Part shown: piece after piece, positions 1-64,000 of the stretch
Numbering within the stretch: position 1 is the stretch's first letter
How the letters are laid out: each line of letters opens with the position of its first letter
Source of the DNA: Archangium violaceum
GTDB taxonomy: Bacteria; Myxococcota; Myxococcia; Myxococcales; Myxococcaceae
Direction: 5' to 3'
Length of the DNA: 64,000 nt
Assembly (NCBI RefSeq): GCF_016887565.1
Contig: NZ_CP069396.1
Span: 895,001-959,000 of the forward strand
Position numbers and translations under genes: made by a program
The notes under the pieces: model-generated
The model's database searches: none
The model's input: the letters and a program-made list of their open reading frames with translations, nothing else
What the model was told of the DNA's origin: nothing

Positions 1-1259
1 GGGTCCACCGCGGGCGGCAGGCCCTCCACGTTGGGAGGTGGCGGCGGCGGTGCCTTGCACATGAGCTGCTCCAGCACCCAGAGCCCGCGCTTCACGGGCG
101 AGGTCCGGTCCGGGTGCGAGGTGACGGCGAGGATGGAGCCCTGGCCCAGCAGGCCCGAACGCTCGGGGTGTCCGGCGAGGCTCACGCGCCGCATCTCCTG
201 GGTGCCCGGCTTGGGAAGGCCGTAGTGCTGGGCGAGTGTGTCATTCACATAGGTGAAGTCCGCGTCCACGAGGTCGCGCGCGGGGTGGTCTCCGAGGAGG
301 AACTCGCGGAAGACGAGCTGGGTCTCCTGGCGCATGGCCTCGCGCAGCCCGTCGTCGAACGGGTAGAGGAGCGGATCCGGGTGGAAGGAGTCGAGCGCGC
401 GCGTGTACAGCCACTGCCCGGCGAAGTTGTCCACCAGCGCCTCCGCCTTCGGGTCCGCGAGCATCCGGCGCACCTGTTGCTCCAGGTGCTCCGGCGTCTG
501 CAGGGCGCCCGCGTCGGCCGCCGCCAGGAGCGCTTCGTCCGGCATGCTGCTCCACAGGAAGTAGGAGAGCCGGCTGGCCAGCTCGTAATCGTTCAGCCGG
601 TGCGGCTCCATCGAGGCCGGGTGGGGATCCAGCTCCACGCGGTAGAGGAAGTGCGGCGAGAGGAGCACCGCCCGCAGCGCCAGCTTCATGCCCGCGTCGA
701 AGCCGTCTCCTTGCTGCTTCGCCAGCGAGAGGAATCCCGTGAGCCGGTCCACCTCGGTGGAGGTGACTGGCCGGCGCCAGGCGCGGCGGGCGAAGCGCTC
801 CAGTATCTGTCGTCCACAGGGGAGCGGGTCCGCCGGGTCCGGCGCGCAGACGCGCACCAAGGGGGGGGTGCGGGAGGCGTCCTGCTTCCAGGTGGCCTCC
901 ACCAGCTTCTCCGCCGCGGCCGAGTACTTCTCCATCAGCAGCGGCCCCAGGCTGAGCACGTCCGCGTTGTTGTCGAAGCCGTAGCCGTGGTCGTCCGCGG
1001 GGAAGTCCCGCGAGGGGCGCGTGGTGTCCCCGAGCAGGTCCCTCACGGTGTTGTCGTACTCGGCGCGGTTGAGCCGGTGCAGGGTGACGCGGCCGGGGTC
1101 TCTCGGCCCCTGACACTCCGGGGGCGTTTGATCCGGGTCCGCCGGATCGGTGGGCGTCTCCTTGGCTCGCGATTCTTTATTGGTACAGCTGGCGAGCAAC
1201 AGTGCGCAGGCCGCGCCCGCCAGCGCCATTCGCCAGCCGCGTGAGTCCATCTTGTTCAC
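1..1259 (-). pseudogene. DUF1587/DUF1592/DUF1588 lipoprotein, frameshifted and cut by window edge
   Basis: The probable start is GTG at 1259, with GAGGAG about ten bases upstream; ATG at 1250 is the alternative. It opens a lipoprotein signal ending LLASC. The first frame carries a DUF1587-like segment (VTLHRLNRAEYDNTVRDLL). The matching DUF1592 (FARRAWRRPVTSTEVDRL, then SRLSYFLWSSMPDEALL) and DUF1588 (SGLLGQGSILAVTSHPDRT) segments lie in a different frame. The switch falls at a run of eight G at 861-868; removing one base restores one continuous protein. Members of this family usually end with DUF1585, which would lie beyond position 1. They are often exported and occur next to cytochromes and propeller proteins; function here is unknown. 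The extra base could be a real mutation, a slipping tract, or a sequencing error. Confidence 0.75.
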
Positions 1260-1470
1260 GTCGGATCTCCTCCTCACGGGGGCTCGAGCGGAATCCGGAG
1301 CAATTTCTCCACCAAGCAGTGTCTCCGTCGGACCGGATACGGAGAGCTCCGATGGCGGGACGAGCCCGTGTCGGAGACTCGTCGGATGCGTGGGAATGCG
1401 CGGGGCGGGGGAGGGAAGCCGTGTGCCCTGTGTTGGGCATGCCACGTGTCACGGTGGGGCATGCGCGTGA

Positions 1471-1605
1471 GCGGTTCGCCGCACCGTAGAATGCCTGTCT
1501 CCGCGACACCGCTATGCGGGTGAGCTCCAAGGCAATATCTACAAAGAGGCCTTCGGGCCCGCCGAGGTCGAAATCATCGGTCCCCGAAAAGGAGTCTTCT
1601 GGTGA
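1471..1605 (+). pseudogene. C-terminal remnant of a polymorphic-toxin-like gene
   Basis: An open frame without its own start codon runs from a stop at 1468-1470 to TGA at 1603-1605. It encodes a coherent tail containing YAGELQGNIYKEAFGP and ending EIIGPRKGVFW. The TGA overlaps the GTG of the downstream DUF3396 gene, the tight coupling expected of a toxin and its immunity gene. The region before about 1471 shows no matching coding sequence, so only the last 40 or so codons survive. The toxin assignment rests on the neighbour and on the tail's look, not on a recognised catalytic motif. Confidence 0.5.
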
Positions 1606-2513
1606 GCGAGCGTTACCCGAGAATCCGCCTCCGTACGGAGTCCCACGGATACTGGATATTCGAGGGCTTGCGGCTGGACTTCTACATGCGCCGACCGCAC
1701 ACGCAGATGACGCGGGCGGTGATGCGCTCGCTGGATACCTACCTGGAAGCGGTGGGCGTGGAGAATCTCGGCTTCTACGTGGACGACGAAGGGGATTACC
1801 AGGAACTCGACGCCGCGGGTTGGGCTCTCACCCGGCGAAATCTGCTGGAGGACCCCTGGCCTCGCATCATCTTGAGCGACATCAGAACGAGTGGTCCGGA
1901 GCGGTACCGTTTCGAGTACTACGGCAGGCGACTCGACGACCCCAAATGGAGAAGTTCGGACAAGCATGCATGCGTTGCGTCGTTCTGGCTGCCCACGGAG
2001 TACCTGGAGGAGCAGGGACCCGGGCGGGTGCGGGCGCTGGCGCTGGAACTGGCGGCTCCCCTGCCTTTCTGCTCCGGCAACGGCGGACTGGCCTTCCTGG
2101 GTCCGAACGACGTGGTGGGAGTGACGAAGGAGATCCAGGACCGGTGCTTCCGCTACCCGGGCATGGACATCCCCGACGTGGCGTCCTACTCGTACAACAT
2201 CGGCACGCGGGTACGAGGCCCCTCGTGGCTGACGTTCCTGGGTCAGCCAGTACTGGGAGAACTGGGCGGCGCGGATGCATTGCGCGCGCGGCTGCGCTCA
2301 CCGGGCACCACGGTGCAGGAGTTGGACGGCGAGCGGGTGGTGGTGACGCTGGGTGAGTGGCCGGACGCGGGTGATACCGAGCAGGGCCGAACGCTTCCCG
2401 CCTACCGCGAGCTGGCGCGAGTGCTGGAGCCCTGGTTCTACGAAGGGCCCATGTACGAGAATCGATTCCGCCCGGAGGACAGGCGCCGTTGGGAGCGCCG
2501 GTTCCTCGACTGA
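1602..2513 (+). CDS. DUF3396 (type VI immunity-like) protein
   Basis: This is a 303-residue cytoplasmic protein with no signal peptide. The start is GTG at 1602, overlapping the stop of the truncated frame upstream. The N-terminal half (FEGLRLDFYMRRPHTQMTRA, then LGFYVDDEGDYQEL) and the later WLPTEYLEEQGPGRVRALAL resemble DUF3396, a family known as immunity proteins to nuclease effectors and very common in myxobacteria. Its likely role is to bind and neutralise a toxin once encoded just upstream, of which only a C-terminal scrap remains. It would then be an orphan that could still protect against the same toxin delivered by relatives. The family call is fairly secure; the target is inferred. 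Confidence 0.75.
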   Translation: MSERYPRIRLRTESHGYWIFEGLRLDFYMRRPHTQMTRAVMRSLDTYLEAVGVENLGFYVDDEGDYQELDAAGWALTRRNLLEDPWPRIILSDIRTSGPERYRFEYYGRRLDDPKWRSSDKHACVASFWLPTEYLEEQGPGRVRALALELAAPLPFCSGNGGLAFLGPNDVVGVTKEIQDRCFRYPGMDIPDVASYSYNIGTRVRGPSWLTFLGQPVLGELGGADALRARLRSPGTTVQELDGERVVVTLGEWPDAGDTEQGRTLPAYRELARVLEPWFYEGPMYENRFRPEDRRRWERRFLD

Positions 2514-2527
2514 CCTCCGCTCCGTCT

Positions 2528-3913
2528 TCAGCGCTCCAACTGGAGGACGAAGGTGTTGGTGCCCGGGCCCGGAGTCAGCGGGCCGGTGCCGAGGTCCACC
2601 GGGGCCCGGAAGGTGCCAACGAGCGCACCCTCTCCGTGGCGTGACACGGAGAGGTCCACCGGCAGCGTCGCGGCGGAGGGGTAGCCGTGGAACCACTGGA
2701 GCTTCCCCGTGGGGCGCTGGAGCCGCAACATGTACAGGTTGGTCGCGCCCGGGTAGCCCGCGAGCGCGCCGAGTCCCAGGCCGAAGTCCTCGCCTCCCGT
2801 GTAGCGGCCGGCCACCACCATGCCCGCGTCCTGGTCCATCTCCACCAGCCCCCAGGTGGTGCCGAGCAGGAAGCCCCAGCGCTCGTCACCGTCCCGCTCG
2901 TACGCGAGCACCAGGCCGCGGCTCGTGGGCGCGGAGAGCCTCTCCTGGCGGAAGACGAAGCTTCCCGTGAAGTAGCCGGACACCACCACCTGGCCGCCCT
3001 GGGCCGCCACGCTCATGGCCAGCCCCGAGGCTCCGTCGAGCCGCCGCGTCCACCGATGCTTGCCCTCGGAGCTGATGCGGGTGAGGAAGGGCGTGAGGAG
3101 CGGCGAGGGTGGGACGAACTGACCGCCCGCCAGGTAGAGGTCTCCCGTGTCATCCTGCGCGAGGTCCATCGGGACGCCGCGCGCGGAGTCGACGAAGACC
3201 CAGCGCAACCGGCCCTCGGGTCCGTACTGGACGAGGTAGGGATTGCCGGTGCCCGAGACCGGACCATTGCCGAAGTCCACCTGGCCCGACAGCACGCCCG
3301 AGAGGGTGATGTCGCCCCACGTGTCCACGGCCAGCTCCGTGGCGCTGGTGGGCAGGGCCCGGCCCCAGCGCGGATGTCCCCCCGGGTCCAACCGCGCGAG
3401 GAACGCGCCGGCCGGCAGCGGTCCTCCGCCGAGGTCCAACCCGCCGCTCTGCTGGCCCGTGAGGAAGAGGTTCCCCTGCCTGTCGGCCGTGAGCGCCTGG
3501 GCCCGCACGTACGGCTTCACTCCCGCGCGCGCGGGCGCTTCGAGGAGGCGGATCCACAGCAACTCGCCGCCCGGCGAGTACTTCGACACGACGAGGACGG
3601 ACGTCCCCGAGGGAGTGCCCAGGGGGCCATGTCCGAAATCGATGGGCGTGAGGTGATTGCCCACGGTGATGACGTTGTCCTGCCGGTCATGCGTGATGGC
3701 CACCGGCGCGTCGCTCCCTCCCGCGCTCCGCACCGTGCGCACCCACCGCGTCTCGCCTCCGGGCTGACGACGCTTGTCGGCCGTCTGCGAATCGAGGTCT
3801 TCGCCGAAGGAGCCTTCGGACAGGGGGTCTCCGCCCGCGCCGCAACCCGTGAGCACGGACACCATGAGGAACAGACACAGACGTCCGCATGCCCGCTTGC
3901 CGTTTCCAGCCAT
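2528..3913 (-). CDS. exported lipoprotein with DFG-x-GP beta-propeller-like repeats
   Basis: The protein has 461 residues, from ATG 3913 with GGAG six bases upstream. The N-terminus is a lipoprotein signal (LFLMVSVLTGCGAGG). The body is made of repeated units of 50-60 residues. Each contains a D-x-x-GN strand, a (V/I/L)DFG-x-GP or DLG-x-GP loop and an aromatic end such as LLWIRL, HPRWGR, LRWVFV or LQWFHG. This is the pattern of SBBP-like or YncE-like propellers common in myxobacterial exported proteins. No catalytic residues are visible. It converges with the DUF3396 gene, 14 bases apart. It is probably outer-membrane anchored; function unknown. Confidence 0.75.
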   Translation of the reverse strand: MAGNGKRACGRLCLFLMVSVLTGCGAGGDPLSEGSFGEDLDSQTADKRRQPGGETRWVRTVRSAGGSDAPVAITHDRQDNVITVGNHLTPIDFGHGPLGTPSGTSVLVVSKYSPGGELLWIRLLEAPARAGVKPYVRAQALTADRQGNLFLTGQQSGGLDLGGGPLPAGAFLARLDPGGHPRWGRALPTSATELAVDTWGDITLSGVLSGQVDFGNGPVSGTGNPYLVQYGPEGRLRWVFVDSARGVPMDLAQDDTGDLYLAGGQFVPPSPLLTPFLTRISSEGKHRWTRRLDGASGLAMSVAAQGGQVVVSGYFTGSFVFRQERLSAPTSRGLVLAYERDGDERWGFLLGTTWGLVEMDQDAGMVVAGRYTGGEDFGLGLGALAGYPGATNLYMLRLQRPTGKLQWFHGYPSAATLPVDLSVSRHGEGALVGTFRAPVDLGTGPLTPGPGTNTFVLQLER

Positions 3914-4159
3914 GACTGACTCCTGCCGGCCAGCGCCGGCTCCCGTCGGGCCAGGGTGGGGGTTGCCCGCCGATGCCTCAACAGTGAAGGTGGACGCCGG
4001 TGCAAATCTCCTGTCCGGGCGGATGGTGTGCGCGTCGGACCATGAACAGCCGTCTCCGACTGGTGACTTCCGGGCTCGGGGAACCTGCTCTCCTGTCGGC
4101 CCCGCTCCGACCGACCGGGGGACGGGATGACGCGGGGAGCAAGGGCCGGGAGGTGCCGC

Positions 4160-4987
4160 GTGACGGATGCCGAGTGTCTGGAGTTGCTGCGCTGGGCCGC
4201 GCCTCGTCTGGGCTTGCGCTACGAGGGTTTCCGCCGTGTGCGAGGACAGGTGTGCAAGCGCGTCGGCCGGAGGATGAAGGCGCTCGGGGTGCCGGGGCTG
4301 GTCGCCTACCTCGAGCGGCTGGAGGGAGATCCGGCCGAGCGCGCCGTGCTCGATGCGCTGTGCCGCGTCACCATCTCCCGCTTCTACCGGGACCAGGGGG
4401 TCTTCGACGCCCTGCGCGAGTCGCTCCTCCCCGAGGTGCTGGAGGCCGCACGGGCCCGGGGCGGGTCCGTGCTGCGCGTGTGGAGCGCCGGGTGCGCCTC
4501 GGGCGAGGAGCCCTACACCGTCTCCGTCCTCTTCCGGCTGGGCCTGGGGCCGCGCTTCCCGGACTTTCGCCTGGAGCTGGTGGCCACCGACGCGGACGCC
4601 TCGCTCCTGGAGCGCGCGCGGGAGGGCTGCTACCGGCGCGCCACGTTGCGGGAGCTGCCCTCCGCGTGGGTGGACCGGGCCTTCTCGCCGCGGGAAGACC
4701 TGCTGTGCCTGCGGCCCGAGTACCGCGAGGGGCTCGACTTCCGCCTGGAGGATCTGCGCCAGCGCATGCCCGAGGGCCCCTTCCACCTGGTGCTCTGCCG
4801 CAACGTGGCCTTCACCTACTTCGCGCCGCCCGTGCAGCGCGAGGTGCTGGCGCGCCTGTTGGAGCGATTGGAGCCCGGGGGGCTGCTGGCCATCGGCGCC
4901 CACGAGTCCCTCCCCGAGGGCATCACGGGCCTGGCTCGTGCCTCCGGGGCGCTCCCCCTGTTTCGCCGCCGGACCCCGACGGATTGA
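4160..4987 (+). CDS. cheR: CheR-type protein-glutamate methyltransferase
   Basis: CheR transfers methyl groups from S-adenosylmethionine to glutamates of chemoreceptors. I favour GTG 4160, which has GGGAGG seven bases upstream and gives 275 residues; ATG 4127 in the same frame adds 11. A helical CheR_N domain covers about residues 10-85, ending with VTISRFYRDQGVF, the usual region before the catalytic fold. The SAM site follows as VLRVWSAGCASGEEPYT, with ELVATDADASLLERAREG and FHLVLCRNVAFTY further on. No CheA, CheB, CheW or receptor gene lies nearby, so this is a solitary CheR, as often seen in genomes with several chemosensory systems. Confidence 0.9.
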   Translation: MTDAECLELLRWAAPRLGLRYEGFRRVRGQVCKRVGRRMKALGVPGLVAYLERLEGDPAERAVLDALCRVTISRFYRDQGVFDALRESLLPEVLEAARARGGSVLRVWSAGCASGEEPYTVSVLFRLGLGPRFPDFRLELVATDADASLLERAREGCYRRATLRELPSAWVDRAFSPREDLLCLRPEYREGLDFRLEDLRQRMPEGPFHLVLCRNVAFTYFAPPVQREVLARLLERLEPGGLLAIGAHESLPEGITGLARASGALPLFRRRTPTD

Positions 4988-5086
4988 CGCGTCTCGACTT
5001 GCTGGAATGTAAGAGTTCCGCTACATCCGGATTCTTCTTGAATTCTTTGCTTCTTGGAATTTTGGGACACAAGGGGATACGCGCCT

Positions 5087-5989
5087 ATGCGGAAGGTACT
5101 CGGAGCAGTCGCGGCGATGGTGCTGTGGGGTTGCGGTGGGCAGGGCGGCGAGCCGAATCGCACGGACGAAGGGATGAAGACGGACGGGCTGGAGCTGAAG
5201 CAGGAGGCCGGGGTGGTGTCCGGCCGCTACGTGCAGGGAGGCACCGAGGTGGGCTTCTCCTCGCGTTCGGTGGAGGAGGGGGTCTACCGCATCGAGCTGC
5301 GGCAGAACGGGATGACGCTGACGGGCCTGGTGGACGCGGCCAACGGCGTGTCATCGCTGGACGGGTTCGCGGAGGAGAGCGGTCTGGACACGCAGATGCT
5401 GGACGGGGACCGCGAGCTGCTGACGGGCCTGTACGCGGCGCTCAACGCGCAGCTGCCGGCCAGTGACGCGGCGTCGCCCGAGGCGAAGTACCTGCGGCGC
5501 GCGGTGGGCCTGTGGTCCGAGCACCCGAGCACCGTGGAGCTGCAGCGCACGGTGATGGGCGAGCAGGGGCGCGGCTACACGATGCTGTGCAGCTACGCGA
5601 AGTGCAATGGCAGCTACACGGGCAGCTGCGGAGGCAGCTTCAACTGGTACTCGTACGCCAAGCACGACTGCCAGCATGGCGGCTTCGACGCCACCATCAA
5701 CCAGCAGATCGCCCAGCTGGGCAACCACGCCACGTGCAGCGGTGACGAGTACTACATGAGCGGCGGCTCGTGGGTGTGCGGCGAGCCGGACCACTGGAGC
5801 CGCCCGAAGGTGCAGGGCAGCTGCTTCGGCCGCTGCGGTGGTGGCTGCGGTGGCGACACCCAGTACACGCTGGATGCGACCAACCACGACGGCTGCGTGC
5901 GCAACGGCCATGCGCTGGCGAGCGCCTACTGCGACGACCAGTTCGCCTCCGCGAGCGACGACGAGCTGTACGCTCCCAACTGCTACTGA
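5087..5989 (+). CDS. secreted lipoprotein with C-terminal Cys-rich, phospholipase A2-like domain
   Basis: This is a 300-residue protein. ATG 5087 is chosen over the in-frame TTG 5054 because the lipoprotein signal (MVLWGCGGQ) begins there. Residues 20-165 form an unrecognised alpha/beta-like region. Residues 165-300 form a compact domain rich in paired Cys (CSYAKCNGSY, GSCFGRCGGGCGG) with an N-H-D-G-C-V-R motif followed by YCDDQFASASDDEL. An HD next to Cys, with a following DD/DE helix, recalls secreted phospholipase A2-type folds, but I cannot confirm it. The next lipoprotein gene starts inside its stop codon (TGATG), so the two are translationally coupled. Confidence 0.75.
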   Translation: MRKVLGAVAAMVLWGCGGQGGEPNRTDEGMKTDGLELKQEAGVVSGRYVQGGTEVGFSSRSVEEGVYRIELRQNGMTLTGLVDAANGVSSLDGFAEESGLDTQMLDGDRELLTGLYAALNAQLPASDAASPEAKYLRRAVGLWSEHPSTVELQRTVMGEQGRGYTMLCSYAKCNGSYTGSCGGSFNWYSYAKHDCQHGGFDATINQQIAQLGNHATCSGDEYYMSGGSWVCGEPDHWSRPKVQGSCFGRCGGGCGGDTQYTLDATNHDGCVRNGHALASAYCDDQFASASDDELYAPNCY

Positions 5990-6378
5990 TGACACGCTCC
6001 AGGTGGGTGAGGGCGGTGCCGCGCGCCGTGGTGTGGCTGGGCCTGCTGGCCGCCCTCGCATGTAGACCCTCGGAGACGAGGAAGACGGAGGCCGCGCGGG
6101 CCACGGTGCAGCGCTTCTTCGAGGCGCTGCCCGCGGGGGACTGCGCGGTGCTCGGTCCGTTGCTGGTGGGCCAGGAGTCGGACGGCTGCCGGGCGACGGT
6201 GGACGAGCTGAACGAGCATGGAGTCTCCCTGGTGGAGGTGGTGGACGCGACGGTGGACGGGCGGGACCCGAGCGCGGTGATGGTGCGCGCGCGGGTGGCT
6301 CGGAACGGACGGGTCCGCGAGCAGCCGATGCTCCTGCGGGTGGAGGAGCACCCGGACGGCTGGAAGCTGCGCCTGTGA
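5989..6378 (+). CDS. small lipoprotein with NTF2-like look
   Basis: The 129-residue product starts at ATG 5989, overlapping the upstream stop. The signal ends GLLAALACRPS, a lipobox. The mature part (ARATVQRFFEALPAGDCAVL, then VSLVEVVDATVDGRDPSAVMV, then PMLLRVEEHPDGWKLRL) has the order of a DUF4878/NTF2-like cone fold: a helix with FFEAL, then strands ending in DGWKL. No catalytic residue is evident. It is co-transcribed with the Cys-rich lipoprotein upstream. A role as its envelope partner is inference only. Confidence 0.75.
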   Translation: MTRSRWVRAVPRAVVWLGLLAALACRPSETRKTEAARATVQRFFEALPAGDCAVLGPLLVGQESDGCRATVDELNEHGVSLVEVVDATVDGRDPSAVMVRARVARNGRVREQPMLLRVEEHPDGWKLRL

Positions 6379-6421
6379 GTGAAGGCGCGGTGGGCCCCTC
6401 TTGGGGGAGAATGGACGAGCG

Positions 6422-6997
6422 ATGAACAACCGGTCCCGATTCGTTCCACCGCTCGCCGCGGGCCTGCTGTTGGGGTCCGCGCTGGCGCTGCGCTTCTTGT
6501 GGCCCATGCCGGAAGCGGGCTCCTCGACGCGGCAGCCGCCGCCGTCCGTGGCGGTGTCCACGTCCACGGCCTCCGAGCCCGCGCCCGTGCCTTCCGTGAC
6601 CGCGGCGGCGAAGCCCGAGCCGGTGAAGCTGGAGACACAGGCGCAGGTGGGGGAGGGGCCGAGGGCGACGGTGGTGCCGATTGGCCCTGGGGACGTGGTG
6701 CCGGAGCCCGAGGTGGCCAATCCCCTGCCGCAGGAGAACGACCCCATCGAGCCGGAGAAGCCGCAGACGGCGGCATGGCGGCACGAGAAGATGGTGCGAG
6801 TCACGGAGCTGTTGGGGCGGGACGTGGAGAGGCTGGAGCAGGAGCGGAAGGCGGCGCAGACGCGAGGGGACGAGACGGAGGCGAGGCGGCTGGCGGTCCA
6901 ACTCACGCGGCACCAGGCGAGGCTGGGAAAGCTGAGAGAGGAGACGGAGGCGCTGAAGGAGGCGGCCCGTCAGGAAGAGCAAGCGAAGGCCGAGTGA
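6422..6997 (+). CDS. membrane-anchored Pro-rich/coiled-coil protein
   Basis: The product has 191 residues. ATG 6422 follows GGGGGAGAATGGACGAGCG, and the hydrophobic N-terminal segment (FVPPLAAGLLLGSALALRFL) starts at once. Residues 35-120 are Pro/Ala/Glu/Val-rich and likely disordered. Residues 125-191 are highly charged (LGRDVERLEQERKAAQTRG and so on) and should form a long coiled coil. There is no recognised domain. The gene sits 43 bases after the coupled lipoprotein pair on the same strand. It is followed directly by two palindromic repeats that may end transcription. Confidence 0.7.
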   Translation: MNNRSRFVPPLAAGLLLGSALALRFLWPMPEAGSSTRQPPPSVAVSTSTASEPAPVPSVTAAAKPEPVKLETQAQVGEGPRATVVPIGPGDVVPEPEVANPLPQENDPIEPEKPQTAAWRHEKMVRVTELLGRDVERLEQERKAAQTRGDETEARRLAVQLTRHQARLGKLREETEALKEAARQEEQAKAE

Positions 6998-7004
6998 GAG
7001 CAAA

Positions 7005-7099
7005 ACCCCTCTCCCTTCGGGAGAGGGACGGGGTGAGGGTACCGGATGAACCCGGGTTGCGATCACCCTCTCCCTCTGGGAGAGGGCAGGGGTGAGGGT
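7005..7099 (+). repeat. two REP-like palindromic repeats in tandem
   Basis: Copy one is 7005-7040 and copy two 7065-7099. Each has a perfect CCCTCTCCC / GGGAGAGGG stem with a three- or four-base loop, followed by GGGGTGAGGGT. Three more copies occur in this window (35944-35978, 36004-36038, 60725-60759). The second copy lies within the open reading frame of the downstream protease. Confidence 0.9.
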
Positions 7100-8266
7100 C
7101 GTCACGGAGTCACCGTCCTCCTCCTGGCGCTGTTGACGCTGAGCGCCTGCGGACCAACCCAATCCGCGCCTTTCGCGCCATCCACCCGAGAGAACCCGGT
7201 GGTCGGAGGCACATCCGCGCCGGATGACGAGGCGGTGGTGGCGTTGCTGGCGCGCCGGGCGAGGTGCACGGGAGAACCCCTGACGCTGCTGTGCACGGGG
7301 GCGCTGATCGCGCCGGACGTGGTGCTGACGGCGGCGCACTGCCTGGACATCTTCGGTACGGAGGGGGCCTACGAAATCTTCCTCGGGGCGAGGCTGCTGC
7401 CCGAGCCCGAGCCGCGAGGCCATTTCGCCCGGGTGGCACGAGCAGTGAAACACCCTGACTACGACCGTGCCAGCCACACCTTCGATGCGGCGCTGCTGCG
7501 TCTCGCCCGACCCCTGGACGCGCCACCCTTGCCCCTGCCCGAGCCGGGCTGGGGCGAGCTGGAAACCGGGCGGGAAGCGCGAGTGGTGGGTTTTGGCGAC
7601 ACGAAGGACGCGAGCACCCCATCGGGCGAGCGGAGACAGGGAACCCTCCGCGTGACGTCGGTGGATCCAGGAGCGTTCCATGCGGGGCCGTCGCCGGCGA
7701 TGAGCTGCGTGGGAGACAGCGGGGGGCCGGTGCTGGTGCGAGGCTCGGACGGGCGCGAGGTGCTCGTGGGCATCACGGCGAGCGGCGACGTGGCGTGCCG
7801 GAGGGACGCCTTCAACGTCCGGGTGGACGCGCTGCTCGAGTCCTTCATCGCCCCCTTCCTGGCCGAGCGCCTCCCGCCCACGGGGCCGGTGCTCGCGCTC
7901 GAGACGCTCTGCACGGCGGCGTGCACGCGGGACGACGAGTGCCCCTCGGGGCTCGCCTGTGTCCCCGTGACGGAGGGCGGACCGGGCCGTTGCCTCCAGC
8001 CCGCGCTCCAGGAAGGGGACTACGGAGCGCTCTGCACCGAGGACGCCCACTGTGAAGCGGGGAGCGTGTGCGCGCGCCTGGAGCCCGAGGGCGAAGACGC
8101 GTGCCGGTGCTTCACGCCGTGCGGCCAGTCACAGCCGCCCGCGCCCGAGGAGGCGGGGGGCTGCACGGGAGCGCCAGGCCCGGGGGCGCTGGCGTGGCTC
8201 GTGTGGGCCGTGTGGCTCAGCCGCCGTGGAGGGGCAGGCGCTTGCGCGGGCCACCGCTGTGGGTGA
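7046..8266 (+). CDS. secreted trypsin-like serine protease with Cys-rich and MYXO-CTERM-like tail
   Basis: This is an S1-family protease. The catalytic triad is visible as H98 (LTAAHC), D147 (FDAALLRL) and S225 (CVGDSGGPV), and VVGGT near residue 52 marks the usual mature start. The signal segment GVTVLLLALLTLSACG ends in a lipobox. After the protease domain come two Cys-rich modules (CTAACTRDDECPSGLAC, and CTEDAHCEAGSVCARL). A Gly-Cys / hydrophobic / Arg tail (GALAWLVWAVWLSRRG) follows, as in MYXO-CTERM sorting signals. ATG 7046 is the only in-frame ATG or GTG before the signal. Its N-terminal codons are encoded by a REP-like repeat, so the true start is uncertain. The 3' end overlaps the convergent gene by 50 bases. 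Confidence 0.88.
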   Translation: MNPGCDHPLPLGEGRGEGRHGVTVLLLALLTLSACGPTQSAPFAPSTRENPVVGGTSAPDDEAVVALLARRARCTGEPLTLLCTGALIAPDVVLTAAHCLDIFGTEGAYEIFLGARLLPEPEPRGHFARVARAVKHPDYDRASHTFDAALLRLARPLDAPPLPLPEPGWGELETGREARVVGFGDTKDASTPSGERRQGTLRVTSVDPGAFHAGPSPAMSCVGDSGGPVLVRGSDGREVLVGITASGDVACRRDAFNVRVDALLESFIAPFLAERLPPTGPVLALETLCTAACTRDDECPSGLACVPVTEGGPGRCLQPALQEGDYGALCTEDAHCEAGSVCARLEPEGEDACRCFTPCGQSQPPAPEEAGGCTGAPGPGALAWLVWAVWLSRRGGAGACAGHRCG

Positions 8267-8720
8267 TGTCCATCTCGCTGGGGGCCTTCTTGCGGCCCTG
8301 CACGGGCGAGCCGCGCTTGCTGCGAGCCTCCTGACGCTGCTTCGCCTCGTTGCGGGGATTCTTGGGGCGCTCCTCGCGGCGGTAGGCGGCGGCGGACTCG
8401 GCGGCGACGGTCTTCCGGTGTGTTCCGTGGCGGTACTGGGCGGCGGCCTCGTCCGGAATCGTCTTGCGGCGCGAGGTGGAGCTCCCGGTCTCCGGGATGG
8501 GAAGCTTGAGGCTCTGGGCCGTCTTGCCCTCGCCTGGCGGACGGCGGCGGCTGACGGAGCGCTCGGTGGTGCGGGTGCGGCCGGCGATGCCCCGGCTCTT
8601 CTTGAGGGCGTGGGCGCTCTTGCCGGCGGGAACGTCGCCGATGTCCGAGGCCTTCACGGTCATGGTCGTGCCCTTCGCCTTGGCACGTTTGGCGCGCAGC
8701 TGCTTGGTTTTCTCTGGCAT
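8217..8720 (-). CDS. basic, low-complexity protein with C-terminal GRKK motif
   Basis: The 167-residue product starts at ATG 8720 behind a strong GGAGGA site. It is rich in Lys, Arg, Ser and Pro, has no predicted membrane or signal segment, and is probably disordered. The end reads GRKKAPSEMDI, closely matching GRKKPPSQMHI at the end of the 88-residue protein at 9903-10169, so the two share a short tail motif. No known family. The charge suggests nucleic-acid or polyanion binding, which is inference. Confidence 0.65.
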   Translation of the reverse strand: MPEKTKQLRAKRAKAKGTTMTVKASDIGDVPAGKSAHALKKSRGIAGRTRTTERSVSRRRPPGEGKTAQSLKLPIPETGSSTSRRKTIPDEAAAQYRHGTHRKTVAAESAAAYRREERPKNPRNEAKQRQEARSKRGSPVQGRKKAPSEMDITHSGGPRKRLPLHGG

Positions 8721-8816
8721 GGGTCCTCCCCAGCGTGAGGTAGGGATGGCCGGCCCGATTGACCAGGGGGGCCGGGCCATCACTGTCGGGTTTGAGAGGT
8801 AGGTGGGGCGCGAGCG

Positions 8817-9095
8817 CTACACGAGGTTGCCGCGCTTCGCCTTGCGCCGGGTGAGGGTCTTCTTTCCGGGCCGCACCTCGGTGGTGGCGGGCCCGTGTCC
8901 GACGGGCTCCGTCATGGCGGGGCCGGGCGTGGCCTTGCGCATCAGCTTCTGGCGGCGCAGGGCCGCGGCCTGGTCTCGCGGCACGGTCTTGCGTCCCCTG
9001 CTGAGCCCCTGGGCCTGCCGGTTGGGCTGCGTCTCGTCGACGCTCGTCACCCGCCTCTTGTTCTTGGTACCTGCTTCCCGCGTCCTGACCGCCAT
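8817..9095 (-). CDS. small basic protein of the MAVRT type
   Basis: A 92-residue protein from ATG 9095, with AGGAGG eight bases upstream. It starts MAVRTREAGTKNKRR and is 25% or so Lys plus Arg. The protein at 9903-10169 starts MAVRTDTVGIKNLRQ and shares a later ALRR-x-x-L pattern, so the two are diverged paralogues. There is no signal peptide and no recognised domain. It lies in the same orientation as the neighbouring basic proteins, each with its own strong ribosome binding site. Confidence 0.65.
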   Translation of the reverse strand: MAVRTREAGTKNKRRVTSVDETQPNRQAQGLSRGRKTVPRDQAAALRRQKLMRKATPGPAMTEPVGHGPATTEVRPGKKTLTRRKAKRGNLV

Positions 9096-9178
9096 GTGTT
9101 GGCCTCCTGACTCGGAGGTAAGGACGCCCGGGCGGTTTTTCCATCCCCCCGCTCGCTCGGGTGCCGGTCTCTTCCGGC

Positions 9179-9847
9179 TCAGCGCTCCAGCGTGCCGGAG
9201 GCTCTGGGGCAGTCCGCCACGATGGCCTGGGCCTGCGTGTCGCCGCTCTCGGCCGCGCCCATCGCGCGCCACACCGAGGTGGAGCACTTGAAGGCCGAAG
9301 GTGGCGTCTTCGCGTGGCAGCAGCGCCACCCGTCCAGCCGCTTCAGGTAGGTGACGGCCTCGCGCCGGGTGGGCATGACGATGAACCACACCGACCCGAG
9401 CACCATCACCAGCCAGAAGACCTGCCAGCCCAGGCCGCGCTGCCAGCGCTTGGACAGCAGCGCCACCGCCTCGGGCTGCACCTTCAGGATGCGATCGAGA
9501 TACCGCCGTTGGAGGAAGGGAGAGATGACCAGGTCCACTGGCACCACGAAGGCCCGGCCGAGCCCCCGCGCCCCACCCGGCGCGCTCCCATCCGTCACCA
9601 GCCGCAGGCCCACCAGGCCCCGCCACAACGTCCACCCGCTCAGCCCGCTCGCCAGCGACATCAGGAGCCATGTCACCACGCCGGCCACCACCAGCGCGCC
9701 GCGCGTGCGCTCCACGTCCACCATGCGCAGCACTCCCCAGCCCACCAGCGCCGAGGTGGCCAGGTCCAGCAGGTCCGCGAACCACAGCCGCCACAGGTAG
9801 CGTGTGTCGGCCGGTTCCACTTCCGAGGAGAACAGCGCGTCACTCAT
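9179..9847 (-). CDS. RDD-like integral membrane protein
   Basis: The 222-residue product has four hydrophobic stretches (about residues 22-45, 52-75, 95-112 and 142-160). The early WFADLLDLATSALVGWG and GWTLWRGLVGLRLV segments match the RDD family layout, in which an Arg-Asp-rich first helix is followed by a conserved GRxxxGLRV-like loop. After the last helix is a Cys-containing region (GWRCCHAKTP, SAFKCSTSV) that is not part of the usual family. RDD proteins are poorly understood; some act in ion or small-molecule transport. The start ATG 9847 has only a weak ribosome site. Confidence 0.7.
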   Translation of the reverse strand: MSDALFSSEVEPADTRYLWRLWFADLLDLATSALVGWGVLRMVDVERTRGALVVAGVVTWLLMSLASGLSGWTLWRGLVGLRLVTDGSAPGGARGLGRAFVVPVDLVISPFLQRRYLDRILKVQPEAVALLSKRWQRGLGWQVFWLVMVLGSVWFIVMPTRREAVTYLKRLDGWRCCHAKTPPSAFKCSTSVWRAMGAAESGDTQAQAIVADCPRASGTLER

Positions 9848-9902
9848 TTCGGTCCCAGCATAGACCGCGAATCGCGCCTGTCCCCGTTTTGTTGCCGCGG
9901 GC

Positions 9903-10169
9903 TCACCCGCCGTTGCGCTTGATGTGCATCTGGCTGGGGGGCTTCTTGCGCCCGCGCACGGGCGCCACCGTCCTTGGAATCTTCGGCAGGTGGGGCTCCG
10001 CGGCCGGGCCCAGCCGGGCTCGGGCCAGCAACCGCTCGCGCCTCAGCGCCGGGAGCTCGTCATGGAAGGGGAGGGGCCGCCCCTTGCTGGTCTGCTGGCC
10101 GGACTGTGCCGCATGCACGTCCGCCTGACGCAGGTTCTTGATCCCCACCGTATCCGTTCGAACCGCCAT
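9903..10169 (-). CDS. small basic protein of the MAVRT type with GRKK tail
   Basis: An 88-residue protein from ATG 10169 behind GGAGGGAG. It combines the MAVRT-x-x-x-G-x-KN start of its neighbour at 8817-9095 with the GRKKPPSQMHI tail of the protein at 8217-8720. It therefore links all three into one family or a set of shuffled segments. It is soluble and basic with no recognised domain. Confidence 0.65.
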   Translation of the reverse strand: MAVRTDTVGIKNLRQADVHAAQSGQQTSKGRPLPFHDELPALRRERLLARARLGPAAEPHLPKIPRTVAPVRGRKKPPSQMHIKRNGG

Positions 10170-10272
10170 GTGCTCTCCCTCCTTGCCTCGTGAGGAATGA
10201 GCGCGTGTGGCGCCGTCGTCATCCCCAGGGGGAGCGGACGGAGGCCCCGGACGGCTGCCCGGACCCCAGGCC

Positions 10273-10800
10273 TCAGGAGTTGCGGCGCTTGCCGCCGCCG
10301 CCCAGCATCTCCGGCGGGAACAGCCAGCCGTCCTCGCGGACCGCGGCGCGGCGGGACTTCTCGGGCTTCTCCGGGGCCGTCTCCCCGTGCGGGGCCTTCA
10401 CGTCCCGTCCCGAGGATTCCGGCACGGCCTTGAGCGGCGGCAGGTTCGTCTTCCGGCAGCTGCGGCACCAGGACTGCGGCCGGCGCTCGCCCCGGATGAT
10501 GCGCGTGCCGAAGTCCCGCTGCGTCGGCCCCACGTGCCCACAGCGCGGGCAGCGCGACAGCGCCGTCTTGCCCACTTCCTTCGCGAGCTGCCGCCCCTGC
10601 TGCACCGCCAGCGCCAGCGCCGCGACGAAGCCCAGCTTCGGCGCCGCTTTCTTCTTGCGGGCCCTCTTCTTGCCTCCGGTTCCGCTCAGGCTAGGCACCA
10701 GATACGCCCCGTCGAGAAGATTGCCCTGCTCCAGGACTCGCAACGCGCCGTTGGTGGTCGAGTGGCTCACGGCACCACTGATACTAGAGGGGTCTGACAT
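10273..10800 (-). CDS. zinc-ribbon protein of unknown function
   Basis: I place the start at ATG 10800, giving 175 residues, though AAGGA lies almost against it and longer in-frame starts exist. An Ala/Lys segment (GKKRARKKKAAPKLGFVAAL) is followed by a clear zinc ribbon: CPRCGHVGPTQRDFG, then WCRSCR, a CxxC-x(20+)-CxxC arrangement. The rest is Pro/Gly-rich and polar. Such ribbons bind nucleic acid or protein partners. It is divergent from DUF2267, with 145 bases between starts. Confidence 0.6.
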   Translation of the reverse strand: MSDPSSISGAVSHSTTNGALRVLEQGNLLDGAYLVPSLSGTGGKKRARKKKAAPKLGFVAALALAVQQGRQLAKEVGKTALSRCPRCGHVGPTQRDFGTRIIRGERRPQSWCRSCRKTNLPPLKAVPESSGRDVKAPHGETAPEKPEKSRRAAVREDGWLFPPEMLGGGGKRRNS

Positions 10801-10945
10801 TCCTTGCTGATCAGCCAGGTGGGCTGCTCGCTCACCAGGCATGCGGCCCCGGCCCCCGTTCCCCACCGCCCGCCCTCCGATCAGCCATGGCCGCCTCCCT
10901 CCAGGGCATGTCCACCTTTCAGGAGACGCCACCGAGGAGCGTGAA

Positions 10946-11401
10946 ATGGCTGATATTCCAGAGGAAACCCCCCTGAGCCGGAGCGAGAAGCGGCACCTGT
11001 CCCGCGTCGGCTCCACCTACGCCGCCTTCATCAGGCACCTGTGCGAGGTAGGGAAGTTGGAATCCGGGGTGGCCGAGTGTGCGGCGGTGTCGGTCGTCAA
11101 CGCCCTGCTGCACCGCATCCAGCCAGGAGAGGCGAAGGATTTGAAGGCGCAGCTGCCGCGCAAGCTGTTGGAGTTCCTGCCCCAGGAGGGGGCGGACAAG
11201 CCGGTGCGCGCCTTCGGCAAGAACCGGGACGACTTCCTGCGGGTGGTGGCGGAGGATCTGGGCAAGGACGTGTCCGAGGTGGAGCCCCTGGTGCGCGCCG
11301 TCTTCCAGGGACTGCGCGAGCACATCTCGGAGGGCGAGGCCGAGGACGTCGAGAGCAACCTCTCGCCCGACCTGAGGGACCTCTGGCGTCGCACGCAATA
11401 G
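10946..11401 (+). CDS. DUF2267 family protein
   Basis: The protein has 151 residues. ATG 10946 follows GAGGAG at a good distance. The sequence matches DUF2267: a first helical half with VVNALLHRIQPGEAKDLKAQLP, a central FLRVVAEDLG and a second half repeating the pattern (AVFQGLREHISEGEAEDVESNL, then LW). The two halves look like an internal duplication of a four-helix unit. It is soluble. The function of the family is unknown, though members often sit among stress-related genes. Confidence 0.8.
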   Translation: MADIPEETPLSRSEKRHLSRVGSTYAAFIRHLCEVGKLESGVAECAAVSVVNALLHRIQPGEAKDLKAQLPRKLLEFLPQEGADKPVRAFGKNRDDFLRVVAEDLGKDVSEVEPLVRAVFQGLREHISEGEAEDVESNLSPDLRDLWRRTQ

Positions 11402-11498
11402 GACGCGCGGTGTCAGGCGAAGGATGATGGCGGGCACCGGCGGGGCCCGGGCTGGGATTTCGTGTCGCCTCCTCTCGATTGATTGTGTACCTGGGAAT

Positions 11499-11521
11499 CA
11501 CGGGCCCTTCAGGGGCCCGTG
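11499..11521. other. perfect 9-bp inverted repeat
   Basis: CACGGGCCC and GGGCCCGTG flank a five-base loop, 40 bases before the hybrid kinase gene. There is no following T-run, so it is more likely an operator or RNA hairpin than a classical terminator for the DUF2267 gene. Confidence 0.5.
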
Positions 11522-11561
11522 ACAGGCAGGAGAGCGGAGGGGCTTCGGCCCACATTCAACA

Positions 11562-14162
11562 ATGCCCGACACCATCGATTTCGAGACGCTCTTCAACCAC
11601 TCGCCCAATCCCTACATGGTGGTGGACCGGGAGCTGCGGTACGTCGCGGCCAACGAGGCCTACCTGCGGGTCACGGCGAGCCGGGCCGAGGACATCCTGG
11701 GGCGGAGCATCTTCGAGGCGTTCCCCCACGACCCGAACGATCCCAACAACAGCAGCGCGCGCCAGCTGCGGGAGTCGTTCGACCGGGTCCTGAAGGGGCG
11801 CGTACCGGACATCCTGGCGCTCATCCCCTACCGGGTCCCCCGCCAGACCGACAGGGGGGTGGTCGCCGAGGACCGCTACTGGAGTGCCACCCATACGCCG
11901 CTCCTGGATGACCGGGGCGAGGTGGCCTTCATCCTCCAGCACACCGTGGACGTGACCGAGCTGCAACGGCTCAAGCAGGCCATGCGGGCCGCGGAGGTCG
12001 CCCGGGATGTGGCCCTTCCCTCGGAACAGGTAGAGGCGGGGGTCCTCCAGCGCGCGCGGCTCGTCCAGGAGGCCAACAGGAACCTGGACGCCGAGCGCCG
12101 TCACCTCCGCCGGCTGTTCGAACAGGCGCCCGGGTTCGTGGCCTTCCTCCGGGGGCGGGATCATGTCTTCGAGCTGGTCAACCCCTCCTACTACCAGCTC
12201 GTCGGCCACCGGGAGATCCTCGGCAAGCCGGTCCGGGACGCCCTTCCCGAGGTCGTGGGGCAGGGCTTCCTGGAGCTGCTCGACCGGGTGTTCACGACGG
12301 GAGAGCCGTTCGTCGGCCGGGGACAGCGGCTCCTCGTGCAGCGGGAGCCCGGTTCGACGCTCACGGAAGCGTATGTCGACTTCGTGTACCAGCCCATCAT
12401 CGAGCCGGATGGGACCATCTCCGGCATCTTCGCCCAGGGCAACGACGTCACCGTGCAGAAGCACGCCCAGGACGAGCTGCGCCGCTACCGCGAGCACCTC
12501 GAGGAGCTGGTCCGCGAGCGCACCCGCGCCTTGGAGGAGAGCGAGGCCGAGCGGCGCCAGACCGAGGCCGCGTTGCGGCAGGCCCAGAAGATGGAGGCGG
12601 TGGGCAAGCTCACGGGCGGCGTGGCGCACGACTTCAACAACCTGCTCCAGGTCATCGGCGGCAATCTCCAGCTCCTGCAGCGGGACGTCGCCGGCAGCGA
12701 GCAGGCGCAGCGGCGTTTGCAGACCGCCGTCGGCGCCGTCGAGCGCGGGGCCCGGCTCGCCTCGCAGCTGCTCGCGTTCGCGCGGCGGCAGCCGCTCGAG
12801 CCCCTGGCCCTCAACATCGGGCGGCTGGTGCGCGGCATGGATGACCTGCTGCGACGCGCCCTGGGCGAGGACATCGAGCTCGAGACGGTCATCGCCGGGG
12901 GGCTCTGGAACACGTTCGCCGATCCCAACCAGCTGGAGAACGTCATCCTGAACCTGGCGATCAACGCCCGCGACGCGATGGAGGGCGAGGGCAAGCTGAC
13001 CATCGAGGCCGGCAACGCCATGCTCGATGACCACTACGCCCAGCTCCACTCGGATGTCACGGCCGGCCAGTACGTGATGCTGGCCATCTCCGACACCGGC
13101 TGTGGCATGTCACCGGAGATCATGGAGCGGGTCTTCGAGCCCTTCTTCACGACCAAGCCCGAGGGCCGTGGCACGGGGCTGGGCTTGAGCATGGTGTATG
13201 GCTTCGTCAAGCAGACCGGCGGCCACATCAAGATCTACAGCGAGGTCGGGCACGGGACGACGATCAAGATCTACCTGCCGCGCTCGTTCCAGGCCGAGAT
13301 GCAGCGCACCGAGGTCGCCTCGGGTCCGGTCGAGGGCGGCACGGAGACCATCCTGGTGGTCGAGGACGACGCCGGGGTGCGCGCCACCGTGGTGGAGCTG
13401 CTGACGGAGCTCGGGTATCGCGTGCTCAAGGCCACCGACGGGCAGAGCGCGTTGGCCGTCATCCAGAGCGGCCTGCCGGTGGACCTGCTGTTCACCGACG
13501 TGGTGATGCCCGGTCCGGTGCGCAGCCCGGAGCTCGCGAGGCAGGCCAAGGCGCTCCTGCCGGACCTCGAGGTGCTCTTCACGTCGGGCTACACGGAGAA
13601 CGCCATCGTCCACGGCGGCCGGTTGGATCCCGGCGTCAACCTGCTGAGCAAGCCCTACCGCAGGGAGGACCTGGCCCGGAAGCTGCGCCAGCTGCTGCGC
13701 AACCGCCAGCAGCGCATGGCCGCGCGGGCCGCTCCCGCCGCCCCGGAGTACGCCAGTCCCGGACGCGCGCCGGAGCTCGCGAGCGAGGAGCTGCGCATCC
13801 TCCTGGTGGAGGATGACGAGGCCATCCGGTCCTCCGTCTGCGAGCTGTTGATGGAGGTGCTCGGGCACCGCGTGCTCGCCGTCCCGAGCGCGGAAGAGGC
13901 CCGGGAGGTGCTCGCCTCCGACGGTATCGACGTGCTGTTCACGGACGTGAGCCTGCCCGGCATGTCGGGAGTGGAGCTGGCCCGCGAGGCCGTCCGCCAG
14001 CGTCCCGGTCTCCGGGTCATCATCGCCTCCGGCCATGGCGGCGCGGTGGGTGACACGGTGCCGGGCGCCGTGCTGCTGCCCAAGCCCTACGAGCTCTCCC
14101 AGCTCGAGAGCGTGCTGGAGCGGATGGCGCACTCCCTCGCGGGACGGCCTTCCGGCGGGTGA
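11562..14162 (+). CDS. hybrid sensor histidine kinase, PAS-PAS-HisKA-HATPase-REC-REC
   Basis: An 866-residue soluble sensor with no membrane segments. PAS domains cover about residues 6-135 (VVDRELRYVAANEAYLRVT) and 183-300. A coiled coil at 300-345 leads to HisKA with the phosphorylated H356 in GVAHDFNNLLQ. HATPase_c follows, with the N box (NLAINARDAM) and G boxes (DTGCGM, GTGLGLSM). Two receiver domains have phospho-acceptors D646 (FTDVVMPG) and D795 (FTDVSLPG). Autophosphorylation and transfer to the attached receivers are expected. No separate response regulator or output gene is adjacent, so the downstream partner is unknown. Confidence 0.92.
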   Translation: MPDTIDFETLFNHSPNPYMVVDRELRYVAANEAYLRVTASRAEDILGRSIFEAFPHDPNDPNNSSARQLRESFDRVLKGRVPDILALIPYRVPRQTDRGVVAEDRYWSATHTPLLDDRGEVAFILQHTVDVTELQRLKQAMRAAEVARDVALPSEQVEAGVLQRARLVQEANRNLDAERRHLRRLFEQAPGFVAFLRGRDHVFELVNPSYYQLVGHREILGKPVRDALPEVVGQGFLELLDRVFTTGEPFVGRGQRLLVQREPGSTLTEAYVDFVYQPIIEPDGTISGIFAQGNDVTVQKHAQDELRRYREHLEELVRERTRALEESEAERRQTEAALRQAQKMEAVGKLTGGVAHDFNNLLQVIGGNLQLLQRDVAGSEQAQRRLQTAVGAVERGARLASQLLAFARRQPLEPLALNIGRLVRGMDDLLRRALGEDIELETVIAGGLWNTFADPNQLENVILNLAINARDAMEGEGKLTIEAGNAMLDDHYAQLHSDVTAGQYVMLAISDTGCGMSPEIMERVFEPFFTTKPEGRGTGLGLSMVYGFVKQTGGHIKIYSEVGHGTTIKIYLPRSFQAEMQRTEVASGPVEGGTETILVVEDDAGVRATVVELLTELGYRVLKATDGQSALAVIQSGLPVDLLFTDVVMPGPVRSPELARQAKALLPDLEVLFTSGYTENAIVHGGRLDPGVNLLSKPYRREDLARKLRQLLRNRQQRMAARAAPAAPEYASPGRAPELASEELRILLVEDDEAIRSSVCELLMEVLGHRVLAVPSAEEAREVLASDGIDVLFTDVSLPGMSGVELAREAVRQRPGLRVIIASGHGGAVGDTVPGAVLLPKPYELSQLESVLERMAHSLAGRPSGG

Positions 14163-14200
14163 AGGGGGAGGCCGCTGGGGAGTCCCAGCGGCCTCGGGGC

Positions 14201-15706
14201 TCAGGGAGCGCTCGTGTCTCCGGTGGCGCTGGCGGGGAACACGGGCGTGCCGCCGGGGGTGGTCGGGTCGTGCGGCAGGCTGCCGCGCGGGCTGCGCAGG
14301 TACACGAAGGGCGTGGCGAACAGGAAGTTGCTCACCCGCGACGTGTAGATGTCCGCGTAGCGCTCCACCTGGCGCGCCAGGTGGCTCTTGTCGTTGCCCG
14401 CCCGGGTCAGCAGGCCCCAGATGGGGTTGGCCAGCTCGCTGGCGGCGCGGGCCATCGGGCCGATCTCCGTGTCGAGCGCCTCCAGCTGGGTGCGCAGCTC
14501 GAGCGCGCGGGCATGCAGCTGCTCGTCGGAGGGCGAGGGCTCGCGCGGACCGTAGCCCAGCCGCCGCCGTTGCAGCTCCAGCCGCACCTGGCAGGACTCG
14601 GCTTCCAGGCGCTCCTTGTGCTGCATCCGCTCGGCCAGCCGCGCCTCGGTGCCCCGGAAGGCGCTGATGGCGCGGATCTCATCCTCCAGCTCGCGCAGGA
14701 TGAGGGCGGTGCGCCAGCGCAGCACGTTCTTCGTCACGTGCACGTCACCGAACATGTGGTCGCCCACGTAGAGGATCTCATCCCCGCTCATGCCCAGGAA
14801 GCGCTCCACCTCGGTGGCGCTGCCGCCGAAGTAGGGCGTCCTCGGCTTGAGCGGCCCCGAGTGCGGACGCAGCAGGCCCTCCTGTCCCGGCGCCGTCACC
14901 ACCTCGAAGAGCGAGGCGCGCGTGGTGAAGAACTCGGGCTTGCGGGCGCTGACGATGACCACGTCGAACAGCTCGCGCCACGTCATCCCCGGGGGGAGAT
15001 ACGGGTCGAACGCGGCGTGCATCATCGGCAGGGTGTAGGCCCACTCGCTGTTGGTGATGAGCAGCAGCTTCTTGCCCGCGTTCTTCTGGTCCAGCAGCGC
15101 GAGCGCCGTGTCGGACTCGGCCAGCACGTAGCGCCCCGGGTCGGCGATGATCTCCGCCTTGAGCGCGCCCTCCATGTGCGTGGCGTCCAGGCTGCGGCGC
15201 ACATGCTCGTAGACGTCGCCGTAGCCCATGGGGCCCATGGGACCGGGCAGCTTGCCGGCATCCAGCAGGTCCACCACCTGCGCGTAGAGGCACGCCTCGG
15301 AGAGTGAGAAAAGGGTATTGAGGAACACCCAGCGCCGGTCGGCCAGGTCGATGATGGTGCCGGAGTACTCGTTGCGCTGGGCCTCGAAGTCCATGGGCCG
15401 GGTGCCATGGAGGGCCTTCTTCACGAAGCCGAAGCGGTTGGCCTTGAGGAGGTTTCCCTTCTCCGTGTCGATGATGAGGCCGCGCATGGCCAGCATCGGA
15501 TCGAACGTCAGGTGGCCCACGGGCCAGCCCTGCGCCACGAGCCGGTTTCTCATATGCTCATAGGCTCGCTGTTCCCACGCTTCCACTTTGTAGTGAATGA
15601 GCGTGTAATCCATGTCATAACCGATGGCTTTGATGGCCCTCATGTTGAGGGTGCGATTGCAGAAAAGCCCTCGCTCGGGTGGGGGGGCTGGCAGGTGGCC
15701 GGTCAT
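14201..15706 (-). CDS. HAD-family cytosolic 5'-nucleotidase (NT5C2-like)
   Basis: This is a 501-residue HAD-superfamily nucleotidase. Motif I is DMDYTL (D31 nucleophile, D33), motif II is in KKLLLITNSEWAY, and the acidic motif IV is ILYVGDHMFGDV. This is the order of the purine IMP/GMP-preferring 5'-nucleotidase group that dephosphorylates nucleoside monophosphates. The insertion between motif I and motif II forms the large cap of that group. A charged helical region follows (residues 355-430, AERMQHKERLEAESCQV). ATG 15706 is the first start; M22, eight residues before the DMDYT nucleophile motif, is an alternative. It converges with the hybrid kinase, 38 bases apart. Confidence 0.88.
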   Translation of the reverse strand: MTGHLPAPPPERGLFCNRTLNMRAIKAIGYDMDYTLIHYKVEAWEQRAYEHMRNRLVAQGWPVGHLTFDPMLAMRGLIIDTEKGNLLKANRFGFVKKALHGTRPMDFEAQRNEYSGTIIDLADRRWVFLNTLFSLSEACLYAQVVDLLDAGKLPGPMGPMGYGDVYEHVRRSLDATHMEGALKAEIIADPGRYVLAESDTALALLDQKNAGKKLLLITNSEWAYTLPMMHAAFDPYLPPGMTWRELFDVVIVSARKPEFFTTRASLFEVVTAPGQEGLLRPHSGPLKPRTPYFGGSATEVERFLGMSGDEILYVGDHMFGDVHVTKNVLRWRTALILRELEDEIRAISAFRGTEARLAERMQHKERLEAESCQVRLELQRRRLGYGPREPSPSDEQLHARALELRTQLEALDTEIGPMARAASELANPIWGLLTRAGNDKSHLARQVERYADIYTSRVSNFLFATPFVYLRSPRGSLPHDPTTPGGTPVFPASATGDTSAP

Positions 15707-15819
15707 GGTCTACCTTCGTGCCCTGGCCGGTACCAAAAGTCGATGCTTCTGGTGGTGAGGGTGTTGGTGGAGGGCGGGAAACCGGCCGGTGACCCGCCTC
15801 AAAGTGAGGGGAGTCGAAC

Positions 15820-16458
15820 ATGCGGAACCTGCCGGGCCTGACGGCCCTGGTCGTGGTGCTGGTGATGGGTGGCGCCAGGGCGGCGGAGGATTGGGAGAAG
15901 GTCGCGGACGGTGATGTGGCCATCAAGGCCCGCAAGCGTCCGGACATCCCCGGGGGCCGGGAGGTCTGGGCCGAGGGCCACCTGGACGTCAGCATCCAGG
16001 ACGTGCAGTCGGCGCTGAGGGACCACGAGAGCTTCCGGCACTGGATGCCGTACGTGACGGAGTCCAAGGTGGTGTCCCACGAGCCGGACGGGCGCGTGAC
16101 GTACACCCAGCTGGACTTCCCCATCATCTCCAACCGGGACTACGTGCTGCGCGTGGTGGACGAGGAGCTGCTGGCCGCGGATGGGACGGGGGTGTTCCGC
16201 CAGCGGTGGTTCTCCCAGGGCAAGGCGCTGCCGGAGCGCAGCGGCGTGGTGCGGCTGTACCACAACGAGGGCAGCTGGCACTTCACCCCGGCCGGCGAGA
16301 GCCGGGTGCGCTTCATCTACCGCTTCACCGTGGAGCCCGGGGGCTCCATCCCCGGCTTCCTGGCCGGCGTGGGCCAGAAGGACGCGGTGATGGACACGGT
16401 GCGCGCGGTGGAGAAGCGGGCACGCAAGCTGGCGACGGAACGGGCCTCGGCGCGCTAG
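15820..16458 (+). CDS. exported START-domain protein
   Basis: The 212-residue product has a cleavable signal peptide (LTALVVVLVMGGARA). The mature part is a START/SRPBCC lipid-binding fold: VWAEGHLDVSIQDVQSALRD, then FRHWMPYVTESKVV, then NRDYVLRVV, then GSWHFTPAGESRVRFIYRF and a long C-terminal helix. Relatives bind hydrophobic ligands. Export suggests lipid handling in the periplasm. The DMT exporter starts 11 bases after its stop, so they probably share an mRNA. Confidence 0.85.
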   Translation: MRNLPGLTALVVVLVMGGARAAEDWEKVADGDVAIKARKRPDIPGGREVWAEGHLDVSIQDVQSALRDHESFRHWMPYVTESKVVSHEPDGRVTYTQLDFPIISNRDYVLRVVDEELLAADGTGVFRQRWFSQGKALPERSGVVRLYHNEGSWHFTPAGESRVRFIYRFTVEPGGSIPGFLAGVGQKDAVMDTVRAVEKRARKLATERASAR

Positions 16459-16468
16459 AAGCGGCGCC

Positions 16469-17356
16469 ATGTCCGATGCACATGCTGGCCGCCGCGGTCT
16501 GACCCTTCCGCCCATTCCGGCGGTGCTGCTCTCCATGGTGAGCATCCAGGGAGGCGCGGCGCTCGCGAAGGGACTGTTCCCGGCGCTCGGCGCGACGGTG
16601 ACGGCCGGCCTGCGCCTCACGCTGGCCGCGCTCGTGCTGCTCGCCGTCTTCCGTCCCCCCCTCGCGCGCCTCAGCCGCGCGCAGTGGGCCGCCGTCATCC
16701 CCTATGGCGTGGCGCTCGGCGCCATGAACCTCACCTTCTACCTCGCCATCGCGCGCATCCCCCTCGGGCTGGGCGTCACGCTGGAGTTCGTCGGGCCGCT
16801 CGTGCTCGCGGTGGCCGGCTCCCGGCGGCTGCTGGACTTCCTGTGGGTGGTGGTGGCCGCCGCGGGCATCGTCCTGCTCACGCCGTGGAGCGGGACGCCC
16901 GGCGCGCTCGACATGACGGGCGTGCTGCTGGCGCTCTTCGCGGGGGCGTGCTGGGCGGCGTACATCCTGCTCGGCGGGCGGCTGTCCCGGCTGCTCCCCG
17001 AGGGGCAGGGCGTCGCGGTCGGGATGGTGTTCGCGACCTTCACGGTGCTGCCCTTCGTCCTCACGAGCGTGGGCGAGGCGAGGTTCACCCCCGCGCTGCT
17101 CCTGGCGGGCCTGGGGGTGGCGATCCTGTCGAGCGCGCTGCCGTACACGCTGGAGATGATCGCCCTGCGTGCCCTGCCCAGCCGCACCTTCGGCATCCTG
17201 ATGAGCCTGGAGCCCGCGGTGGGGACGCTCATGGGCCTGGTGTTCCTGGGCGAGCGGCTCACGCTCCTGCAGTGGCTCGCGGTGGGCCTGGTGAGCGCCG
17301 CCTCCGCGGGCTCCACGCTCACGGCCCGCCGCGTCCCTCCGCCCATCGAGGCGTGA
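16469..17356 (+). CDS. EamA/RhtA-like DMT exporter
   Basis: A 295-residue inner-membrane protein with ten hydrophobic helices in two EamA halves. Motifs typical of the RhtA (threonine/homoserine exporter) branch include GAMNLTFYLAIARIPLGLGVTLEF, the aromatic YILLGGR stretch, and ALRALPSRTFGILMSLEPAVG with LGERLTLLQWLA near the end. It exports small amino-acid-like metabolites by the general family rule; the substrate here is not shown. It follows the START-domain gene by 10 bases and converges on the YwiC-like gene. Confidence 0.88.
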   Translation: MSDAHAGRRGLTLPPIPAVLLSMVSIQGGAALAKGLFPALGATVTAGLRLTLAALVLLAVFRPPLARLSRAQWAAVIPYGVALGAMNLTFYLAIARIPLGLGVTLEFVGPLVLAVAGSRRLLDFLWVVVAAAGIVLLTPWSGTPGALDMTGVLLALFAGACWAAYILLGGRLSRLLPEGQGVAVGMVFATFTVLPFVLTSVGEARFTPALLLAGLGVAILSSALPYTLEMIALRALPSRTFGILMSLEPAVGTLMGLVFLGERLTLLQWLAVGLVSAASAGSTLTARRVPPPIEA

Positions 17357-17357
17357 A

Positions 17358-18170
17358 TCAGGTCAGACCCACGCCGAGCAGCACCGACGTGAGGGTGCCG
17401 GCCACACCCAGCGTCCAGCCGATGGACTTGAGCCGCCGGGGCGAGGGCAGGGCCACGCACAGCCCGAGCGCCACGAGGCCCACGGGAAGCAGCGCCGCCA
17501 CGCACAGGGGGTGCAGCCCGGAGCGCAGCGCCCAGGCCACGGCCGCGAGGAGGAAGGCGGTCACCAGGGCGGCGCCCGAGCAGCGCAGCCGCTCGCGGTG
17601 GGCGCGGGGGCGGTGACTGGCGATGACGGTGCGCACGGCCAGGGTGGCCAGGCCGAAGGCCAGTCCATAGGTGCCCCAGAGGGTCATCGCGGTGGAGGCG
17701 GGAAGGTCGCCGGCCATGGCGATGGGGACGGCCCAGGCGGCGAGCGCGAGCGCGGCGAGTACCTCGCCCGCGAGGGTGCGCTCCTGGTGGTTCCAGGCGA
17801 GCAGCAGCACCTCGCCGCCGAGGATGAGGGGCAGCGCGAGGAAGGGACGCGCCGCGGCCGGCAGGGACAGGGTGCCGAGCACGAGGCACAGCGCGCCGAT
17901 GAGACCCACGGCGATACCCCACGAGCGGGCACGGCCTCCGTCGCGCTCACCGCGGCGGGCGCCCCGGTGGCCGAGCAGGAGGAGCAGGGGCTCGTGGGCG
18001 AGCAGGCAGGCGATGGCGGCGCCCGAGAGCCAGAGGGCGGCGGCGGGCGCGCCGGAGACGAGGAGGGCGGTGGCCAGGGGGAGGCCGAGCTGGAAATACG
18101 CGCCATGCTCGCGGGGGAGGAGTCCCTGGAGGAGCGGGCGGGGAGGGGTGGGGACGGTGAGGGAGGACAT
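17358..18170 (-). CDS. YwiC-like integral membrane protein
   Basis: The product has 270 residues from ATG 18170; longer in-frame starts exist but add only Pro-rich sequence. The start LPREHGAYFQLGLPLATALL is the hallmark of the YwiC-like family. Eight or nine hydrophobic helices follow, with a His/Arg loop (HEPLLLLLGHRGARR). Function is unknown; family members sit in anaerobic respiration or cytochrome regions elsewhere. It stops one base beyond the convergent exporter gene. Confidence 0.8.
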   Translation of the reverse strand: MSSLTVPTPPRPLLQGLLPREHGAYFQLGLPLATALLVSGAPAAALWLSGAAIACLLAHEPLLLLLGHRGARRGERDGGRARSWGIAVGLIGALCLVLGTLSLPAAARPFLALPLILGGEVLLLAWNHQERTLAGEVLAALALAAWAVPIAMAGDLPASTAMTLWGTYGLAFGLATLAVRTVIASHRPRAHRERLRCSGAALVTAFLLAAVAWALRSGLHPLCVAALLPVGLVALGLCVALPSPRRLKSIGWTLGVAGTLTSVLLGVGLT

Positions 18171-18441
18171 CGTGCGAGCGACCTCGTTCCAGGGGTGTCG
18201 GGACACCGGGAAGGGTGTGGCCGCCGACACTCGGAGCAAGGGGTGTTCCAGCGCGCGTACGGGAGGAGGTGGGGGGCTGGTGCGCAAGGGGTGCACAAGG
18301 GGCCTGGAGAAAGCCGCAAACCTTGCGCGCGGGAGGGGGCGTTCCGAGGAAGGAGGGGCGAGGCACGGTTTCTGAAATGGACCGGCGCGGACTCATACCC
18401 CGGTGGCCCACGAGGCCCGCCGCGCGAAGTGGGGAACCATC

Positions 18442-18783
18442 ATGAACACGTGGACGAACCAGGCCCGGGAGGCCTTGCTGCAGCGACGGAGCAGCCTGCG
18501 CGGCCTGTTGCGTGACAACCGGGAGGAGGCCGAGGAGCTGAGGGAGGGGCGGGCGTCCGAGCAGGCCGACGAAGCGGCCGAGGAGAGCGTGGCGGAGGTG
18601 CTGGAGCGGCTGTCGGAGCGGGAGCGGAGGGAGCTGAGGGACATCGACGATGCGCTGGTGCGCATCGAGCAGGGTGGGTTCGGGCACTGCGCGCGCTGCG
18701 GTGGGGCCATCGGACGGCACCGGCTGCTGGCCATCCCGGAGGCACGTCACTGCATGGCGTGCAGCGCGCAGGTGGAGCGCTGA
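18442..18783 (+). CDS. DksA/TraR-type zinc-finger protein
   Basis: A 113-residue protein from ATG 18442 behind GGGGAA. An acidic coiled coil (residues 15-75, many Glu/Arg) is followed by a C4 zinc finger: CARCGGAIGRHRLL then HCMAC, spacing C-x2-C-x17-C-x2-C. This is the DksA/TraR layout; such proteins enter the RNA polymerase secondary channel and adjust promoter response. The usual D-x-x-D tip of the coiled coil is not obvious, so it may be a DksA paralogue with changed activity. Confidence 0.88.
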   Translation: MNTWTNQAREALLQRRSSLRGLLRDNREEAEELREGRASEQADEAAEESVAEVLERLSERERRELRDIDDALVRIEQGGFGHCARCGGAIGRHRLLAIPEARHCMACSAQVER

Positions 18784-18839
18784 TCCACCCGTGTCCGGGT
18801 ATCGCTAGTGGCAGGATGAGGGCACCGGCGGGAATCACG

Positions 18840-19463
18840 TCACCGCACGATGAAGTCGAATCGCTCGACAGCCGCCTTGAACTCCTCCAGCGTCGCCCCC
18901 GAGCGCTTCGCCTCCGCCGGCGCGTAGATCGTCACCGCCGCGGTGTCCTCTGAGTCCCTGTGCTCTCCCTCTAGGATGACCGGGGTGAAGTCGCCCGGCC
19001 ATGGAACGCTCAGCAGCTCCCGTCCGTGCTTGATGGGGTCCAAGATTGTGAAGCATGGCCACTGCGGGAGCCGGATCGTCCGCATGTCGCAGTTGTGGAA
19101 ACTGCACTGGTCAAGTCGGGCCTCGGAGAAATCGCAGTTCTCGATTCCTCCGTGCTCCCACCACCTGTCAACACCAACTCGCTGACCAAACCCGACCCCC
19201 GAAAACCTGCCCGTGAACCGGCAGCCCTCGAATCGCATGGAGGTAAACCACTCCTTCGCGACCTCCCGCTTCGCCGTGATGGTGCAGTCGATGAATCTTC
19301 CCCACATCGGAACGAAGTGCCGTCCTCCCACCCCGAGGACCAGGGTGCAGCGCCGCAGCGTGATGTTCGGGCCAAGCCAGTAGATGGCCTCCTTATCCGT
19401 CAGCTCCAGCCGCTCGCCCTCGAGCTCTCGGTTCTCGATGTGAATGTTGGGAGTCGCGCGCAT
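18840..19463 (-). CDS. pentapeptide-like protein, probable SitI-type immunity protein
   Basis: A 207-residue cytoplasmic protein starting ATG 19463, directly after the toxin gene stop at 19466. The central part has repeated short strands with regularly spaced Cys/Phe/Leu (LRRCTLVLG, FIDCTITAK, RFEGCRFTGRFSG, IENCDFSEARLDQCSFHNC). This is a pentapeptide-repeat-like helix. The immediate 3' position after a SitA-like toxin, in the order sitB-sitA-sitI, makes it the likely immunity gene. The specific toxin-binding role is inferred from position. Confidence 0.65.
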   Translation of the reverse strand: MRATPNIHIENRELEGERLELTDKEAIYWLGPNITLRRCTLVLGVGGRHFVPMWGRFIDCTITAKREVAKEWFTSMRFEGCRFTGRFSGVGFGQRVGVDRWWEHGGIENCDFSEARLDQCSFHNCDMRTIRLPQWPCFTILDPIKHGRELLSVPWPGDFTPVILEGEHRDSEDTAAVTIYAPAEAKRSGATLEEFKAAVERFDFIVR

Positions 19464-19465
19464 TT

Positions 19466-21199
19466 TCAGAAGAAGATCATACGGAAGAAGGTGCTCGCCA
19501 TCCGCCGTCCGTGAAGCTCGAAGTTCCAGTCCGTCCCGGACAGGATTTCATAGTGGTACTTCTGACTCGCCGACCCCACCACGTCGACGCCCCGGCCTCT
19601 GCAGTCCAGCGACGGGAACAGCTTCTGGAGTTCTCTCTCCACCCACCGACCTCTCGCCTGGCGCTCGAGTAGGTTCGCGCGGTGCGCAAGACCTCTTCGG
19701 AGCAGCCGGTCGTAGGCCGCTCTCTCATCTCGGGTGAACATATGCCGCCCCCACTTCGTGCTCACCTGCTTCGCCGCCGCCTGGAGCTGGTCCCCCAAGG
19801 GGTCCGCAGCCGGAATGTCGTTGACGGACACTCCCCGTGGCAGGTGCCACCGCTCGCCATTTCGCTCCACCTGCCTGTTGCCACCGCGGTGCCGGTACAC
19901 CTCGTTGGCCGAGGATCCGCTTGAACTGGCGCCCCCCGCGCTGTTGCGGCTCATCATGGCGCCAGCGAGCGCGCCTTCGGGCCCTACCGTGACCGCCAGG
20001 GCGCCCTCGGCCGAGGCCGCCACCGTCTGCACCTGCTCCAGCCGCACGAACACCCACGCCGGACCTCCCTGCCCCCCGAGTTGCAGCTGCGCGAGCCGGA
20101 AGCTCGGCAGTGAGCGCAACGCCGGGCCGACCTCCGCCATCGTCCGCCCCGAGAGCGCCGTCACCGCCATGACCATTGCCCGGGCCGCGTCCGTCCCCAG
20201 CACCTTGGCGAAGCCCACCCCGGCCTCACGCAGTTCGTCAAAGGTGGTGGCTACCCGCGCCTTCATGACGAGCTCCGCCCAGCCGTCCATGAGGCCCCAC
20301 ACGGTGTCGATGCCGAGCCAGGCCACCAGCGCCACCGTGAGCACCGCAGCTACTCCCTTCGTCACTGGCTCCGGCAGCAGCCACAGGCCCATGTAGATGC
20401 CTGCCATCCAGACAATAGAGGCCAGGAGCGCCTTGGGGTTCAGCTCCCGCCCAAGCGCCGCATGCGTCTCGTCCAGGACTGAGCCGAAGGCCAGGGCCAG
20501 GGCGAGAGTGCTCCTGTCATCGGCGCGAAGGTAGGGACCGTCCTCAAGCAGCCCGAGGCAGTCACCGCCCCCGCGAACGATGCAGAAACGCTCGTACCTT
20601 GCTCGAAGCTCTGCCTCGGCTTGTGGCTCGAGCCGGACGGGCCCCCACTGCTCCTCGGGCAAAAGGGCGTCTACCCGCCCCCGTCCTCCGTCCGCCCGCG
20701 GATCCTACTCCCCCGTAAACCTCCCCGCCCCTTCCACGTCCGAGACCGGCTTCGCCTCCCTGGCCTGGCGCAGCAACTCCTGGACCTCGAGCACTGCCGC
20801 CGCTACCTCTTGGGGACGGCCCTGAACCTGGCGGCCGTGCGCCAGCCGCGCAACGTCCTCCCGAAACTCCGCTTTGTTGATGGGAACCGGCCTCGTCCTC
20901 ACCCGCGTCGGCTCGAGCACCACCACATCGAGCACTGGAGCGCCCTCAAGTCCTGGCTCCGTCGCTGGACCGGCCCGGGCCACGTCGTCCTCGGGCGCCT
21001 CACGCCAGCTGCGGTTCCGCCCTCCGCCCATCTCCGCCATTGGTGCGTGCGTCGCGCACGCCGCGAAGAGGAAGAGCACGATGAGCCCGAAGGCTCCTGC
21101 AGGCGCCCAGCGCGGAGGGCCCTCCGTCCTCCCTCTTCGAGCCTCGAGCTGAGTACCGCCGCCCTCCCCCGCCCCAGGCCTTCGGTACTCCTTCGACAT
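19466..21199 (-). pseudogene. sitA: SitA-type lipoprotein toxin interrupted by in-frame TAG
   Basis: SitA toxins are lipoproteins passed between myxobacterial cells by outer-membrane exchange. From ATG 21199 the first part has a signal ending LFLFAACATHAP (lipid Cys 48) and the family segment PVPINKAEFREDVARLA. A TAG at 20705-20707 (codon 165) then stops it. The same frame resumes at once and stays open for 412 codons. It carries the conserved core (GGDCLGLLEDGPYL, GSVLDETHAALG, LLPEPVTKGVAAVL, DTVWGLMDGW, TTFDELREAG) and a variable end with VDVVG...YHYEIL, possibly a restriction-nuclease-like fold. The toxin core now lacks its own signal. Readthrough, a sequencing error, or a real null allele are all possible. 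Confidence 0.75.
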
Positions 21200-21303
21200 G
21201 GTGCTGGCCTTTCCCCCAGGTGGACCAGCCTTGAAGGATACGGCCGTCGACTCCCAGGGCCTGATCTCCGGCTTCATCTCCACGCCTACGAGGAGCTGCC
21301 AAG

Positions 21304-21390
21304 CACTGCGGCAGCGGTAGCAAGCCCTGTGGCGACAGCTGCATCAGCTCCAGCTACGACTGCAAGAAGCCCGCAGGCTGCGCCTGCTAC
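21304..21390 (+). other. fragment encoding a PCGDSCIS Cys motif
   Basis: On the plus strand, inside the gap of the minus-strand sit cassette, one frame encodes HCGSGSKPCGDSCISSS followed by DCKKPAGCACY. The PCGxSCIS arrangement is typical of a C-terminal Cys module in myxobacterial exported proteins. There is no start codon in frame; a TGA lies upstream near 21260. It is best read as a decayed gene end or the trace of a recombination event. Confidence 0.35.
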
Positions 21391-21394
21391 TTGG

Positions 21395-21664
21395 TTAGTA
21401 GGGCGTGGGCGTGTAGGGCGTGGGCGTGTAGGGCGTGCCGAAGTTACCGCCGCTGGTCGGGGTGGTCTGTCCGGAGGAGGGGGCGGGTGAGGCCATCAGG
21501 GGAGGCCGGAGGACGGGGCGCCGGTGGGAGCCGGGCAGGAGTCCCGCGAGAGGTGCCTTCGTGGCGCACCCACCGAGGAGCAGGAAGAGCGCCATGCCGA
21601 GGGCCCGTGCTCCGCGGCGCCTCCAGCTGACGACGAGTCGAGAGTCCGTGGAATCGGCGCGCAT
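21395..21664 (-). CDS. small lipoprotein, SitB-like position, with TPYTP tail
   Basis: An 89-residue product from ATG 21664 with a lipoprotein signal ending FLLLGGCATKAP (Cys 33). The signal resembles that of the toxin downstream (AACATHAP), as expected for members of one cassette. The mature part is short, Pro/Gly/Thr-rich, and ends in a tandem TPYTPTPYTPTPY. It is the first gene before a SitA-like toxin and a probable immunity gene. In known sit cassettes that place is held by the accessory lipoprotein SitB. Sequence homology to SitB is not established here. Confidence 0.65.
   Translation of the reverse strand: MRADSTDSRLVVSWRRRGARALGMALFLLLGGCATKAPLAGLLPGSHRRPVLRPPLMASPAPSSGQTTPTSGGNFGTPYTPTPYTPTPY
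21398..21437 (-). repeat. 15-bp tandem repeat encoding TPYTP
   Basis: Two and a half units of a GTAGGGCGTGGGCGT-type 15-base repeat lie at the very 3' end of the small lipoprotein gene. The length is a multiple of three, so unit number could change without a frameshift. Confidence 0.7.
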
Positions 21665-21850
21665 GGAACACCCCCTGGAAATCCTGCGTATCCGCTGATC
21701 ATCCGGAAGTTCCAGGTGGCGCGTCAACGCGGGCCGGCTCACTGGGTTGAAAATACCGTAGGACACCATCCGAAAAGTCATCTCGGCCGAGGTGACGGCA
21801 AAAGTGGTTTTTCGCTTGCCCCATGAGCGGGTTCCACCTATGAGTAAGAG

Positions 21851-22693
21851 GTGCGTCCTGGTGCTTGGCTGCTGCTGCCTCTCCTCGTCTCCCTCCCTGT
21901 CTTCGGCGACTCCGGATGGGGTGGGGCGGAGCGGCCAGTGCACCAGCGACGCACACTCGTTCTTCCTTCCAGTCCCGGGCTGGTGCCACCGCTTGAGCTG
22001 CACCTCGCACCGGGCGTGGCCACGGTCGTCGAGTTCGAGGCGCCCCTGCTCGCCGGTTTCGAGCCGCCCGTGTGCGATGGTGGGTTCGTTCAGATCAGCC
22101 GCCTGAACGAGGGGGCTTGGGTCTTCGTCGCCACCCCGGCGCTGCCTGCGGACGCGCCGGTGCTCCTCACCGTCAACGCCGAGGATGGCGCCGAGCCGCT
22201 CCGCTTCTCGCTCGTCACGCGAGGTGACGCGGTGGACCTGTGGGTGCGCGTGGTGCGCGCTCCGGCGTCCACTGATGAGGATGGTGCGGAGCTGATGGCC
22301 AGACGGCTCCTCGACGCGCCGGATGCGCGTGCCACGCTCGCCGTCCCGCAGGAGGTGGCGGAGCTCAATGCACATGACTCGCGAGGGCAGGTCGAGTCCG
22401 TGCTGTGGCTGGGCCGACGCTTCTTCGCCACCGTGGCCGTGAGGAGCCGCAAGAAGGGGGCTCCACCGTGGAGACTGGTGCAGGGGCGGTTGCGGGTGAT
22501 GCTCGCGGACGGTGTCCTGTTGGAGTGGCCCGCGCATGTGCTCTCGGGCGGGGCGAACGCGATAGGCCAGCGCCATGTCCTGACCGGGCTTCTTCCAGAG
22601 GGGGCCTCGCGTCTGGAACTGGCGTTGGATGGGCAGGACTCGCCAGGGACCTTCCAGCCGCTGCGCCTGGAAGAGGCTTTGTCGCGCCCATGA
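21851..22693 (+). CDS. DUF2381 family exported protein
   Basis: The 280-residue product starts at GTG 21851; an in-frame TAA two codons earlier rules out a longer form. The N-terminal signal is AWLLLPLLVSLPVFG. The body (RTLVLPSSPGLVPPLELHL, VATVVEFEAPLL, DAPVLLTVNAEDG, FSLVTRGDAVDLWVRVVR, then RFFATVAVRSRKKGAPPWRL) fits DUF2381, a family almost confined to myxobacteria. Its stop overlaps the ATG of a Ser/Thr kinase gene (ATGA). DUF2381-kinase pairs recur in these genomes. A sensor or partner role is inferred from that. Confidence 0.82.
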   Translation: MRPGAWLLLPLLVSLPVFGDSGWGGAERPVHQRRTLVLPSSPGLVPPLELHLAPGVATVVEFEAPLLAGFEPPVCDGGFVQISRLNEGAWVFVATPALPADAPVLLTVNAEDGAEPLRFSLVTRGDAVDLWVRVVRAPASTDEDGAELMARRLLDAPDARATLAVPQEVAELNAHDSRGQVESVLWLGRRFFATVAVRSRKKGAPPWRLVQGRLRVMLADGVLLEWPAHVLSGGANAIGQRHVLTGLLPEGASRLELALDGQDSPGTFQPLRLEEALSRP

Positions 22694-24582
22694 GCTCGCC
22701 GCTGCATCCCAATCAACTTCGCGCGGGAGACATGATTCGGGACTTCCGCATCGTGCGCCGGCTGGGCGTCGGGGGCTTCGCGTTCGTGTTCCTGGTGGAG
22801 CGCGCGGGTCGTCGCTCCTCGTTGAAGATGGCGGTTCGGCCCGCTTCGAAGGTGGACGAGGATCGGGTGGATGCCTGGATGCGCCGCGAGGTGGCTTCGC
22901 TGGAGCACCTGGAACATCCCAACCTGCTGCCGGTCATCGAGTGGGGGCGGTGGCCCGATTCGGAGACGGGCTACGCCTATTTCGTCACGCCCTACGTCTC
23001 CGGGAGCACCTTCCACGCATGGCGTTGGCGCGAGCGCGCGACCCTCTACCGCTGCGTGGGCGTGCTGTGCGAGGGGTTGAAGCTCCTGGAGGTGCTCCAT
23101 GAGCGGGGCGTGTGCCACCGGGACCTCAAGGCGGACAACCTCCTGGTGAGGCGGGGAGATGACAAACCCTTCCTCATCGACTTCGGCTCGGTGCACCCGC
23201 CCTGGGCCCGCACGCTGACGGATGGGCTGGCGCCGGGCACGCTCCATTGCCAGCCACCCGAGGTCGTCACCTTCCTGGTGTCCGAGGCCTCGCGCCCGGG
23301 TGCGCGCCTGGCGGCCCGGCCCGCCGCGGACCTGTATGCCTTTGGTGTGCTGCTGTACGAGGCACTCACCAACTGCCGTCCCTTCAGCACCCGGCTGCCG
23401 CTGGAACAACTGCTGGTGGCCATCGCCTCCACACCTCCCGTGCATCCCCGGCGGCTCGACCCCGAGCTTCCCGAGGCCCTCTGTGCGATAGCGCTGTGGC
23501 TGTTGGAGAAGGAGCCCGGCAAGCGGCCCATGAGTGCCCGCGTCGTGCGCGAGGAGCTGGAGCGGGTACGCGCGGAAGAGGGACTGACGGCCTCCTGGCA
23601 GGCCCCGGCGAAATGGCCCGCTCAGTGCGCGTGGCTCCAGGAGTCATTCCCCGACGTGGACATCCTGGAGGAGGTGAAGGAGGAGCCACCGGAGCCGGAG
23701 TCCTTACTGTGTCCTCCCTTGATCGCCGCCGGGGTGGCTCGTCCGCATCGGTTCGCGGCATGGGTGGGACGTTGGTCGCGGCGACGGACGGCTCTTCCCT
23801 TCGTGCTGGGGCTGGTCGGGGTAGGGTGGATGCTCCTCCGTGTGGCGTGTGTACCTCCTGGGGAGGACGGCTTGCTCGCGGAGCCCACCGCGTCGGTTTC
23901 TCCGGCGTCATCCGCGAAAGGACCGCAGTCCGTGCTCTCCTCAGCCCCTACCGAATCACCCATCCACTCCTCCGCCTCTGAGCCGTCTCCGTCTCGTTGG
24001 TGTGCGCTGCTCACCAGCCTGCTGGGAGTGTCCACCGCACAGCTCGTGGGGTGCGCCACCGCTCCCGTGCGGCCGGATCCCATCGGTTACCTCGCCCACT
24101 GCTCTGCCGAGGCTCGCGCCACCCCCGTCAAGCTGGGCATCAAGCCTGACGAGCAGGGCTCCTTCCTGGAGACGGGGACCGCGGTCTCGGACGAATCCAT
24201 CGAGGATGGAGGCGCGCTCAATCTCAAGCCGGGCCCCGTTACCGCCTCCATGTTCGTCGACATGAAGGGCCAGGAGCTGTACCTGAAGATCACGGGCGAA
24301 GCGGTGACGACGCCCAACCGCGTCTACATCCAGTTCGATCGCCTCTACCTTCTGGACGGCACTTCGCTGCCCATCTGTGGTGTGGCCGTGGATGGCCTGC
24401 ACCAGTACGGAATTCCGACGTACGGGAAGCTGCCCATGCTGGGCGCCAAGGTGGACCCGGCCCGGGTGGACAAGAGCCCCGGCAGCGTGGTGCTCAATGA
24501 TCCGCGTTTCGAGACGGTGTTGCAGGGGCCCGAGGGCTACTACGTGCCGCGCATCGAGCTGGCGCCGCCGGACTGGCGCTGA
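22690..24582 (+). CDS. Ser/Thr protein kinase with single TM and extracytoplasmic tail
   Basis: A 630-residue Hanks-type kinase. The Gly-rich loop is LGVGGFAFVF (G26-G29), the ATP lysine is K46 (SLKMAV), the catalytic loop is HRDLKADN (D145) and the metal site is DFG at 164. A GTLHCQPPE segment replaces the usual APE region, and DLYAFGVLLYEALT follows. All key residues are present, so activity is expected. One membrane helix lies at about 367-388. The remaining 240 residues include a second hydrophobic patch ending LVGCATAPV, then DUF2381-like beta sequence (KGQELYLKITGEAVT). It is translationally coupled to the DUF2381 gene. Confidence 0.88.
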   Translation: MSSPLHPNQLRAGDMIRDFRIVRRLGVGGFAFVFLVERAGRRSSLKMAVRPASKVDEDRVDAWMRREVASLEHLEHPNLLPVIEWGRWPDSETGYAYFVTPYVSGSTFHAWRWRERATLYRCVGVLCEGLKLLEVLHERGVCHRDLKADNLLVRRGDDKPFLIDFGSVHPPWARTLTDGLAPGTLHCQPPEVVTFLVSEASRPGARLAARPAADLYAFGVLLYEALTNCRPFSTRLPLEQLLVAIASTPPVHPRRLDPELPEALCAIALWLLEKEPGKRPMSARVVREELERVRAEEGLTASWQAPAKWPAQCAWLQESFPDVDILEEVKEEPPEPESLLCPPLIAAGVARPHRFAAWVGRWSRRRTALPFVLGLVGVGWMLLRVACVPPGEDGLLAEPTASVSPASSAKGPQSVLSSAPTESPIHSSASEPSPSRWCALLTSLLGVSTAQLVGCATAPVRPDPIGYLAHCSAEARATPVKLGIKPDEQGSFLETGTAVSDESIEDGGALNLKPGPVTASMFVDMKGQELYLKITGEAVTTPNRVYIQFDRLYLLDGTSLPICGVAVDGLHQYGIPTYGKLPMLGAKVDPARVDKSPGSVVLNDPRFETVLQGPEGYYVPRIELAPPDWR

Positions 24583-25185
24583 CTATTCGGACCAGACGAG
24601 CGCCAGCTCGAGGTCGATGGCCTCGAAGGGTTCGGCGCGGACGGTCTCCTCTCCGGCGAAGGCATGGACGAGGAGCCACTGGCCCTCCATGAGCCGGAAG
24701 ATGTCGAGCGTGCGCGCGAGCGGGTCCACGTGCCATACGTGCCGCACGCCTTCGCGGGCGTAGATGCGCATCTTCTGGCCCTTGTCCCTGCTGCGTGTGC
24801 GTTCGGAGAGGACCTCGCAGACCCAGTCCGGGGCGAGGTCGTAATGGGCCGGGGCCTCGTCCCCTCCGACGGCGCGAGGCAGGCGCTCGCGCCTCCACCC
24901 GGCGAGGTCCGGCACGAGCTTGTCGGGCCGGGGGCCGAGGTGGAGCTCCGGCATGTGGAGGATGACCCATCCGCCCGGTCCTCCCCTGCCGAGTGCGAAG
25001 GGCGCTCCGATGAGTGGAAGCAGGTTCGATGTCACGTTGACATGTGGGCGGGCCGGATGAGGACTGACGTGCAACTCACCGTCGAGGATCTCCGCCACCT
25101 TCTCCGGCGGAACCGCCTGGAAGGCTGCCTCGACGGACGCGGCGTTTCGCTCGGTCCCATTCTCAGGAGCGCGACGGGAGGCCAT
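24583..25185 (-). CDS. Uma2 family (DUF820) nuclease-like protein
   Basis: The product has 200 residues. ATG 25185 is preferred, although ATG 25203 adds six codons; neither has a good ribosome site. Uma2 marks: EKVAEILDGELHVSP, the acidic VPDLAGWRRERLP, EVLSERTRSRDKGQKM and YAREGVRHVWHVDPL. These give the D...E-x-L...K restriction-endonuclease-like active site. Uma2 genes are widespread in single copies; a biological role is not settled. It converges directly with the kinase gene and lies beyond the terminator of the peptide operon. Confidence 0.85.
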   Translation of the reverse strand: MASRRAPENGTERNAASVEAAFQAVPPEKVAEILDGELHVSPHPARPHVNVTSNLLPLIGAPFALGRGGPGGWVILHMPELHLGPRPDKLVPDLAGWRRERLPRAVGGDEAPAHYDLAPDWVCEVLSERTRSRDKGQKMRIYAREGVRHVWHVDPLARTLDIFRLMEGQWLLVHAFAGEETVRAEPFEAIDLELALVWSE

Positions 25186-25247
25186 GAGGGAGGATTTCAG
25201 CATCCCCCTGGCGCTGTGCAATCCCGAGGCCCGGGGATCGTCACCGA

Positions 25248-25313
25248 GGGCAGACCCGCGAATGTTCACGTCGGGTCTGCCCAGGGAGGGAGGCCACCCT
25301 CAACAGGCCTCCC
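25248..25313 (-). terminator. double hairpin after the peptide gene
   Basis: Two palindromes sit back to back downstream of the small peptide gene. One is an 8-bp GGGAGGCC/GGCCTCCC stem (25288-25295 and 25306-25313). The other is an 11-bp GGGCAGACCCG/CGGGTCTGCCC stem (25248-25258 and 25272-25282). There is no long T-run, but in this GC-rich genome two strong stems between an operon end and the next gene are a plausible terminator. Confidence 0.6.
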
Positions 25314-25322
25314 ATCACCCGA

Positions 25323-25499
25323 CTACTCGCACATGGTCTGGCCGACGCACTCGCAGCAGTAACCGATCAGCGCGAGAGGCTGACCCGCCGCGAGGGTCAC
25401 CGTCATCTCCAGGCGAGATTCCAGCTCGGTCAGCTGGAACTCATCCATCGTCTCATCGGCAGCGACCTGCATCTCTTGTCCGGGCTTCAGTGCGTCCAT
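25323..25499 (-). CDS. 58-residue Cys-rich peptide, candidate RiPP precursor
   Basis: ATG 25499 follows a near-ideal GGAGGA site at seven bases, so translation is well supported. The first 35 residues are acidic and leader-like, with ETMDEFQLTELESRLEMTV predicted as a helix. The C-terminal third is hydrophobic then Cys-rich (LALIGYCCECVGQTMCE: four Cys in twelve residues). This split of acidic helical leader and small Cys-containing core is typical of ribosomally made, modified peptides. The two upstream genes in the operon, a membrane metalloprotease and an acyltransferase-like protein, are suited to leader removal and modification. No known precursor family is recognised; the mature product is unknown. 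Confidence 0.65.
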   Translation of the reverse strand: MDALKPGQEMQVAADETMDEFQLTELESRLEMTVTLAAGQPLALIGYCCECVGQTMCE

Positions 25500-25557
25500 G
25501 GTGTTTCCTCCGGTTGTGCTACGTGCAACGACAAACAGGAATGGGTGCTGGCGTGGG

Positions 25558-26733
25558 TCAGCCAGCACGAGGCTCAGCCGTTTCGGCGCGCGTCAGCGCG
25601 CCCACGTCGATCAGTTTGCGAATCCGCGCATTCGACAGATCCAGTGCGTCTCGTGCGGAGGGGCGCTCGACCGCCGTGCGGAACACGTCGGCTGACGCGG
25701 GGTCGAGCATGATGCAGCTGTGGCGTGCCTTGTCGAGCAGGACCGGCTGGTCGCCGTACAGCAGCAGCGCGAACCGGTCGGTATCGGCGCGCAGCTCCGC
25801 GGCGCTCTCCTCGCTGGTCCGCGCGGCGGGACGCACGTCGGTGCTTCGCTGGAGATAGCGCTCGACGTAGAGCCAGCCTTCCCACTGCCCCGGAGCATCG
25901 GCGACCGACTGTTCCAGCAGGCTGTACAGCGCCTGCGTCGTGTCCGCGGCGTATTGCTCACGATCGTCCCCGGTCGGGACGATCGGCGGATGAAAGGTCA
26001 GCGACAGCGCATGAGTGGCGTCGCGCCGGCACACCACGGGCACCACGGGAACGCGCGCGAGGTGGCTCAGATAGGCGATTCCAGCACGCGCCATGATGTG
26101 CTGACCGAAGAACCGCACGGGCACCATGCTGCCGCTTTCCTTGTTGCTGCCGACTCCCGCGTTGCCGTCGATATAGATGACGAGCGATGCGCCGCGCTTG
26201 AGGGCTCGCAGGCCGAACAGGACGCTGTTGCGGTCCTGCGCGTTGACGGTGCGGAGCGTGCCCGTCCAGCCCCGTGCCCGCGCGGCGTCCTGCGCGACAT
26301 CGAGGATGTCCTGCCCCTGCTTGTTCAGCGTATTGCCGGCCAGGAACAGCACGCACTCGGTTCCGGCGCGCAGCAGGAAGTGGAACAGGTGCCGGTAGGA
26401 ACCGGTGTGATAGGTGCAGAAGATGTGACCGCCCGTCTGTCGTCCGCCCGAGACGATGCCGGCCAGGTCATCCAGGCGCGTCGTCTCCACCAGGTCGTAT
26501 TGCTTCTGGTCGAGCACGGCCATGTTCTGCAGGAACAACACCTCCGCGATGACCTCGTCCCGGCGCTCGCGCGACAGGTGCGGAAAGAAATAGCGCAGGT
26601 TGGCGTCGCACAGGTGGTAGGCGTTGTTGAACGCATCGTGCCGTCGGGGCGCGGCGACGACACCGCCCAGCGCGCGGCGCAGCGCCGCGTCGATCTCGTT
26701 CGCCTTGCGGACGTATCGTTCATCCAGGCTCAT
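25558..26733 (-). CDS. LpxL-like acyltransferase fold protein with C-terminal PqqD-like domain
   Basis: A 391-residue protein whose ATG overlaps the protease stop (ATGA). Residues 100-250 resemble the lysophospholipid/lipid A acyltransferase fold: HIFCTYHTGSYRHLF, IYIDGN with NKESGSMVPVRFFG, and YLSHLARVPVVPVVCRR. The usual catalytic H-x4-D/E reads H109-TGSY-R114 here, so the acid is absent and activity is in doubt. Residues 315-385 (LLLYGDQPVLLDKARHSC to IRKLIDVGALT) look like a PqqD-type peptide-binding domain. It would suit recognition of the 58-residue peptide encoded 58 bases downstream. Peptide acylation or a scaffold role are both inferences. Confidence 0.7.
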   Translation of the reverse strand: MSLDERYVRKANEIDAALRRALGGVVAAPRRHDAFNNAYHLCDANLRYFFPHLSRERRDEVIAEVLFLQNMAVLDQKQYDLVETTRLDDLAGIVSGGRQTGGHIFCTYHTGSYRHLFHFLLRAGTECVLFLAGNTLNKQGQDILDVAQDAARARGWTGTLRTVNAQDRNSVLFGLRALKRGASLVIYIDGNAGVGSNKESGSMVPVRFFGQHIMARAGIAYLSHLARVPVVPVVCRRDATHALSLTFHPPIVPTGDDREQYAADTTQALYSLLEQSVADAPGQWEGWLYVERYLQRSTDVRPAARTSEESAAELRADTDRFALLLYGDQPVLLDKARHSCIMLDPASADVFRTAVERPSARDALDLSNARIRKLIDVGALTRAETAEPRAG

Positions 26734-28076
26734 GCGGCACCTCCCTGCGCGTTGGTGGCGGAACGCCGGGGTGGGGTGGCGAGCGCGAGCCGCACGAGCC
26801 CCACTCCCCGTCCCAGCGTGGACAGGACCATCAGCGCCGAGAAGAGCGCGCCGACCAGGTACGCCAGCACCATCGCCGCGCTACCCGATACGGCGACGAG
26901 CGCCTCGAGCGGCCGTGTACTCGCGAACCTGGCCTCGACCGCGCCCAGCAGCGTCGGCAACGACGTCACGAGGAGCCAGGTGGTACGCGCGGCGAGCAGC
27001 GCGAAGAGGGTGAAGAAGAGGGTCGACGCCAGCGCATAGACGCGCAGCGCCATCGGGGCGCCCGCCAGGGGCGACGGCACCACGTCCCGACGTCCCGTCA
27101 GGACGCGGGCCACGCGGGTCAGCACGTGCGCGCTCCAGGCGCGCGCCTGGTCGCGCAGGTTGGGCAGGCGGAACAGGTCGGAGTAGACCCAGTAGCCATC
27201 GAACCGGAAGAACGGGTTGAGCGTCACGCAGAGCGTGGTCACGCTGGCGCCGATGAAGGCGGCAATCACGGCGCTGTGGGTTGCCAGTTGTACGGGCACG
27301 GCCAGCGCCGTGACGATCAACTGGAAGTAGACACCGCCGAGGTTGACGCGCATCCGGCTGGCGCGCGGCAGCCGCCACGACTCGGTGACGTTGCAGAACA
27401 GCACCGGAAAAACCAGATACAGGCCGATTCCGATCTCGGCGGGGTCGGCGCCGGAATAACGCGACGCCGCCGCGTGCCCGAGCTCATGGAACGCGAACGC
27501 GCCGAACAGCAGGGCGTAGAACAGCAGGGCGTCGCCCAGCGTCATGTCGAGAGCGGCGCCGGTCGCGCTCCAGCCGCCGACCTGGGTGAGCGTGGCCAGC
27601 ATCCACCCGCCCAGCAGGCCGCCGCACGCCAGCAGCGTCACGGCCAGCATGCGCGGTGCGAACAGGAAGGTGAACGGGGAACAGGCGCGCGTGACCATGG
27701 CGGGGTCGGCCAGCCGCCTCGCGAAGAACAGGTAGGGGGAGCGTCCGCTGGCCGCTGGCCCGGCCTGCTTGTCTGTCGATACCAACCCCGCTGGCAGCAA
27801 TTGGGTTTGGATCACCGAGCGGATCTGCTCGACGCTGACCCTCGTGCCACCTTCATTCATGCGCTCGACGACCGCATCCAGCGACGACTCGCGTGCCAGG
27901 CACTCGAGCAGCCGCGCCAGACGTTCGGATCCATGAAAGGCGCGGCGCCCGATGAAGATGCAATAGCGCCGGTCAACCTGGGGATCGTCTGTCTGGGACA
28001 GCGAGAGTTCGTCTGTCAGGTAGTAGCGCTCCAAAGTGGCCCTTGGGTGCGGCGGAGTGTCTCCGCTGACGTGCAT
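26730..28076 (-). CDS. M50-type membrane zinc metalloprotease with N-terminal PqqD-like domain
   Basis: A 448-residue protein as read from ATG 28076. Residues 15-100 (YYLTDELSLSQ, ERLARLLECLA, SVEQIRSVIQTQLLPAGLV) look like a PqqD/RiPP-recognition winged helix. Then come about eight membrane helices. H197-E198-x-x-H201 (FHELGHAA) and D293 in NPFFRFDGYW supply the zinc ligands of M50/site-2-like proteases. This is the putative peptide zinc metalloprotease type seen in peptide export or modification clusters. The promoter lies so close that TTG 28034, with AAGGG upstream, may be the true start. It is the first gene of a three-gene operon. Confidence 0.78.
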   Translation of the reverse strand: MHVSGDTPPHPRATLERYYLTDELSLSQTDDPQVDRRYCIFIGRRAFHGSERLARLLECLARESSLDAVVERMNEGGTRVSVEQIRSVIQTQLLPAGLVSTDKQAGPAASGRSPYLFFARRLADPAMVTRACSPFTFLFAPRMLAVTLLACGGLLGGWMLATLTQVGGWSATGAALDMTLGDALLFYALLFGAFAFHELGHAAASRYSGADPAEIGIGLYLVFPVLFCNVTESWRLPRASRMRVNLGGVYFQLIVTALAVPVQLATHSAVIAAFIGASVTTLCVTLNPFFRFDGYWVYSDLFRLPNLRDQARAWSAHVLTRVARVLTGRRDVVPSPLAGAPMALRVYALASTLFFTLFALLAARTTWLLVTSLPTLLGAVEARFASTRPLEALVAVSGSAAMVLAYLVGALFSALMVLSTLGRGVGLVRLALATPPRRSATNAQGGAA

Positions 28077-28079
28077 TCA

Positions 28080-28108
28080 ATAGTAGCGAAAGTGTAAAAT
28101 TATGGCAA
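28080..28108 (-). promoter_or_regulatory. sigma-70-type promoter of the peptide operon
   Basis: TTGCCA (28103-28108) and TACTAT (28080-28085) are separated by exactly 17 bases in an AT-rich island that stands out from the surrounding GC-rich DNA. The -10 box ends four bases before ATG 28076. Transcription would then begin at or inside that codon, which favours the TTG at 28034 as the real start or a leaderless mRNA. Confidence 0.6.
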
Positions 28109-28270
28109 ACCTGGATTCGCCGTGATGACGGGTACTACCTGAGGGGTTGGCGCGCGGGCGCCGACGCGTCGCACAGGCTGGGTACCCGAGACACTCGTGC
28201 TCCGCTGGAGGGGAATCGACCGGCCGAGAAGGCGTGCGCGCTCCGTCTCCAGGAGCTATAGGTCCACGAT

Positions 28271-29275
28271 ATGACCGATGTCTCCACCGTGCGGATTGCA
28301 CCCGCAGTGTTGCCGAAGCCCAACGACCCGTGCTGGTGCGGCAGTGGCACCAAGTACAAGAAGTGCCACCGGGGCGCGGACTCCGTCGATGCTCGCAAGC
28401 GAGGGCCCGAGGCCCGCCCGCGGGGCATCCGGCCGGGCCTCATCAGCCCCATCCGCTCCGTTCCTCCCCACATCCCGCGTCCCGACTACGCGGACACGGT
28501 CTCGGGGCGGCCGAGCCGCACTCCCGCCTACTCCGAGGTGAAGAGCCCCGAGGTCATCGCCCGCATCCGCCGCGCCTGCAAGGCCGCCGCCGAGGTGCTC
28601 AACGCGGTGGGGGCCCACGTGCGCCCCGGCATCACCACGGACGAGCTCGATGCCATCACGCACGAGGAGTACATCAAGCGCGGCGGCTACCCCAGCACGC
28701 TCAACTACTACAACTTCCCCAAGTCCCTCTGCACCTCCGTCAACGAGGTCATCTGCCACGGCATCCCCGACAACCGGCCGCTCGAGGACGGGGACATCAT
28801 CAACCTCGACGTCACCATCTTCCTGGACGGGGTGCACGGCGACTGCTCGGCCACCTTCTTCGCGGGCACGAAGGACCCCGAGGACGAGCGCCTGGTGCGC
28901 ATCACCTACGAGTCCATGATGCTCGGCATCGAGGCGGTCAAGCCGGGCCTGCCCATCAACGTGATTGGCCGGGCCATCGAGAACCACGCCCACAAGCACA
29001 ACCTGGGCGTGGTGCGCGCCTTCTGCGGCCATGGCATCGGCGAGCGCTTCCAGACCGGGCTCCAGATTCCGCACAACTATGACCCCTCGGCCAACACCAT
29101 CATGCAGCCCGGCATGGTGTTCACCATCGAGCCCATGCTCACGCTCGGCCACTGGCACCACCGGGTGTGGGACGACGGCTGGACGGCGGTGACGGCGGAT
29201 GGCAGCCGCACGGCCCAGTTCGAGCACACCGTCCTGGTGACGGACACGGGCGTGGAAATCCTCACCGTGGCCTGA
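28271..29275 (+). CDS. map: methionine aminopeptidase type I with N-terminal SEC-C motif
   Basis: The 334-residue enzyme removes N-terminal Met from new proteins. Metal ligands are D180 (LDVTIF), D191 (HGDCSATF), H254 (CGHGIGERF), E287 (FTIEPML) and E318 (AQFEHTVLV), the complete set. Residues 17-33 hold a SEC-C zinc motif (PCWCGSGTKYKKCH), which ties the enzyme to the ribosome or SecA-like partners in other bacteria. A Pro/Arg linker connects the two. ATG 28271 is the first start. The 3' end overlaps the convergent kinase gene by 14 bases. Confidence 0.95.
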   Translation: MTDVSTVRIAPAVLPKPNDPCWCGSGTKYKKCHRGADSVDARKRGPEARPRGIRPGLISPIRSVPPHIPRPDYADTVSGRPSRTPAYSEVKSPEVIARIRRACKAAAEVLNAVGAHVRPGITTDELDAITHEEYIKRGGYPSTLNYYNFPKSLCTSVNEVICHGIPDNRPLEDGDIINLDVTIFLDGVHGDCSATFFAGTKDPEDERLVRITYESMMLGIEAVKPGLPINVIGRAIENHAHKHNLGVVRAFCGHGIGERFQTGLQIPHNYDPSANTIMQPGMVFTIEPMLTLGHWHHRVWDDGWTAVTADGSRTAQFEHTVLVTDTGVEILTVA

Positions 29276-32200
29276 AGCGTGGCAGGCGCACGGTGAAGGT
29301 GGTCCCCTCCGCCTCCGTGGAGCGCACCTCGAGGGTGCCCCCGTGGCCGAGGACGATGCGCCGGGTGATGAAGAGCCCCAGGCCGAGGCTCCCCTGGCGC
29401 GCCCCCGCCTCCGGCCCCCGCCGGTAGGGCTCGAAGAGGCCCGGCAACACCTCGGCGGGGATGGGGCGCCCCTCGTTGTGCACCTCGAGCAGGACGCTCG
29501 AGTCCTCGCTCCGGGTGGACACCCGCACGGGCCTGCCCTCCGGCCCGTGCTGGAGCGCGTTGCCCACCAGGTTGGTCACCACCTGGGCCAGCCGGTCCCC
29601 ATCCCATTCACCCCGGCCCTCTCCGCTGGAGTGGAACGCGACCTGCCGCTCGGGCCACGCGAGCCGCACCTCCTTGACCACCCGGAGGATGTGCTCGTGG
29701 AAGTCCAGGGGCTCGACGTGGACGGGGAGGCCCCGGGTGCGCGCCTGGTGGAGGTCGAGCAGGTCGCGGATCATCCGGCTGGCCCGCTCCGCCGCGGCGT
29801 GGATGCGGCCGGCCGCCTTCGTGGTGCGCTCGTCCACGTCCTGGCGCTTGAGCAGGGTGGTGGCCGACAGGGCGATGGCGTTGAGGGGCGTGCGCAGGTC
29901 ATGGCTGACGATGGCCACCACGTCCTCGCGCACCCGGATGGACTCCTGGGCCTCCTGGTAGAGCCGCGCGTTGTCCAGCGCCATGGCCGCGCGATCCGCC
30001 ACGCCCCGGGCCAACTCCAGGTCCGTCGTGGTGCACGTGGGGCGCGGCCGGGTCCACATGAAGTTGATGACGCCGAGCTTGCGGCCCCGGGCCAGCAGGG
30101 GCGCGAGGATCAACGACCTCGGGGCGAGTCGCCCCAGGAGCTCCCGGTGCTCCGGGTTGAGGGCGTTGGCATCCATCCACTCGGGGGTGATCTCCGGCAG
30201 GACCAGGGGCACGCCCCGCTCCATGACGTGGTTGAAGAGGGGAGCGGCCTCGCCCATCGTCGGTGGGTGGCGCCGCAATTCCTGGAGGAGCTTCAGTCGC
30301 TCCGGGTCGCTCGTCGCCACCTCATGCCGGTGGAGCTGTCCGTCCTCGCCCACCAGGTACACCAGGCAGTCGTCGGCCAGGTGGGTCACCACGAGCGAGG
30401 CGATGCTCCTCAAGGTGGTGGGGACATCGAGGGACTGGGACAGCAGCGTCCCCAGCTCGATGAACAGGGCCTGCGCCTTCTCGGCGCACTTGCGCGCGGT
30501 GATGTCGCGCGTGATGCAGGTGAAGAAGCGCCCCTGGGGTAGGTGCATCTCGCTCGTGGAGAGCTCCAGGGGGAAGAGGCTGCCGTCCTCGCGCCGGCCC
30601 CGCACCTCGCGCCGGGTGCCCGTCATGCCCGGCTTCTGCTTCGCGCGCGGGTGGAACCCGGGCACCAGGTGGTGGATGTCACGGCCGAGGAGCACCTCGG
30701 GCGGATGGCCGAAGATGCGCTCCGTGGCCGGGTTGGTGCTCTGGATGCGGCCCCGCTCGTCGAGGGTGAGGATGCCGTCCGCGGCCGTCTCCAGGATGGC
30801 CTGGAGCCGTTGGGTCGTCGCGCGCAGGTCCTCCTCGGCCCGCCGCCGCGAGGAGATGTCCCGGGTAATCTTGGCGAAGCCTCGCAGGTTGCCCCGCTCG
30901 TCCCGCAGGGCGGTGAGGAGGATGTCCGCCCAGTACTGGTGGCCGTCCTTGCGCAGCAGCAGCGCCTCCGTGCGGTACTGCCCCTCGGTGGCGGCGATGC
31001 GCAGGGACTGCTCGGGCACCCCGGCCATCACGTCCCCGGGCAGGTAGAAGAGGGAGATGGAGCGGCCGAGCACCTCCTCCTCCTTCCAGCCCTTGATGCG
31101 CTCGGCCCCGGGATTCCAGCTGGCCACGCGGCCTTCCGGGTCCAACATGAGGATGGCGTAGTCCTCCACGCCCTCCACCAGCAGGCGGAAGCGCTCCTCG
31201 GTCTCGTTCTCCGCGCGCTTGCGATCCGTGATGTCCAGCACCGAGGTGCCCACGAGGAAGACCTCGCCCGCCGGGTTGCGCACCGGGTAGTGGCTGACGA
31301 GATAGTGGTGGAGCCTTCCTCCCTGTCCGGCGGGACGTCCCGTCACCTCGTAGTCGAGGAGGGGCTGCCCCGTGTCCAGCACCCATTGGTGGAGGATGGG
31401 CAGGCAGGCGTCCAGGGCGGGAGCGATTTCATACAGGGTGTGGCCCAGGGCCTGCTCCATGGACACGCCGGTGATGTCGGCCAGGAGCCGGTTGATGCGC
31501 ACGTAGCGCATGTCCTTGTCGACGAAGCACAGGCCCACCGGGGCATTGGTGAGCAGGGTGTCCACCAGCGCTCGCTCCTCCTCGGCCCGCTGGCGCGCGC
31601 GCACCAGCTCCGTCACCTCGACCCCTTGCGCGAAGATGCCGGTGACGCGTCCGTCCCGCCCGGTGATGGGTTGGTACGTGGTGTTGAAGAAGCCTTCCTC
31701 CAGCGTGCCGTTGCCCCGCCGGTCCCACCACAACGGCACCTCGTTGCCCACGTAGGGCTCGCCCGTGCTGTAGACGCGGTCGAGCAGCTCGAAGTAGCCC
31801 TGGCCCTCGACCTCCGGGACGGCCTCGCGGGCGGGTTTGCCCAGCACCTGCCTGCCTCCGAAGAGCTGGGTGTGGAGGTTGTTGGTCAGGGTGATGACGT
31901 GCTCGGGCCCCTGCATCAGGGCGATGGCCGAGGGGGCCTGCTGGAAGAGGGCGGCCATGCGCTCGGATTGCTCCTCGGACTCGCGCAACAGCCGGGCCTC
32001 GGCCTCCTGGTGCTCGCTCAGGTCCGTGGCGAGCGCGTCCACCCTCTCGGCGATGTCGTGGACCAGGAAGGAGAGCAGGGTCCGGACGTCGGACAGGGAC
32101 AGGCGCGTGCCCGTCTCCGCCACCGAGTCGAGGATGCACTCGTGCAGCACGGCGTACTCCCGCACCAGCGTCGGCAGGTCGACGCCGGGGCAGTGGTGCT

Positions 32201-32456
32201 GCTCGTGTGCTCGCGTCTCGAGGCCCCGCTCCGGACGCCCGGAGGCCTTGGGGTGCCCGCTCCGGTGCAGCACCCGGGTCAGCTCGTGGAGGTAGCCGTC
32301 GACGTGGTCTTCCAGCACGCACCGCGTCCGGGCATCGGGAGTCAGGCTCTCGCTCAGCCGCTCGACCCAGTGGTGGGTGATGTCCTCTCGCCGTGCTTCC
32401 AACATGTCCGCCAGGGTGGTGGGCGAGGACGTGGGCCAATGCATCTCGAGGTTCAC
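29262..32456 (-). CDS. multi-PAS/GAF sensor histidine kinase with RsbRD-like N-terminus
   Basis: A 1064-residue soluble kinase. The N-terminal 160 residues (LEARREDITHHWVERLSESL, DLPTLVREYAVLHECIL) match the RsbRD_N stress-sensor domain. Four PAS domains follow, with PAC ends such as GIFAQGVEVTELV, GTSVLDITDRKRAE, GFAKITRDISSRRRAE and FFTCITRDITARKCAE. Then come a GAF domain (about 655-815), HisKA with H852 (VSHDLRTPLNAI) and HATPase_c (NLVGNALQHG, then GLGLFITRR). It has no receiver domain, so a separate regulator must take the phosphate; none is adjacent. Its last 200 residues resemble those of the kinase at 47563-49644. Confidence 0.92.
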   Translation of the reverse strand: MNLEMHWPTSSPTTLADMLEARREDITHHWVERLSESLTPDARTRCVLEDHVDGYLHELTRVLHRSGHPKASGRPERGLETRAHEQHHCPGVDLPTLVREYAVLHECILDSVAETGTRLSLSDVRTLLSFLVHDIAERVDALATDLSEHQEAEARLLRESEEQSERMAALFQQAPSAIALMQGPEHVITLTNNLHTQLFGGRQVLGKPAREAVPEVEGQGYFELLDRVYSTGEPYVGNEVPLWWDRRGNGTLEEGFFNTTYQPITGRDGRVTGIFAQGVEVTELVRARQRAEEERALVDTLLTNAPVGLCFVDKDMRYVRINRLLADITGVSMEQALGHTLYEIAPALDACLPILHQWVLDTGQPLLDYEVTGRPAGQGGRLHHYLVSHYPVRNPAGEVFLVGTSVLDITDRKRAENETEERFRLLVEGVEDYAILMLDPEGRVASWNPGAERIKGWKEEEVLGRSISLFYLPGDVMAGVPEQSLRIAATEGQYRTEALLLRKDGHQYWADILLTALRDERGNLRGFAKITRDISSRRRAEEDLRATTQRLQAILETAADGILTLDERGRIQSTNPATERIFGHPPEVLLGRDIHHLVPGFHPRAKQKPGMTGTRREVRGRREDGSLFPLELSTSEMHLPQGRFFTCITRDITARKCAEKAQALFIELGTLLSQSLDVPTTLRSIASLVVTHLADDCLVYLVGEDGQLHRHEVATSDPERLKLLQELRRHPPTMGEAAPLFNHVMERGVPLVLPEITPEWMDANALNPEHRELLGRLAPRSLILAPLLARGRKLGVINFMWTRPRPTCTTTDLELARGVADRAAMALDNARLYQEAQESIRVREDVVAIVSHDLRTPLNAIALSATTLLKRQDVDERTTKAAGRIHAAAERASRMIRDLLDLHQARTRGLPVHVEPLDFHEHILRVVKEVRLAWPERQVAFHSSGEGRGEWDGDRLAQVVTNLVGNALQHGPEGRPVRVSTRSEDSSVLLEVHNEGRPIPAEVLPGLFEPYRRGPEAGARQGSLGLGLFITRRIVLGHGGTLEVRSTEAEGTTFTVRLPRFRPR

Positions 32457-32624
32457 GGCGGCTCTCCTCCCCCTGCGGCGAAGACGACTTCCCCTTCAAG
32501 ACACCCGTTCGCTGGCCCATAGTCCCCACGCCAGGAACGCCCCCTTCCCCTCGTCCCCTCGTCGCGCATCCACGCCGGGGCTGCCTGTGGAGGGAGCCCT
32601 CGGTCCGCCGTGTCGCCCGGAGGC

Positions 32625-33761
32625 TCAGCCCGCGCGCCGCACGCGGCCACGCACGCTGGCGAGCACGCACAGCATCACCAGCACGGAGACACCGAACGTG
32701 CCGCGCCCCACGGGCTCGCCGAGCAGCAGCGCGCACCACAGCAGGGTGAGCAGCGGCTGGACGAGCTGGAGCTGGCTGACGCGCGCCACGCCGCCGAGCG
32801 CCAGTCCCCGGTACCAGGCGAAGAAGCCGAGGAACATGCTCACCACCGAGACGTAGCCCATGCCGAGCCAGGCGCGCGGGCTGGCGGAGAGCATCTCGGG
32901 GCGCACGGAGAGCGCCACCACGGGGGCGAGGAAGGGCGCGGAGAGCACCAGGGCCCAGCAGATGACGCGCCAGCTGCCCAGCTCGCGCGCCAGGGCTCCA
33001 CCCTCGGCATAGCCCACCGCGGCCGCGGCCACGGCGAGCAGCATCAGCGCATTCCCCAGCGTGGGCCGCCCCGTGGCCTGGGCCAGCGCGAAGCCCACCA
33101 CGCAGCCGAGCCCCGCCAGCGCGGACAGCCAGAAGCCCCACGAGGGCCGCTCGCGCGCGCGGAACACGGCGGCCACGGCGGTGGCCGCGGGGAGCAGGCC
33201 CACCAGCACCGCGCCGTGCGAGGCGGGCATGTGGCGCAACGCCAGCGCGGACAGCAGGGGGAAGCCCACCACCACGCCCCCCGCCACCAGCGCCAGGCGC
33301 GGCCAGTGCCGGCGCTCGGGGAGCCGCTCGCGCCGTATGGCCAGCAGCAGTCCCGCGAGCACCGCGGCGATGAGCGCGCGCCCCAGTCCCACCACGGTGC
33401 CACCCAATTCGGGCACGGCCACCCGGGTGGCGGGCAGGGTGAAGCTGAAGGCCACCACGCCGAGCGCGCCGAGCAGCAGTCCTTCCCAGGTGCGCGCCGA
33501 CTCGGAGGGCGGCGTGGGCGCGAAGTACAGGCGAGCGGGCCGCAGCGCCTGCACCACCACCCGTCCGTGTCCCTCCATCTGGAGCGCGTCCCCGGGTTGG
33601 AGCACGTGGTCCTCGGTGTCCCCCTCGCGGGTGAGCCACACCGTGCCCTCGCCGCAGGAGAGCATCAGCCCTCCCATTCGCGGCAGGTACGTCCACAGCG
33701 CGCCCTGTGCGAGCGCCAGACCCGCCGGCTCCCCACCGGCACCCAACATCGTCGCGGCCAT
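32625..33761 (-). CDS. DUF2917-EamA fusion transporter
   Basis: The 378-residue product is a DMT transporter with an extra soluble domain in front. Residues 15-80 match DUF2917, a small cupin-like fold: GGLMLSCGEGTVWLTREGDTEDHVL, then RVVVQALRPARLYF. Residues 95-375 are ten membrane helices in two EamA halves (GTVVGLGRALIAAVLAGLLL, and GYVSVVSMFLGFFAWYRGLALGG). DUF2917 is normally a stand-alone protein. It is divergent from a MocR-type regulator, across a 196-base gap with a strong inverted repeat, so the regulator probably controls it. Confidence 0.85.
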   Translation of the reverse strand: MAATMLGAGGEPAGLALAQGALWTYLPRMGGLMLSCGEGTVWLTREGDTEDHVLQPGDALQMEGHGRVVVQALRPARLYFAPTPPSESARTWEGLLLGALGVVAFSFTLPATRVAVPELGGTVVGLGRALIAAVLAGLLLAIRRERLPERRHWPRLALVAGGVVVGFPLLSALALRHMPASHGAVLVGLLPAATAVAAVFRARERPSWGFWLSALAGLGCVVGFALAQATGRPTLGNALMLLAVAAAAVGYAEGGALARELGSWRVICWALVLSAPFLAPVVALSVRPEMLSASPRAWLGMGYVSVVSMFLGFFAWYRGLALGGVARVSQLQLVQPLLTLLWCALLLGEPVGRGTFGVSVLVMLCVLASVRGRVRRAG

Positions 33762-33837
33762 GTCTCTCCGCCTCCTGTTCCACGCGCAACATGCGTCCGG
33801 CGCGGCGAGCAGAACAGATTCAGCGGATTGCGTTTGT

Positions 33838-33874
33838 GACCAGTACAGTTCAGGGTTCCCGAACTGTGCTGGTC
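33838..33874. promoter_or_regulatory. 37-bp inverted repeat, probable MocR operator
   Basis: Arms GACCAGTACAGTTC (33838-33851) and GAACTGTGCTGGTC (33861-33874) match at 13 of 14 positions around a nine-base spacer. It lies between the divergent transporter and regulator genes, 84 bases before the regulator start. It has the size and symmetry of a dimeric GntR-type binding site. Confidence 0.7.
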
Positions 33875-33957
33875 CTCGCGGGGGTCAGCTGTACCTGGGC
33901 CGGGCGGCGTCCCCTCGTTAAAGGAGGAGGTGGCTTCGGGCCCGGCATGGAGGCGCG

Positions 33958-35397
33958 ATGAGGCAGGCGAGCGAGACACCCCACTCCACGCTGTACGAGC
34001 AGGTGGCCGAGCGGCTCGGCGAGGCCATCGCCGCGGGCACGCTGAGGGCGGGGGATCGGCTGCCCTCGGTGCGCCAGCTCAGCGCGAGCGAGCGGGTGAG
34101 CGTGTCCACGGTGCTGCAGGCCTACGTGCACCTGGAGTCGCTGGGGCTCATCGAGACGCGGCCCCAGTCCGGGCACTACGTGCGCCGGCGCGAGCGCCCC
34201 CTGCCCGCCGAGCCCCAGGTGTCGCGGCCCTCGATCGCGGCCACGCCGGTGAGCGTGAGCGCGCTGGTGGCCCGGGTGTACCGCGCGGCGAGCGACCCGC
34301 GCATCGTCCCGCTCGGGGCGGCGGTCCCCTCGCCGGCGCTGCTGCCCACGCGGCGCCTCAACCGGGAGCTGGCCGCGCTCGCCCGCGAGGCCGGTGAGGT
34401 GGGCATCGACTACGACATGCCGCCGGGGTGTCTCACGCTGCGCCAGCAGGTGGCGCGCCGCTCGTTGGACTGGGGCTGCCCGCTCTCGCCGGAGGACTTC
34501 GTGATGACGTGCGGGGCCTCGGAGGCGGTGCACCTGAGCCTGTTCGCGGTGGCGCGCACCGGGGACACGGTGGCCATCGAGTCTCCCGCCTACTACGGCA
34601 CGCTGCAGGCCATCGAGGCCCAGGGGCTGCGGGCGCTGGAGATTCCCAGCCACCCGCGCCACGGCATGGAGCTGGACGCGCTGGAGGCCGCGCTGAGGAA
34701 GCGCAAGGTGGCCGCCGTGCTGGTGGTGCCCAGCTTCAGCAATCCGCTGGGCAGCTGCATGCCCGAGGAGAACCGCCAGCGGCTGGTGGCGATGCTCGCC
34801 GAGCGCGGCATCCCGCTCATCGAGGACGACATCTACGGGGACCTGCACTTCGGCCCCCGGCGTCCGAGGCCGGCGAAGGCCCACGACAAGGAGGGACTGG
34901 TGCTGCTGTGCGGCTCGTTCTCCAAGACGCTGGCGCCGGGCTACCGGGTGGGCTGGGTGGCGCCGGGGCGCTTCCGGGAGAAGGTGGAATTGCTCAAGTT
35001 CGCACAGACAGTGGCCACGCCCACGCTGCCGCAGCTCGCCATCGCCGCCTTCCTGCGGGATGGGGGCTACGACAGACACCTGCGCGCGTTGCGTCGGCGG
35101 CTCGAGGCGCAGGTCCGGCAGGTGGTGGAGGCCGTCGGCGAGCACTTCCCGGAGGGCACGCGCGCGACGCGCCCCGAGGGGGGACCGCTGGTCTGGGTGG
35201 AGCTGCCGCGCAAGATGGACGCCCTGGTGCTGCACGAGCGGGCGCTGGCGGCGGGCATCAGCATCGCGCCCGGCCCCATCTTCTCGGCACAGAAGCGCTA
35301 CGGGAACTTCATCCGTCTGAACTGCGGTTTTCCGTGGTCACCGCTGCTGGAGGGGGCGCTGGCCACCCTGGGGAGCCTCGCGCGCAACATGGCATGA
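33958..35397 (+). CDS. MocR-type GntR regulator with aminotransferase-like domain
   Basis: A 479-residue PLP-dependent regulator. Residues 10-75 are a GntR winged helix (LYEQVAERLGEAIAAGTLRAG, RLPSVRQLSASERVSVSTVL). Residues 110-475 are a class I aminotransferase fold, with the PLP lysine K323 in SFSKTLAPGYR and the SNPLG and D290-DIYGDL motifs. MocR proteins usually sense an amine or amino acid through PLP and control a nearby transporter or enzyme gene. The divergent DUF2917-EamA exporter and the palindrome between them fit that plan. Confidence 0.92.
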   Translation: MRQASETPHSTLYEQVAERLGEAIAAGTLRAGDRLPSVRQLSASERVSVSTVLQAYVHLESLGLIETRPQSGHYVRRRERPLPAEPQVSRPSIAATPVSVSALVARVYRAASDPRIVPLGAAVPSPALLPTRRLNRELAALAREAGEVGIDYDMPPGCLTLRQQVARRSLDWGCPLSPEDFVMTCGASEAVHLSLFAVARTGDTVAIESPAYYGTLQAIEAQGLRALEIPSHPRHGMELDALEAALRKRKVAAVLVVPSFSNPLGSCMPEENRQRLVAMLAERGIPLIEDDIYGDLHFGPRRPRPAKAHDKEGLVLLCGSFSKTLAPGYRVGWVAPGRFREKVELLKFAQTVATPTLPQLAIAAFLRDGGYDRHLRALRRRLEAQVRQVVEAVGEHFPEGTRATRPEGGPLVWVELPRKMDALVLHERALAAGISIAPGPIFSAQKRYGNFIRLNCGFPWSPLLEGALATLGSLARNMA

Positions 35398-35431
35398 GGC
35401 GTGGCCTCACTGCCATACTGGGCGTCCTCGC

Positions 35432-35881
35432 ATGCCCACCCAGTCGCTCGTGAATGGAACCAGGACGTGGTCCTCCCCCAACGGAGAGCTGCGCCGCTGG
35501 CTGCCCGCCCCTCATGTCCTCGTGTTGAGATTCCGCGGGCGCTTGTTCGACGCCGAGCGCTCCAAGATCGCCGTGGCCGTCATCAACGAGTTCGTCGCCG
35601 ACACCTCGCAGAAGGTGGACATCTTCCACGACTGGGAGGCGATGGAGCTCTACACCACCGAGGCCCGGACCGAGCTGACGGAGCTGGGATTGCGGCTCGC
35701 ATCGCGGATCAGCTCCCTGAGTGTGCTGATCGGCTCGAACGTGGTCGAGATGGGCGTGACGATGGCCGGCATCAAGCTGGGCGGCATCCGCATCTTCACC
35801 ACCCGGGCGGAGTTCGATCAGGCCGTGCGACAGGCCGTGGAGTCCCGGGGCGGTACGTACACGCCGCTGCCTCCGGAGTGA
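35432..35881 (+). CDS. STAS-like small cytoplasmic protein
   Basis: A 149-residue soluble protein from ATG 35432. The alternating strand-helix pattern (HVLVLRFRGRLFDAERSKIA, KVDIFHDWEAME, SLSVLIGSNVVEMGVTMAG, GIRIFTTRAEFDQAV) resembles SpoIIAA/STAS-like folds that carry partner-switching or lipid-binding functions. No phosphorylatable Ser of the classical anti-anti-sigma type is evident. It starts 34 bases after the regulator gene, possibly on the same mRNA, and is followed by a pair of palindromic repeats. Confidence 0.65.
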   Translation: MPTQSLVNGTRTWSSPNGELRRWLPAPHVLVLRFRGRLFDAERSKIAVAVINEFVADTSQKVDIFHDWEAMELYTTEARTELTELGLRLASRISSLSVLIGSNVVEMGVTMAGIKLGGIRIFTTRAEFDQAVRQAVESRGGTYTPLPPE

Positions 35882-35943
35882 GGGACGGCCGCCAGTGGAG
35901 TGTCCACGAAGTCATTGGACAGGGTCCGAGGGCCCGTGGATGT

Positions 35944-36038
35944 CCCCTCTCCCTCTGGGAGAGGGCTAGGGTGAGGGTCTTTCGCCTGGGAACGCGGGTG
36001 AAGACCCTCACCCCCCGCCCTCTCCCAGAGGGAGAGGG
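35944..36038. repeat. inverted pair of REP-like palindromes
   Basis: Copy 35944-35978 is in forward orientation and copy 36004-36038 in reverse, with 25 bases between. Each has its own CCCTCTCCC/GGGAGAGGG stem, and together they can form a long outer stem. The pair lies between two convergent genes (stops at 35881 and 36052), where it could act as a bidirectional terminator. Confidence 0.9.
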
Positions 36039-36051
36039 AGCATGCGCAACA

Positions 36052-37155
36052 CTAGCTCGCCGGATCCACCGCGCTCGGCGCGGGCCTCTCCGCCTCCCGG
36101 GTGGCATGGACGGACCGCCACCAGGGCTCCACACCCTCCACCCGCGAGGGCTCCACGGGCACGCCCAGCTTCGGCATCACGAGCCGCACCCGCTGCTCCT
36201 GTCCGAGTCGCAGGAGCGTCTCCGCCGGATCATCCCACGCGTGGATGGCGAGGTTGAACGTGCCCCAGTGCACCGGCAGGAAGGCGCCGCCGCCGAGCAG
36301 CTCCAGCGCCTTCAGCGCGTTCTCCGGCCCCAGGTGGATGTCGCCCCACGCCGGGTGGTACGCGCCCACCTCCAGCATCACCAGGTCGAAGGGCCCGAGC
36401 CGCTGGCGGATCTCCCCGTACTCCGGCGTGAGCCCCGTGTCGCCGCTGAAGAAGACCTTGTGCCTGGGGGTCTCCAGGACGAACGACGACCAGAGCGTGC
36501 GGTTGCGGTCTCCCATGCCGCGGCCGGAGAAGTGCTGCGACGGCGCGGCGGTGATGCGCAGCTCGCCGCGTGGGAGCGTGGCGGACTCCCACCAATCCAG
36601 CTCGGTGATGCGCTCCGGCGGCACGCCCCAGGCCTCCAGGTGCGCGCCCACGCCGAGCGACGTGTAGAAGGGCACGTCCATTCGCGCCAGCTCGAGGATG
36701 GTGGGGTAATCGAGGTGGTCGTAGTGGTCGTGCGAGACGATGACCGCGTCCAGCGGCGGCAGCTGCGAGAGCCTCACCGGCACGGGGTGGAAGCGCTTGG
36801 GTCCCGCGAAGGACGACGGCGAGGCGCGCTCGCCCCAGACGGGGTCCGTGAGGACGCGCAGTCCCTCCATCTCCAGGAGCACCGTCGAGTGCCCGAGCCA
36901 CGTCGCGCGCAGCCCCGTGTCCACCGGCCGCGCCCACGTCGCCAGCGGGCTCTCGAGCGGCAGCGGCGCGGGCGGCGTCCGGTTCTGTCCTCCGAGGAGG
37001 AACTCGCCCATCGTGGAGAACGCGGTGCCGGGCTTGAGCCCGGGGCCCACCCCCGCGGTGTTCTTGAAGACCCCCTCCAGGAAGCGGGGAGAGGCGCGCA
37101 TGCGCTCGAGGCGGAGACCGTGAGCCTTCCCACCGAAGACGGAACCCTTGGGCAT
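36052..37155 (-). CDS. NAPE-PLD-like metallo-beta-lactamase fold hydrolase
   Basis: The 367-residue product carries H142-x-H-x-D146-H147 (VSHDHYDHLDY), a later SQHFSGRG histidine, D in FFSGDTGLTPEYG and a final H in LPVHWGTFNLAIH, the full metal set. WLGHSTVLLEMEGLRVLTDPVWGERASP is characteristic of the N-acylphosphatidylethanolamine phospholipase D-like / UlaG-like branch. A phospholipid or phosphodiester substrate is likely but unproven. There is no signal peptide. It follows the TonB-domain gene (stop 37187) by 31 bases on the same strand. Confidence 0.88.
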   Translation of the reverse strand: MPKGSVFGGKAHGLRLERMRASPRFLEGVFKNTAGVGPGLKPGTAFSTMGEFLLGGQNRTPPAPLPLESPLATWARPVDTGLRATWLGHSTVLLEMEGLRVLTDPVWGERASPSSFAGPKRFHPVPVRLSQLPPLDAVIVSHDHYDHLDYPTILELARMDVPFYTSLGVGAHLEAWGVPPERITELDWWESATLPRGELRITAAPSQHFSGRGMGDRNRTLWSSFVLETPRHKVFFSGDTGLTPEYGEIRQRLGPFDLVMLEVGAYHPAWGDIHLGPENALKALELLGGGAFLPVHWGTFNLAIHAWDDPAETLLRLGQEQRVRLVMPKLGVPVEPSRVEGVEPWWRSVHATREAERPAPSAVDPAS

Positions 37156-37186
37156 GGGGTGGGTTTAACGCCGGACCCCCCGCGCC

Positions 37187-37819
37187 TCAACTCGCGGGTA
37201 TGCGCACGACGAAGGTGTACTCCACGTCGAGCGGCCTGCCCTGCTGGGTGACGGGCGTGACGCGCCAGCTGGACACCGCCTCGAGCAGCTCCTGGTCCAT
37301 GTAGGGCAGGCCGTTGAGCATCTTGCAGCCCTTCACCTGTCCCTCGCGCGTCACCACGCAGCGCACCAGCGCGGTGCCTCGCACGCGCTCGGCGCGGGCC
37401 TCCGGGGTGAGCCGGGGCTCCCTGCCGCTGACCCGCTGCGGGCGCGTCATGGCCGAGGGCTCGAACGGAACGGGCTCGGACGACAGGGCACCAAACCCCT
37501 CGGCCTGGGGCCGCCTCGGCTCGGGCGTCCTCGCCGCGACGGACGTCCTCACCTCCGGCGAGGGAGCGGGCGCGGGCTTGGGAGCGGAGCGCTTGGCGAC
37601 GGACTTGGGGCGCTCGGCCCTGGCGGGCGCCGGGGCGGGCTCGGGCTCGGGCGCCGGGGCCGGAGCGGGCTGGGCCACGGGCTCGGGCATGGGCGCGGGA
37701 AGGGTGGAGGTGGTAGCGCGTGAGGTAGTGGCACACCCGGTACCACCCAGGGCAACGCACGCGGCCAGCAGGACAGCGAGGGCAAGGCGGGGCTGCACGG
37801 AGAGGGAAGCGCCAGTCAT
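37187..37819 (-). CDS. lipoprotein with Pro-rich linker and TonB C-terminal domain
   Basis: A 210-residue product. The signal ends CVALGGTGCATT. Residues 40-120 are Pro/Ala/Glu repeats (PEPVAQPAPAPAPEPEPAPA) that could span the periplasm. Residues 130-210 are a TonB C-terminal domain (VRGTALVRCVVTREGQVKGC, LLEAVSSWRVTPVTQQGRPL, VEYTFVVRIP). Real TonB has an N-terminal membrane helix and energises outer-membrane receptors; here a lipobox replaces it. A role as an energiser is doubtful and a structural or motility-related function is equally possible. Confidence 0.8.
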   Translation of the reverse strand: MTGASLSVQPRLALAVLLAACVALGGTGCATTSRATTSTLPAPMPEPVAQPAPAPAPEPEPAPAPARAERPKSVAKRSAPKPAPAPSPEVRTSVAARTPEPRRPQAEGFGALSSEPVPFEPSAMTRPQRVSGREPRLTPEARAERVRGTALVRCVVTREGQVKGCKMLNGLPYMDQELLEAVSSWRVTPVTQQGRPLDVEYTFVVRIPAS

Positions 37820-37926
37820 GCCGTAATTTTACACCAAAAACGGCCGAAGGGGTGCGGGCCCGCTGAGAAATCCGTGCTACCCCGGGCCGGGAGGCCGAGG
37901 GCTGAGTGCCGAGGTGGGATGGGGTC

Positions 37927-39768
37927 TCAGCGGCGGGGCCGGACGCGTATCGGGGACTCGATGAGGACGGGCTCGGTGGCCTCCGGGTCGTCCGGGTCGT
38001 AGGCCGGTGCGTAGGGGCCGGCGTGCGTCTCCTTCCACTTGCGAGGCACGCGCTCGATGCCCACCGGGTACACGGTGAGCTGGCCCTCCTTGTCGATGCG
38101 CAGCCGCAGGAAGTTCTTCCAGTCCTCGATGGCGAGCGAGATGAAGGCCTCGTTGTAGTGGGCGCCGAAGGCGTTGACGCTCACGGCCAGGTACAGGCCC
38201 ATGATGAAGGGGCCCACGAGGAAGCCGCCCGCGAAGGTGAAGAGGGCGCCCAGCAGGAACTTGGCCCAGACGTGTGTCCACCCGGCGGCGCACAGGGCGA
38301 CCCCGGGCACCAGGGCCGTGTTGCCGGAGATGACGTCCGGGCAGATGCCCATGACGCTGACGGTGAAGTACACCGAGCCCCAGGCCACGAAGAAGGCGGC
38401 GGTGATGTGTGCCAGGCCATGCAGTGTGCCGGCCAGCACGCGCCAGCGCCCGAAGGTCGGGTCCGCGAACCCGATGAGCCCGCCGATGGTGGCCAGCCCC
38501 AACGTCAGCGACCACGGGCGCGTCACCACCGAGGACGCCACCGCGGCGAGTGCATCCACCATGTTCGAGAGCCCGAAGACGCCAATCTCCGTGTACGTCG
38601 CCAGCGCGAGCAGCAGGTAGAGCGCGCCCGTCATCAGCCCGAAGAGGGGGCTGGAGCGGATGAGCATCAGGTTCCTGCGTGCCAGCTTCCGGGACGTCCG
38701 CTCGTCCGGGAAGCACTCCTTCTGCTCGTACCCATCGCGCAGCCGGTGCGCCGACGGCGTGTGCGTGGGGTGCATGAAGGCCCCGGCGCCACCGGCGGTT
38801 ATCTTCTGACGGCCCTCGGGGTCCTCGTGCCGTTTGTAGTGGTGCAGGTCTCCCGCGAGGAAGAGGCTGATGCGCCGGCCGAACACCTTCTCCTGGAGGT
38901 ACTCGAGGTTGTTCTCCAGGTAGCCGCGGCGCTGACTGGTGGCGGCGAGAATCCAGGCGGGCTCCGCGTTGCAGAGGATGACGCGGTCGTCCGGCTTCAT
39001 GTGCGTGGCCACCTGGTGGAAGTACTCCACCTGGGGCACGTCGATGTCGCTGTTGAGCTGCACGTCCGTGCCGATGAGCCACCAGCCACGTGGCAGCTTG
39101 AGGGCGAAGTAGCTGCGGCTCTGGCGAGTGCGCCGCCCCGCCAGCCAGCGGTTGGCGCAGAACAGCCGCATGAAGGCGGACAGCCCGTCATACCAGTCGT
39201 GGTTGCCGGGGATGGCGAACAGGTCCGGGCTGGGCTGCTTCGTGCGCGCCATCGCCTCCTCGTAGGGAAGCACCAGGCGCTCCTCGTACGTCTCGCGGCT
39301 GGCGCCCGGGTACACCTGGTCTCCGCCGAGCACGAGGATGCGCCCGCGCTCGGTGGGGTGCGTCTGGCCCGCAGCGTCCTTCAGCTCCATGGAGGGCAGC
39401 GCCATCAACCGCGCCACCGTATAGGTGGAGTTCCACCCGTCACCGCTGTCCGCCGCGTAGTCCAGCCAGAAGTCCCCGTCGGGCGACTCCTCCGAGTAGT
39501 CGAAGAAGGGTGGCTGCGGGCGCACCACGGCCTCGATGAGGCGGTGGTCCGCGCGAGCGCCGAAGGCGGCGGCCACCAGCGCGTCCAGCCCGGTGCGCAC
39601 GAGCATGGCGGGGTGGAGCCAGCGCACCATGTCCGCGTGCTGCTCGGGCCTCGTCGCGGTGCCCGTCTGGCAGGGGCGGGTCTCGTGGAGTGGGGGGTCG
39701 CGAGGAGGCGCTTCTTGCGTCCCCGCGGCCTGCTGCTGCTTCGCGGTGCCGGGCTCGTGCGGTGTCAC
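37927..39768 (-). CDS. calcineurin-like phosphoesterase with C-terminal membrane domain
   Basis: The product has 613 residues from GTG 39768; the codons further upstream look non-coding. The metallophosphoesterase half shows ADSGDGWNSTY, VLGGDQVYPGA, AIPGNHDWYDGL and FLAGDLHHYKRHE, the order of metal-binding motifs. Residues 330-540 hold six or so hydrophobic helices (LFGLMTGALYLLLALATY, ITAAFFVAWGSVYFTV), and a soluble tail follows. A membrane-bound phosphoesterase of unknown substrate is the best call. It is divergent from the thioesterase gene, with 186 bases between starts. Confidence 0.85.
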   Translation of the reverse strand: MTPHEPGTAKQQQAAGTQEAPPRDPPLHETRPCQTGTATRPEQHADMVRWLHPAMLVRTGLDALVAAAFGARADHRLIEAVVRPQPPFFDYSEESPDGDFWLDYAADSGDGWNSTYTVARLMALPSMELKDAAGQTHPTERGRILVLGGDQVYPGASRETYEERLVLPYEEAMARTKQPSPDLFAIPGNHDWYDGLSAFMRLFCANRWLAGRRTRQSRSYFALKLPRGWWLIGTDVQLNSDIDVPQVEYFHQVATHMKPDDRVILCNAEPAWILAATSQRRGYLENNLEYLQEKVFGRRISLFLAGDLHHYKRHEDPEGRQKITAGGAGAFMHPTHTPSAHRLRDGYEQKECFPDERTSRKLARRNLMLIRSSPLFGLMTGALYLLLALATYTEIGVFGLSNMVDALAAVASSVVTRPWSLTLGLATIGGLIGFADPTFGRWRVLAGTLHGLAHITAAFFVAWGSVYFTVSVMGICPDVISGNTALVPGVALCAAGWTHVWAKFLLGALFTFAGGFLVGPFIMGLYLAVSVNAFGAHYNEAFISLAIEDWKNFLRLRIDKEGQLTVYPVGIERVPRKWKETHAGPYAPAYDPDDPEATEPVLIESPIRVRPRR

Positions 39769-39954
39769 TGAGGGCACGGTCCCCCAGCACCGTGCCCGGG
39801 TCAACTCCCCGACGGGGAACTGCCCCGTCAGGTTCCACGCCAGACGGGGAATCCTGGAGCGAGCATCCAGGGGAGCGCTTCCGCCTCGGGCCGGTGGGCC
39901 TCCAGCCGATGATTCCGATTGCCCCGAATGGCCGGGCGTGATGCATGGCCCGCC

Positions 39955-40389
39955 ATGAACGACTTTCCCATCACCGTCCGTTTTCCCATGCACTGGGGCG
40001 ACATGGACGCGTACGGCCACGTGAACAACGCGCGTTACTTCACCTGGTTCGAGGCGGCCCGAATCGCCTACATGGCGCGGGTGGGGCTGGTGAGCACCGA
40101 GATGCAGAAGCCCGAGGGGGGCGTGGGACCCATCGTCGCCGCGACGAACGCGGAGTACCTGCGCCCGGTCGTCTTCCCGGCGGACCTGGTGGTGGGGGCG
40201 CGAGTCTCGCGGCTCGGTACCACCAGCATCACCATGGAGTACGCGGTGGACGATGCCCACACCGGGGTGCGCTACGCGCGCGGGGGCGCGGTGCTCGTCA
40301 CCCTGCAATACCCCACCTACCAGAAGGTGGCCGTGCCTCCGGAGATCCGCGCCGCCATCGAGGCGCTCGAGGGCCGCATCTTCGAGTGA
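39955..40389 (+). CDS. 4HBT hot-dog acyl-CoA thioesterase
   Basis: A 144-residue protein from ATG 39955. The motif HWGDMDAYGHVNNARYFTWFE holds the catalytic Asp of the 4-hydroxybenzoyl-CoA thioesterase (YbgC/FadM) group. The rest (VAATNAEYLRPVVFPADLVVGARV, SITMEYAVDD) completes the hot-dog fold. It hydrolyses acyl-CoA thioesters by family; chain preference is not visible. It converges with the next gene, leaving 18 bases. Confidence 0.9.
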   Translation: MNDFPITVRFPMHWGDMDAYGHVNNARYFTWFEAARIAYMARVGLVSTEMQKPEGGVGPIVAATNAEYLRPVVFPADLVVGARVSRLGTTSITMEYAVDDAHTGVRYARGGAVLVTLQYPTYQKVAVPPEIRAAIEALEGRIFE

Positions 40390-40407
40390 GGTGGGAGCGT
40401 TCGGGCG

Positions 40408-41439
40408 CTACCCTCCGCGGCGCGCGTCCGCGGGGGCGTTGGGGTGGCGCTGGAGCAGCATGCGCAACTGCGGTTGCCTCCGGACGGCCTCCTGCTTGAG
40501 CAGGTGCGCGATGAGGGCCGGCGGCGCCGCGCTCCAGCGCGCGATGTTCTGGATGAGCATGGGCGAGCGGTACGTGCGCCCGCACAGCAGCGCCCCCGTC
40601 TTCCCGTCCACCGCCAGCCCCACCAGCGAGGCCAGCACCCGGCCCTCGGTGTTGAGGATGAGCTCCACGCGTTCCTCCGCGGGCGCGGTGTTGAAGCGCG
40701 TCCGCATCACCTCGCGCGCGGTCCGGCGGGTGCCCTCGGGCACGTCCCGGTCCATCGCCACCTTGTACTGCTCCAGCAACCGGCGGCCGCTCCACAGGCG
40801 GCGGTAGAGCCCCGCGGGCAGCTGCGGGTTGCGCACCAGCCAGCGTCTCACCCCCGTGTCCGCCACGAAGGCCGCCCGGCCACACAGGGCCTCGAGTCCC
40901 ACCGGGTTGTGGTGGTGGCGCGCGATGAGCCGCGCGTGCCCCAGTCCCACCCGCGTGTTCTCCAGCACCGACTTGATGACCGCGGGCACCGGATCGAAAC
41001 AGAACGCGGACAGCTCCGGATCCTCCGCGCCCCGGGCCCTGCTGGCGCGCTCGTCCTCGGGGAGCGGGTGCAACTGCCGCTCGAAGATCTGCCTCCAGTT
41101 GCCCGCGGCGGCCTCGACCGTGGCGTCCTCGGGGGCCTCTTCCTCCCCGGCGGCGAGCGGCTCCTCGCCCTCGGCCGGTGTGTCCTCCTCGGGCGGAGCC
41201 TCGGCCCTGGCCCCGGTGGACGGCGGCGGCGCGGAGGTGGGCGCGGGTAGGACGGCGCCGTGCTCGACCAGGCGCGTCAGGATGGCCTGGATGCGCTCGG
41301 GAGGGAACCCGGTGAGGGCCGTGAGGTGCCTCACGGGCGTGGCGCCGTCCAGACGGGACAGGACGAAGCCCTCCTCGGGGGTGAGGGGGAGCTTCGCCAG
41401 GGCGGCCGAGGGAATGGGCTTGGGCGTCCAGTCGTTCAC
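40408..41439 (-). CDS. myxobacterial protein with winged-helix-like N-terminus
   Basis: A 343-residue soluble protein. Residues 18-65 (PLTPEEGFVLSRLDGATPVRHL, GFPPERIQAILTRLVEHGAV) look like the winged-helix segment found in many myxobacterial multi-domain proteins. Residues 70-110 are an acidic, Pro-rich linker. Residues 115-343 are helical with repeated AEER/LL patterns (VLENTRVGLGHARLIARHHH, GRVLASLVGLAVDG, IQNIARWSAAPPALIAHLL), perhaps HEAT-like. No enzyme motif. Function unknown. Confidence 0.75.
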   Translation of the reverse strand: MNDWTPKPIPSAALAKLPLTPEEGFVLSRLDGATPVRHLTALTGFPPERIQAILTRLVEHGAVLPAPTSAPPPSTGARAEAPPEEDTPAEGEEPLAAGEEEAPEDATVEAAAGNWRQIFERQLHPLPEDERASRARGAEDPELSAFCFDPVPAVIKSVLENTRVGLGHARLIARHHHNPVGLEALCGRAAFVADTGVRRWLVRNPQLPAGLYRRLWSGRRLLEQYKVAMDRDVPEGTRRTAREVMRTRFNTAPAEERVELILNTEGRVLASLVGLAVDGKTGALLCGRTYRSPMLIQNIARWSAAPPALIAHLLKQEAVRRQPQLRMLLQRHPNAPADARRGG

Positions 41440-41546
41440 GATCCGTCTCCCCGGAGACCGTCAAGCCTAGACGAATGACACAGAAGCGCCAAAGAGGTGT
41501 GGCGGAGGGTTGACGAATGGGGAGGCTCCAGCAGCACAATTCACCT

Positions 41547-41948
41547 ATGAACGAGCGCATCCCGACCTACGCCGAGTTCTGGCCGTACTACCTGCGTGAG
41601 CACTCGCTGCCCATCACCCGCTGGTTGCACTTCGTGGGCACCTCGCTGGCGGTGGGGCTGGGCGTCACCGCCGCGCTGACGGGCAGGGCGGGCCTGGTGC
41701 CGGCCATGCTCGTGGCGGGTTACGGCTTCGCCTGGGTGAGTCACTTCACCCTGGAGAAGAACCGGCCGGCCACCTTCAAGTACCCCCTGTGGTCGCTCTT
41801 CTCCGACTTCCGCATGGCGGGCCTGATGCTCGTCGGCCGGCTCTCCAAGCACCTGGCCCGCGCGGGCGTGCGTGACGAGGACGACCAGTCCGGCGGCCAC
41901 CTCCGTCCGATTCCGGTGCCCGTCCGCTCGCGCCGCAACGGGCGCTGA
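41547..41948 (+). CDS. Mpo1-like (DUF962) membrane protein
   Basis: The product has 133 residues from ATG 41547; an in-frame start at 41517 adds ten. The start YAEFWPYYLREHSLPITRWLHFVGT and the FTLEKNRPATFKYPLWSLFSDFRM segment are diagnostic of DUF962. The yeast member Mpo1 is a dioxygenase that alpha-oxidises phytosphingosine-derived fatty acids. The conserved His residues H19 and H28 and the later H-x-x-x-E-x-NRP are present. Two or three short membrane helices. An oxidation role in lipid metabolism is inferred from Mpo1. Confidence 0.88.
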   Translation: MNERIPTYAEFWPYYLREHSLPITRWLHFVGTSLAVGLGVTAALTGRAGLVPAMLVAGYGFAWVSHFTLEKNRPATFKYPLWSLFSDFRMAGLMLVGRLSKHLARAGVRDEDDQSGGHLRPIPVPVRSRRNGR

Positions 41949-42062
41949 GCCTCGGGGCCTGACCGGGGGAATCACTCCCCCGGTCCAGAGGAAGCGGGCA
42001 GGCAGCCAGGGTGCGAGGGTTCTTTCCTCTCCGCCCCTCCACTGGTCTACCTTGCACGCTCC

Positions 42063-43820
42063 ATGCAGCCCCCCGCCGAGTCGTCCCCGAGCGTGCTTCC
42101 TCGCTGGTTGGCCCCCGTGCTGTGCACGTTGGCGGGCCTCGGCTGGAGCGTGTACATCATCGGCCTCGAGCCCCTCCTGCCCGGCTCCATCGAGTGGATG
42201 GTGCAGGATGACTGGGCCCAACCGCTGTTCGGCTGGCTCTACTCGCGCACCAGTCCCTGGAGCCTCCCCATGGGGGACTCCTCGGGCTACCTCTACCCGC
42301 TCGGCACGTCGCTGGCCTACATGGATGCCACGCCGTGGTGGAGCACCCTCTTCAAGCCGCTGTCCCCGCTGCTGCCCCTGACCTTTCAAATCCATGGCCC
42401 GTGGCTGGCGCTCTGTTTCTCGCTGCAGGGTCTCTTCGGCGCGCTGCTCGTCTCGCGGCTCTCCCCGCGTCCGCTGCACCAGGTGCTCGGGGGCATGCTC
42501 TTCGTGATGTCCCCGGCCCTGGCCATGCGCCTGGGCCACCTCTCGCTGTGCGCGCACTGGCTGGTGCTCGCGTCGCTGTGGCTCCACCTGCGGCCCCTCC
42601 CCGATGCGCGCGCCGCCTCGCGCACGCTGGGCCTCGCCGCCTTCTTCGTCGTGCTGGCCGCGGGCGTCCACGTCTATCTGGCCACCATGGCGCTCGCCCT
42701 GGCGCTCGGGCTCGTGCTGCGCCTGTGGCGCGTGCAGGGCCTCCTCTCCGGCGCGAGGGCCGGGGCATGGGCGGCCGGCCTCTCCGGCTCGGCGCTCGGG
42801 GTGATGGCCCTGTTCGGCTACTTCTCCCGCGCCACCACGTCCGCCTCGGGCTTCAACCACTACTCGTCCAACCTCCTCACCTTCATCAACCAGGGCGGCA
42901 TGTCGCGCTTCCTGCCGGAGATTCCCACCGGCGGCGGGCAGTACGAGGGCGCCGCGTACCTCGGGCTCGGCGTGCTCCTGGTGGGCTTCGCGTCGCTGGG
43001 GGTGCTGCTGGCGAAGCGCGAGCACTTCGGGCCGCTGCTGCCCCCGGGGCTCTGGCCGCTGTTGACCGTGTGCGGGCTCATGGCGCTCTTCGCCTTCTCG
43101 GCCCGCTTCCAGTTCGCCGGGTGGACCGTCCTCAGCTTCCAGCGTGCCTCCGAGGTGGTGCTCGCGCCGCTCGCCCGCGTCTTCCGCTCGTCCGGGCGTT
43201 TCATCTGGCCCCTGCACTACCTGCTCATCCTTGGTGCCATCGCGGGCCTGCTGCGCGTGCTGCGCAACCGCCCGGCCTGGGCCGCCGCCGCCCTGGGGCT
43301 CGCCGTGGTGCTCCAGGGCGCCGAGGTGCCCGCACAGGACTGCTGTCGCGCCCGCTTCACCCCGCACGTGCGGCCCGTGCCCGGAGGCGACGCCACGTGG
43401 GCCCTGGCCAAGGGGACGTACCAGCACCTCGCCCTCTACCCCGCCACGCGCGTGGATGGTGCCGGGCGCGGCTGCCCGGGCCTGTTCACCAACAGCGAGC
43501 TGCTCCCCTACGCCTGGCAGGCCTGGCTGAACGGGATGACGTTCAACAGCGGGTATGTCGCCCGGCTCGATGCGCCCGCCACGCTGGCCACGTGCGAGCG
43601 GGAAGAGGCGGACGTCCAGGCCGGCCGCCTGTCGCCGGACACCCTCTACGTGGTGCATGCCCAGGTGGCCGAAAGCTTCCTGGCGAGCACCGCCGGACAC
43701 GCCGCCTGCGGCAGGGTGGACGGGGTGCTCGTCTGTGTGTCCAGCGAGGTCCAGGGGCCCTTCCGCGAGGCGCTCGCACGGGAGCCGGTGACGGCGGACG
43801 TGGCCCGGGACACGCCGTAG
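42063..43820 (+). CDS. DUF6311 polytopic membrane protein, GT-C-like
   Basis: A 585-residue protein with about eleven hydrophobic helices in the first 430 residues and a periplasmic C-terminal part. The loop after the first helix has WMVQDDWAQPLFGWLY and SPWSLPMGDSSGYLYPLG. An acidic motif after TM1 and the overall plan resemble GT-C glycosyltransferases that use polyprenyl-linked sugars. It fits the DUF6311 family. The soluble tail has Cys pairs (DCCRARF, GRGCPGLF) likely joined as disulfides. A sugar-transfer role in the envelope is inferred. Confidence 0.75.
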   Translation: MQPPAESSPSVLPRWLAPVLCTLAGLGWSVYIIGLEPLLPGSIEWMVQDDWAQPLFGWLYSRTSPWSLPMGDSSGYLYPLGTSLAYMDATPWWSTLFKPLSPLLPLTFQIHGPWLALCFSLQGLFGALLVSRLSPRPLHQVLGGMLFVMSPALAMRLGHLSLCAHWLVLASLWLHLRPLPDARAASRTLGLAAFFVVLAAGVHVYLATMALALALGLVLRLWRVQGLLSGARAGAWAAGLSGSALGVMALFGYFSRATTSASGFNHYSSNLLTFINQGGMSRFLPEIPTGGGQYEGAAYLGLGVLLVGFASLGVLLAKREHFGPLLPPGLWPLLTVCGLMALFAFSARFQFAGWTVLSFQRASEVVLAPLARVFRSSGRFIWPLHYLLILGAIAGLLRVLRNRPAWAAAALGLAVVLQGAEVPAQDCCRARFTPHVRPVPGGDATWALAKGTYQHLALYPATRVDGAGRGCPGLFTNSELLPYAWQAWLNGMTFNSGYVARLDAPATLATCEREEADVQAGRLSPDTLYVVHAQVAESFLASTAGHAACGRVDGVLVCVSSEVQGPFREALAREPVTADVARDTP

Positions 43821-43844
43821 GCCCTGGTGTACAGGTGCGGGGCG

Positions 43845-45476
43845 ATGCGCTCCCGACTCCTCGTCCCGCTGTGTCTGCTGCTGCCCTCCCTCGCCCTCGC
43901 CGGTGATGCCCGCTGCAAGGGCACCGCCCAGGCCCGCGCCGCCCGCTTCTCCGAGAAGGCGCTGAAGGGCAAGTCCCCCGCCGAGCGCTACGCCGAGTAC
44001 GTGCGCGCCTGCGCCCTCGACGAGGTGGTGGACCTCACGAAGTCGCTCGTCCGCTTCAAGACGGTGAGCAGCGAGCAGCCCGCGGCGAAGAGCCCGGAGA
44101 TCGCCGCCATGGGACGCTTCCTGGAGAAGTGGGCCCGTGGCCGGGGCCTCGGCTTCCGCGCGGTGGGCGGCAACGAGGTGTTCGAGCTGTCCTGGGGAGA
44201 GGGTGAGCCGCGGCTCGGGTTCGTCTTCCACGGAGACGTGGTTCCCGCGCCGGCGCACGAGTGGAAGAAGCCGCCCTTCGAACCGTATGTGGAGAAGGGC
44301 CGCCTCCATGGCCGGGGCGTCGAGGACGACAAGGGGCCGCTGGCCTCCGCGCTCGTGGCGCTCGCGATGGCGAAGGAGCTGGGACTGTCCCCGCGGCAGG
44401 GCAAGGTGCTCGTCATCGTCGGCAACGGCGAGGAGAGCGACTGGACGGGCATGCAGCAGTACGCGGAGACGCAGAAGCCGCACCCCACGCACGTCATCTC
44501 GGTGGACTCGGACTACCCGGTCATCGCGGCGCAGTGTGGCTTCGTCGCCTGGCAGCTCGAGGCCGAGCTGGGGGCCGTGCCGGAGAAGCCCACCGAGGGC
44601 CAGCTGCGCGCCGTGGACGTCACCGCGGGCGAGTTCCTCACCCAGGTGCCCGGTGCCGCCACGCTGAAGCTGGAGCCCGCGGGACTCGCGCCGGAGAAGG
44701 CGCTTGCCGCCGTGCGGGAGGCCGTGGCCGCGGTGGGCAAGGAGCGCCCCTCGCTGCGCGCCGAGGTGAAGCAGGAAGGCAACCGGGTCATCCTCACGAC
44801 CCACGGAAAGGCCGTGCACGCCTCGGTGGCGGAGGAGGGGGCCAACGCCCTGTGGGACCTGGCCGCCGTGGCCGCGAAGCTGCCGCTGGAGCCCAACGGC
44901 ATCGAGGCCATGCTGAAGGCGGTGACGCTCCGCTTCGATGGGGACCACTGGGGCGAGAAGCTGGGCGTGGCCTACCAGGACGAGCTGATGGGCCGCCTCC
45001 TCGTCGCGCCCACCGTGCTGCGCGTGAAGGACGGCAAGGTGGGCCTGGGCATCAACATGCGCCGGCCCCGGGGCAAGGATGCGGCCGTCTTCAACGCCTC
45101 GCTCGATGCCGCCGCGGAGCGGCTCTCCCAGGACACCGGTGGCCGGGTGAAGGAGGTGAAGGGCGGAAAGCCGGGCGAGGGTGGCCGCTACGTGGGTGAC
45201 CCGCATGTGGCGGACACGTCCGGGCCGCTCGTCACCACGCTGCTCGACATCTACAAGCGGCACCGCAACGAGCCGGACGCGAAGCCACAGTCCGTGCGCG
45301 GTGGCACGTACGCGCGCCTCTTCCCGCGCTCCGTCGACTTCGGGCCCGCCTTCCCCGGGGACCTCTACACGGGCCACGCCCCGGACGAGTCCATCTCGCT
45401 CGACAACCTCGACGCCACCACCCGCATGGTCGCCGAGGCCCTCCACACGCTGGCCCTCACGCCGCCCGAGAAGTGA
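43845..45476 (+). CDS. exported M20 family dipeptidase
   Basis: The 543-residue product starts at ATG 43845 at its signal peptide (LLVPLCLLLPSLALAG). M20 zinc-peptidase motifs: FVFHGDVVPAP (metal His/Asp), GRGVEDDKGPLASAL (bridging Asp) and GNGEESDWTGM (catalytic Glu pair), then a dimerisation domain, and GHAPDESISLDNL with the last His. It matches the dipeptidase (PepV/Sapep-like) branch. Periplasmic peptide turnover is likely. It ends 30 bases before the convergent PtuB gene. Confidence 0.92.
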   Translation: MRSRLLVPLCLLLPSLALAGDARCKGTAQARAARFSEKALKGKSPAERYAEYVRACALDEVVDLTKSLVRFKTVSSEQPAAKSPEIAAMGRFLEKWARGRGLGFRAVGGNEVFELSWGEGEPRLGFVFHGDVVPAPAHEWKKPPFEPYVEKGRLHGRGVEDDKGPLASALVALAMAKELGLSPRQGKVLVIVGNGEESDWTGMQQYAETQKPHPTHVISVDSDYPVIAAQCGFVAWQLEAELGAVPEKPTEGQLRAVDVTAGEFLTQVPGAATLKLEPAGLAPEKALAAVREAVAAVGKERPSLRAEVKQEGNRVILTTHGKAVHASVAEEGANALWDLAAVAAKLPLEPNGIEAMLKAVTLRFDGDHWGEKLGVAYQDELMGRLLVAPTVLRVKDGKVGLGINMRRPRGKDAAVFNASLDAAAERLSQDTGGRVKEVKGGKPGEGGRYVGDPHVADTSGPLVTTLLDIYKRHRNEPDAKPQSVRGGTYARLFPRSVDFGPAFPGDLYTGHAPDESISLDNLDATTRMVAEALHTLALTPPEK

Positions 45477-45506
45477 GGCCCGTCGGCGCTCGTGCGCGAG
45501 CCCGAG

Positions 45507-46196
45507 TCAGAGTGAGCCACCCGGCCGGGGAACGGGTCGGGTGGCCGCGTCGAAGCAGGAGCGGCAGGTTCCCGGGAAGGCATCGATGAACGCCTGCCGC
45601 ATCTCGGGTTCTGCCTCGAAGACGGCCATCCAGACGGACCAGTGGCCCTGACTTCTCGCCGAATCGATGATGGCGTCGCGGATGTCCGGATCGCCTCTTT
45701 TCCGCTGCCATCTTCCCAGGCTCCGCTGGGCCATGTCCCAGGCCTCGCGCCGATTGAGCCAGCGGAGATCCCGAGAGCGGGGATCGCTCGCGGGGGTCTT
45801 GTCCAGGCCGAACAGCTTCAGCGTCCTGCGCGCTTTGTCCCGCTGTTCCGGTGCGAGCTCGGGATGGGGGGAAATGAGTCCTTCCTCTCCGTAGCGGAAG
45901 GCACGCGCCGTGTTGTCCCTGTCGGGCAGATAGACGTCGGAGGTCTGTGCTCCCTTGGTGCCGTTGCAGTTGGCGCAGGCGAGCAGGAAATTCTCCCAGT
46001 CGAGCTCCCGGTGTGGGGCATGGAGCTTGGGCTCGATGTGGTCGATGGTCAGGGCTGCGCTCTGGCGTACCTCGCAGTACGCGCAATACCTGCCGAATCT
46101 CGCGATGAGGCTCGATTTGGCTTCCTGGTAGACCGCCATTCGCACTGGATGCCCGGCGGTATCCAGCGGGTGAGGGCCTCGCTCGACAGGCCTCAT
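45507..46196 (-). CDS. ptuB: HNH endonuclease, PtuB-like (Septu)
   Basis: A 229-residue nuclease. It starts MRPVERGPHPL, the family opening, and has an HNH fold with a zinc knuckle: CAYC (38-41), ALTIDHIEPK (D52-H53), then LLACANCNGTKG (74-82). This layout is that of PtuB/TIGR02646 nucleases. Its ATG overlaps the ATPase stop (ATGA), and the two-gene order ATPase then HNH is that of Septu anti-phage systems. When triggered, Septu is thought to damage nucleic acid and block phage growth. The identity is strong by motif and operon; anti-phage activity is inferred. Confidence 0.85.
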   Translation of the reverse strand: MRPVERGPHPLDTAGHPVRMAVYQEAKSSLIARFGRYCAYCEVRQSAALTIDHIEPKLHAPHRELDWENFLLACANCNGTKGAQTSDVYLPDRDNTARAFRYGEEGLISPHPELAPEQRDKARRTLKLFGLDKTPASDPRSRDLRWLNRREAWDMAQRSLGRWQRKRGDPDIRDAIIDSARSQGHWSVWMAVFEAEPEMRQAFIDAFPGTCRSCFDAATRPVPRPGGSL

Positions 46197-47488
46197 CGAG
46201 GTTCCTCGTCCTGGCCCAGTCCGGCGGCCTCACGTTCCATGCGCAGGAAGGCGTGATACGCCACGTTGTCGCTGAAGGGCGCGGACAGCTCATCGAGTCG
46301 GAGCTTGAGGGACTCGCGCCGTTCTGGAGACGTGGTGGCCTTGGCCTCTTGGAGGACCCGGTAGTACTCCTCCGCCGCCTCCATCATCTTCTGGTAACGC
46401 TCGCTGCGCTGCGGCACTTCGACGCCCATCACCTGCTCGGCGATATCCTCGATGCTCTGACTCGGAGGCCCGGATTGCGTGGGCTCCTCGAGGTTGATGA
46501 GCTCCCCAGGTCTCAATGACTGGATGATGAAGGGCGAGTGCGTCGTCGCCACGAACTGGACCTGGGGGAAGGTGGTGCGCAGGTCATCCACCACGCGCCG
46601 CTGCCACTTGGGGTGGAGGTGGAGGTCGATCTCATCGATGAGGACGATGCCCGGCGTCTGTTCCGCCGCGCGCTCTCCGAGATGTGGATTCAGGACGGCC
46701 GCGCGGTAGGCGATGTCGGCCACCATCGCCAGCATGTTGCGCACGCCATCGCTCAGCATCCGAAAGGGCAGCTGACGCCCGTCCTCGGCCTCCGCGAGCA
46801 GGTCATCCTGGTTGATGTCGAACCAGACCCGCTTCCATCCCACCATGCAGCGGACCACGGCGGTCTTCACTGCTTCCAATGTTCCGATGGTTCGCCCCTG
46901 TTGGAGCTGCACCAGCTCCATTCTCTTGGCCCATTTCAGAAGCAGCTTCTGATTCGAGGCGGGATCCAGACAGCCGATATACCCCTCAAGTCGTGAGGTG
47001 GGTGGCGCGGGTTCCAACGGGTGCTCATGCTTCTGTAGCCAGAGCCGTCCCGTTCCATAATAGGAGAGGAGCGGCAACGTGATGTCCTGTCCTGCCTGCA
47101 CCTGACGCTGCCAAGTGGCTGCGATCGGCAGGAGTGGATTCTCATGGATGTTGAGGGTGTATTCGTCCTTGGAGCGGCGCCACGAGAGTTGCTCGCCTTC
47201 CAGCCGACCCGTGCACTGCACCTGGACCGGGAACTGCTGCTCGATGGTGGCGATTCCATCCTTCAGGTAGACGACCCGGCGAACGTCATCCTCTCGAACG
47301 AAGGGGGCCGAGATTTCCTTCAGGGTGATTCCGACGAGGAAGCTCCCCGCCCCGATGGCCAACGCATCCAGCACGGCCGTCTTGCCGGCACCGTTCTCGC
47401 CGATCAACACGTTGAACTGGTCGGAGAGCGTGAAGGTGCGCTGGTCGAAGCCGCGGAAATTGGTGACCTCGAGTCGGTGAATCTTCAC
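46193..47488 (-). CDS. ptuA: AAA/ABC-type ATPase, PtuA-like (Septu)
   Basis: A 431-residue ATPase. GTG 47488 is preferred over upstream starts because AGGAGG lies just before it and MKIHRLEVTNFRGF is the natural start of this family. Walker A is GENGAGKT (30-37), the signature is LSDGVRNML (245-253), Walker B is IVLIDEIDLHLHP (from 281) and the switch His is in ATTHSPFIIQS. This is the OLD/PtuA type of SMC-like ATPase. It is fused in translation with the HNH nuclease downstream. In Septu the ATPase senses infection and controls the nuclease; the trigger is not visible here. Confidence 0.85.
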   Translation of the reverse strand: MKIHRLEVTNFRGFDQRTFTLSDQFNVLIGENGAGKTAVLDALAIGAGSFLVGITLKEISAPFVREDDVRRVVYLKDGIATIEQQFPVQVQCTGRLEGEQLSWRRSKDEYTLNIHENPLLPIAATWQRQVQAGQDITLPLLSYYGTGRLWLQKHEHPLEPAPPTSRLEGYIGCLDPASNQKLLLKWAKRMELVQLQQGRTIGTLEAVKTAVVRCMVGWKRVWFDINQDDLLAEAEDGRQLPFRMLSDGVRNMLAMVADIAYRAAVLNPHLGERAAEQTPGIVLIDEIDLHLHPKWQRRVVDDLRTTFPQVQFVATTHSPFIIQSLRPGELINLEEPTQSGPPSQSIEDIAEQVMGVEVPQRSERYQKMMEAAEEYYRVLQEAKATTSPERRESLKLRLDELSAPFSDNVAYHAFLRMEREAAGLGQDEEPR

Positions 47489-47562
47489 CCCTACCTCCTG
47501 CCGGTGCGTCCGGGCGACGGTGCCCACTGGGAGCCGATGCTCTTATGGCCCAACACGCGCCT

Positions 47563-49644
47563 TCAGGGAACGTCATTCCCGGCCGGCTCCTTGCCGGGCT
47601 CGGGGAGGCCGCGCGGCAGGCGCACGGTGAAGGTCGTGCCACCCGCCTGGGTGGAGTGCACCGTCACCTGACCCCCGTGCGCGTGCGCCACCTGCTGGAC
47701 GATGTACAGCCCCAGTCCCACGCTGCGCGTGGCTGCCTTGCCGGTGGTGCCGCGCCGGAAGGGCTGGAACAGCACCGCCTGAAGCTCGGGGCCAATGGGC
47801 TCTCCCTCGTTGTGCACGGAGAGGAGCACCTCGGGGCCGGCGTCGCGCACCTCCACGCGCACGGGCGTGTCCGGCCTCCCGTGCTGCAGGGCATTGCTCA
47901 CCAGGTTGCCCACCACCTGCGCCAGCCGGTCCGGGTCCCAGCACCCCCACCCGTCTCCCTCCACCTCCAACTCCAGCCTCCGGCCCGTGTTGGCCACCTG
48001 CAACTCCTCCACCGCGCTCCGACAGATGTCGTGCAGGTTCACCCGCTCGCGGTGCACGGGCAGTCCACCCCCGATGCTGCTGCGCGCGAAGTCGAGGATG
48101 TCCGTGAGCATCCTCGCCATCCTCGCCGCGCTGTTGCGGATGCGCTCCACCGCCCGCACTCCTCCCTCGCTCAGCTCCTCCGTCCTCCGCAGCAGGAAGG
48201 CCGAGGCGGTGATGGCGTTGAGTGGGTTGCGCAGGTCGTGCCCCACCACCGCGATGAGCTGCTCGCGCATCTCGCCGGAGTGGCGCAGCTCGGCCTCCAC
48301 CTCCTTCTGCTTCGTGATGTCCACCACCACGCAGCCCAGGCCCACCACCTCGCCGCTCTCCGTCCGCACCGGGTAGTAGTTGCCCAGCCAGTGACGGGTG
48401 GGGGTGTTCCCACGAGGCTGGCTGCTGAACTCGTGGTTGGACTGCGGCTGACCCGTCTCGACGACCCGGCGGAAGATGGGCTCGCAGACGTCGGCGACCC
48501 GGCTGGGCAGCACCTCCCGCACGGTCTTCCCCAGGTGGAAGTCCACGGGCTTGCCATGGAGCTCCGCCAGCGTCTCGTTGATGCGAAGGAAGCGCAGCTC
48601 CCGGTCCATGAGGCTGATGCCCACCGGGGCGGCCTCCAGCAGCGTGTTCAGCTGCGCCAGCGCTCGCTGCACCTCGTCCCGCGCCGCCCGCTCGCGCCCG
48701 GCCAGATCCGCCTGCACGATGAAGCCGGTGGCGCGGGTGATCATCGCGCGGAAGAGCAGCTTGTCGGACTCGCTGAAGTCGAAGACGGTCCGTGAGCTCA
48801 TGTGCGCCACGCCCACCAGGTTGTCCCCGTGCAGCAGGGGGATGCTGTAGCTGGCGCGAATGCCGAGCCGCCGGATGACGTCGTACGCCAGCCTCGGGTC
48901 GGTGGCCACCGAGCGCGAGGAGATGGGGTGACGCTCGGCGGCGACCCTGCCGCTGATGCCCTCGCCGATGGGAATGGTGTAGTCGTCGGCCAGCCCCTCC
49001 CGGGCGCCCAGCCCCTCGGCCGCGCGCACCCGCAGCCGGTCTTCCTCCCTCAGGAGGATGGAGGCCGCGTCCACCGCCACCGCCGCCTCCATCAACACCT
49101 TCAGCAGCTTGGGCAGGAAGGTGTCCACGTCCTCGCTCTCCAGCGCGGCCTGGGAGACACGCTCCAGCGCCTGCAGCATCCGCTCGCGCACCCGTGCGTA
49201 GCTGGTGACGGCGCGTGTGATGCCCTGGTCGATGGCCTCGTCGAGCAGCTCCAACTCGGCGAAGCTCGGCCAGTGGTTCTCCCGCTCCAGGCTCCGGAGG
49301 ATGCAGTTGCGCAGCAGTCCGTACTCGAAGGCCACCTCTCCCGGCTCGTACCCCAGCTCCAGCCGCTCCAGGGCGTGCTCGTCGGTGATGGCCAGGGGCA
49401 GCTGGGGGGCGTGCTCGTCGTGGACGTGCTCCGCCGCGTCCGCGAGCTTGTCCAGGAACTCGGGGATGTGGTCGCGCAGTTGCTCGCCGCCCGGCCGCTG
49501 CTCCGGGTGCCACGCGCGCAGGGCGCGCTCCCAGTCCGAGAGGATGTCCTCCCGGTGCTTGCGGAGGAAGTCCGCCAGCCGATGGGGTTCACCGGGCTCC
49601 GGACCGGATGGCCGGAGCGGTTGAGGTGGATCCTGGTCCCTCAT
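47563..49644 (-). CDS. GAF/PAS sensor histidine kinase with RsbRD-like N-terminus
   Basis: A 693-residue soluble kinase: RsbRD_N about 22-165 (LADFLRKHREDILSDWERAL), GAF 175-325 (DAASILLREEDRLRVRAAEG), PAS 340-460, HisKA with H469 (VVGHDLRNPLNAI) and HATPase_c (NLVSNALQHG, then VGLGLYIVQQ). There is no receiver domain. It shares domain order and C-terminal sequence with the kinase at 29262-32456, so the two are paralogues. It lies 74 bases before ptuA on the same strand; whether they are co-transcribed is uncertain, and no sensor kinase is part of known Septu systems. Confidence 0.9.
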   Translation of the reverse strand: MRDQDPPQPLRPSGPEPGEPHRLADFLRKHREDILSDWERALRAWHPEQRPGGEQLRDHIPEFLDKLADAAEHVHDEHAPQLPLAITDEHALERLELGYEPGEVAFEYGLLRNCILRSLERENHWPSFAELELLDEAIDQGITRAVTSYARVRERMLQALERVSQAALESEDVDTFLPKLLKVLMEAAVAVDAASILLREEDRLRVRAAEGLGAREGLADDYTIPIGEGISGRVAAERHPISSRSVATDPRLAYDVIRRLGIRASYSIPLLHGDNLVGVAHMSSRTVFDFSESDKLLFRAMITRATGFIVQADLAGRERAARDEVQRALAQLNTLLEAAPVGISLMDRELRFLRINETLAELHGKPVDFHLGKTVREVLPSRVADVCEPIFRRVVETGQPQSNHEFSSQPRGNTPTRHWLGNYYPVRTESGEVVGLGCVVVDITKQKEVEAELRHSGEMREQLIAVVGHDLRNPLNAITASAFLLRRTEELSEGGVRAVERIRNSAARMARMLTDILDFARSSIGGGLPVHRERVNLHDICRSAVEELQVANTGRRLELEVEGDGWGCWDPDRLAQVVGNLVSNALQHGRPDTPVRVEVRDAGPEVLLSVHNEGEPIGPELQAVLFQPFRRGTTGKAATRSVGLGLYIVQQVAHAHGGQVTVHSTQAGGTTFTVRLPRGLPEPGKEPAGNDVP

Positions 49645-49891
49645 GAGAGCGCTCCCCGAAGGCTGCCTCCCCGCCGCCAGCCTTGAGACTGCTCATGCAA
49701 GGAGGGCATGGCGTCGTACCAGCGAACCAGGAGGAGGCGCCCGGGAGGGGCCCGCCCCTTCCCTCGTCACGCCCCGGGGCGTCCTGGCGCTCCGAGGCCC
49801 GGCCGTCCATCCCCGGGGGCCCGGGTCCGCGCCGACTCCGGAGAAACGAGACCCCACCGGAGTAGAGGGGAAGGGTTAGGTTGGAGGCAAG

Positions 49892-50854
49892 ATGAGCACG
49901 CTCCTGCTGACCCGCACCGACGTCGTCCGCCACATGGAGGCCCTCACCCTGCTCTCGGAGATGCGCGAGGCCTTTCGCGCGGATGCCGAGGGCCGCGCGG
50001 TGGAGCCCCAGCGCGCCCGCGCTCCGCTGCACGCCCAGGGCTCCGCGCTGGTGGTCTTCCCCGGCATCCTGGCCGGCATCCCCGCCTACACCGTGAAGGT
50101 GCACGCGAAGTTCCCCGGCCGTTCTCCGGCCATCCAGGGCGTGGTGCAGCTGCATGACCTGGAGACGGGGGCGCTGCTGGCGGTGATGGACTCGGGGCAC
50201 CTCACGGCGCTGCGCACGGGGGTGGTGGGGGCGCTGGCCGCGGACGTGCTCGCCCGGCAGGATGCCGCCCGGGTGGCGCTCATCGGCGCGGGGGCCCAGG
50301 CCTCCATGCAGCTCAAGAGCCTGCGGCTGGTGCGCAGCCTCTCGCACGTGCGTGTCTACGACCTGGAGGTGACGCGCTCCGTGGAGTTCGCCGCCCGCAT
50401 GTACAAGGCGCTGAACCTGCCGGTGCGGCCGGCCATGTCGGTGGAGGAGGCGGTGGAGGACGCGGACATCATCGTCACCGTCACCCCGTCGCGAGAGCCC
50501 TTCCTCTTCCCGGGCATGCTGCGCGCGGGCACGCACGTCACCACCCTGGGCGCGGACGAGCCGGGCAAGGCCGAGGTCTCCGCCGGGCTGCTGCGCCAGT
50601 CCACCTTCTTCTGCGACAACCGGGCGCTCAACGTGGCCATGGGCGCGCCCGCCGGCGCGGGGCTCGGCGAGGAGTGCATCCAGGCGGAGCTCGGCGAGGT
50701 GCTGGCCGGCAGGAAGCCGGGGCGCACCGACGCGGGGCAGGTCACCATCTTCGGCGCGGTGGGGCTGCCCTTCCAGGACCTGGTGGCGGCCTGGCACGTC
50801 TACCAGGGCGCGCGCACGGACGACTCGGTGCAGCGCGTGGACTTCCAGGCCTGA
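49892..50854 (+). CDS. ornithine cyclodeaminase / mu-crystallin family protein
   Basis: A 320-residue NAD(P)-dependent protein. Substrate-side segments AYTVKVHAKFPGR and LTALRTGVVGALAA and the dinucleotide loop VALIGAGAQASMQ match the family, with IIVTVTPSREPFLF and VTTLGADEPGKAEV further on. Members act as ornithine cyclodeaminase, alanine dehydrogenase or ketimine reductase, so the exact reaction cannot be told. It ends 12 bases before the convergent DUF2171-like gene. Confidence 0.9.
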   Translation: MSTLLLTRTDVVRHMEALTLLSEMREAFRADAEGRAVEPQRARAPLHAQGSALVVFPGILAGIPAYTVKVHAKFPGRSPAIQGVVQLHDLETGALLAVMDSGHLTALRTGVVGALAADVLARQDAARVALIGAGAQASMQLKSLRLVRSLSHVRVYDLEVTRSVEFAARMYKALNLPVRPAMSVEEAVEDADIIVTVTPSREPFLFPGMLRAGTHVTTLGADEPGKAEVSAGLLRQSTFFCDNRALNVAMGAPAGAGLGEECIQAELGEVLAGRKPGRTDAGQVTIFGAVGLPFQDLVAAWHVYQGARTDDSVQRVDFQA

Positions 50855-50866
50855 GCCGGACCGTGC

Positions 50867-51124
50867 TCAGTGCGTGGTCCGGCGGCTCGAGCGGTCGATC
50901 TCCCTCGGGCCCGACAGGAGGCTGTCGGGGCCGTGGAGGAGGTGCACCTCGTCGGCGATGATCTCCCGCACGTCGTCGAGCGGCACGGCGTAGTCCTTGC
51001 GCCAGACGAGCAGCCCCTTCTCGACGATGAGCTCCTCGTCCGTCACCTCGACGACATGGCCGAGCTTCTCGCCACGGTGGGTGAATACCGGCATTCCCTC
51101 GTGCAGCTCCGAACGTTCCACCAT
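50867..51124 (-). CDS. DUF2171-like small protein
   Basis: The 85-residue product (ATG 51124, AGGAGAGG upstream) has the PRC-barrel-like pattern MPVFTHRGEKLGHVVEV, EELIVEKGLLVWRKDYAVPL, VREIIADEVHLLHG seen in DUF2171. It is soluble, with a charged tail (REIDRSSRRTTH). Function unknown; PRC-barrel relatives bind RNA or protein partners. Confidence 0.8.
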   Translation of the reverse strand: MVERSELHEGMPVFTHRGEKLGHVVEVTDEELIVEKGLLVWRKDYAVPLDDVREIIADEVHLLHGPDSLLSGPREIDRSSRRTTH

Positions 51125-51326
51125 GTACCCTCTCCTCCTCCCCGGGCAGGGGCCAGCGAGCGGCGACCCCGGATTTCAAGCTAGGAACGAGGAAACGGGG
51201 CGTCACCGGGCATGCGGCCAGGCACGTCCCGAGGGTTGGCCGGTGCACGGAGCCGCCGAGCGGCCGGGGACGCTGTGGGGCGGCCCCTGCATGCCCATCT
51301 TCAATCGGGCCTGGAGGAGGTGCTCG

Positions 51327-51617
51327 ATGATGGTGGGGTTTCTGGCTTCGAGGACGGGACGTTGGACGCGCATGCTGGCGGGCGCGAGCCTGGTGGTGGG
51401 CGGCCTGTCCACCGACTCCGTGAAGGGGAAGATGCTGGCGCTGGTGGGGCTGGTGCCATTGCTGGCGGGAGCGTTCGACGTCTGTCTCTTCGGCCCCTTC
51501 TTCGGCCTGCCCATGAAGGGCGAGGCCATCCGCCGCAAGGTGGGGCTCATCGGCGAGGACTCGCTGCTGCCCCATCCCCCCATGCCGATGACGGAGCGCC
51601 CCACGCTGCTGCACTAG
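51327..51617 (+). CDS. DUF2892 (YgaP-like transmembrane) protein
   Basis: A 96-residue protein; ATG 51327 stands behind GGAGGAGG. MVGFLASRTGRWTRMLAGASLVVGG and LVGLVPLLAGAFDVCLFGPFFG form two membrane helices with a Cys at the second helix end, the DUF2892 pattern found alone or fused to rhodanese domains. No rhodanese is attached here. A role in sulfur or redox handling is only suggested by the family. Confidence 0.82.
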   Translation: MMVGFLASRTGRWTRMLAGASLVVGGLSTDSVKGKMLALVGLVPLLAGAFDVCLFGPFFGLPMKGEAIRRKVGLIGEDSLLPHPPMPMTERPTLLH

Positions 51618-51620
51618 CGG

Positions 51621-52367
51621 CTAGGAGCGCACGTCGAAGGGGATGGAGAGGGTGCCGAACTGCTCGCCGGTGCGCGCGTCCACCAGCCGCGCCTGGAGGG
51701 TGACGCGGCCCTCGCGCTCGCTCACGTCCTGGAAGTAGAGGAAGCCGGTGATGGTGCCGCCCGTGTCCAGCGTGCCCTCGGGCAGGGCCTGCTTGAGCAT
51801 GTCGCGCGTGGGCAGCGGCTCCGGGGGGTCCCAATAATAGGAGTAGGGCCGGTAGAACGGGTCGTACCACGGGTCGTACCAGGGGTTGTAGATGCCCCCG
51901 CCCCGATGTCTCCAGCCGTAGTAGCCGGTGGCGAACGGCGGCCCCGCCCAGCCAGAGGACCAGCCGAAGCCCATGCCCACGGACATGCGGACGTTGCCAC
52001 CCGAGCCGCCGTAACCGGAGCCGCCGTACGCGGTGCCGCTCTCATCGGCCAGCTCGAAGGGGGAGAGCGCGGAGTACTGGAAGCGGGAGCTGCCCAGCAG
52101 CGTGAACACCTCGTAGCGGATGCGCAGGGGCCGGCCGCTCTGGTTCTCGATGCGGACCTGCACCGGGGTGACGATGCGCTCGAGGCTGGAGGGGGTGCCG
52201 CGCCAGGCGTCTCCGTCCGCCACCAGGCGCACGCCTTGTTCTTCGATCACCGCCGCGCCGGCCTGGGTCGTCTGGGCGGTGGGCAGGGGTTGCAACTTCG
52301 TCTCGGTCACGCAGCCCGCGGCGAGCAGCGAGGCCGCGAGCAAGAGCCAGGGAGCGCGCGTGCGCAT
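51621..52367 (-). CDS. Tyr/Gly-rich lipoprotein
   Basis: A 248-residue product from ATG 52367 behind AGGAGG. The signal ends ASLLAAGCVTET. The N-terminal half (RIVTPVQVRIENQSGRPLRI, YEVFTLLGSSRFQYSALSPF) and the end (GGTITGFLYFQDVSEREGRV) form an immunoglobulin-like beta fold. An unusual Gly/Tyr/Trp-rich loop lies between (YGGSGYGGSGGNVRM, YNPWYDPWYDPFYRPYSYY). It is probably an outer-membrane or periplasmic lipoprotein; function unknown. Confidence 0.75.
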   Translation of the reverse strand: MRTRAPWLLLAASLLAAGCVTETKLQPLPTAQTTQAGAAVIEEQGVRLVADGDAWRGTPSSLERIVTPVQVRIENQSGRPLRIRYEVFTLLGSSRFQYSALSPFELADESGTAYGGSGYGGSGGNVRMSVGMGFGWSSGWAGPPFATGYYGWRHRGGGIYNPWYDPWYDPFYRPYSYYWDPPEPLPTRDMLKQALPEGTLDTGGTITGFLYFQDVSEREGRVTLQARLVDARTGEQFGTLSIPFDVRS

Positions 52368-52465
52368 GGGGGGGCCTCCTGTTGGAAAAACTAGGAGTGG
52401 ACCCGAGCGCGTGCGCGAGGCCGTGGCGAGGCAGCCTGGAGTGCGGGCGGGTGCCGCGCGCTCTC

Positions 52466-53389
52466 TTATGAAGTATGCGAGGGCTCCGCGGCGGTGGTGC
52501 CCCGCCAGGTGGTGCCCAGCAGCCCGTCCCAGTCCTGCACGCGGGCCCAGTCCTCGAAGGTGTGCCAGCCCACCTCGGGGTAGTCGCGGCGCAGCAGGGG
52601 GATGTTGGCGTGATAGCCCTCGCGCTGGAGCCACTCGAACATGCGTCCCATGTCCTCGTTGAAGGAGCGGACGACCTCCAGCGGCGCCTCCTCGTAGCGC
52701 AGCTTGTGCCCGCTGACGTAGGAGATGAGGGCGGCGGCCTGCTCGCCCGTCACCTCGTCGGAGGCCACCTCGATGCGCCGGCCGAGGAGATCCTCGGGCC
52801 ACTCCAGCACCCGGACGCAGAAGGCGGCCAGGTCCGCCATGGAGACCATCTGCAGCCCGCGGTGGGGCGGCAGGGCCATGCTCAGCACGCCCTCGTGCAG
52901 CCGCTGGGCGAAGGTGGGCCCCAGGAAGTTCTCCATGAAGAAGACGGGGGCCACGATGGTGTAGGGCAGGCCACTCTGGCGCAGGTGCTCCTCCACCACG
53001 GACTTCGTCTCGAAGTGGGGGACGCCGGTGGTCTGGTCCGCGCCAGCCACCGAGGAATAGAGGAAGTGCCGCACGTGGGCGAGCTTGGCGGCGTCGATGA
53101 GGTGGCGGCCATGGCGCACCTCGCCCTCGAGGCCCCCGGCGTCGAAGGGGGTGGCCATGGCGAACACGGCATCCACCTCGCGGCGCATGGCGTGCTCGAG
53201 GCTGTCCGGGTCATCGAAGTCGCCGGTGACGAGCTCCGCGCCGCGTTGCTCCAGGTCCTTCGCCGCGGGCGAGCCCGGACTGCGGACGAAGGCGTGGACG
53301 CGATGTCCCCGCTTGAGGAGCAGGCGGGCGAGCGCGCCGCCCTGCTTTCCGGTGGCACCGGTCACCAACACGGTCAGGGGTCGGAACAT
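52466..53389 (-). CDS. NmrA-like NAD(P)-binding protein
   Basis: A 307-residue Rossmann-fold protein of the atypical SDR group. The dinucleotide loop is VLVTGATGKQGGALARLL. Further markers are GAELVTGDFDDPDSLEHAM, VFAMATPFDAGG, HVRHFLYSSVAGA and YTIVAPVFFMENFLGP. The usual YxxxK catalytic pair is absent, as in NmrA/HSCARG-type redox sensors, so it may act as an NADP sensor or as a reductase with changed chemistry. ATG 53389 follows an AGGAAT site. Confidence 0.88.
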   Translation of the reverse strand: MFRPLTVLVTGATGKQGGALARLLLKRGHRVHAFVRSPGSPAAKDLEQRGAELVTGDFDDPDSLEHAMRREVDAVFAMATPFDAGGLEGEVRHGRHLIDAAKLAHVRHFLYSSVAGADQTTGVPHFETKSVVEEHLRQSGLPYTIVAPVFFMENFLGPTFAQRLHEGVLSMALPPHRGLQMVSMADLAAFCVRVLEWPEDLLGRRIEVASDEVTGEQAAALISYVSGHKLRYEEAPLEVVRSFNEDMGRMFEWLQREGYHANIPLLRRDYPEVGWHTFEDWARVQDWDGLLGTTWRGTTAAEPSHTS

Positions 53390-53461
53390 GCGATTCCTCC
53401 GGACAGAACCTTCCCCAAGGTGGGGATGGGCGGCGCGTGAAGCGAGGGGCGTGAGCGAGGG

Positions 53462-54052
53462 CTACCGCTTCTTGCCTGGTCCCCTCGCCTTCGCGGCGCC
53501 CCGTTTCTGGGAAACCTTCTGCTCGCCCGTCTTCTCGCTGTTCTCCTCACGGGAGGCCGAGCGGCGGGCGGATACGCCGCGCGCGACCCGGAGCGCACCG
53601 GACATGGCGTCACCGGCCAGATGCTTCGCGCCCGCCAGCGGGTTGCCCTTGGCGGCCTCCTTCGCCGCGCGCAGCACGCTCGCCACCGCCTGCTGGGCCA
53701 GTCCCTTCAGGCTCTCGGGCTCGAGCTCGAGCGGCTGGGTGGCCTTGGGCTCCTCGCGCGGCGTGGACTCCGGCTCACGGGCCTCGAGGGGAGGGGCTTC
53801 TCCGCCCGCGGGCTCCTGCTGCACCTCCTCGGAGGCACGCAGCCGCTCCTGGAGCTCCCGCTCCTCACGGTGCTTCTGGTACAGCTCCGCCGTCTGCGCA
53901 TGCTGGCGGCCGTAATGGATGGGAGTTTCCGCCGAGGGCGGCACCGAGGGCGTGGCTTCCTCCACCGGTGGGGTCTGCCGGGCGCCGCCCGGGTTGGTCA
54001 CGCTGGGTTCCGGCTTGTCCGCGCGGAAATGATCGAAGCTGTACGTCCGCAT
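53462..54052 (-). CDS. RTYSF-type protein with polar helical body
   Basis: A 196-residue protein from ATG 54052 with GGAGGCAGGG upstream. It starts MRTYSFDHFRADKPEP and has IHYGRQHAQTAELYQKHREERE in the middle. The protein at 54653-55177 shares RTYSF-x-x-F and YG-x-x-H-x-x-T-x-x-x-Y. The rest is Glu/Pro-rich, then Ala/Lys-rich (QQAVASVLRAAKEAAKGNPL). No known domain. The shared blocks suggest a small lineage-specific family, possibly DNA- or polyanion-binding. Confidence 0.65.
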   Translation of the reverse strand: MRTYSFDHFRADKPEPSVTNPGGARQTPPVEEATPSVPPSAETPIHYGRQHAQTAELYQKHREERELQERLRASEEVQQEPAGGEAPPLEAREPESTPREEPKATQPLELEPESLKGLAQQAVASVLRAAKEAAKGNPLAGAKHLAGDAMSGALRVARGVSARRSASREENSEKTGEQKVSQKRGAAKARGPGKKR

Positions 54053-54193
54053 CCCTGCCTCCTTGGAGAGTAGGCTGTTCGCGTCACTCGTCGGAAGTTA
54101 GGGACCCCCTCCGGGGCATGGAACCACGGCTGGAGGCAGGCGGGAGAGCAAGGCCCCCATCGCCAGGACACCCGGGCGGCGGTGCTTCGGCTT

Positions 54194-54601
54194 TCAGCTC
54201 AGGTACGAGGGAGTGAAGTCGTTGGCGTGGACGATGAGCTGCCGGCCCGCGAAACCGCCGTCCAGCTCGTGCCAGTGCGTCACCGCCGTCTCTCCGTACC
54301 GCCAGCAGAGGTACACCGGGCGCCCGCGCTTGAGGGCGTGGAAGTCCACCAGACCATCCGCGGCCTTGATCTCCACGCCCAGGTCCTGGAACTGCTCCAG
54401 CTCGATGCGGATCCGCTCGATGAGCTCATCACGCTCGGCGCGAACGGGCGCGGTGCGCTCCGGTCCCGCGCCGGCGTCCTGAAGTGACTCCAGCTCGCGG
54501 ACGATGGCCTGCACACGCGCCACCCAGGGACGCACCCGCTCGAAGGTGCGGGTGAGCAGCGGGATGAGACGGTTGGCCTCTTCCACTCCGAAGTAGCGCA
54601 T
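54194..54601 (-). CDS. DUF2203 family protein
   Basis: A 135-residue product; ATG 54601 fits the family start MRYFGVEEANRLIPLLTRTF, and ATG 54616 is an alternative. The later DLGVEIKAADGLVDFHALKRG, YLCWRYGETAVTHWHELDGGF and final FTPSYLS complete DUF2203. The conserved CWR...WHELDxGFxGRQ end suggests a metal or ligand site. Function is unknown. It lies between the two RTYSF proteins. Confidence 0.9.
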   Translation of the reverse strand: MRYFGVEEANRLIPLLTRTFERVRPWVARVQAIVRELESLQDAGAGPERTAPVRAERDELIERIRIELEQFQDLGVEIKAADGLVDFHALKRGRPVYLCWRYGETAVTHWHELDGGFAGRQLIVHANDFTPSYLS

Positions 54602-54652
54602 GGTGGCCCCGAGCATATCGCCCGGGGTCCACGCGTGTATGCCGAACGTGTC

Positions 54653-55177
54653 TCAGCGCTTCTTCGTCGACTTGCGCGAGGTGGCGGTCTTCACGGCGCG
54701 AGCCACGGTCTTCTTCGCGGCGGCGGCGGCGCGCGTCACCACCTTGCGGCCGATGGTGCGGAGCGAGGCGACGGCGGGCTGGCTCTTCTTGGCGGGAGTC
54801 TTCGAGGCCGTGGTGGTGGCCTTCGCCTGACGGGCGGGAGCCTTGGAGACCGCCGTCTCGGAGGCCTGCTTGCGGGTGGGGGTCCGCTTCGGCTCGGCGG
54901 GGCGGGCCTGGGTCGCGACCTTCTTCGCCGCGGGCCGGGCCGGGGCCGTGGCCTTCCTCGCCGCGCTCTTACGCGCCTGGGCCCGAGCGCGGTAGCGCTT
55001 CACGGTCTCGGAGTGGGCCTGCCCATAGTTGGTGGCGGACTGGGGCAGGGTGTCCTTCTCCATGTCCTTGGCCAGCGTGACCTTGGACTCGTCGTTGCCG
55101 AGTCGTGGACCCGAGCCCTTGTAGGTTTGTGCGGGCTGCTGTGAAGCGAAGGGTTCGAAACTGTAGGTCCTACCCAT
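54653..55177 (-). CDS. RTYSF-type protein with histone-H1-like Lys/Ala/Pro tail
   Basis: A 174-residue protein from ATG 55177. It starts MGRTYSFEPFASQQPAQTYK and has TNYGQAHSETVKRYRARAQARK; both blocks match its relative at 53462-54052. From residue 70 on it is Lys/Ala/Pro/Arg-rich with AKK and ARK runs, like bacterial histone-H1-type or AlgP-like tails. DNA binding is likely by charge. The combination of the N-terminal block and this tail is not a family I recognise. Confidence 0.65.
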   Translation of the reverse strand: MGRTYSFEPFASQQPAQTYKGSGPRLGNDESKVTLAKDMEKDTLPQSATNYGQAHSETVKRYRARAQARKSAARKATAPARPAAKKVATQARPAEPKRTPTRKQASETAVSKAPARQAKATTTASKTPAKKSQPAVASLRTIGRKVVTRAAAAAKKTVARAVKTATSRKSTKKR

Positions 55178-55246
55178 GAGTGTCTCCCTGCCTGTGTATC
55201 CGGGCTGTCCCAGAAGTTAGGGACGATTCCCGATCGCGGCATGGTC

Positions 55247-55942
55247 CTAGAGGCCGAGATAGGCGAGCACCGCTCCCAGGTCCTTGTCGGAGAGGGATTC
55301 ACGGCTGTACGGCGGCATGTTTCCCCCCACGCCGAAGAAGCGGCCATGCCGGATCTTCTCGATGAAGATGAGGCCGGGTGCCACGCCGGGGAAGAGGGTG
55401 CCGTAGTCCTGGGAGACCTCGGGGAGCACGGGCGCGAGCTGCGTCAGCCGGCCCTTCCCGGTGTGCGCCTCACCGTGACATTCCAGACAGGCGGCCCGGT
55501 ACACGTCGGCGCCCCGCTCGGCGCTATCTCGCGGCACGTTGCCGATGTCCTTCACGAGGGTGAAGGGCTGCGCGGGCGCGTCCTCGTCCGGGCTGATGCG
55601 GACCAGATACTCGTAGAGGGCGCGGCTCCTGGGGTCCTCCGGCGCGAGCGGGGTGACGCCGCGCATGAAGGCCGTGTAGCAGAAGTTCACCGCGTCGAGC
55701 AGGCGCGTCTCGTAGCCGCCCCACCAGTGGGGGCGGGACGCCACATCATGGAGAGACAGGCCCGCGTACACCTTGTCCTTGGGGGGCGAGGCGGTCGTCG
55801 CGTGGCACGTGGCGCACGAGAAGGTGTTGTATTGGCTGTCCGACAGCTTCGGGTCGCCGAAGAGCTCCTCGCCGTAGTCCGCCGCGGGCACCGGGCCACA
55901 GCCCACCGCGAGCAGCACCGCTCCCAGACACAGCCATTTCAT
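55247..55942 (-). CDS. di-haem c-type cytochrome lipoprotein
   Basis: A 231-residue product starting at ATG 55942 inside the upstream stop (ATGA). The lipobox is LLAVGCGPVP (Cys 15). Haem sites are C43-AT-CH (CATCH) and C152-LE-CH (CLECH); candidate Met ligands are in the C-terminal MPPYSRESLSDKDLGAVLAYL. It is a small two-domain electron carrier tethered to the membrane. It is the last gene of a four-gene unit with two propeller proteins. Confidence 0.85.
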   Translation of the reverse strand: MKWLCLGAVLLAVGCGPVPAADYGEELFGDPKLSDSQYNTFSCATCHATTASPPKDKVYAGLSLHDVASRPHWWGGYETRLLDAVNFCYTAFMRGVTPLAPEDPRSRALYEYLVRISPDEDAPAQPFTLVKDIGNVPRDSAERGADVYRAACLECHGEAHTGKGRLTQLAPVLPEVSQDYGTLFPGVAPGLIFIEKIRHGRFFGVGGNMPPYSRESLSDKDLGAVLAYLGL

Positions 55943-57171
55943 GGCGTCCCCCGCAGGATGCCCACCGAGTCCGGATAGATTCCCAGCGTCACCGTCTTCG
56001 TCACCGTGCCCGCCGCGAGATCCAACACGTGCAGCGTGCCCGGGCCCTGGTGGTCGCCCTCGCATACCGCGAGCCCGTGCTGGCCGTCCGGCGTCAGCGT
56101 CACCTGGTGCACGTTGACGCAGCCCGAGGGCGCGAGCGGAATCTCCCGGATGCTCCTGGGTGGAGTGACGGCCGTGTCGATGACGGCCACCACCTCCTGC
56201 CGGGTGTAGGGCATGTAGAGCGTGCGGCCGTCCGCGCTGAAGGTGCCGAACATGGGGGAACCACTGCGCTCCACCGGCACGGCGCGCTCGGGGCGCATGG
56301 TCAGGGACTCTGGATCCAGGAACTGCACGACTCCGCTCGTGAGCGAGCTCACCCAGACGGAGCCATCGGTGGGCGACACGGTGAGCGCATAGGGCTCGTG
56401 CCGGGGAGCCACGGCGGTGCCCGCGTTGGTCGCCACCTTGATGCGGCTCATGAGGCGGTATCCCTCGGCGTCCAGTTGCACCACGGCCACCTCGTCCGAG
56501 ATGCAGGTGACATAGGCCCGCTTCTCGTCCGGGGAGAGGCGCACCGCGTGCGGGGCCGGGCACACGGTGACCATCGCCTTGCGCGTCATCGTGTCCGCGT
56601 CGAGGATGGCCAGCCGTGCGTTCATCTCGCTCTCGGGGCCGCCACGGCGCGCCACGTCGGTGATCTTCAGCAGGTCGAAGTGCGTCTGGAACAGCGTGCG
56701 GCCGTCGGCGCTGGCGATGAGGTCGCCCGGGTTGCGGTCCACGCGCACCGAGCCCACGAGGTGGTTGTCCTTCGCGTCCAGCTTGAGGCAGTAGCCGTCG
56801 GCGGTGCCGGTGCCGTGAGCCCCGTGAGGGCCCGAGCCGGCGCCGGGCACGGAGTAGGAGAGGCCCACGTAATAGAAGTCCCCGCGAGGCGAGAAGGCGG
56901 CGTGGTGGGGTCCCTCCAACTCCACGGGGTTGAGCCCCACGGGCACGCGCGCGAGCTCGCTCCAGTCCGGCGAGCCCATCGAGTCGAGGTCCAGCAGGCT
57001 CACGGTGTCGTCCATGCTGTTGGTGACGACGATGCGCCCGCCGCCGAGCGGGGGAAGCTCGCGCCCCGAGGGCCACGGGGAGTCGATGGAGAAGTCGAGC
57101 TCCGGCACCTTGTCGCCGGAGCAGGCCCCGAGCGCGAGTGGCGCGAGCAGGGCGAGCAGGTGGCGCGTCAC
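55939..57171 (-). CDS. YncE/NHL-like seven-bladed propeller lipoprotein
   Basis: A 410-residue product from GTG 57171, which overlaps the preceding stop (GTGA). The signal ends ALLAPLALGACSGD. Repeats of strand motifs (IVVTNSMDDTVSLLDLDS, LIASADGRTLFQTHFDLLKI, PHAVRLSPDEKRAYVTCISDE, PYALTVSPTDGSVWVSSLTSG, FGTFSADGRTLYMPYTRQE) define a YncE-type beta propeller. His-containing insertions (GPHGAHGTGTADG) are odd. It is exported and probably partners the cytochrome gene coupled to its 3' end. Confidence 0.85.
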   Translation of the reverse strand: MTRHLLALLAPLALGACSGDKVPELDFSIDSPWPSGRELPPLGGGRIVVTNSMDDTVSLLDLDSMGSPDWSELARVPVGLNPVELEGPHHAAFSPRGDFYYVGLSYSVPGAGSGPHGAHGTGTADGYCLKLDAKDNHLVGSVRVDRNPGDLIASADGRTLFQTHFDLLKITDVARRGGPESEMNARLAILDADTMTRKAMVTVCPAPHAVRLSPDEKRAYVTCISDEVAVVQLDAEGYRLMSRIKVATNAGTAVAPRHEPYALTVSPTDGSVWVSSLTSGVVQFLDPESLTMRPERAVPVERSGSPMFGTFSADGRTLYMPYTRQEVVAVIDTAVTPPRSIREIPLAPSGCVNVHQVTLTPDGQHGLAVCEGDHQGPGTLHVLDLAAGTVTKTVTLGIYPDSVGILRGTP

Positions 57172-57758
57172 TGAGCACCCCGGCGGAAGGTGCGGGGCGT
57201 GGCGAGCGAGTAGGGGCCCTCGGTGACGCGGTTCTGCACGAGGTGGGCGCTCGTCACCTGCACGGTGAGGTCCTTGCCCGAGCTCTTGCCCAGCTCGGCC
57301 CACGAGGTGGCGTCGAGCTGCCACGACACCTCCGAGGTGAGCACCTGGACCACGGGGCACTTGCCGCCGGGGGTGGAGACCTCCACCCAGTAGAGGTCTC
57401 CCGTGTAGGGAGGCAGGTGCGCGTGGGCCGAGGGGAGGAGCAGCTCGCCGAGCCACGCCGCGAGGGAGCGGGTGGAGGGGGGCCGCGCCACGGAGGCGCT
57501 CAGGGAGCTCCATTGCCAGACGGGCGGGGTGGCATCGGCCGGGTAGACCTCGCCCTCGGAGGGGGAGACGAGGGTGACGGCCCTGGAGGAGTCCTGGGGC
57601 TTCTTTCGTGCGTCGACCATGGCGCGCCAGGCCTCGTCGGTGGCCTTTCCGGCGTAGAGGGGCTCGGCGCACTCGGACTCGGAGGAGGACTCCGGAGCGC
57701 AGGCGGAGAGGGCGAGGGCCAGGGCGACACAGGGGATGCTCGGGTGTCTCAAGTTCAT
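57168..57758 (-). CDS. lipoprotein of unknown function in propeller operon
   Basis: A 196-residue product; its ATG 57758 overlaps the stop of the first operon gene. The signal ends ALALALSACAPES. The mature part (PPVWQWSSLSASVA, GDLYWVEVSTPGGKCPVVQVL, LTVQVTSAHLVQNRVTEGPYSL) looks all-beta. No recognised family. Translational coupling on both sides implies it works with the propellers and the cytochrome. Confidence 0.75.
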   Translation of the reverse strand: MNLRHPSIPCVALALALSACAPESSSESECAEPLYAGKATDEAWRAMVDARKKPQDSSRAVTLVSPSEGEVYPADATPPVWQWSSLSASVARPPSTRSLAAWLGELLLPSAHAHLPPYTGDLYWVEVSTPGGKCPVVQVLTSEVSWQLDATSWAELGKSSGKDLTVQVTSAHLVQNRVTEGPYSLATPRTFRRGAQ

Positions 57759-59077
57759 CTCCGTGAGGACTCCGGGTCGCGCCGTCGCGAGCGGAGGAGG
57801 GGGGTGAGGGTGAGGAGGCAGGCGGTGGGCACGAGCCCTCCGGTGGATGAGCACCCGCTCTTCTTGGGAGGCGCTTCCGGTGTTCCGGCATCCACCTCCA
57901 CCGGCTCTTCGGGGGGAAGGGTGGGATCCGCGCCGATGGAGGGCGCGAACTGAGGCCAGAGGGGCCGGCAGACGTCCTGGGTGGGAGTGCCCGCGGGGCA
58001 GGCGGAGGGCAGGATGTGGGGCAGCGAGAAGAGGGGCTCGTACGTGTCGCCCTCGTCGCGGGTGCGCGCCAGGGCCCAGTCATGCACCCAGGTGGAGCCG
58101 CAGACGAGGAGAGCGTCGCCCTGGCGGTCCGCGCAGGCATTGCCCTCGGGGAGGGACAGGAGGGTGGTGGGCCCGCCATCGCGGATGCGGAAGAAGCGGG
58201 TGTACGTGGCGGCCCATACGGTGCGCCCGTCGGCGGAGACCTCGATGCCGACGAGGTACTCGTCGAGGCCGTCATGGTCCTGGTTGGGGGGATGGAGGAC
58301 GGACTGGAAGGTGTGGCCGCCGTCCTTGCTCTCCAGCAGGTAGGTCCAGCCCTGGGCGGTGACGCGGGCCCAGAGGTGGTCCGGGTCGTTCTCCGCGATC
58401 CGGAGGATGAGCAGGTCATAGGGCCGCGAGTCGACCGAGTATTCGGGGAAGGGCTGGGGAATCTCCTCCCAGGTGGAGCCCTCGTTGTCGCTGCGGAAGA
58501 TGCGCAGCCCCTTGGGGGTGCTGGCGGAGACGTAGAGGCGCCGCGGGTCGGACGGGGCGACCTTCACGGCGGTGTAGACGTCGGTGGTGCTCTTCAGGGA
58601 GGTCTCGGTGAACGTCTCGCCGCCGTCATCGCTGCGGAAGAGGCCATTGGGGGCGGCGGCGCGGGCCGTCGTCACCCACGCGCGAGAGGGCGTGGACGCG
58701 GGCGACTCGAGTCCCGAGGGCCACAGGTTCCTGGAGGAGAAGAAGGGGTGTGCTTCCCAGGTGCAGCCGCCGTCGCGCGAGCGGATGAGGGAGGCGCCGG
58801 TGGCGGCGAGCAGCTCGCCATGGGCCTGCCAGAGGAAGGACTCGGGGCGCCAGCCGCCGTAGAGCATGGCCTGGGGGCAGATCCACCGCCAGGTCTTGCC
58901 GCTGTCGCGGGACACCACGGCGCCAAAGGTGGTGCCGACGAAGAGGTCCTCGGGGTGGCCGCGGCGAACGGTGACGTTGGATGTCTCTGGGAGGCCCGCG
59001 TGCGCGAGTGCGGGAGGTGCACGCAGTGCGAGTGAAGTCAGCACCAACGCATAGCGGACGGAGGGCGGAAGTCTCAT
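57755..59077 (-). CDS. sortilin/VPS10-like propeller protein with MYXO-CTERM-like tail
   Basis: A 440-residue exported protein from ATG 59077. After a signal peptide (ALVLTSLALRAPPALAHA) come repeated Asp-box units of sortilin/BNR type (VVSRDSGKTWRW, LIRSRDGGCTWEAH, LFRSDDGGETFTET, IFRSDNEGSTWEEI, LLESKDGGHTFQSV). The tail has KSGCSSTGG, a hydrophobic stretch (LVPTACLLTLTPLL) and RSRRR, the three parts of a MYXO-CTERM surface-sorting signal. It is the first gene of the coupled unit and is divergent from the LVIVD lipoprotein. Confidence 0.85.
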   Translation of the reverse strand: MRLPPSVRYALVLTSLALRAPPALAHAGLPETSNVTVRRGHPEDLFVGTTFGAVVSRDSGKTWRWICPQAMLYGGWRPESFLWQAHGELLAATGASLIRSRDGGCTWEAHPFFSSRNLWPSGLESPASTPSRAWVTTARAAAPNGLFRSDDGGETFTETSLKSTTDVYTAVKVAPSDPRRLYVSASTPKGLRIFRSDNEGSTWEEIPQPFPEYSVDSRPYDLLILRIAENDPDHLWARVTAQGWTYLLESKDGGHTFQSVLHPPNQDHDGLDEYLVGIEVSADGRTVWAATYTRFFRIRDGGPTTLLSLPEGNACADRQGDALLVCGSTWVHDWALARTRDEGDTYEPLFSLPHILPSACPAGTPTQDVCRPLWPQFAPSIGADPTLPPEEPVEVDAGTPEAPPKKSGCSSTGGLVPTACLLTLTPLLRSRRRDPESSRR

Positions 59078-59161
59078 GGGGGACACTCCGGGGGGCACGG
59101 AGCCCGAACGATAGACGTCACGAGGCATGCGGTATACCGAGGTGACCGAGGAGTGACCGAT

Positions 59162-60724
59162 ATGTTCACACTGCTGAGCTGGATGCGTCGCGCGAGTGCG
59201 CTCCTGGCCATTGGAGGACTGTGTCTGGCCGGTTGCCGTGCCGAGGAGCCTGCACCGCCTCCATCACCCACCACCACCGATACGCGAGGGGATTGGGAGG
59301 ACACGGGCCGCTACGCCACGTGCGGGTTGCCCCCTGGAGGCGCGGCGTGCGGGGACTTCGAGTCCTTCAATCTGGAGGGGTGTGACCGGGCGTCGCTGGG
59401 AGGACTGCCACGGGATGGCGTCTTCACCCTGGTGTACCGGAGCGATGCTCGCACGACCAGCATCGATCCGGACGCCTTCCGCGTCTCGGCGGACGGCGTT
59501 CTCGATGCCTATCAAGGGATGACGCCGACGCAGCGGCGGGTGGACGCGGAGAGCTTCTTCCTGTCGAGCGCGACCTCGAGCCGGCGGGATTCACTGGTGG
59601 GCTGCCGTGCCGAGGGCAACCGGCTGTACGGCTGCTTCGTCAGATGCCTGAGTGGGAGGCTCTCCAGCTCGGGCACCTTCCTGGCGGTGAAGTGGGAGCG
59701 GCGCGCGGGGGAGGAGGAGGCAGCGGGGCTGCGACTGGTATCCGAGTCATTCGTGGAGCAGGGCCTGCCGGTGGACGTCTACGTCACGCAGGGCCACGCG
59801 TACGTGGTGTCGGTGCGCAATGGGGGCGAGGGTGGAGGGCTCACGGTGTTCGACGTGAGCGACAAGAAGGCGCCGGTGCTGAAGAAGACGATCACCCTGC
59901 CGACGGACAACTATTGGAACGGGGTATGGGCGAAGGACAACGCGCTCTACGTGGCGAGCGCGAGCTCGGGGGTGGTGGTGTTCGACATCTCGAAGCCGGA
60001 GGAGCCGCGAATGCTGCGGAGCTATCCAGGGGGGCGGATCGACGTGCACACGGTCTTCGTGGAGGGGGATCGACTGTATGCCATGTCACCGGACGCGCAG
60101 CCGCAGACGTTCATCTACGACATCAGCATGCCGACGGCGCCGGTGTTGCTCGGTGGGTACGCGGAGCCGGGGGCGACGACGAACGCGCAGTTGGGCTATC
60201 CGCACGACGCGTTGGCGTACGAGGGGCGGCTGTACATCAACCATTGGTCGGGGGGGTACTTCATCGTGGACGTGAGTGATCCGACGCAGCCGAGAAAACT
60301 GAGCACGTACACGTACCCCTACGCGACGAGCCACGCGAACGCGGTGGGGAGATTCGGGGAGAGGCTGATCGCGTTCGAGGGAGGGGAGAACTGGGGAGCG
60401 CACTTGCGGGTGCTGGACGTGACGGATCCGACGAGCCCGAGGCGGATAGGGGAGTACGAGCTGGAGGAGAACGCGTCCATCCACAACATGGTGTTGAAGG
60501 GGGAGAAGCTGTACGTGGCGCACTATCAGCATGGGGTGCGAGTGCTGGACGTATCGGAGCCGGAGAAGCCGAGGCAGGTGGGGTACTACAACACGTACCG
60601 GGAGACGGATGCTGGGAGAGGGGAGAGCTTCTACGAGGGGGCGATCGGGATGAGAGTGCCAGGAGACGGGTACCTGTATGTCATAGACACCTCGAGGGGC
60701 CTGCTCATCCTTCAAGAGGGTTAG
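59162..60724 (+). CDS. LVIVD-repeat propeller lipoprotein
   Basis: The product has 520 residues. ATG 59162, with GGAG eight bases upstream, is preferred over GTG 59153. The lipobox is GLCLAGCRAEE (Cys 25). Residues 25-190 are unassigned. From about 195 there are LVIVD-type repeats (LTVFDVSDKKAPVLKKTI, VVVFDISKPEEPRMLRSY, FIYDISMPTAPVLLGGYA, FIVDVSDPTQPRKLSTYT, LRVLDVTDPTSPRRIGEY, VRVLDVSEPEKPRQVGYY). These build a surface propeller. The promoter region is only 84 bases and shared with the divergent sortilin-like operon. Confidence 0.88.
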   Translation: MFTLLSWMRRASALLAIGGLCLAGCRAEEPAPPPSPTTTDTRGDWEDTGRYATCGLPPGGAACGDFESFNLEGCDRASLGGLPRDGVFTLVYRSDARTTSIDPDAFRVSADGVLDAYQGMTPTQRRVDAESFFLSSATSSRRDSLVGCRAEGNRLYGCFVRCLSGRLSSSGTFLAVKWERRAGEEEAAGLRLVSESFVEQGLPVDVYVTQGHAYVVSVRNGGEGGGLTVFDVSDKKAPVLKKTITLPTDNYWNGVWAKDNALYVASASSGVVVFDISKPEEPRMLRSYPGGRIDVHTVFVEGDRLYAMSPDAQPQTFIYDISMPTAPVLLGGYAEPGATTNAQLGYPHDALAYEGRLYINHWSGGYFIVDVSDPTQPRKLSTYTYPYATSHANAVGRFGERLIAFEGGENWGAHLRVLDVTDPTSPRRIGEYELEENASIHNMVLKGEKLYVAHYQHGVRVLDVSEPEKPRQVGYYNTYRETDAGRGESFYEGAIGMRVPGDGYLYVIDTSRGLLILQEG

Positions 60725-60759
60725 ACCCTCTCCCTCTGGGAGAGGGACGGGGTGAGGGT
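60725..60759 (+). repeat. REP-like palindromic repeat
   Basis: A full copy (ACCCTCTCCC TCT GGGAGAGGG ACGGGGTGAGGGT) begins one base after the stop of the LVIVD lipoprotein gene. The stem-loop could end that transcript or protect its 3' end. Confidence 0.9.
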
Positions 60760-60800
60760 ATGCGACCCATGGAATCAAGATCCGTGTAAAGGAGGAGGCC

Positions 60801-61478
60801 ATGAAATCCAACCAGAGGAACCCGAGTCCCCGAGCGCTGTATGCCCTCGTCACGGGGTTGCTGCTGTCGACGGCGGCGTGCAAGCACGCCACGAACCACG
60901 GAGGAATGCCGCACCGTTTCGAGAACGCGGAGGAGTGGGCGAAGCGATTCGACGATCCGGAGCGAGACACCTGGCAGAAGCCGGACGAGGTGGTTGCAGC
61001 GCTGGCCCTACCGGAGGACGCGAAGGTCGCGGACATCGGAGCGGGGACGGGCTACTTCGCGGTGCGGCTGGCGCGAGCTGTCCCGAAGGGGCGAGTCTAC
61101 GGGGTGGACATCGAGCCGGACATGGTGCGCTACCTGGGGGAGAGGGCGAAGCGCGAGAACCTGAGCAACCTGGAGCCGGTACTGGGGGGCGCGGAGGAGC
61201 CGAGACTCCCGGAGCCGGTGGACGTGGCGCTCATCGTGGACACGTACCACCACTTCGGGGACCGGGTGGCCTACCTGCGGCGGGTCGGCGAGTCACTGAG
61301 GCCGGGAGGGCGGGTGGTCATCATCGACTACCGGAAGGAGTCGGCGAAGGGCCCACCGGCGGAGCACAAGCTCTCGCCGGAGCAGGTGGAGCGGGAGCTG
61401 GGGTCGGTGGGATTCCGACTGTCCGGGAGGCACGACTTCCTACCGTACCAGTACTTCCTGGTGTTCGAGCGGGGCTGA
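60801..61478 (+). CDS. lipoprotein-signal class I SAM methyltransferase
   Basis: A 225-residue product from ATG 60801 behind AAAGGAGGAGG. The N-terminus has a lipobox (GLLLSTAACKHA, Cys 27), unusual for a methyltransferase. The catalytic fold follows: VADIGAGTGYFAVRLARAVP (SAM loop), VYGVDIEPDMVRYLGERAKR, DVALIVDTYHHFGDR, LRPGGRVVIIDYRK. The substrate is unknown. The export signal implies a periplasmic or surface location, where SAM supply is unclear; such proteins are common in myxobacteria but unexplained. Confidence 0.88.
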   Translation: MKSNQRNPSPRALYALVTGLLLSTAACKHATNHGGMPHRFENAEEWAKRFDDPERDTWQKPDEVVAALALPEDAKVADIGAGTGYFAVRLARAVPKGRVYGVDIEPDMVRYLGERAKRENLSNLEPVLGGAEEPRLPEPVDVALIVDTYHHFGDRVAYLRRVGESLRPGGRVVIIDYRKESAKGPPAEHKLSPEQVERELGSVGFRLSGRHDFLPYQYFLVFERG

Positions 61479-61481
61479 CGG

Positions 61482-62756
61482 TCACATCGCGATGGGGTGG
61501 GAGCGGAGCCACTCCTGGGCGCGGCGGATGCGCTCGGCGGGGACGGGGAGGTTCATACCGGCGAGCAACTGCCGGTAGGGCTCGAGGTCCTCGGCGGTCC
61601 AGCGCGTCTTGGCCTCGAGGTCGGCGCGGACGACCTGCTCCTCGGCGGAGCGGGCCTGGGGCTCGTTGCGGGAGGTGAGGATGGCGGCGAGCACCATGCG
61701 GACGGGCTCGGCCTCGAAGGAGACGGCGGCGTCGGTGAGGAAGGAGCAGGTGACCTCGTCGAGGGTGGCGTCCTTGGAGCGGATGCGAAGGCGCTCGAGC
61801 ATGCCGGCGAGGAACTCCTTGTCCGAGTCGAGGGCGGTCCTGACGGCGGCGAGGAAGGCGGAGACGGCGGAGCTCCGGTCCTTGTCGCTGGAGCCGGTCT
61901 TCAAGGCATTGAGGGGCTCCCAGAGGACGGTGGTGAGCCACACCTGCTCATCGGGGGTGAAGACGGAGGGCATGGCGCCCAGACGCAGGGCGGACTCCAC
62001 GCGGGTGGCGCGCTCGCGGCCCTCCTGGGCGATGCGCGAGGCGAGCTGGGGGTCCGCCTCGACGTACTTCACCAGGGGCTCCATCTCGCCCTCGCCGGCC
62101 TTGCGGAGCGCCTCGACGGCTTCCTGGGAGAGGGAGCCTCCGGCCTGGAGCGTCTCCATCTTCGAGGCGAGCTCGCGGCTCTGACGGGCGGCCCACTCGC
62201 GGAATTGCACGTCGAAGACCACGTCCAGGACGGGGCGGTCCTCGGGCTGGAAGCGTCCGCCCTTGGGGGTGGAGGAGAGGAGGGCGCCCAGACACAGGGC
62301 CTGCCGGTCCTCGGAGGAGAGGCCGGCGGTGGTGGCGCGCGCGAGCAGGGTGGAGCGCAGCTTCTCGAGGAAGGGGCGCGTGCCCAGCTCGCGGATGGTG
62401 CCCACGCGCAGCGCGTTCTTGGCCTGGCCGGCGTCGCGCTCGATGGCGTCCTCCAGACGCTCGAACTCACGGGACACGTGCGTGTCGAAGGCCTGGGAGT
62501 CGAAGCGCAGGCCCGGAGCGGGGCCCCAGCCGGCGAGCAGCGTGCCCAGGCGCTCCAGGGACTCCGAGACGCGCGACATGTCCGAGTCGCCGAGCATGCC
62601 CATCGCGGCTTCCAGGTCCTTCGCGATCGGGTGCTGGGGGGCGGGGGGCGGGGCGGAGACCTCGCGGGCGCGGTCCTCGGCGGCGTGACAGGCCTTGTAC
62701 TTCTTGCCACTGCCGCAGGGGCAGGGGTCGTTGCGTCCGGGCTTCTGGCTGCTCAC
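61482..62756 (-). CDS. SEC-C motif protein with helical body
   Basis: A 424-residue soluble protein from GTG 62756, with GAGAGG nine bases upstream. Residues 7-24 are a SEC-C zinc motif (GRNDPCPCGSGKKYKACH). The remaining 400 residues are helical with no known family (LERLGTLLAGWGPAPG, MGMLGDSDMSRVSESL, AEEQVVRADLEAKTRW). SEC-C elements bind SecB or ribosomes in other systems, so a link to translation or export is inferred. A second SEC-C protein, methionine aminopeptidase, lies at 28271-29275. Confidence 0.85.
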   Translation of the reverse strand: MSSQKPGRNDPCPCGSGKKYKACHAAEDRAREVSAPPPAPQHPIAKDLEAAMGMLGDSDMSRVSESLERLGTLLAGWGPAPGLRFDSQAFDTHVSREFERLEDAIERDAGQAKNALRVGTIRELGTRPFLEKLRSTLLARATTAGLSSEDRQALCLGALLSSTPKGGRFQPEDRPVLDVVFDVQFREWAARQSRELASKMETLQAGGSLSQEAVEALRKAGEGEMEPLVKYVEADPQLASRIAQEGRERATRVESALRLGAMPSVFTPDEQVWLTTVLWEPLNALKTGSSDKDRSSAVSAFLAAVRTALDSDKEFLAGMLERLRIRSKDATLDEVTCSFLTDAAVSFEAEPVRMVLAAILTSRNEPQARSAEEQVVRADLEAKTRWTAEDLEPYRQLLAGMNLPVPAERIRRAQEWLRSHPIAM

Positions 62757-62852
62757 GGCGATGCACCTCTCCTGGAGAAATGACGAGGCCCGGCACCCCT
62801 GGAGGGGCCGGGCCCGGGTCACCCGATGTTGCTCCCTAGCAGGGAGGACGGG

Positions 62853-64000
62853 TCACTGCGAGTAACCGAGTGTCAGGCCCACCACGTGGGCCGAGCCGCT
62901 GTAGGTACCGGGCAGGGGCTGGAAGGTGCTCTTCTGGTCCGTCAGGAGGACGAGCTGGTAGCCGGCGTCCACGCGGAAGGAGGAGAAGGAATAACCGGCG
63001 CCCACGGTGACGCGCATGCGGTCGGCGTCCGGCAGGTCGGGCGAGAGCGTCTCCTCGGGAGTGGGGGTCGGGTCGTAGACGTAGCCCGCGCGCACGGCCA
63101 GGGAGCTCGTGATGCCGTACTCGGCGCCCACGTGGACGTTCCACCGATCCTCCCAGTTCTTGGGGACGGGGGGACTGGCCTGCGGGGTGTCCTGGAGCTG
63201 GAAGTGGAGCTGCTCGACGGAGGACCACTGGACCCAGTTCACGTCGGCGGACACGAGCAGCTTCGGCAGGGGCACGATGGCCACGCCCAGTCCGAGCGAG
63301 GCCGGCATCGTCACGTCGAGGGTGAAGGACTGATCCGGGGGCGTGACCGGGGCGAACTCGGGGGGCGTGTTGAAGTCCGCGTCACCCTTGAAGCTCATGT
63401 CCACCTGGCTGCGGTAGTGGACGCCGAGGGTGAGGAACTGCGGCACCACGTCCGCCTGGACGCCCGCGTTGAAGCCGATGCCCCAGTCGTTGCCGGACAG
63501 GGTCGCCGTGCCCTCGGTGGTGATGAGGTTGAGCTGGCGGCTGATGTCGACGGTGCCGTACACCGCCTGGAAGCCGGCGCCGAGCCGCAGCCATGGCATG
63601 GGAGCGAAGGCCACCGTCGGGTTGATGTCGAAGGTGACGACCTTGGACTTCTTGGCGATGAAGCGTCCCACGAAGTCATCCGGCCAGTTGCTGTTGGCGC
63701 CGAAGGGGGTGAAGACGCCCACGCCGGCCGCCACCTTCTCGTCGAGCTTGTAGACGAAGTAGGCGTGGGGCGGAGGGGAGACCGTGTTCTGGGTCTGTTT
63801 CGAGCCCCCCTCGCGGGTGAAACCCAGGTCCAGGAGGATGAGCGAATCGCCGAGCTGCGCATCCAGTTTGGAGACCCCGAGGATGCCGGCGGGGTTGAAA
63901 TAGATGGACGAGGAGTCCTGCGAGCTCGCCACGCCCACGGAGCCCATGCCGGTGGCGCGGGCGCTCTGGGAGTCGATGGCGAGACCGGCCGCCTGGCTGG
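62853..64000 (-). CDS. FadL/OmpP1-type outer-membrane porin (5' end outside window)
   Basis: The visible 382 codons run to the window edge, so the signal peptide is missing. The first residues (QAAGLAIDSQSARATGMGSVGVAS, then SSIYFNPAGI) match the conserved start of the mature OmpP1/FadL/TodX family. The rest is a strand-rich barrel (HAYFVYKLDEKVAAGVGVFTPFG, LRLGAGFQAVYGTVDIS, FLTLGVHYRSQVDMSFKGD), ending GSAHVVGLTLGYSQ with a terminal aromatic. FadL proteins pass long-chain fatty acids or other hydrophobic compounds through the outer membrane. Confidence 0.9.
   Translation of the reverse strand, partial: SQAAGLAIDSQSARATGMGSVGVASSQDSSSIYFNPAGILGVSKLDAQLGDSLILLDLGFTREGGSKQTQNTVSPPPHAYFVYKLDEKVAAGVGVFTPFGANSNWPDDFVGRFIAKKSKVVTFDINPTVAFAPMPWLRLGAGFQAVYGTVDISRQLNLITTEGTATLSGNDWGIGFNAGVQADVVPQFLTLGVHYRSQVDMSFKGDADFNTPPEFAPVTPPDQSFTLDVTMPASLGLGVAIVPLPKLLVSADVNWVQWSSVEQLHFQLQDTPQASPPVPKNWEDRWNVHVGAEYGITSSLAVRAGYVYDPTPTPEETLSPDLPDADRMRVTVGAGYSFSSFRVDAGYQLVLLTDQKSTFQPLPGTYSGSAHVVGLTLGYSQ

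Follow-up and report, generated by a model that had tools for sequence, protein, structure and literature searches.

Does a compact operon of Archangium violaceum, which sets a membrane protease and an acyltransferase-like protein beside a very small peptide, make a modified peptide, and by what chemistry? We analysed a 64,000-nucleotide stretch of the genome (the window; contig NZ_CP069396.1, positions 895,001 to 959,000). On its minus strand, three linked genes encode, in transcription order, an M50 protease, an LpxL-like acyltransferase and a 58-aa peptide (Table 1). An earlier note on this DNA had described just such a compact operon running from a TTGCCA/17/TACTAT promoter to a double hairpin. 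All three genes are present, and both signals were located and are supported by comparison with shuffles and by folding, respectively. We found two promoter-like sites in the region where 0.4 were expected in shuffles. The double hairpin has no T-run. The start of the LpxL-like gene overlaps the stop codon of the M50 gene (ATGA) and is preceded by a Shine-Dalgarno sequence, GGAGG, that is also found 7 nt upstream of the peptide gene.

Table 1. Features of the operon and its site, in window positions; residues are those of the encoded proteins.
Feature	Position	Strand	Remarks
Promoter-like site TTGCCA-N17-TACTAT	28080..28108	-	9/12 consensus matches
M50 (site-2-protease-type) RRE-fused intramembrane protease	26730..28076	-	448 aa from ATG 28076; TTG 28034 likelier
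PqqD-like RRE, M50 N-terminus, about residues 24-98	27783..28007	-	hhalign to PqqD E 7.7e-5, prob 62%
Zinc-site motif HELGH, residues 197-201	27474..27488	-	H197, E198, H201 invariant
Second catalytic motif NPFFRFDG, residues 287-294	27195..27218	-	P288, F289, D293, G294 invariant
LpxL/PatA-fold (LPLAT) protein with C-terminal RRE	25558..26733	-	391 aa; PF03279 E 2.8e-12
Block-1 motif HTGSYR, H109...R114	26392..26409	-	catalytic His kept; HX4(D/E) acid replaced by Arg
Block-3 DGN motif, D189-N191	26161..26169	-	D189 20/20, GN 17/20
PqqD-like RRE, LpxL-like C-terminus, about residues 312-376	25606..25800	-	hhalign to PqqD, 71 columns, E 1e-5, prob 82%
58-aa precursor peptide	25323..25499	-	GGAGG; homologue in L030; relic in sister species
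Leader recognition box (putative, no binding data) EFQLTELESRLEM	25404..25442	-	ELExRLE-type motif, recurs in relatives
Predicted core TVTLAAGQPLALIGYCCECVGQTMCE	25326..25403	-	CCEC..Q..C common to L030 and G005 relic
Double hairpin, probable operon end	25248..25319 (about)	-	-52 kcal/mol, z = -3.9
Segment missing from same site in sister species G005	25247..28221	.	flanks 88-90% identical

The first gene more likely starts at the TTG (434 aa) than at the ATG. This choice rests on three sequence features: transcription from the promoter would begin at about the ATG, an AAGG box sits 6 nt upstream of the TTG, and the best homologue, from an Oxalobacteraceae MAG (L030), begins precisely at the residue encoded by the TTG (MKQYFLSG versus LERYYLTD). 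The protein scored 105 bits against the NCBIfam model for daptide proteases (NF041824; E = 4.5e-30), below the cut-off of 300; 37 bits against the YydH/LiaK model (NF058609), far below the cut-off of 225; and only 17.7 bits against PF02163. Alignment of 24-27 M50 homologues showed 20 invariant columns, including HExxH and NPF.R.DGYW. The best Foldseek match of an AF2 model (pLDDT 82) was SpoIVFB (8vjm; prob 1.00, E = 0.037). The protein has the features of an M50 site-2 protease, namely the HELGH and NPFFRFDG motifs, membrane helices in the model and the likeness to SpoIVFB, from which zinc-dependent cleavage is inferred. Across six genomes of its own genus, the gene occurs solely at the window locus.

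The second protein passed the gathering score of PF03279 (46.9 versus 22.3 bits). Its AF2 model (pLDDT 82.5) matched LpxM (5knk; E = 5.5e-12) and PatA (5f2z; TMt 0.76) in Foldseek, and the matches included palmitate-bound PatA. Among 20 LpxL-like proteins associated with such clusters, all have the catalytic His and a D or E somewhere in residues 197-202, and the DGN motif is specific to the group. By contrast, none has the acid of the HX4(D/E) motif; position 114, which aligns with the catalytic E127 of LpxM, is R in 15, K in two, Y in two and L in one, whereas the three housekeeping LpxL-type proteins that we compared retain Glu (H.GNWE). Since this acid is lost in all 20, the active site of the group is altered. 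A single 100/100 branch in our tree splits the cluster-associated proteins from housekeeping LpxL, and the window and L030 proteins are nearest to the type found in Bacteroidota arginase clusters. In PatA, His126 and the block-3 Glu200 are essential and the HX4D mutant D131A retains 37% activity (PMC4792965). Because the His and the block-3 acids are kept and the HX4D acid of PatA is non-essential, acyl transfer by the LpxL-like protein is plausible. We found no described RiPP enzyme family that matches this acyltransferase in NCBIfam, Pfam or the open-access literature; the subscription literature was mostly outside our search.

Both large proteins were predicted in the earlier note to carry a PqqD-like region. 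Searched on their own against Pfam, the RRE regions of the two window proteins had no match, and the Pfam PqqD model matched just 2/15 and 3/18 members, so we compared RRE profiles with myxobacterial PqqD proteins using hhalign. This comparison bore out the prediction for both proteins (Table 1), and reversed or shuffled controls reached at most 0.14% for the M50 and 0.11% for the LpxL-like region. The N-terminus of arginases encoded at related loci also matched PqqD (prob 71%, E = 3.6e-5). The N-terminal domain of the M50 model had weak Foldseek matches to TbiB1 (5v1u) and PqqD (5sxy) with TMt of 0.56-0.59, and the C-terminal RRE of the LpxL-like protein, which is missing from the housekeeping LpxL proteins compared, had a weak hmmsearch match to TbiB1 (E = 0.27). 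The hhalign probabilities, 62-82%, are moderate; what supports the RRE assignment is that profile, predicted fold and context concur. On profile evidence, each enzyme has a domain able in principle to bind a leader, and the binding itself is inferred.

The third gene had been described as encoding an acidic leader and a CCEC...C core, and it proved to be real. The leader is acidic and ends in the box EFQLTELESRLEM. The predicted core, which has neither Lys nor Arg and ends in Glu, shares its cysteine pattern with a relic in the sister species G005 and with L030, which belongs to a different phylum. The L030 peptide, MNQDQRFLMDEFQLNELEERLEMTAVGSDVAASYICCECLLQPYCIPRDGA, resembles the window peptide in both leader and core, retains CCEC..Q..C, and comes from the closest relative and the sole close window-type homologue that we found; 399 genomes of the same order yielded no further one. 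By analogy with daptides, we infer that cleavage would occur after RLEM at the border between leader and core. A short precursor with a conserved leader and a separate core satisfies one of the general criteria for a RiPP pathway.

We scanned genome contigs with an M50 alignment, obtaining 80 loci, and took as a control 26 loci whose M50 protein is long (at least 600 aa, mostly of the HlyD-fused kind). About two dozen loci combine a short M50 gene with an LpxL-like gene no more than about 8 kb away, against 0/26 of the long-M50 loci. The former are spread over Myxococcota, Proteobacteria and Bacteroidota and include Oxalobacteraceae, Myxococcus, Luteibacter, Fulvimonas, Dokdonella, Erythrobacter, Sphingomonas, Rheinheimera, Hymenobacter, Pedobacter, Chryseobacterium and Segatella, among others. 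Short ORFs beside the M50 genes share the motif ELExRLE(M/L/T). Such ORFs were found on the same strand, within 4 kb of the M50 gene, at 37/59 short-M50 loci, never on the opposite strand, and at none of the 26 control loci. This filter undercounts, missing even the window's own peptide, which is overlapped by a spurious long ORF. The pathway idea would have failed, according to the earlier note, if homologues of the two enzymes never occurred with a small ORF of this type or if the leader were not conserved. Neither holds: the three genes are found together in several phyla, and the ELExRLE box is strongly conserved across loci.

Larger clusters add radical SAM/SPASM proteins, RRE-fused PF00491 arginases, a JmjC/cupin protein or a C39-ABC exporter. 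Thus the remark that LanM, radical SAM, YcaO and an ABC exporter are lacking is correct for the window operon, beside which we recognised no exporter, and does not extend to many of its relatives. The predicted core contains an Arg-Cys dipeptide at 14/15 loci with an arginase versus 3/28 without (Fisher 1.2e-7, an overstated value because the loci are phylogenetically non-independent). That the arginase tracks an Arg-Cys core indicates, at the level of sequence association, that enzymes of the cluster have the core as their substrate. The window operon has no arginase. Four loci, those of the window, the Oxalobacteraceae MAG, Rheinheimera and L074, have no further modifying enzyme that we could recognise next to the M50 gene, making it probable that the LPLAT-RRE protein modifies the core. 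Whether the presence of the LpxL-like gene tracks Cys in the core was uninformative, as every M50-associated locus has Cys in its predicted core. We rejected the idea that an arginase encoded elsewhere serves the minimal clusters, since the matches have shorter frames (297-328 aa) and align only to the catalytic part of the query. For a radical SAM partner in trans, the genome offers one weak TIGR04463 match, which is below the cut-off. A tblastn search of plasmids with two cluster LpxL-like proteins gave no match. Plasmid matches to the M50 protein whose surroundings we read included a radical SAM/M50/leader cluster in Muribaculaceae, a Hymenobacter locus with an isoprenyl-synthase-like neighbour, and two Streptomyces loci where no LpxL-like gene was seen.

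We are highly confident that the operon is a RiPP pathway. The same reading in the earlier note gains from the recurrence of the trio and the conservation of the leader. As regards membership, its statement that the operon fits no RiPP class is right. The logic of an M50-RRE protease and an ELE-type leader is nevertheless one found in daptides too. In these, an RRE-dependent intramembrane peptidase removes a leader with the motif ELExMEAP, and processing by an RRE enzyme is abolished when key positions in the ELE-type box are mutated (PMC10036551). By analogy with that box, the RRE domains of both window enzymes would bind EFQLTELESRLEM. The LPLAT-fold protein would then acylate a side chain within the core TVTLAAGQPLALIGYCCECVGQTMCE, most probably with a fatty acyl group taken from acyl-ACP or acyl-CoA. 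Cys is favoured as the acceptor on two grounds: the predicted core lacks both Lys and Arg, and an enzyme guided by the leader works before the N-terminus of the core is free; Thr and Tyr are still possible. The M50 protease would afterwards cleave at or just after RLEM, so that the product is released at the membrane. Where related clusters encode an RRE-fused arginase, Arg in the core may first be converted to Orn, offering an amine as acceptor.

This combination of acylation by the LPLAT-RRE protein and leader removal by the M50 protease is the reading towards which we lean, with moderate confidence. Computation supports the gene structure, the folds, the RRE homology, the conserved leader and the conserved trio, whereas the reaction, acyl donor, acceptor residue, step order, export and biological role are inferred. 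Acylation is favoured over simple trimming, not shown. Counting against it are the loss of the HX4(D/E) acid in 20/20 proteins, the lack of a recognised exporter, the single close homologue, the absence of any observed product and the lack of precedent: our searches for LpxL or LPLAT together with RiPP, mostly of open-access literature, turned up no LPLAT-fold enzyme that acylates a peptide. More tentatively still, and a little short of an even chance in our estimate, the loci may represent a new RiPP class spanning at least three phyla, in which an RRE-fused LPLAT enzyme acylates or cyclises a Cys-containing core and the RRE-fused PF00491 arginases of larger clusters form a second new peptide-modifying family.

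The uniform loss of the HX4(D/E) acid, together with the group-specific DGN motif and the Cys in every predicted core of M50-associated loci, leaves room for a changed chemistry, in which the Arg-bearing LPLAT-fold enzyme carries out a non-lipid acyl transfer on the peptide itself, for instance forming a thioester or lactone, or closing the Cys-rich core into a ring by an acyl shift. We consider this unlikely, since the catalytic His and block-3 acids are retained, the fold is close to acyl-binding enzymes, and the equivalent acid is dispensable in PatA (PMC4792965). Membership of PF03279 and the natural role of LpxL would also allow the LpxL-like protein to act on lipid A or a similar membrane lipid as self-protection, the peptide merely being cleaved by the M50 protease. 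The protein's own RRE, its separation from housekeeping LpxL in the tree and its co-occurrence with M50-precursor clusters all speak against such a role, and we regard it as quite improbable.

We give equally little credence to a third possibility, that the peptide is a secreted signal, like a pheromone or epipeptide, that is released by site-2-type proteolysis with acylation absent or incidental. Myxobacteria use many signals, and the M50 protein has some likeness to the YydH/LiaK proteases; however, that match is far under the NCBIfam cut-off, the operon has no YydG-type radical SAM enzyme, and the conserved LPLAT-RRE partner would be left unexplained.

By the features tested, the operon is not a daptide, epipeptide or GNAT-lipidated RiPP system. 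It shares with daptides the RRE-fused M50 intramembrane peptidase and an ELE box directly before the core. It differs from them in its leader (ELESRLEM, of the type ELExRLEM), in a C-terminal Glu in place of the invariant Thr, in its LPLAT-RRE enzyme, in the sub-threshold score of its protease, and in the lack of an oxidative decarboxylase (MpaB/C), aminotransferase or methyltransferase in the operon or the scanned neighbours. Like epipeptide loci (YydFGHIJ/LiaK), it has a small peptide adjoining an M50 protease but, unlike them, no radical SAM epimerase. Selidamides, lipolanthines, goadvionins and nostolysamides are gene-encoded peptides that are acylated, as we propose here; their GNAT-fold transferases act on lanthipeptides, and selidamides are acylated on ornithine side chains (PMC13060382). 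The window enzyme instead has an LPLAT fold, and no lanthionine synthetase is encoded. Compared with LpxL, LpxM and PatA, it has the same fold, catalytic His and block-3 acid, but has lost HX4(D/E), has the DGN motif and a C-terminal RRE, and occurs in a peptide-cluster setting. The arginases of relatives are predicted to convert Arg to Orn on a precursor peptide as does the peptide arginase OspR (pfam12640; PMC10028609), yet they belong to a different family, PF00491, with an N-terminal RRE. The operon is daptide-like in leader handling and, if acylation holds, selidamide-like in outcome with another enzyme fold.

The lipidating RiPP enzymes in the literature we searched are GNATs. A leader-recruited LPLAT-fold enzyme that acts on peptides would, if true, be a new biosynthetic tool. 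The operon, comprising a single peptide, a single candidate modifier and a single protease, is a very small test system; its three genes can be co-expressed in E. coli and the resulting product identified by mass spectrometry. Both the leader box and the sequence of the LPLAT-RRE protein would be usable as search keys for many unannotated clusters of Bacteroidota and Proteobacteria.

In the sister species G005, the site of the operon is occupied by genes that, from reading the sequence, appear to encode a type I restriction system. Matching flanks around different genes suggest that the operon lies at a variable spot. Another contig of G005 carries the frameshifted relic of the peptide gene, whose leader is the same and whose core reads YCCECVGQTYC.

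The genomic spot occupied by the operon is a variable site. Its counterpart in the sister-species genome G005 (locus L118) carries genes whose sequences look like those of a type I restriction-modification system. The same genome contains an orphan, frameshifted relic of the precursor gene that has no M50 or LpxL-like neighbours, and its core, YCCECVGQTYC, is legible in a different frame. Beside the operon is a Uma2-family gene whose start falls within the hairpin region of the operon; DNA like this gene was found at many further places in its own and related genomes.

Clusters with the core RCNGRC were observed in Myxococcus, Sphingomonas, Luteibacter, and relatives (loci L023, L080, L067, L072, L056, L071, and L050/L058). 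These encode a radical SAM/SPASM enzyme, the acyltransferase-fold protein with a C-terminal RRE (LPLAT-RRE), the M50 protease, and several PF00491 arginases, some with an N-terminal RRE. The arginases fall outside the family of the peptide arginase OspR (pfam12640). A JmjC/cupin protein is present in L023 and L067.

M50/LPLAT-RRE clusters from Rheinheimera and a gammaproteobacterial MAG (L069, L076, and L074) have very Gly-rich cores, such as LCGGSGGGGG and CCGGGGGGGG. The Pedobacter cluster contains six consecutive precursor genes encoding identical peptides. On a Hymenobacter plasmid, an M50 gene occurs with a short ORF containing FQVEALDQRLET and a neighbouring gene with a DDxxD-like motif that resembles an isoprenyl synthase; this locus is possibly a further M50-linked peptide pathway.

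Coordinates of the features described
Feature	Locus	Position
Operon site, counterpart of L118	window	25247-28221
Uma2-family gene	window	24583-25269
Precursor relic, G005	L126	9223-9364
RCNGRC-core cluster	L023	7125-12869
Pedobacter cluster	L049	8600-9878
Hymenobacter plasmid M50 locus	L027	4938-7265

What the first reader, a model, noticed from the sequence alone, without database searches (positions are those of the whole stretch)
45507..47488. Two-gene Septu-like defence module
PtuA-like ATPase with intact Walker A, signature and Walker B, coupled by ATGA to a PtuB-type HNH nuclease with intact metal-binding Cys and DH. The pair is not marked by integrase, tRNA or repeats, so it appears as a single insert among housekeeping genes.
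Basis: partly seen in the sequence, partly recalled or inferred. Interest (0 to 1): 0.55.

Follow-up and report, generated by a model that had tools for sequence, protein, structure and literature searches.

The report
Standalone Septu anti-phage gene pair
A two-gene bacterial immune module of the known Septu kind (an ATPase plus a nuclease) sits alone between two ordinary genes, in a place that is empty in a close sister genome; it is an ordinary new member of a known defence family.

Summary
ptuA (46193-47488, minus, GTG start, 431 aa) and ptuB (45507-46196, minus, 229 aa) overlap by ATGA. Both match PADLOC Septu models over nearly full length (PtuA1 E 3.3e-146, PtuB1 E 5.5e-76). Walker A, LSDG signature, Walker B and the HNH Cys/His/Asn residues are intact and conserved in the aligned relatives. 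The PtuA model's ten best solved folds are E. coli Septu PtuA; the PtuB model is poor. No padloc hit in ten flanking ORFs, no tRNA in the window, no repeats marking the ends. In sister genome G004 the same M20-peptidase and histidine-kinase genes have stop codons 18 bp apart: an empty site. The ~2.1-kb insert carries only ptuAB and has the window's lowest G+C. Family copies occupy at least two other sites. I read it as Septu type I (non-retron): a PtuA ATPase oligomer holds PtuB, and infection unleashes a nuclease that aborts phage growth. The target (DNA or tRNA-Tyr, both reported for relatives) cannot be told from sequence. New member of a known kind; low interest.

The parts
46193..47488 (-). 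ptuA: 431-aa AAA/SMC-like ATPase (Walker A 30-37, LSDG 245-248, Walker B 282-286, H317)
45507..46196 (-). ptuB: 229-aa HNH nuclease with CxxC...DH...N...CxxCN..K
46193..46196 (-). ATGA stop/start overlap of ptuA and ptuB
47489..47499 (-). ribosome-binding-like sequence AGGAGGTAGGG next to the ptuA GTG start
   Evidence: read; not tested
45490..47582 (.). inserted segment (about 2093 bp) relative to sister genome G004, where 12 bp lie instead; ends set by local alignment, so approximate; G+C 63.9% against 69.9% for the window
43827..45476 (+). left neighbour, M20 peptidase gene (not part of the system); 96% identical protein in G004
47563..49644 (-). right neighbour, GAF/PAS sensor histidine kinase gene (not part of the system); its last codons lie in the insert

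Best explanation
This is a standalone (type I, non-retron) Septu anti-phage system. Shown: two intact overlapping genes of the PtuA and PtuB families with the catalytic residues that a tested relative needs, present as a bare two-gene insert. Inferred from relatives: PtuA, a RecF/SMC-like ATPase, forms an oligomer that recruits PtuB and keeps its HNH nuclease quiet; phage infection changes the ATP state of the complex, PtuB cuts nucleic acid (phage DNA or a host tRNA such as tRNA-Tyr, both reported for relatives), and phage production stops at a cost to the infected cell. Coupling by ATGA would keep the subunits matched. Trigger and target here are unknown.
For: PADLOC PtuA1 PDLC00278 E 3.3e-146 over residues 1-422 and PtuB1 PDLC00315 E 5.5e-76 over 1-223. 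E. coli Septu PtuA 8ee4 is the best PDB sequence match of PtuA, E 5.3e-54, and Septu PtuA chains are the ten best Foldseek matches of its model (mean pLDDT 67.5). The PtuB profile matches retron and Septu PtuB chains (best E 2.8e-9; Septu 8ee7 E 5e-7). ptuB lies directly downstream in 7 of 7 family genomes (own included) with a close ptuA, one pair shortened, and in 60 of 80 genome-contig loci by profile; 55 of the 56 of those PtuBs that span the HNH part keep CxxC..[D/E]H..N..CxxC. In Septu EcB88 substitutions in Walker A/B (K43, D316) or in H75 or N91 of PtuB abolished immunity (PMC13096335, passages); here the Walker lysine and aspartate are K36 and D285, and H53 and N69 have the same 16-residue spacing as H75 and N91. 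Empty site in sister G004.
Against: No functional test. The single-sequence match of PtuB to Septu PtuB is weak (8ee7 E 0.0024), and the PtuB model is poor (mean pLDDT 65.5, no match at E <= 0.001). PADLOC matching is broad: 66 and 183 PADLOC families of any kind match PtuB and PtuA at E up to 1, so a match names a family, not a tested activity. No padloc hit in the 10 flanking ORFs scanned, so no defence-island support. 20 of 80 relative loci gave no PtuB match to my profile; in 5 of these no HNH was seen in the one ORF examined. The NCBIfam Ec78 PtuA/PtuB equivalog models are below their cut-offs, as expected for a non-retron form.
Confidence: 0.88

Rival explanations
1. It is the effector part of a retron (Septu type II / type I-A retron) whose reverse transcriptase and RNA lie nearby.
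For: TIGR02646, named 'retron system putative HNH endonuclease', passes its cut-off for PtuB.
Against: The insert holds only the two genes, next to M20 peptidase and histidine kinase genes; no padloc hit in 10 flanking ORFs; no reverse-transcriptase Pfam match in 9 flanking ORFs; no Rfam match in 40000-53000; Ec78 equivalog models below cut-off. A crude YxDD motif check flagged 2 of 80 relative loci. The rest of the window was not scanned for a reverse transcriptase.
Confidence: 0.03
2. A non-defence ATPase/HNH pair, for instance a DNA-repair or housekeeping module.
For: PtuA shares RecF/Rad50-type ATPase motifs; no defence gene was found among 10 flanking ORFs.
Against: Best models are Septu for both proteins, best PtuA fold matches are Septu PtuA, patchy presence (close copies in 7 of 96 family genomes) at different sites, low G+C insert.
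Confidence: 0.06
3. An inactive remnant.
For: In the same genus G003 carries a shortened pair: PtuA matches only to residue 376 of 431 and PtuB only from residue 27, so decay occurs in this clade.
Against: In the window both frames are full length and the checked catalytic residues are intact.
Confidence: 0.03

Closest known systems
E. coli Septu PtuAB (PDB 8ee4, 8ee7, 8eea, 8sux)
   Same: ATPase PtuA + HNH PtuB; PtuA aligns over positions 1-363 of the 434-position family profile with the catalytic motifs kept.
   Different: Window PtuA is shorter (431 against 465 aa) and 26-30% identical in the ten best structure alignments; PtuB only weakly similar.
Septu EcB88 of E. coli (PMC13096335, passages read)
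   Same: ptuA + ptuB; same catalytic elements, with the H and N of PtuB 16 residues apart.
   Different: [quoted passage not shown] target unknown here. Its sequence was not compared here.
Retron Ec78/Eco7 and Ec83 PtuAB (type I-A retrons)
   Same: Same two protein families.
   Different: No reverse transcriptase or retron RNA found in the flanks scanned; PtuA is 542-552 aa in most solved chains; in the retron PtuBs aligned the second cysteine pair is not spaced as CxxC (other residue, or an insertion between).
Lone ptuAB pairs of other genomes of the family (G002, G003, G015, G016, G017, G042)
   Same: Same two-gene module; the five full-length PtuAs are 55-58% and the six PtuBs 48-50% identical to the window's; window PtuA is sister to those five (support 96/91).
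   Different: Placed at other sites; G003's pair is shortened.

Membership tests
Septu (type I) | PtuA-family ATPase with intact Walker A/B | tested here: met
   PADLOC PDLC00278 E 3.3e-146, residues 1-422; motif residues kept in 7 of 7 apart from T/S at 37
Septu (type I) | PtuB-family HNH nuclease with intact catalytic residues | tested here: met
   PADLOC PDLC00315 E 5.5e-76; Pfam HNH 38.8 bits against cut-off 21.4; residues kept in 8 of 8
Septu (type I) | ptuA and ptuB adjacent on one strand | tested here: met
   ATGA overlap
Septu (type I) | PtuA fold like solved Septu PtuA | tested here: met
   Foldseek E 4.6e-23 to 8eea_D on a medium-confidence model
Septu (type I) | PtuB fold like solved Septu PtuB | tested here: inconclusive
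   poor model; best E 3.7e-3 to a retron HNH chain, Septu 8eea_G third at 8.5e-3
Septu (type I) | PtuA and PtuB form a complex | not tested
   no multimer model or experiment was available
Septu (type I) | protects against phage | not testable with these tools
   needs a transfer experiment
Septu type II / type I-A retron | reverse transcriptase (ptuC) gene before ptuAB | tested here: not met
   none in the insert or in the flanking ORFs scanned; the gene before ptuA is a histidine kinase; definition from PMC8565338, passages
Retron Ec78 PtuA/PtuB equivalogs (NF041760, NF041761) | score above curated cut-off | tested here: not met
   206.5 against 500 and 55.6 against 150 bits

The most novel reading that the evidence does not exclude
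The clade of short PtuA with a two-CxxC PtuB, found here and in relatives from several phyla, is a functionally distinct Septu branch with its own trigger or nucleic-acid target, spread as bare two-gene inserts without any recombinase, and here placed directly behind a GAF/PAS sensor kinase gene so that it may be transcribed with it.
Probability: 0.12. Interest if true: 0.4.

Novelty: new member of a known kind. Interest (0 to 1): 0.2.

Why it matters
It adds a clean case of a two-gene defence module gained without visible mobile genes, with an empty site available in a sister species, and a PtuAB far from the E. coli ones on which the open question of target (DNA or tRNA-Tyr) could be tested. 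By itself it changes no picture of the field.

Tried and rejected
Retron reading: rejected for lack of a reverse transcriptase in the flanking ORFs scanned and of any Rfam match in 40000-53000. Mobile-element boundaries: the repeat finder over 45400-47700 gave two short direct and three short imperfect inverted repeats, none of which marks both ends of the insert. The promoter scan found none in 45300-47800 (0.2 expected) and one terminator-like site (1.3 expected) inside ptuA: uninformative. The PtuB structure model was too poor to use. Of the 80 relative loci, the 20 without a PtuB match to my profile were looked at in one neighbouring ORF each: by my reading 13 have a divergent HNH protein next to ptuA, 5 (L092, L095, L115, L124, L140) show none in the ORF chosen, and 2 (L123, L138) end at the contig edge. 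The motif count used the 56 of 60 PtuBs that span the HNH part; 55 fit the looser motif, 49 the strict one, and 4 have DH as the window does. The tree used 44 rows: the 7 of alignment A1 and the 37 of 80 loci scoring over 380 bits; the shortened G003 copy was not in it. Phage and plasmid records gave only matches below 60% identity (8 and 98 records at E 1e-5), so no near mobile source was found in those two collections. Paper searches: from the listings, none of the titles is about this locus; passages were read of PMC13096335, PMC11555353 and PMC8565338 only, and the 4 and 2 papers listed for Septu with myxobacteria or Myxococcota were not opened. That the host is a myxobacterium is my recollection from genome size and gene content; no call names it.

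Full report
What is there. The minus strand carries ptuA (47488-46193, 431 aa, GTG start with AGGAGGTAGGG next to it) and ptuB (46196-45507, 229 aa), overlapping by ATGA. PADLOC Septu models match both proteins over nearly full length: PtuA1 PDLC00278, E 3.3e-146, residues 1-422 of 431; PtuB1 PDLC00315, E 5.5e-76, residues 1-223 of 229. Pfam gives AAA_15/AAA_21 for PtuA and HNH for PtuB above their cut-offs. NCBIfam TIGR02646 passes its cut-off for PtuB (59.5 against 52.15 bits), while the retron Ec78 equivalog models fail theirs (206.5 against 500 and 55.6 against 150).

Structure-level comparison. The best PDB sequence match of PtuA is E. coli Septu PtuA 8ee4 (E 5.3e-54; profile E 1.5e-71). 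A medium-confidence AlphaFold2 model (mean pLDDT 67.5) has Septu PtuA chains as its ten best Foldseek matches (best E 4.6e-23). PtuB is more distant: 8ee7 E 0.0024 for the single sequence, 5e-7 for the profile; its own model is poor (mean pLDDT 65.5) and has no match at E <= 0.001, though its nine best matches are chains of retron or Septu PtuAB entries.

Residues. Of 17 PtuA positions checked, 16 are identical in 7 of 7 aligned PtuAs (G30, N32, G33, G35, K36, L245, S246, D247, G248, R250, V282, L283, I284, D285, E286, H317) and position 37 is T or S; in 8 of 8 PtuBs C38, C41, H53, N69, C74, C77, N78 and K81 are identical, while residue 52 is D here and E in the other seven (window included in both). 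In Septu EcB88, substitutions in Walker A/B (K43, D316) or in H75 or N91 of PtuB abolished immunity (PMC13096335, passages). H53 and N69 here have the same spacing as H75 and N91.

Insertion. The neighbours are an M20 peptidase gene (43827-45476, plus) and a GAF/PAS sensor histidine kinase gene (47563-49644, minus). In sister genome G004 the same two genes (96% and 89% identical proteins) have stop codons 18 bp apart; in G006 the two protein matches end 13 bp apart. Aligning each flank separately to G004, similarity stops at 45489 on the left and resumes at 47583 on the right, so about 2093 bp here stand against 12 bp there. The kinase's last codons lie in the insert. In G002 and G003 the place holds another pair of ORFs, one a class II DAHP synthase (Pfam on the G003 copy; the G002 ORF looks alike). 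In G005 the kinase relative was found without a close M20 relative. The insert's G+C is 63.9% against 69.9% for the window; of 248 segments of that length in steps of 250 bp, 1 is as low (that one presumably overlaps the insert). No tRNA in the window, no repeats marking the ends, no padloc hit in 10 flanking ORFs, no Rfam match in 40000-53000. Together this supports gain of a bare two-gene cargo in this lineage; loss in the sisters is not formally excluded. The way of insertion left no visible mark.

Relatives. In the family, 7 of 96 genomes searched (own included) have a close PtuA (E at or below 1.4e-133), all 7 with a PtuB next to it; that of G003 is shortened at the join. G002 and G003 share one site; G015, G016 and G017 share another; G042 shares no flank of over 250 bp with the other five or the window in that blastn comparison. 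In the tree the window's PtuA is sister to the five full-length family copies (96/91), amid sequences from Chloroflexota, Cyanobacteriota, Bacillota, Pseudomonadota and an archaeon, a pattern of horizontal spread.

How it probably works. By analogy with solved and tested relatives: PtuA forms an ATP-binding oligomer, recruits PtuB, and infection lets PtuB cut. E. coli ATCC 25922 Septu was reported to act on nicked DNA (as told in PMC11555353, passages); Septu EcB88 cuts tRNA-Tyr and retron Eco7 PtuAB depletes it. Which holds here cannot be told. The oligomer step rests on titles and recall; the paper on it was not held.

Classification. PADLOC's authors call ptuC(RT)-ptuA-ptuB Septu type II, the same as type I-A retrons (PMC8565338, passages); without an RT this is type I. 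It is a new member of a known kind. Interest is low.

Noticed in passing
Own genome G000: L143 4628-6720, L144 4642-6842, L147 4685-6660, L142 4524-5861, L146 4980-6227: Five further ATPase genes best matched by other PADLOC PtuA1 models; three of them (L143, L144, L147) have a PtuB1-matching HNH gene overlapping directly downstream, and L142 has a PtuB-like tblastn hit downstream (as L002). A sixth match (L145) was not scanned.
   Followed up: partly
L054, L055, L057 (G017, G015, G016): At one shared site the flanks are about 90-96% identical in DNA while most of the ptuAB stretch is only about 74-78% identical between G016 and the other two: the pair diverges, or is swapped, faster than its surroundings.
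   Followed up: no
L058 4508-6284 (G003): A shortened ptuAB: PtuA ends after about residue 376 and PtuB starts at about residue 27 of the window's proteins, as if one deletion had removed the join.
   Followed up: partly
L047 and L048 (G002, G003), between the M20 peptidase and histidine kinase genes: The same gap holds a class II DAHP synthase gene and a short second ORF in two sister genomes and nothing in G004 and G006, so this convergent gap tolerates different contents.
   Followed up: partly
L092, L095, L115, L140: PtuA-like ATPases without an HNH protein in the one neighbouring ORF examined: possible orphans or other partners.
   Followed up: no
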